Of a stretch of 13,090 nucleotides of DNA, positions 1 through 13,090 are shown in pieces; the first letter of the stretch is position 1, and each line of letters starts with the position of its first letter. Position numbers and translations under genes: made by a program. Where the stretch lies: positions 1 to 13,090 of the forward strand of contig JAIPJR010000070.1 in the NCBI GenBank assembly GCA_021734045.1, read 5' to 3'. Source of the DNA: Fidelibacterota bacterium (GTDB lineage Bacteria; Fidelibacterota; UBA8477). A model generated the notes under the pieces. It worked only from the letters and a program-made list of their open reading frames with translations, was not told where the DNA came from and did no database searches.

Positions 1-2229
1 CGCACCAAAGTCGGAAATCCAGCTTACATGCTCATCGTCCCAGGTGCTGGTGCCACTGGTATCAACAACCAGGCCTGTGATGTCGGAAACATCAGAACCG
101 CTGGCTGTCACGGCGTAGAGTGCACCATGGGAATACATACCACCATAAAGTTCATCAGCACCATCGCCATCCAGATCCGCAGTCACGGTACCAGCGTAAC
201 TGACGCCATCCTGCAGGGATGAATCTAACCAGGCGTAGGTCTGAAACTCATAAGTGTTGGCATCGGTTGCTTCTACGATGTAGAGACCAGCGTGATCCCA
301 TGCAGAGAAGAGCACTTCTTTCATGCCATCACCGTCCAGGTCACCAACGGAGCCACCCCAGGGTGATCCGCCGAAGACACCATCGCTCTGACGGGCCATA
401 AACTCATTTACTGAACTGTAAAAGCCTCCACTGAATTCTCCATCAACGGAGAGAATCAGAAAGACATCAAAGTCATTGTTTGAACCATTATTGGCAATCA
501 ACAATTCCTGTTGACCATCGTCATCCGGATCGCCGATACCAAAGGATTCAAAACGATAGCGATCGGGTTCGCCGCCATCAATCTGAATAGGTAACTGGTA
601 ATAGGTATAGCCATTATCTGTGCCATCCCATTCCCAGACGTGGACACCATTTTGTTCACCCGGGGCGCCAGCCTGGACGTAAATGAATTCGCCGTTGCCG
701 TTGCCATCCAGGTCACCTGTGACCACATACCGGGGGGTTGAGCCATAGGATGTAACCGTATCTTCTGTTGAGAAGACCCATTCCAGTGTGTTGTCGCCAA
801 TGACCTCATAGACATGGATGCCTCTATTGGTGTAGTCCGTAATGGCGATTTCGGGTTTGCCGTCACCATCCAGATCGGATCCGGCGTGTACACCACGGGT
901 CTGCCAGCCGGGATTATCATCGTTAGCAACGATATAGTTCACCGTGCTGGGCGCATAATCAAAGGCATCATGTTCTAACATCATGGCTTTGGGAACATCG
1001 CGGGAGACCACAAAGATTTCATCAATACCATCTTTGTCAAAGTCGCCTACTGCAACATCCTGCCAGCGGTCGGTACCACCGGTGCTGGTGAGTTCATAAG
1101 CATCCCAGGAACCGGGATCGCCTACGGCACCACCATTATACTCGAAGTCCAGAATCTGGCCCTGAGCAGCAGTATTACCGTAAGCGGCGATTACATCCAA
1201 ACCGTCAGCAGTCTGCCAGACATCCGGATTGCCAACTTTGGCGCCACGGAAGCCCAGAGAATCGCCCCACCAGAGTTCATGGAAGTCTGTGGAGGGATCC
1301 CAGGCACTCAGGTCACCACTGTTGGTGTAAAGAAAAAGTCCACCACCAACTGAGGGCAGAATGATTTCTGTGTAACCGTCACCGTCGAAATCAGCGGCGT
1401 CCAGACCACGCAGAGAGCCACCATCGGTTTCGGTGATGTCATCCGACCAGTAGATATTAGAATAGGTGTCTTCGCCATCAACTTGGTAGAAAGCGATACC
1501 ATTAAAGTCCCACTCTACCAGTGCGAAATTATTGGTGCCATCCGCATCGAAATCACCAACAACGGCACCATAGGCGGTGTAGCCCAGTGTAGAGTCTACA
1601 AACTCCGTTTGCCAGTTGGGGAATTCAAAGTTGGAGCTGGGATCCAATGAGAAAATAAAGACATAGTCGTTGTCTGTCTCATGCATCAGGATCTCAGTTA
1701 CACCGTCATCGTCCAGGTCGCCAGCCCAAAGACTGGAGACTGAACCACCCGTTCCAACACCAGCAATGGTCAGGGGTTGGAAAGAAGCGACGCGATTCAT
1801 GTTGAAATCTTCACTCAGGGTGTCGTATTCGAATACGAAAAAGCCCTGCTGGGTGGAAGTGGCATCACCACCAACCAGCAGTTCGGGCAAGCCATCAGAA
1901 TCCAGATCCACCATCTGGTCCGCAGCTTCAAAACTGTAGGTCACATCGGTGATATTGTGGGTCCAAACTTCATCCCAGGTATTGTTCCCTGTGACCTCGA
2001 ACAGATGTAGCGTGATGCCATTGTCGTCGGTGTAACCCAACATTTCATTGTTGCCATCACCATCCAGGTCAAAGGGACCACTAACACCCCAAAACACGTC
2101 GCCGTCTTCAGTGTTGGTCATCGACCAAACTTCACTGAAGCTGTTCACGCCATTTCCGCCTGCGAAGGCGAAGCCGGCAAATACGACTAGCGATAACGCG
2201 ATTGTCCATTTAGGTAGCGTTGTACGCAT
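1..2229 (-). CDS. Secreted FG-GAP/VCBS-type repeat protein, C-terminus cut off by window edge
   Basis: The frame is open for 743 codons from the ATG at 2229 to base 1, with no stop, so the 3' end is missing. Residues 1-23 form a signal peptide (MRTTLPKW, hydrophobic core, then FAFA before GG), so the protein is exported. The rest is a series of about eleven acidic motifs of the type D-[LFP]-D-x-[DN]-G followed by a hydrophobic strand, starting near residues 54, 108, 171, 226, 280, 396, 452, 506, 567, 630 and 685. This is the calcium-loop pattern of FG-GAP/VCBS repeats, which fold as beta-propeller blades; spacing of about 45-65 residues fits one blade per motif, with one longer gap between 280 and 396. 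The start is supported by AGGAGG four bases upstream. It is transcribed divergently from the receptor operon. Function is unknown; adhesion or ligand display at the surface is plausible. A C-terminal sorting domain could lie beyond the window. Confidence 0.9.
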   Translation of the reverse strand, partial: MRTTLPKWTIALSLVVFAGFAFAGGNGVNSFSEVWSMTNTEDGDVFWGVSGPFDLDGDGNNEMLGYTDDNGITLHLFEVTGNNTWDEVWTHNITDVTYSFEAADQMVDLDSDGLPELLVGGDATSTQQGFFVFEYDTLSEDFNMNRVASFQPLTIAGVGTGGSVSSLWAGDLDDDGVTEILMHETDNDYVFIFSLDPSSNFEFPNWQTEFVDSTLGYTAYGAVVGDFDADGTNNFALVEWDFNGIAFYQVDGEDTYSNIYWSDDITETDGGSLRGLDAADFDGDGYTEIILPSVGGGLFLYTNSGDLSAWDPSTDFHELWWGDSLGFRGAKVGNPDVWQTADGLDVIAAYGNTAAQGQILDFEYNGGAVGDPGSWDAYELTSTGGTDRWQDVAVGDFDKDGIDEIFVVSRDVPKAMMLEHDAFDYAPSTVNYIVANDDNPGWQTRGVHAGSDLDGDGKPEIAITDYTNRGIHVYEVIGDNTLEWVFSTEDTVTSYGSTPRYVVTGDLDGNGNGEFIYVQAGAPGEQNGVHVWEWDGTDNGYTYYQLPIQIDGGEPDRYRFESFGIGDPDDDGQQELLIANNGSNNDFDVFLILSVDGEFSGGFYSSVNEFMARQSDGVFGGSPWGGSVGDLDGDGMKEVLFSAWDHAGLYIVEATDANTYEFQTYAWLDSSLQDGVSYAGTVTADLDGDGADELYGGMYSHGALYAVTASGSDVSDITGLVVDTSGTSTWDDEHVSWISDFGA

Positions 2230-2233
2230 AAGT

Positions 2234-2239
2234 CCTCCT
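2234..2239 (-). promoter_or_regulatory. Shine-Dalgarno site of the FG-GAP protein gene
   Basis: Read on the minus strand this is AGGAGG, a perfect anti-16S match four bases before the ATG at 2229. It fixes the start of the minus-strand gene and also explains the pyrimidine-rich stretch on the plus strand here. Confidence 0.85.
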
Positions 2240-2337
2240 CTTTTTGGTTATTTTGAACCCGCCCCTGATTTCCTCTTTACCAATAGCCGTTGACTTTCTG
2301 GTACGAGCAGGCTCCAAATTTTCATTTTTGTGTGAGG

Positions 2338-2366
2338 AATCTACCGCTTGCCTCCTGCCAATTCAA
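2338..2366 (-). promoter_or_regulatory. Weak candidate sigma70-type promoter for the FG-GAP gene
   Basis: On the minus strand there is TTGAAT (plus 2361-2366), a 17-base spacer and TAGATT (plus 2338-2343). Each hexamer matches the sigma70 consensus at four of six positions, and the spacing is ideal. It would give a leader of about 100 bases. Such matches are common by chance, so this is only a candidate. The rest of the intergenic stretch from 2230 to 2427 shows no gene and no strong hairpin. Confidence 0.3.
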
Positions 2367-2427
2367 GTAAAAATGCGGTTCAGGGTAAACATTAGTTCAT
2401 TTAATCTTATTAACAAACCAGCGTTTA

Positions 2428-2456
2428 TTGACAAGTGTCACACCGCCGACTATATT
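2428..2456 (+). promoter_or_regulatory. Sigma70-type promoter of the receptor-exoprotein-PorV operon
   Basis: A perfect -35 box TTGACA (2428-2433), a 17-base spacer and TATATT (2451-2456, five of six consensus positions) lie just upstream of the first receptor gene. Transcription would start near 2463 and give a leader of about 30 bases, long enough only for the ribosome-binding site. This is the only strong promoter match I found in the window. It probably drives the whole three-gene operon. Confidence 0.75.
2429..2440. promoter_or_regulatory. Inverted repeat over the -35 box, possible operator
   Basis: TGACA-AG-TGTCA is a perfect five-base inverted repeat with a two-base centre. It covers most of the -35 hexamer and the start of the spacer. 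That position is typical for a repressor site, but the repeat is short and part of it is forced by the -35 consensus. No regulator gene is present in the window. Confidence 0.35.
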
Positions 2457-2494
2457 GGCCGCCAAATCGGATAAGAAACAGGGTGGAGTAACCA

Positions 2495-5400
2495 ATGAAG
2501 AGAGCCTCTCTCCAGATAACAAAACTTTTTATCAGACATCTCATCGTGCTGGGATTTTTCACATTTAGCACGGCAATTTATGGTAGCACGAGTGGGAAAA
2601 TTTCCGGACGCGTTACCGACGCTGAAACCGGTACACCTCTCCCGGGCGTCAATGTCGTTCTGGAAGGGGAGACACTGGGCGCCAGTACGGACATGAATGG
2701 CATGTACTATATCATCAATGTACCGGTGGGCGTCTACAATGTACGCGCCAGTATGATGGGGTACGCTGAAACGCGGGTCAATGACGTAAAGGTACTGGGT
2801 GACCTGACCACTGAAGTCAATTTTAACCTCACAACACAGGTACTGGAAGCTGGCCAGGTGGTTGAGGTGGTAGCCGAGCGTCCCATGGTTCAAAAGGATC
2901 TAACCAGTGGTCGCTCAATTGTTAGTGCCGAAGATATAAAAGAAATGCCGGTGGAGTCGGTGAGCGGTATTATCGGTACCAAAGCGGGGGTCGTGACAGG
3001 TACGGATGGTGCCATTCATATTCGTGGCGGACGATCCAGTGAAGTGTCCTATATGATAGATGGCGTTCCCATGACCAATCCGGCCTGGGGTGGACTTTCT
3101 TCCGGTGTGGAGAATAATGCCGTACAAGAGCTGCAAATTCTCAGCGGAACCTTCAATGCTGAATATGGTCAGGCTATGTCCGGGGTGATTAACATCGTCA
3201 CCAAAGAAGGAGCGACGAAATTTCAGGGCTCCCTGTCGGGCTATGTGGGCGATTATTACACCACCCATACCGATGTTTTTGAGTATGCAGACCAGTTTAA
3301 AGCTACGAATATCCGTAATGTAGAGGGATCGCTTAGCGGTCCGGTTCCGGGCTTTGGGAAGAGCCTGTCCTTTTTTCTCTCGGGGCGCTACTATGAAAAT
3401 GGCGGATATTTACGCGGTGTCCAGGAGCATGTGCCCGGAGATGTGAATTATCTGTCCACGCGAACGGTGGAAGAGCTGCTTAACTCGCCCTATGGCAAGG
3501 CAGGGTTACTGAATGTGGCCGAACCTTTTGATGATTTAAATGGAGATGGCACGATCGAACCTGGCAGTGAACCTTATATCGATTTTGACGGTAACGGCCG
3601 TTACAACCCCGGCGAACCATATCGTGATGTGAATGGCAATGGTCACTACGATCATCCGGGCGTGGACTTGGATGGTGACGGATTCCTGAATCCGGAAGAA
3701 TTGGAATTTATCGATCTTAACGGGAATGGTGTTCTGGATGGTGACCCATTCCACGATTACAACAATAATGGTGTACTGGATGGCGAACCATTCATCGATT
3801 TTAATGGCAATGGTGTCTGGGACAGTGGTGCCGGTGGATCGGGTGAAGTCGTACGGATGAATCATTCCCAGCGGATGAATCTGAATTCCAAGCTAACTTG
3901 GCGAATCACGCCCAAGATGAAGCTTAACTATAATGTATTATACAATACGGGGATGAGTCAGGATTACAGTCTGGCTTACAAGTACAATCCCCTGGGCCGT
4001 GGCACCAATGACTCTTACTCGATTTCCCATATCCTGGATTTCACGCATTCGCTTTCGAACAGCTTCTTCTACAACCTAAAGGGCTCCTATTACGAATCGG
4101 AATCCAAAACCTACTACCGTGATTTGCTGCCCAATGAGTTGACGCTTGATGACCAGAAGATTTTCTCCACTCTGGATGAGTTGAAATCCTATGCGCAATC
4201 AGAGGACTTGGAGAGTGGGAAATGGTATGGCAATGCCAGTGATTCATTATTGATTCTAAGGGTTGATGTTTCGCTGATTAACAGTGTCTCCGGTATAGAT
4301 TTCCGGCTCTCCAATCCTGAAAGTAACACTTATACTGTGGGCGACAGTCTGGGGACAACCGAGGTTGATTTTGTAGGCTTATTGGAGTGGATGAAAGGAC
4401 AATGGGGGAATAGCGGATGGGAAATTACTGCCGATGTGACCCTGAGTGATGTGAAAAACAATCTTTTCCTGCCGAACACCATCACTTTCTCACCACCCAA
4501 TGAGTACTATGGCGGTGGCCATAATGCCGGCTACACCTGGCGGAAAAATCAGACCCTTTACCTAAGTGGATCGCTCACCTGGCAGTATAACAATACGCAT
4601 CAGATTAAAGCTGGCCTGGGATACAAGAGCCATGTGATGAATTACCGTACCTTTACAACCGAGGTTAGCAGCTCTACCGGCTGGATTCCGGATGGGAAAA
4701 CTCCTGAGACCAGCTATTCCAACGATAGCTACACCAACTGGCTAAGCGATCGAGCAAAAGTAGGCACTATCGCTCAAAACGATCGTCAGCCACAAGAATA
4801 TTTTGCTTATATCCAGGATAAAATCGAGCTGGTGGATATGATTGTGAATGTGGGCTTGCGGTATGATTACTTCAACCCCAATTACTATGTCCCCGGAGAT
4901 TATAAGGACCCGGACAACCCCCGTTATTATCTCTACACCACCGTTGATTCGGTGGATGGAATGGCCTTTGTAGATACAGCGCTGGCTTCAGAGCGGGAAT
5001 ACCAGGGTGCCGGAGAGGTGATTGATACGCTCAATGCCACCGGTGGTCAATGGCAGACTTATGAGGACTTTTACCAGTATGTAGACCCGGTTCACCAACT
5101 GAGTCCGCGTATTGGTGTTGCTTATCCTATTACAGATAAAGGCATCATTCACTTTAGCTATGGCCACTTTTTTCAGATTCCCACTTTCGCTTACCTGTAT
5201 GCCAATCCGGAATTTGAAATCGCCGGTGATAATCAGTCCATTTTGGGAAATGCTGCCCTGAAACCGCAGAAGACGGTAAAGTATGAAATCGGTTTGCAGC
5301 AGGAACTGGCGCCGGATCTGGCGATTGAGATCATCGCTTTCTATCAGGATTTTTCCGGACTACTGAGTTCTGAGCTCAAAGAGACCTACAACGGAACACG

Positions 5401-6031
5401 CTATTCCATTTATGCGAATTCCGATTATGGAAACAGCCGCGGTGTAACCTTTTCATTGACCAAGCGACGTACCGGTCTTTTCTCAGCGGCGCTGGATTAC
5501 ACCTATCAGATTACCAAGGGAAACGCGTCAGATCCGCTGGAGCAATTTTACGCCAATCAGTCTGATCCACCCCAGGAAGTACAAAAAAAGATTGTTCACC
5601 TGAATTGGGATCAACGTCACACACTCAACACAAACCTGACGCTGTCCGAACCCAATAATTGGGGCGTGAGTCTGCTGCTGCGGTACGGTTCGGGATTACC
5701 CTATACACCGTCCGTGCAGGGGTTCCAATTGGACAAACCCAATTCGGACCGGAAGCCGGATGAATATTCGGTGGATCTGAATACCCATAAAGATTATACC
5801 ATTATGGGAAAGCAGGTGGTGTTTTTTGCCAAGATCTACAACCTGTTTGACACCATGAACGAACGGGTAGTGTTTAATGATACCGGTCGGGCGACGTACT
5901 CGTTAATTCCCACCTACACGCCTGACAAAGGGAACGAACCCGGGCGACACAGTTTGGCCGATTATTTAAACCGTCCCAGTTATTTCAGTGCACCACGCCA
6001 GTTCCGCGTTGGCTTGCAGTTCGGGTTATAA
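2495..6031 (+). CDS. TonB-dependent receptor with N-terminal carboxypeptidase-regulatory-like domain and calcium-type repeat insert
   Basis: This 1178-residue outer-membrane protein has a signal peptide (residues 1-30) and a carboxypeptidase-regulatory-like beta-sandwich (about 34-112, GKISGRVTDAETGTPLPGVN). A possible TonB box follows near 121-131 (QVVEVVAERP), then a plug domain (about 133-240, with IHIRGGRSSEVSYMIDG and NAEYGQAMSGVINIVT), then a long beta-barrel ending in the typical RQFRVGLQFGL. This is the SusC-like arrangement; such receptors use TonB energy to import bound ligands or, in some cases, to work with surface proteins. Residues 344-446 are an unusual insert of acidic D-x-N-G-N-G repeats, just after the first barrel strands and probably in an extracellular loop. 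The start has GGAG six bases upstream. It is the first gene of an operon with the exoprotein nine bases downstream. No SusD gene accompanies it, so the substrate is unknown. Confidence 0.93.
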   Translation: MKRASLQITKLFIRHLIVLGFFTFSTAIYGSTSGKISGRVTDAETGTPLPGVNVVLEGETLGASTDMNGMYYIINVPVGVYNVRASMMGYAETRVNDVKVLGDLTTEVNFNLTTQVLEAGQVVEVVAERPMVQKDLTSGRSIVSAEDIKEMPVESVSGIIGTKAGVVTGTDGAIHIRGGRSSEVSYMIDGVPMTNPAWGGLSSGVENNAVQELQILSGTFNAEYGQAMSGVINIVTKEGATKFQGSLSGYVGDYYTTHTDVFEYADQFKATNIRNVEGSLSGPVPGFGKSLSFFLSGRYYENGGYLRGVQEHVPGDVNYLSTRTVEELLNSPYGKAGLLNVAEPFDDLNGDGTIEPGSEPYIDFDGNGRYNPGEPYRDVNGNGHYDHPGVDLDGDGFLNPEELEFIDLNGNGVLDGDPFHDYNNNGVLDGEPFIDFNGNGVWDSGAGGSGEVVRMNHSQRMNLNSKLTWRITPKMKLNYNVLYNTGMSQDYSLAYKYNPLGRGTNDSYSISHILDFTHSLSNSFFYNLKGSYYESESKTYYRDLLPNELTLDDQKIFSTLDELKSYAQSEDLESGKWYGNASDSLLILRVDVSLINSVSGIDFRLSNPESNTYTVGDSLGTTEVDFVGLLEWMKGQWGNSGWEITADVTLSDVKNNLFLPNTITFSPPNEYYGGGHNAGYTWRKNQTLYLSGSLTWQYNNTHQIKAGLGYKSHVMNYRTFTTEVSSSTGWIPDGKTPETSYSNDSYTNWLSDRAKVGTIAQNDRQPQEYFAYIQDKIELVDMIVNVGLRYDYFNPNYYVPGDYKDPDNPRYYLYTTVDSVDGMAFVDTALASEREYQGAGEVIDTLNATGGQWQTYEDFYQYVDPVHQLSPRIGVAYPITDKGIIHFSYGHFFQIPTFAYLYANPEFEIAGDNQSILGNAALKPQKTVKYEIGLQQELAPDLAIEIIAFYQDFSGLLSSELKETYNGTRYSIYANSDYGNSRGVTFSLTKRRTGLFSAALDYTYQITKGNASDPLEQFYANQSDPPQEVQKKIVHLNWDQRHTLNTNLTLSEPNNWGVSLLLRYGSGLPYTPSVQGFQLDKPNSDRKPDEYSVDLNTHKDYTIMGKQVVFFAKIYNLFDTMNERVVFNDTGRATYSLIPTYTPDKGNEPGRHSLADYLNRPSYFSAPRQFRVGLQFGL
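3524..3832 (+). repeat. Seven tandem acidic D-x-N-G-N-G repeats coding a calcium-binding-type insert in the receptor
   Basis: About seven in-frame units of 14-15 residues, with the pattern [FY]-x-D-[FLVY]-[ND]-G-[ND]-G-x-[YLW]-[DN]-x-G-E-P, span residues 344-446 of the receptor. Examples are FIDLNGNGVLDGDP and FIDFNGNGVWD. The spacing of Asp, Asn and Gly resembles EF-hand or dockerin-type calcium loops, without the flanking helices. The units differ at DNA level, so this is an old protein repeat, not a recent slippage product. Confidence 0.8.
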
Positions 6032-6035
6032 GGAG
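6031..6035 (+). promoter_or_regulatory. Ribosome-binding site of the exoprotein gene overlapping the receptor stop codon
   Basis: AGGAG begins on the last base of the receptor's TAA and lies five bases before the ATG at 6041. The overlap suggests translational coupling between receptor and exoprotein, consistent with proteins made in fixed ratio. Confidence 0.75.
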
Positions 6036-6040
6036 TTCGC

Positions 6041-9000
6041 ATGCGGAAAATCATATTAATTATCACCTTTACTGCCCTGGCACTCACTGCCGCAGACCGG
6101 GGAACGATACAAATGCCCACACCACCTGAGAGCAAATCAGACGTGGTAGGTTGGAATCTGTACAATGCCAAAATGAAGCAGATTCATCGCATGAGCAAAG
6201 CGGCAGCGCGCAGCGATCGGGCTTATAATTTCCATAACGGGAATCAGGTGAGAACCCTCTTCTATAACTATGGTTCTATCGGGAAACCGAATACCGAGCC
6301 TTCGATGGAATGGCCGATTGGATCCGGACGCGGTTATGCCTTTGAGTTTGGTGTGGTGGCTGGTGCGGAGGTTCCCACCTATGGGGGTGATACAAAACGC
6401 ATTGTCATTGACGGCCTTACGGTTGCCGGTGTCAGTGGAAATAACCCGGCAGGTACGCCTAATGATTGGGAGCCCCTGCCAGGATACAACGATCCATTTG
6501 TTCATAAAATTGCCATGAGCGACAGTCCTGATGAAGACAGAGATCCCGATGCGCGACCCGATACCTGGCCGCCCTATAAAACCTCTAATAATCCATTCTG
6601 GTATCAGATAAATGACGCTACCAATCCTGATTATCCGGGTAAGTTCGTCTGGCCGGGTGAATACGGACGGGGTGTTACAACGGCTGATCAGGAATCCTAC
6701 TACGTGATGGATGACAGCTATGTTTACCGCCACAATTCATATCCCTGGACCGGTGAGTTACGGGATGACGAATTTTACGCTGATTTGGGTAATCCTGACC
6801 GGGGTGGAATTGGTCTGGAAGTGGAATCACGGGGTTACCAGTGGATTGCTACACGGGCACAGAATGTGATTTTCTTTATCTACGAGCTGGAAAATACCGG
6901 CGGGGACACGCTTGAAAGCGTCTATTTTGGCATGTATGGTGACCCCCATATCGGTGGCGCCAATGATTATAGCGATGATGATGCCTATTACGATACATAT
7001 GTTGATATGGTCTATGCCTGGGATGACAATGCCAGGGGCGGACCGGAATTTGCCGACATTATCCCCGGCTTCTTTGGTTACAAGTTCCTGGAATCACCTG
7101 GTGAGCCATACGATTTTGTTGATAATGACCAGGACGGCATGGTGGACGAATCCATGCAGGATGGCATTGACAATGATGGTGATTGGCGACCCTTTGATGA
7201 CTACAATAACAATGGGCAGTGGGATCCGGGAGAAGCCATCAATGATGATGTGGGTACCGATGGTCTGGGTCCGGAAGACCCGGGCTATCCCGGACCGGAT
7301 GCGGATTACACCGAAGCCAACGGACGGCCTGATGATGGAGAGCCCAATTTTGATCAAACCGACTTGGACGAAGCTGACCAGATCGGATTAACGGGTTTCA
7401 TCGTTGAGCAGTATTCGTATAATGGTGTTGATGATAACACATTTTTCAATCGGTTGGCTGCGCCCATCATCGACTCCACATTCCAACAGCGCTCAGACAA
7501 CATTTTTCTCTATAGCTCAGGTCCTCTGAAAATGGCACCGGGAGACCGGCGTCGTTTCTCCATTACCATGTTATTTGGGTATAACATTACAGGCGCCACA
7601 GGCGTTGACCTGCACGAAAATCCGCACAATACCCGGGATCTCTATGCCACAGCGAATGTGGTGCAGGATATTTACAATGCCGGATACCGGTTCACCCGTC
7701 CGCCCCTAAAACCGCGGATTACAGCCGTTCCAGGAGATGAACAGGTTACATTGTATTGGGACGAAGGGTCGGAGCACTCCAAAGATCCCATTTACGGCAA
7801 CGATTTTGCCGGATATGCCATTTATCGTGCTACTGATTTTGGGTTCGAAGAGGTGAAATCAATCACGGATGCATACGGTAGTCCCTATCTGTGGAAGCCC
7901 ATCGCAAAGTTTGACAAAATAGATAGCTGGCGAGGACCACATCCGATTGAACAGGTGGTGGGGTCCGGACTCCATTACGACATGGGTAGTAACACGGGCC
8001 TGGTTCACAGTTTTGTAGATAAAGATGTGATTAACGGTCAACGCTACTACTATGCGATTTGTGCATATGACACGGGTTCCGTTCGGGATACCATTCCACC
8101 CACCGAAACATCCAAAAACATTCAGGAAACCTTCTCCGGTGAAATAACACTGGACATCAATACGGCTGTTGTGACGCCGGCTGCGCCCTCTGTGGGCTAT
8201 GTTGCACCGGAAGTGCTGATTTCCGATGATGTGAGTGAAAATCCCGGAACCGGTAGCGTGGAAGTAAAGATTATTGATCCCATGCAGGTGCCCCATAACC
8301 GGGAATATGCAATCCGCTTTGTGGACAGTCGTACCGATATGGTGGACAACGATGGGGATTGGAAATCGTTCATGGACGATACACTCTTTATACCGGTGGG
8401 GTCTTATGTCACTTTGATAGTTCCGCCCACACCGGATACGGTAAATTTTGTACAGAATCAGGACACAACCGTAGCGGTTACCGGTGCAGTAGGTGAACAT
8501 TTTGTCTACAGTGGTTTATGGTGGGAAATTAATCAGCTCATCAGTGGTACCCTGAAAGACTCAGTTATTATACCGGATACCACCATCACAGTGCTTCCAA
8601 CCCTGGATATCTGGAATCCGCTCACGGACGGCTCTGTGAACCAGGATGTGGGAATGGATGGTTGTTCGGATATCTATGAAATCTCCGGTGGCGGTTGCTC
8701 CGACGCGCCCATTGCCGGTGTGAATCCAGGTGACGATCCTCACGGTGACAACTGGCATCCGGTGTTGAATCCTGGTGGCACCGAGGCCAATGGCCGTCCA
8801 GACGCTGGTGAGCCTAATGTTGATGACAATGACATTCAGGAGAAAGTCCGGGAAACGCAGTACTTCCAGCTCTGGGATATCACGGATCCCGCAGATGAAT
8901 TAATCGTGCTGGATCGTCAGGACGCTCTCCAGGGTGAGGATAAAAACCATATTATGAATGGTTTGCAGGTTTTCGTCCACAATGATGTGGTGGCTCAGGA

Positions 9001-10789
9001 TTCCGCCAATACAGGCTGGATTTCCGGTAATGCCAGTTGGGATGCAAATATCACTTTATCACGCATTAATAATGTTGACGGGATTCCCTTCCCCGGGAAT
9101 TACCAGATTCACTTAACAGCAGACACGGCTGATACCATCGTTCTTCCCTCACCGCGACCCATAACATTTTATGTGATGGAGACCCTGAGTGGTGACACAC
9201 TGGATATCGGAGCCCTGTCGCTGAATGGGACAACTTTCGGTTTGACAACGGCGCTCATTCCGCTCATGTATGAAACCGATGATAAAACGGGGAATTATTA
9301 CCGTACCTGGGATATCAGCTTTCGACCACGCACGCCGGGTATCAGTGCGATTGTCCCCGATGAAAATGGCTTGCTTATTGGAACACGTGGCGTCACGAAT
9401 CCCAATATCCCGGCCAATGGTCTGCACTATTATAGTCCCGAAACCGGTGGTTGGAAGCACTGGTCCAAAGCATCCACCGGCGGAAATCTGATTGACAATA
9501 CCATTTACGATATCAAGTCCGTTGGATCAGCGTGGTGGATTGGTACTGGGTGGGGACCGGTGGCCTTTGATGGCATTCACTGGTATCGTAATTTCCAACT
9601 GGAAACCCTCTTCGATATTCTCAACGGGGGTGTAGAGGATTTGTCCAATCCAGAAGCGAGTCGCCGCTTTGAAGCCTGTATCGCTATCGCCACAGACCAG
9701 CAGGGTTACATCTGGTTGGCCACTGCTAAAAAAGGGCTGGTGCGGGTGAATACCAATGGGACACTGGAGACCAGTCTGGACGATGAAATTGTCCAGTACA
9801 CGACGCCGGCCACCGTGGATATTGACATTACCACACGGGCTGTGCGGGATATTTTAGTGGATGATCAAAACCGATTGTGGATAGCCACTGAAGCTGGTTT
9901 GGTAATCTACGATATCGATGCTGATAGCTGGTCCACCATTAAAAAGACCAATGACAATGGATTGCCGAACAACAATTTCCAGACGGTTTATCAATTACCG
10001 GATGGAACAATCGTGGTAGGCACCTCTTTGGGGTTAGCCTTTAAAGTTGACGATAATTTCGTCACCTACGATGATCTGCCCAATAAAACCGTTTACAGCT
10101 TCTATTATGATGAAGCACAAACGGGAAAAACCTTGTGGGTAGGCACGAAAAAAGGCTTCGCGACCATCGACCTCACGAATGCAGGAACTGACTATGCTGG
10201 TTTAACAACAACACAATTTGAAGCCAGTTACGGTGACACCAGCATTTCCCAGGATGCTGATATTCGCTCGATTTTGTTTATCGATGGGGAAGGTTGGTTT
10301 GGCACCAATGCCGGCCTGGAACACCGCATTACGGAAGAGGATTGGGATAGCTTCGGGCCTGAGCCTGGTGATGTCTTTCAATACAAAACCCGCATGCCCT
10401 TCAGTGCAATGGATAGTTACAAATTCACAACCAGTGGGGGACAGGAATCCGCGGAACTGGTGAAAAATGATTTAGACCAAGTGGCCGTGGTACCCAACCC
10501 CTATGTGGCAACAGCGACCTGGGAACGCAAGCCATACCTGCAATCGGGGAGGGGTGAGCGGAAAGTGTATTTCATTAACCTTCCGCAGGAATGTACCATC
10601 CGGATCTATACAGTGAGTGGAGAATTGGTGCGAAAAATCGAACACAGCAGCACGGTTTATGACGGCAGTGAGCCATGGGACTTGCTGAATAATGATAATC
10701 TGGAGGTGGCGTATGGTATTTATGTCTACCATATCGAGTCACCTGAATCAGGTGCTGAAACCATCGGCAAACTGGCGCTGATTAAATAA
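6041..10789 (+). CDS. Very large secreted exoprotein: FN3-like domain, seven-bladed regulator-type propeller and C-terminal sorting-like domain
   Basis: This 1582-residue protein begins with a signal peptide (residues 1-18, MRKIILIITFTALALTAA). Residues 20-350 are an uncharacterised Trp/Tyr-rich region. Acidic calcium-type motifs occur at 358-447 and again, split, at 769-932. An FN3-like domain lies at about 554-685 (VTLYWDEGS, GYAIYRATDFGF, RYYYAICAYD). Residues 1101-1440 contain seven units of the two-component-regulator propeller type (IWLATAKKGLVRV, LWIATEAGLVIYD, LWVGTKKGFATID). The C-terminal 100 residues (1481-1582) carry VVPNPY, CTIRIYTVSGELVRKI and a final GKLALIK, resembling FlgD-Ig-like or type IX secretion sorting domains. 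Cys875 and Cys886 could form a disulfide. No kinase or membrane segment follows the propeller, so it is a surface or secreted protein, not a sensor kinase. It sits between a TonB receptor and a PorV-like protein, its likely partners. Ligand and exact role are unknown. Confidence 0.88.
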   Translation: MRKIILIITFTALALTAADRGTIQMPTPPESKSDVVGWNLYNAKMKQIHRMSKAAARSDRAYNFHNGNQVRTLFYNYGSIGKPNTEPSMEWPIGSGRGYAFEFGVVAGAEVPTYGGDTKRIVIDGLTVAGVSGNNPAGTPNDWEPLPGYNDPFVHKIAMSDSPDEDRDPDARPDTWPPYKTSNNPFWYQINDATNPDYPGKFVWPGEYGRGVTTADQESYYVMDDSYVYRHNSYPWTGELRDDEFYADLGNPDRGGIGLEVESRGYQWIATRAQNVIFFIYELENTGGDTLESVYFGMYGDPHIGGANDYSDDDAYYDTYVDMVYAWDDNARGGPEFADIIPGFFGYKFLESPGEPYDFVDNDQDGMVDESMQDGIDNDGDWRPFDDYNNNGQWDPGEAINDDVGTDGLGPEDPGYPGPDADYTEANGRPDDGEPNFDQTDLDEADQIGLTGFIVEQYSYNGVDDNTFFNRLAAPIIDSTFQQRSDNIFLYSSGPLKMAPGDRRRFSITMLFGYNITGATGVDLHENPHNTRDLYATANVVQDIYNAGYRFTRPPLKPRITAVPGDEQVTLYWDEGSEHSKDPIYGNDFAGYAIYRATDFGFEEVKSITDAYGSPYLWKPIAKFDKIDSWRGPHPIEQVVGSGLHYDMGSNTGLVHSFVDKDVINGQRYYYAICAYDTGSVRDTIPPTETSKNIQETFSGEITLDINTAVVTPAAPSVGYVAPEVLISDDVSENPGTGSVEVKIIDPMQVPHNREYAIRFVDSRTDMVDNDGDWKSFMDDTLFIPVGSYVTLIVPPTPDTVNFVQNQDTTVAVTGAVGEHFVYSGLWWEINQLISGTLKDSVIIPDTTITVLPTLDIWNPLTDGSVNQDVGMDGCSDIYEISGGGCSDAPIAGVNPGDDPHGDNWHPVLNPGGTEANGRPDAGEPNVDDNDIQEKVRETQYFQLWDITDPADELIVLDRQDALQGEDKNHIMNGLQVFVHNDVVAQDSANTGWISGNASWDANITLSRINNVDGIPFPGNYQIHLTADTADTIVLPSPRPITFYVMETLSGDTLDIGALSLNGTTFGLTTALIPLMYETDDKTGNYYRTWDISFRPRTPGISAIVPDENGLLIGTRGVTNPNIPANGLHYYSPETGGWKHWSKASTGGNLIDNTIYDIKSVGSAWWIGTGWGPVAFDGIHWYRNFQLETLFDILNGGVEDLSNPEASRRFEACIAIATDQQGYIWLATAKKGLVRVNTNGTLETSLDDEIVQYTTPATVDIDITTRAVRDILVDDQNRLWIATEAGLVIYDIDADSWSTIKKTNDNGLPNNNFQTVYQLPDGTIVVGTSLGLAFKVDDNFVTYDDLPNKTVYSFYYDEAQTGKTLWVGTKKGFATIDLTNAGTDYAGLTTTQFEASYGDTSISQDADIRSILFIDGEGWFGTNAGLEHRITEEDWDSFGPEPGDVFQYKTRMPFSAMDSYKFTTSGGQESAELVKNDLDQVAVVPNPYVATATWERKPYLQSGRGERKVYFINLPQECTIRIYTVSGELVRKIEHSSTVYDGSEPWDLLNNDNLEVAYGIYVYHIESPESGAETIGKLALIK
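7112..7381 (+). repeat. Acidic calcium-type motif block, copy 1, in the exoprotein
   Basis: Residues 358-447 contain DNDQDG, DNDGDW (377-382), DYNNNGQWDPGE, then TEANGRPDDGEPN (424-436) and an acidic tail. The Asp/Asn/Gly spacing resembles calcium loops. A diverged second copy lies about 390-490 residues further on. Confidence 0.65.
8345..8836 (+). repeat. Acidic calcium-type motif block, copy 2, split by extra sequence
   Basis: DNDGDW (769-774) and TEANGRPDAGEPN (914-926) repeat the two landmarks of copy 1 in the same order, with NQDVGMDG matching NDDVGTDG between them. The landmarks are about 98 residues further apart than in copy 1, mostly because of a beta-rich Thr/Val segment (about 783-860). 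Codons differ between the copies, so the duplication is old or the motif was recruited twice. Confidence 0.6.
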
Positions 10790-10794
10790 GGAGG
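10788..10794 (+). promoter_or_regulatory. Shine-Dalgarno site that decides the start of the PorV-like gene
   Basis: AAGGAGG overlaps the last two bases of the exoprotein stop codon. Two ATG codons follow back to back at 10797 and 10800. The site is two bases from the first and five from the second, so the second is favoured, matching the four to six base spacing of the other genes here. Confidence 0.7.
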
Positions 10795-10799
10795 CTATG

Positions 10800-11840
10800 A
10801 TGTTGAAGAAAATTCTACTCGTATTAATGGCCGGCCTGATCAGCGTTTCATTTGCGCAGAATAAAGTCGGTACCACTGTTGCTCAATTTCTGAAAATCGG
10901 CGTTGGCAGTCGCGCCAATGGTATGGGCGAAGCCTTTGTTGCTTTAAGTGATGACGCGTCCGGATTATTCTGGAATCCGGCCGGTATCTCGCGGGCCGGG
11001 GCGACAGAATTCATGTTCGTCCACACCCAGTGGATTGCCGATATTGGTTTTGACTATGTGGGCGTCATTGTACCCATGTATGGAATTGGAACGGTTGGCG
11101 CCAGTCTCACATCGTTAACCATGGCGGATATGCCGGTTCGAACCGAGACACAGCCCAACGGCACAGGGGAGAAATTCTCAGCCAGCGATCTGGCGATGCA
11201 AATCTCGCTCGCCCGGAATCTGACAGACCGATTTTCTATTGGATTCAATGCCAAATTCATTCGACAAAGTATTTGGCACATGAGCGCTCAGGGAATGGCC
11301 ATTGATGTAGGGACATTATTTACAACCCAGTTCCATGATATGCGGTTGGGCATGAGTATTTCCAATTTTGGGACCTCCATGCAAATGTCGGGTCGCGACG
11401 CCCTGGTCACCTATGACCCGGATCCGGAAGCTGAAGGAAATAACCCGCTTATCCCGGCCTATCTGGCGATGGATGAATCGGCCCTGCCACTTATGTTCCG
11501 CGTGGGCGTGGCTATGGATGTGTGGAGTCAGGGATCCTCGAAACTCACCGTCGCTGTGGATGCCCTGCATCCCAATGACAATTACGAGAGTTTGAATATT
11601 GGAACCGAACTGAATATCGCCAATCTTGTTTTTCTGCGTGGTGGGTGGAAATCGCCCTTCGTGGAGACCAATACCGCCAGCAGCACTGAAAATTGGGAGG
11701 ATCGCGAAGAGGGTTTCACGGTTGGTGCCGGCGTGGATATTCCGCTTATGGGATCAAGTGGTCTGAAATTTGACTATTCATTTGCGGATTTCGGCCGTTT
11801 GAAAAACGCGCAACGCTTTACGCTGAATCTCTATTTTTAA
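10800..11840 (+). CDS. PorV/PorQ-family outer-membrane beta-barrel protein
   Basis: From the preferred ATG the protein is 346 residues; the ATG at 10797 would add one Met. It has a signal peptide (MLKKILLVLMAGLISVSFAQ) and then the family's hallmark N-terminus, with FLKIGVGSRANGMGEAFVA and DDASGLFWNPAGI. Alternating hydrophobic strands follow, ending in RFTLNLYF with a terminal aromatic residue typical of outer-membrane barrels. Known family members have a FadL-like barrel. PorV in type IX secretion shuttles proteins bearing a C-terminal sorting domain from the translocon to the attachment complex, while PorQ has a related role. The gene directly follows an exoprotein with such a C-terminal region, which suggests a dedicated partner, although many FCB genomes have several PorV-like paralogues of unknown role. 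It is the last gene before a terminator. Confidence 0.9.
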   Translation: MLKKILLVLMAGLISVSFAQNKVGTTVAQFLKIGVGSRANGMGEAFVALSDDASGLFWNPAGISRAGATEFMFVHTQWIADIGFDYVGVIVPMYGIGTVGASLTSLTMADMPVRTETQPNGTGEKFSASDLAMQISLARNLTDRFSIGFNAKFIRQSIWHMSAQGMAIDVGTLFTTQFHDMRLGMSISNFGTSMQMSGRDALVTYDPDPEAEGNNPLIPAYLAMDESALPLMFRVGVAMDVWSQGSSKLTVAVDALHPNDNYESLNIGTELNIANLVFLRGGWKSPFVETNTASSTENWEDREEGFTVGAGVDIPLMGSSGLKFDYSFADFGRLKNAQRFTLNLYF

Positions 11841-11964
11841 TCAGGTTTCATCGTTACTCGGGCAGCGCATTTAGGGGGAGAGTAATCTGAACATGATAAG
11901 ACTAACCGAACAAGCCGCGGATATACCGCATCAAAAAATAATTTCCACAGAATTGCTAATAACC

Positions 11965-11997
11965 AAGGAATCCGGTCTTTTGCCGGATTCTTTATTT
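11965..11997 (+). terminator. Rho-independent terminator after the PorV-like gene
   Basis: A perfect 8-base stem GAATCCGG (11968-11975) and CCGGATTC (11983-11990) encloses a 7-base loop. It can be extended by one G-T and two A-T pairs (11965-11967 with 11991-11993) and is followed by TTTATTT. It lies 125 bases after the PorV-like stop and 17 bases before the next start codon. The stretch from 11841 to 11964 holds no gene and no promoter I can recognise. Confidence 0.8.
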
Positions 11998-12014
11998 GTG
12001 CAAATGAGGGTAAT

Positions 12015-13090
12015 ATGCTGAAAAAAGGGGCTAAAGCACTTTTACTGGGATTGATTTTTCCCGCCTTCCTGTTTGCCGGCACGACCGGAAAAATTTCCGG
12101 TCTGGTCACAGATGCCGATAGCGGTGAGCCACTAATCGGAGTGAATGTGGTGGTGTCAGAATTAGGAACCGGCGCTGCCACAGGATTGGATGGGCGCTAC
12201 ATCATCCTGAATGTTCCCCCGGGAATATATGAGGTTCGCTTCTCAATGATTGGCTATACCCAACATAATGTTGAAGGCGTCCGCGTAATGGTGGACCTCA
12301 CCACCACATTGGATGCCCAATTGGGCACCAGTATTATCGAAGGTGAGGCGGTGACGGTTACAGCCGATCGTTCCATGGTGCAGGCAGATATTACCTATTC
12401 ACAATCCAATATCAGCGCGTCAGACCTGAGTGCTATGCCCGTGGAGGAGTTTGAAGAGGTAATCTCACTCCAGGCTGGTGTCGTGCAGGGGACCGGCGGT
12501 GAAATTCACATCCGTGGTGGCCGTTCCTCAGAAGTGGGCTATATGGTGGATGGTATTTCCGTTACTGATCCCTACACCGCCTCCATGGCGATTGAAGTGG
12601 AAAATAATGCCATTCAGGAGTTGCAGCTCATCTCCGGTACATTTAATGCCGAATATGGTCAGGCTATGTCCGGTATTATCAATATCGTCACCCGCGAAGG
12701 GGACATGAAAAAATATGGTGGCAATATTGACTTTCGCATCGGGCGTTACGCATCCACTGATCCCAAAATCTACTTTGGAAGCCTGCCGGACAGCATGTAC
12801 GCCAAAACCGGTGCTGATAATATCAATCTATTGGGTGTGGGAGAAGGGTTCACGCCGACACTTTTGAATGACATTCAGGGCAGCATCAATGGTCCCATAC
12901 CGGGCATGAATGGTAAAGCCTCGTTCTATCTCTCCGGTCGCTACTACCGTGGCGACGGCTATCTGTATGGCATTCGCCAGTTCAATCCGGAAAGCTACAC
13001 CTGGAGTGTGTCCAATTCTCAAGCGGTCCCCAACACTGAGTATTATTTGGATTACGAGGATATCGGTATTGATAACTGCACCGATGAGTT
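12015..13090 (+). CDS. Second TonB-dependent receptor, paralogue of the first, C-terminus cut off by window edge
   Basis: The frame is open from the ATG at 12015 to the window end (358 full codons). It has a signal peptide (residues 1-21, MLKKGAKALLLGLIFPAFLF), a carboxypeptidase-regulatory-like domain (about 25-103, GKISGLVTDADSGEPLIGVN), a linker with a possible TonB box (EAVTVTADRSMV), a plug (about 125-230, IHIRGGRSSEVGYMVDG, NAEYGQAMSGIINIVT) and the first barrel strands. The order and many motifs match the receptor at 2495-6031, so the two are paralogues. GAGGG four bases upstream supports the start. The sequence ends near YLDYEDIGIDNCTDE, at about the place where the first receptor has its calcium-type insert, so a similar insert may begin here. 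No clear promoter was found; expression may depend on read-through of the hairpin just upstream. Confidence 0.92.
   Translation, partial: MLKKGAKALLLGLIFPAFLFAGTTGKISGLVTDADSGEPLIGVNVVVSELGTGAATGLDGRYIILNVPPGIYEVRFSMIGYTQHNVEGVRVMVDLTTTLDAQLGTSIIEGEAVTVTADRSMVQADITYSQSNISASDLSAMPVEEFEEVISLQAGVVQGTGGEIHIRGGRSSEVGYMVDGISVTDPYTASMAIEVENNAIQELQLISGTFNAEYGQAMSGIINIVTREGDMKKYGGNIDFRIGRYASTDPKIYFGSLPDSMYAKTGADNINLLGVGEGFTPTLLNDIQGSINGPIPGMNGKASFYLSGRYYRGDGYLYGIRQFNPESYTWSVSNSQAVPNTEYYLDYEDIGIDNCTDE

Follow-up and report, generated by a model that had tools for sequence, protein, structure and literature searches.

A TonB-dependent receptor (TBDT), a large exoprotein (EXO) and a PorV/PorQ-family outer-membrane barrel were found to be encoded in a three-gene operon whose order recurs in several phyla and whose members descend together. 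With fair confidence, this trio is regarded as a SusC/SusD-like glycan-uptake module in which the surface protein would be exported by the type IX secretion system (T9SS) and held by its dedicated PorV-family barrel. The existence of a dedicated TBDT-cargo-PorV module, which the first-pass annotation had proposed, is supported by gene order across phyla, by inheritance as a unit, by the presence of SprA and PorU in the genome, and by the T9SS-like predicted fold of the EXO C-terminal domain (CTD).

Organization of the operon

The window is the entire contig C36 (13,090 bp) and comes from a draft genome of 2.5 Mb that is 92% complete, and whose nearest named relatives are Candidatus Neomarinimicrobiota. 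All three genes lie on the plus strand: an ORF for the TBDT (2495..6031, 1178 aa), with a signal peptide, a CarboxypepD_reg-like domain, a plug and a beta-barrel; an ORF for EXO (6041..10789, 1582 aa), with, as judged by eye, a Sec-type N-terminal signal and no lipobox cysteine; and an ORF for the PorV/PorQ-family barrel (10797..11840, 347 aa), which matches NF033709. The gaps measure 9 bp (TBDT-EXO) and 7 bp (EXO-PorV), and the Shine-Dalgarno sequences of the EXO and PorV genes overlap the stop of the preceding gene (TAAGGAGTTCGCATG, TAAGGAGGCTATGATG), confirming the coordinates, the gaps of about 10 bases and the stop-overlapping ribosome sites initially described.

A promoter-like site, TTGACA-17-TATATT (2428..2456, plus strand), matches 11 of 12 consensus positions and lies 39 bp 5' of the TBDT gene; it is a pattern match only, of a kind whose total number does not exceed that in shuffled sequence. 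Downstream of the trio, an 8-bp inverted repeat followed by TTTATTT (11968..11990, plus strand) was also found by pattern matching, the scan itself placing the hairpin on the minus strand; it is a possible terminator between two tandem modules. The 5' part of a second TBDT gene (an ORF at 12015..13088, plus strand) probably marks the start of a second tandem copy. The trio of the window is flanked by this module and by a gene for an FG-GAP protein.

Copies, distribution and conservation of gene order

The source genome carries five EXO trios, on contigs C36 (the window), C18, C9, C8 and C39, and a further contig, C59, has TBDT and PorV genes without EXO between them. Contig C18 opens inside a TBDT gene, followed by EXO (2271-6968) and PorV (6975-8024) genes, and the 5' part of this receptor is probably the truncated gene at the end of the window. 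Since the ends of C36 and C18 share no sequence, the tandem arrangement in the window is deduced from synteny with a relative in which two trios lie in tandem on one contig (G001:C70, locus L137), as is also the case in other relatives.

EXO homologues were detected in 59 of 60 relatives. Gene order was counted for the EXO genes having both neighbours on the contig, which were chosen by EXO similarity and not by their neighbours. Among the relatives, 54/65 homologues had a TBDT gene directly upstream and a PorV gene directly downstream on the same strand, and 62/65 had the TBDT gene upstream; in seven of the exceptions, one additional gene for a SurA-like protein of ~460 aa was inserted between EXO and PorV. 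Among the named genomes, the complete order was present in 71/74 homologues. Because these homologues were not picked by their neighbours, its recurrence indicates that the order is more than chance. Median intergenic gaps within the trios ranged from 1.5 to 11 bp. At least 557 EXO loci were matched in the collection searched, and the phyla that bear the trio include Neomarinimicrobiota, Calditrichota, KSB1, Ignavibacteria/Melioribacteraceae and others, revealing that the arrangement is not unique to this contig.

The receptor is not a SusC by the NCBIfam cut-off and the genome lacks SusD

The TBDT matched PF00593 (74 bits), Plug and CarboxypepD_reg, with the CarboxypepD_reg-like domain at residues 36-123, the plug at 133-231 and the beta-barrel extending to the C-terminus. 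Its score with the SusC/RagA model TIGR04056 was 79.7 bits, far under the cut-off of 368, and the match covered only positions 2-241 of the 981 in the profile, that is, the carboxypeptidase-regulatory and plug domains of the N-terminal quarter. This N-terminal part is common to many TBDTs. The "SusC-like receptor" of the first-pass annotation is therefore correct as to the TBDT family and loose as to SusC. SusD/RagB (PF07980) had no match anywhere in the source genome, whereas the control Bacteroides genome did match, which agrees with the description of an operon without SusD. On these two results, membership in the SusC/SusD family was rejected, and the suggestion that EXO substitutes for SusD next to a SusC is not supported. 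Three TonB C-terminal domains were found in the source genome.

Between the plug and the later barrel strands, the TBDT contains an insert with seven DxDxDG calcium-type loops (residues 347-440; 3533..3814, plus strand). Loops of this type were present in all 106 EXO cores compared, but in only 35 of the 106 receptors, and loop counts in the two proteins correlated weakly and negatively (rho -0.26); a calcium-loop "zipper" joining the receptor insert to EXO was rejected for these reasons.

The EXO C-terminal domain and its PorV-family neighbour

The CTD of EXO (residues 1478-1582; 10472..10786, plus strand) scored 12.6-15.7 bits with the type A sorting model TIGR04183, under the cut-off of 23. 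The AlphaFold2 model of the domain (pLDDT 79 overall, rising above 90 in most of the final 65 residues) has the 7-strand Ig-like fold of T9SS type A cargo domains, and its best structural match was PorZ (5m11; E 6.5e-6, Z 11.1, 92 residues, 26% identity). Z-scores with other CTDs were 10.2 for PorU (6za2), 8.2 for mirolase, 7.6 for NucA, 7.5 for RemA, and 7.3-7.6 for type A CTDs bound to SprA-PorV, a level which unrelated Ig-like folds also attain (~7-8). PorZ, PorU and TIGR04183, in that order, ranked top in NCBIfam, every one under its cut-off, and the CTD profile retrieved PorU and PorZ alone from the PDB, with marginal values (E 0.02 and 0.05). The PorZ equivalog model gave 48.7 bits on the whole EXO (cut-off 260) and the PorU equivalog 16.5 bits on the CTD (cut-off 420), neither of which assigns EXO to these proteins. 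The type B model TIGR04131 had no match in the EXO of the window, and one relative reached 16.2 bits, versus a cut-off of 35. The "sorting-like" C-terminus thus holds for the predicted fold, closest to PorZ and PorU, and fails for the type A model.

Core genes of the T9SS were found in the source genome: SprA on contig C3, away from the trio (SprA_N, 132 bits versus 27), and PorU (695 bits, cut-off 420); SprA was also found in 58/60 relatives. For the GldL/GldM motor, the GldM model TIGR03517 gave no match in the source genome, nor in any control genome. With the translocon encoded on another contig, calling the system self-contained was too strong. The first-pass annotation had named an order unique to this contig, a genome devoid of type IX core genes, or a CTD belonging with unrelated families as findings that would speak against its proposal; none of them was encountered.

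The barrel encoded downstream scored 213.3 bits with the PorV/PorQ family model NF033709 (cut-off 90), validating the initial "PorV/PorQ-like" label, and remained under the cut-offs of the equivalogs PorV (NF033710, 69.5/250), PorQ (NF033711, 96.4/220) and PorV2 (NF052325, 100.3/325). A phmmer comparison with the PorV of 6h3i gave E 1.6e-7. Its NCBIfam matches consisted of PorV/PorQ-type models and a sub-threshold BamG, with nothing to place it in the PorP/SprF family; Toluene_X was matched under its cut-off (14.9 bits).

A profile of the EXO CTD was run against the source genome, where the five EXO domains scored 74-212 bits, an orphan on contig C54 scored 52, and all others 27 or less. Each of the five EXO-type CTDs above 70 bits was directly followed by a PorV-family gene, whereas no such gene follows any of the ~66 type A domains that pass the TIGR04183 cut-off (Fisher p = 7.7e-8, type A adjacency being judged from match positions). 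It has been published that PorV and PorQ anchor PorU and PorZ (PMC7463736), that cargo leaves SprA when PorV extracts its CTD (PMC10994853), that in F. johnsoniae one PorV is common to all type A CTD cargo, whereas most type B cargo comes with a PorP/SprF barrel of its own, as a rule from the next gene downstream (PMC12618676), and that PorP-like barrels serve as anchor for type B cargo (PMC9143113). From these roles, together with the adjacency and the PorU/PorZ-like fold, we infer that the PorV-family neighbour is the dedicated shuttle of EXO, and probably its anchor.

Alternatively, EXO could be an ordinary type A-like cargo, cleaved by PorU and then LPS-attached or released, with the PorV-family protein as a recyclable shuttle or gene-dosage copy and the TBDT importing alone. 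The presence of PorU in the genome, the Ig fold that the EXO CTD shares with type A domains, and the single PorV serving all of them in F. johnsoniae (PMC12618676) are compatible with this explanation, and the barrel could indeed be recycled rather than retained. However, within the same genome PorV adjoins 5/5 EXO-type and 0/66 type A domains, the EXO CTDs are nearest to those of the anchored PorU and PorZ, and the PorV, EXO and TBDT genes are inherited as units (see below), for which reasons this alternative is considered unlikely.

The EXO core and the genes surrounding the trio

The conserved core of EXO (about residues 57-707; 6209..8161, plus strand), with DxDxDG loops at residues 361 and 387, was not matched by any Pfam or NCBIfam family, and the sole PDB match of its sequence profile was Fn3-like and non-significant (E 0.29). 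Its AlphaFold2 model (residues 22-790; pLDDT 83, pTM 0.82) was a predicted super-beta-sandwich resembling the N-domain of dextran dextrinase (VIA Z 20.2, 261 residues, rmsd 3.0), followed by a bacterial glucoamylase (Z 18.7), cellobiose phosphorylases (~18) and GH116 (~17), the matches including GH15, GH94 and GH116 enzymes. Foldseek E-values were 6e-6 and weaker, and global TM values were 0.2-0.26, as expected when one domain only is matched. The matched parts are the non-catalytic N-terminal domains of these glycoside hydrolases and phosphorylases, and the EXO core model itself shows no catalytic barrel. The super-sandwich fold is known outside carbohydrate binding too. According to the model, the core would be a ligand-binding, possibly carbohydrate-binding, fold.

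EXO had been introduced as a "giant propeller protein". Two-component-regulator propeller repeats, few in number and matched around residue 1270, span only about residues 1177-1333 (9569..10039, plus strand), are restricted to the EXO subgroup of the window, and were matched by Reg_prop in 3/21 homologues; the propeller was accordingly discarded as a defining feature and is treated as a subgroup add-on.

Sugar transporter genes and GH130, GH16 or GH3 genes follow some trios within one operon. At the Ignavibacteriales locus L225, genes for a SurA-like protein, a solute-binding protein (SBP), two ABC permeases and two GH130 proteins come after the trio. GH130 is the beta-1,4-mannooligosaccharide phosphorylase family. 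Homologues of the SBP were present in 21 loci and of GH130 in 14, including those of Neomarinimicrobiota L110-L112 and L122. Pfam matches among 89 flanking proteins of the named loci comprised 32 T9SS sorting domains, 10 CBM9, 9 SBP, 7 GH16, 6 malectin, 4 GH3 and 3 GH9. Pfam counts were taken for GH16 and CBM9, and phmmer counts left unused, because the latter were inflated by a shared C-terminal domain. Glycan-related neighbours are thus recurrent, as distinct from a measured enrichment. Neomarinimicrobiota triads often adjoin unrelated genes, such as one for formamidopyrimidine-DNA glycosylase, and a penicillin-amidase gene lies beside the trio in one relative. The flanks of the trio in the window contain no sugar-related genes, and the proposed capture and uptake role draws indirect support from the predicted fold of the core and from the sugar-utilization neighbours of the relatives, and none from these flanks.

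The same surface complex might instead take up another ligand (a protein, peptide, metal or hydrophobic compound), or act in adhesion or sensing, through its propeller and calcium-type loops. The propeller and the absence of adjoining sugar genes in the window copy would suit such a role, as would the FadL relationship of the PorV family (the Toluene_X match under cut-off) and the penicillin-amidase neighbour mentioned above; but the core resembles, in its predicted structure, accessory domains of glycoside hydrolases, and glycan-related neighbours recur, making this alternative quite unlikely.

The three genes diverge together

Distances of the EXO core, CTD, TBDT and PorV were compared in 106 non-redundant triads. 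All of them correlated, and when partners were shuffled among paralogues of the same genome, 0/300 shuffles reached the observed correlation for any pair, indicating that the trio descends as a unit whose partners are rarely exchanged. Partial correlations in the 106 triads were 0.47 between core and TBDT barrel and -0.04 between core and PorV; in 27 within-genome pairs they were 0.54 for core-TBDT, 0.52 for CTD-PorV, 0.49 for TBDT-PorV and -0.33 for core-PorV, a pattern drawn from small numbers (27 pairs) or from non-independent distances. Linked genes may diverge in correlation without contact, and linkage alone yields part of the signal. The pairing pattern suits a complex with the core on the receptor and the CTD on the PorV barrel.

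Co-divergence of TBDT and EXO would also be expected if the receptor served export, aiding EXO secretion in the manner of Oar with the PorV-family barrel as partner. Oar of Myxococcus xanthus, a TBDT of similar N-terminal architecture, is required for PopC secretion (PMC6434023). Nevertheless, EXO has a T9SS-type CTD and the genomes keep SprA, while the sugar import genes after some triads suit import, and an export function is judged very unlikely. That shared ancestry and co-expression alone, without a physical complex, preserved the gene order is scarcely credible: unit inheritance by itself produces correlated divergence, yet phyla and paralogues alike have kept the order while the flanking genes changed, and the core tracks the separate TBDT protein and not PorV.

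Proposed function and implications

In the glycan-uptake reading favoured here, EXO would leave the cytoplasm via Sec and then pass through the SprA translocon, from which the neighbouring PorV-family barrel would extract its CTD, in the way that PorV handles type A cargo. By retaining the CTD, the barrel would keep EXO at the surface, like PorU on PorV and PorZ on PorQ. The super-beta-sandwich core, placed above the TBDT, would capture an extracellular ligand, probably an oligo- or polysaccharide, and hand it to the receptor for import with TonB energy; where relatives carry the fullest operons, the route would be completed by a periplasmic sugar-binding protein, a pair of ABC permeases, and phosphorylases or glycosidases. 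The conserved gene order, the inheritance of the trio as a unit, the predicted folds, the finding of SprA, PorU and TonB but not SusD, and the neighbourhood come from computation. PorV as both shuttle and anchor, docking of the core on the TBDT, and a glycan as ligand are the inferred elements of this scheme, and the propeller-bearing copy of the window would work as the other trios do.

A broader proposal, made tentatively and given slightly less than an even chance, is that the trio represents a second, SusD-independent architecture for TonB-driven nutrient uptake, widespread in the FCB group beyond the classical Bacteroidota, in which a TBDT is combined with a super-sandwich capture protein exported by the T9SS, and the PorV-family barrel is a permanent anchor dedicated to this one cargo, a T9SS carrier turned into a structural subunit of an import complex. 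If this were true, the phyla Neomarinimicrobiota, Calditrichota, KSB1 and Ignavibacteria, which are widespread in marine and sediment settings and mostly uncultured, would depend for uptake on a surface complex that current annotation fails to recognize: EXO has no family model, and SusD-based searches for polysaccharide loci would pass over these genomes. The "one cargo, one shuttle" principle known for PorP/SprF would then also cover the PorV family, and protein export by the T9SS would be tied directly to nutrient import by TonB. The trio offers a simple marker for locating such loci.

Comparison with known systems

The trio resembles SusC/SusD (RagA/RagB) in that a TBDT with a CarboxypepD_reg-like N-domain adjoins a surface-binding protein, in its tandem and multiple copies, and in the glycan genes beside some copies. 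It differs in that its TBDT is far under the SusC/RagA cut-off and SusD is absent; instead of a lipoprotein, the TBDT is joined by a large T9SS-type cargo whose core is a super-sandwich, and nearly every copy also includes a PorV-family barrel. As in SprB-SprF and other type B adhesins with cognate PorP/SprF shuttles (PMC12618676, PMC9143113), each T9SS cargo gene is immediately followed by the gene of its own dedicated FadL-type barrel, whereas in the trio the barrel is of the PorV/PorQ family, the CTD is PorU/PorZ/type A-like, and a TBDT is included. The PorU-PorV/PorZ-PorQ attachment complex supplies the best match of the CTD fold, and its PorV/PorQ-family barrels hold their partners at the surface, as would be the case for EXO; in contrast, EXO lacks a sortase domain or the overall architecture of PorZ, occurs in many copies per genome and is linked to a TBDT.

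Two further systems share single elements. The atypical, SusD-less cellulose locus chu_1276-1280 of Cytophaga hutchinsonii combines a TBDT-like barrel and a surface protein that binds glycan and is not a SusD, and in the accessible part of its description no PorV-family gene or EXO is reported (PMC12016534). Oar, a TBDT with an N-terminal extension, is likewise tied to a secreted protein, but functions in export, and the accessible part of its source reports no PorV-family partner. No description of the TBDT-EXO-PorV trio was found in the open-access literature. Its parts can each be placed in a known family or fold, and what appears new is their combination.

Incomplete copies and other PorV pairs in the same genome

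In the genome that harbors the trio, a CTD-type protein (bearing a C-terminal sorting-like domain) was directly followed by a weak PorV-family gene at three additional loci, L243 (2362-5398, reverse strand), L244 (6780-9658, forward strand) and L064 (8717-11325, forward strand), and no TBDT was present upstream of the pair at any of them. The pairing rule may extend beyond the TBDT-EXO-PorV trio.

A TBDT and PorV copy lacking EXO lies on contig C59 (L060, 1111-6267), with a short 141-aa gene, possibly transposase-like, between the two. An orphan EXO-like protein of 782 aa, with a 52-bit C-terminal domain, was found on contig C54 (L062, 6559-8907), with neither TBDT nor PorV adjoining; this contig ends 1.2 kb downstream.

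The same genome encodes a second PorU-like protein (1561 aa) on the reverse strand of contig C87, which scored 200 bits with the PorU model, below the cut-off of 420. A weak PorV-like gene (332 aa) lies 1 bp downstream, making this locus (L241, 6628-12313) another cargo-plus-PorV pair.

Flanking genes and relatives

Upstream of the trio, an FG-GAP-repeat secreted protein (window 1-2229, reverse strand) runs on into contig C4, where it ends in a type A sorting domain. Contigs C4 and C36 probably adjoin, since the contig-end comparison revealed an exact 60-bp end overlap.

The streamlined phylum members G027, G045 and G051 (genomes of 0.9-1.0 Mb) retained SprA and yielded zero or one EXO match, weak. 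A SurA-like gene of 460-504 aa, possibly encoding a dedicated periplasmic chaperone, occurs in two positions: in a Neomarinimicrobiota subgroup it separates EXO from PorV (L119, 9823-11214), and in Ignavibacteria it follows PorV (L225, 13168-14682).
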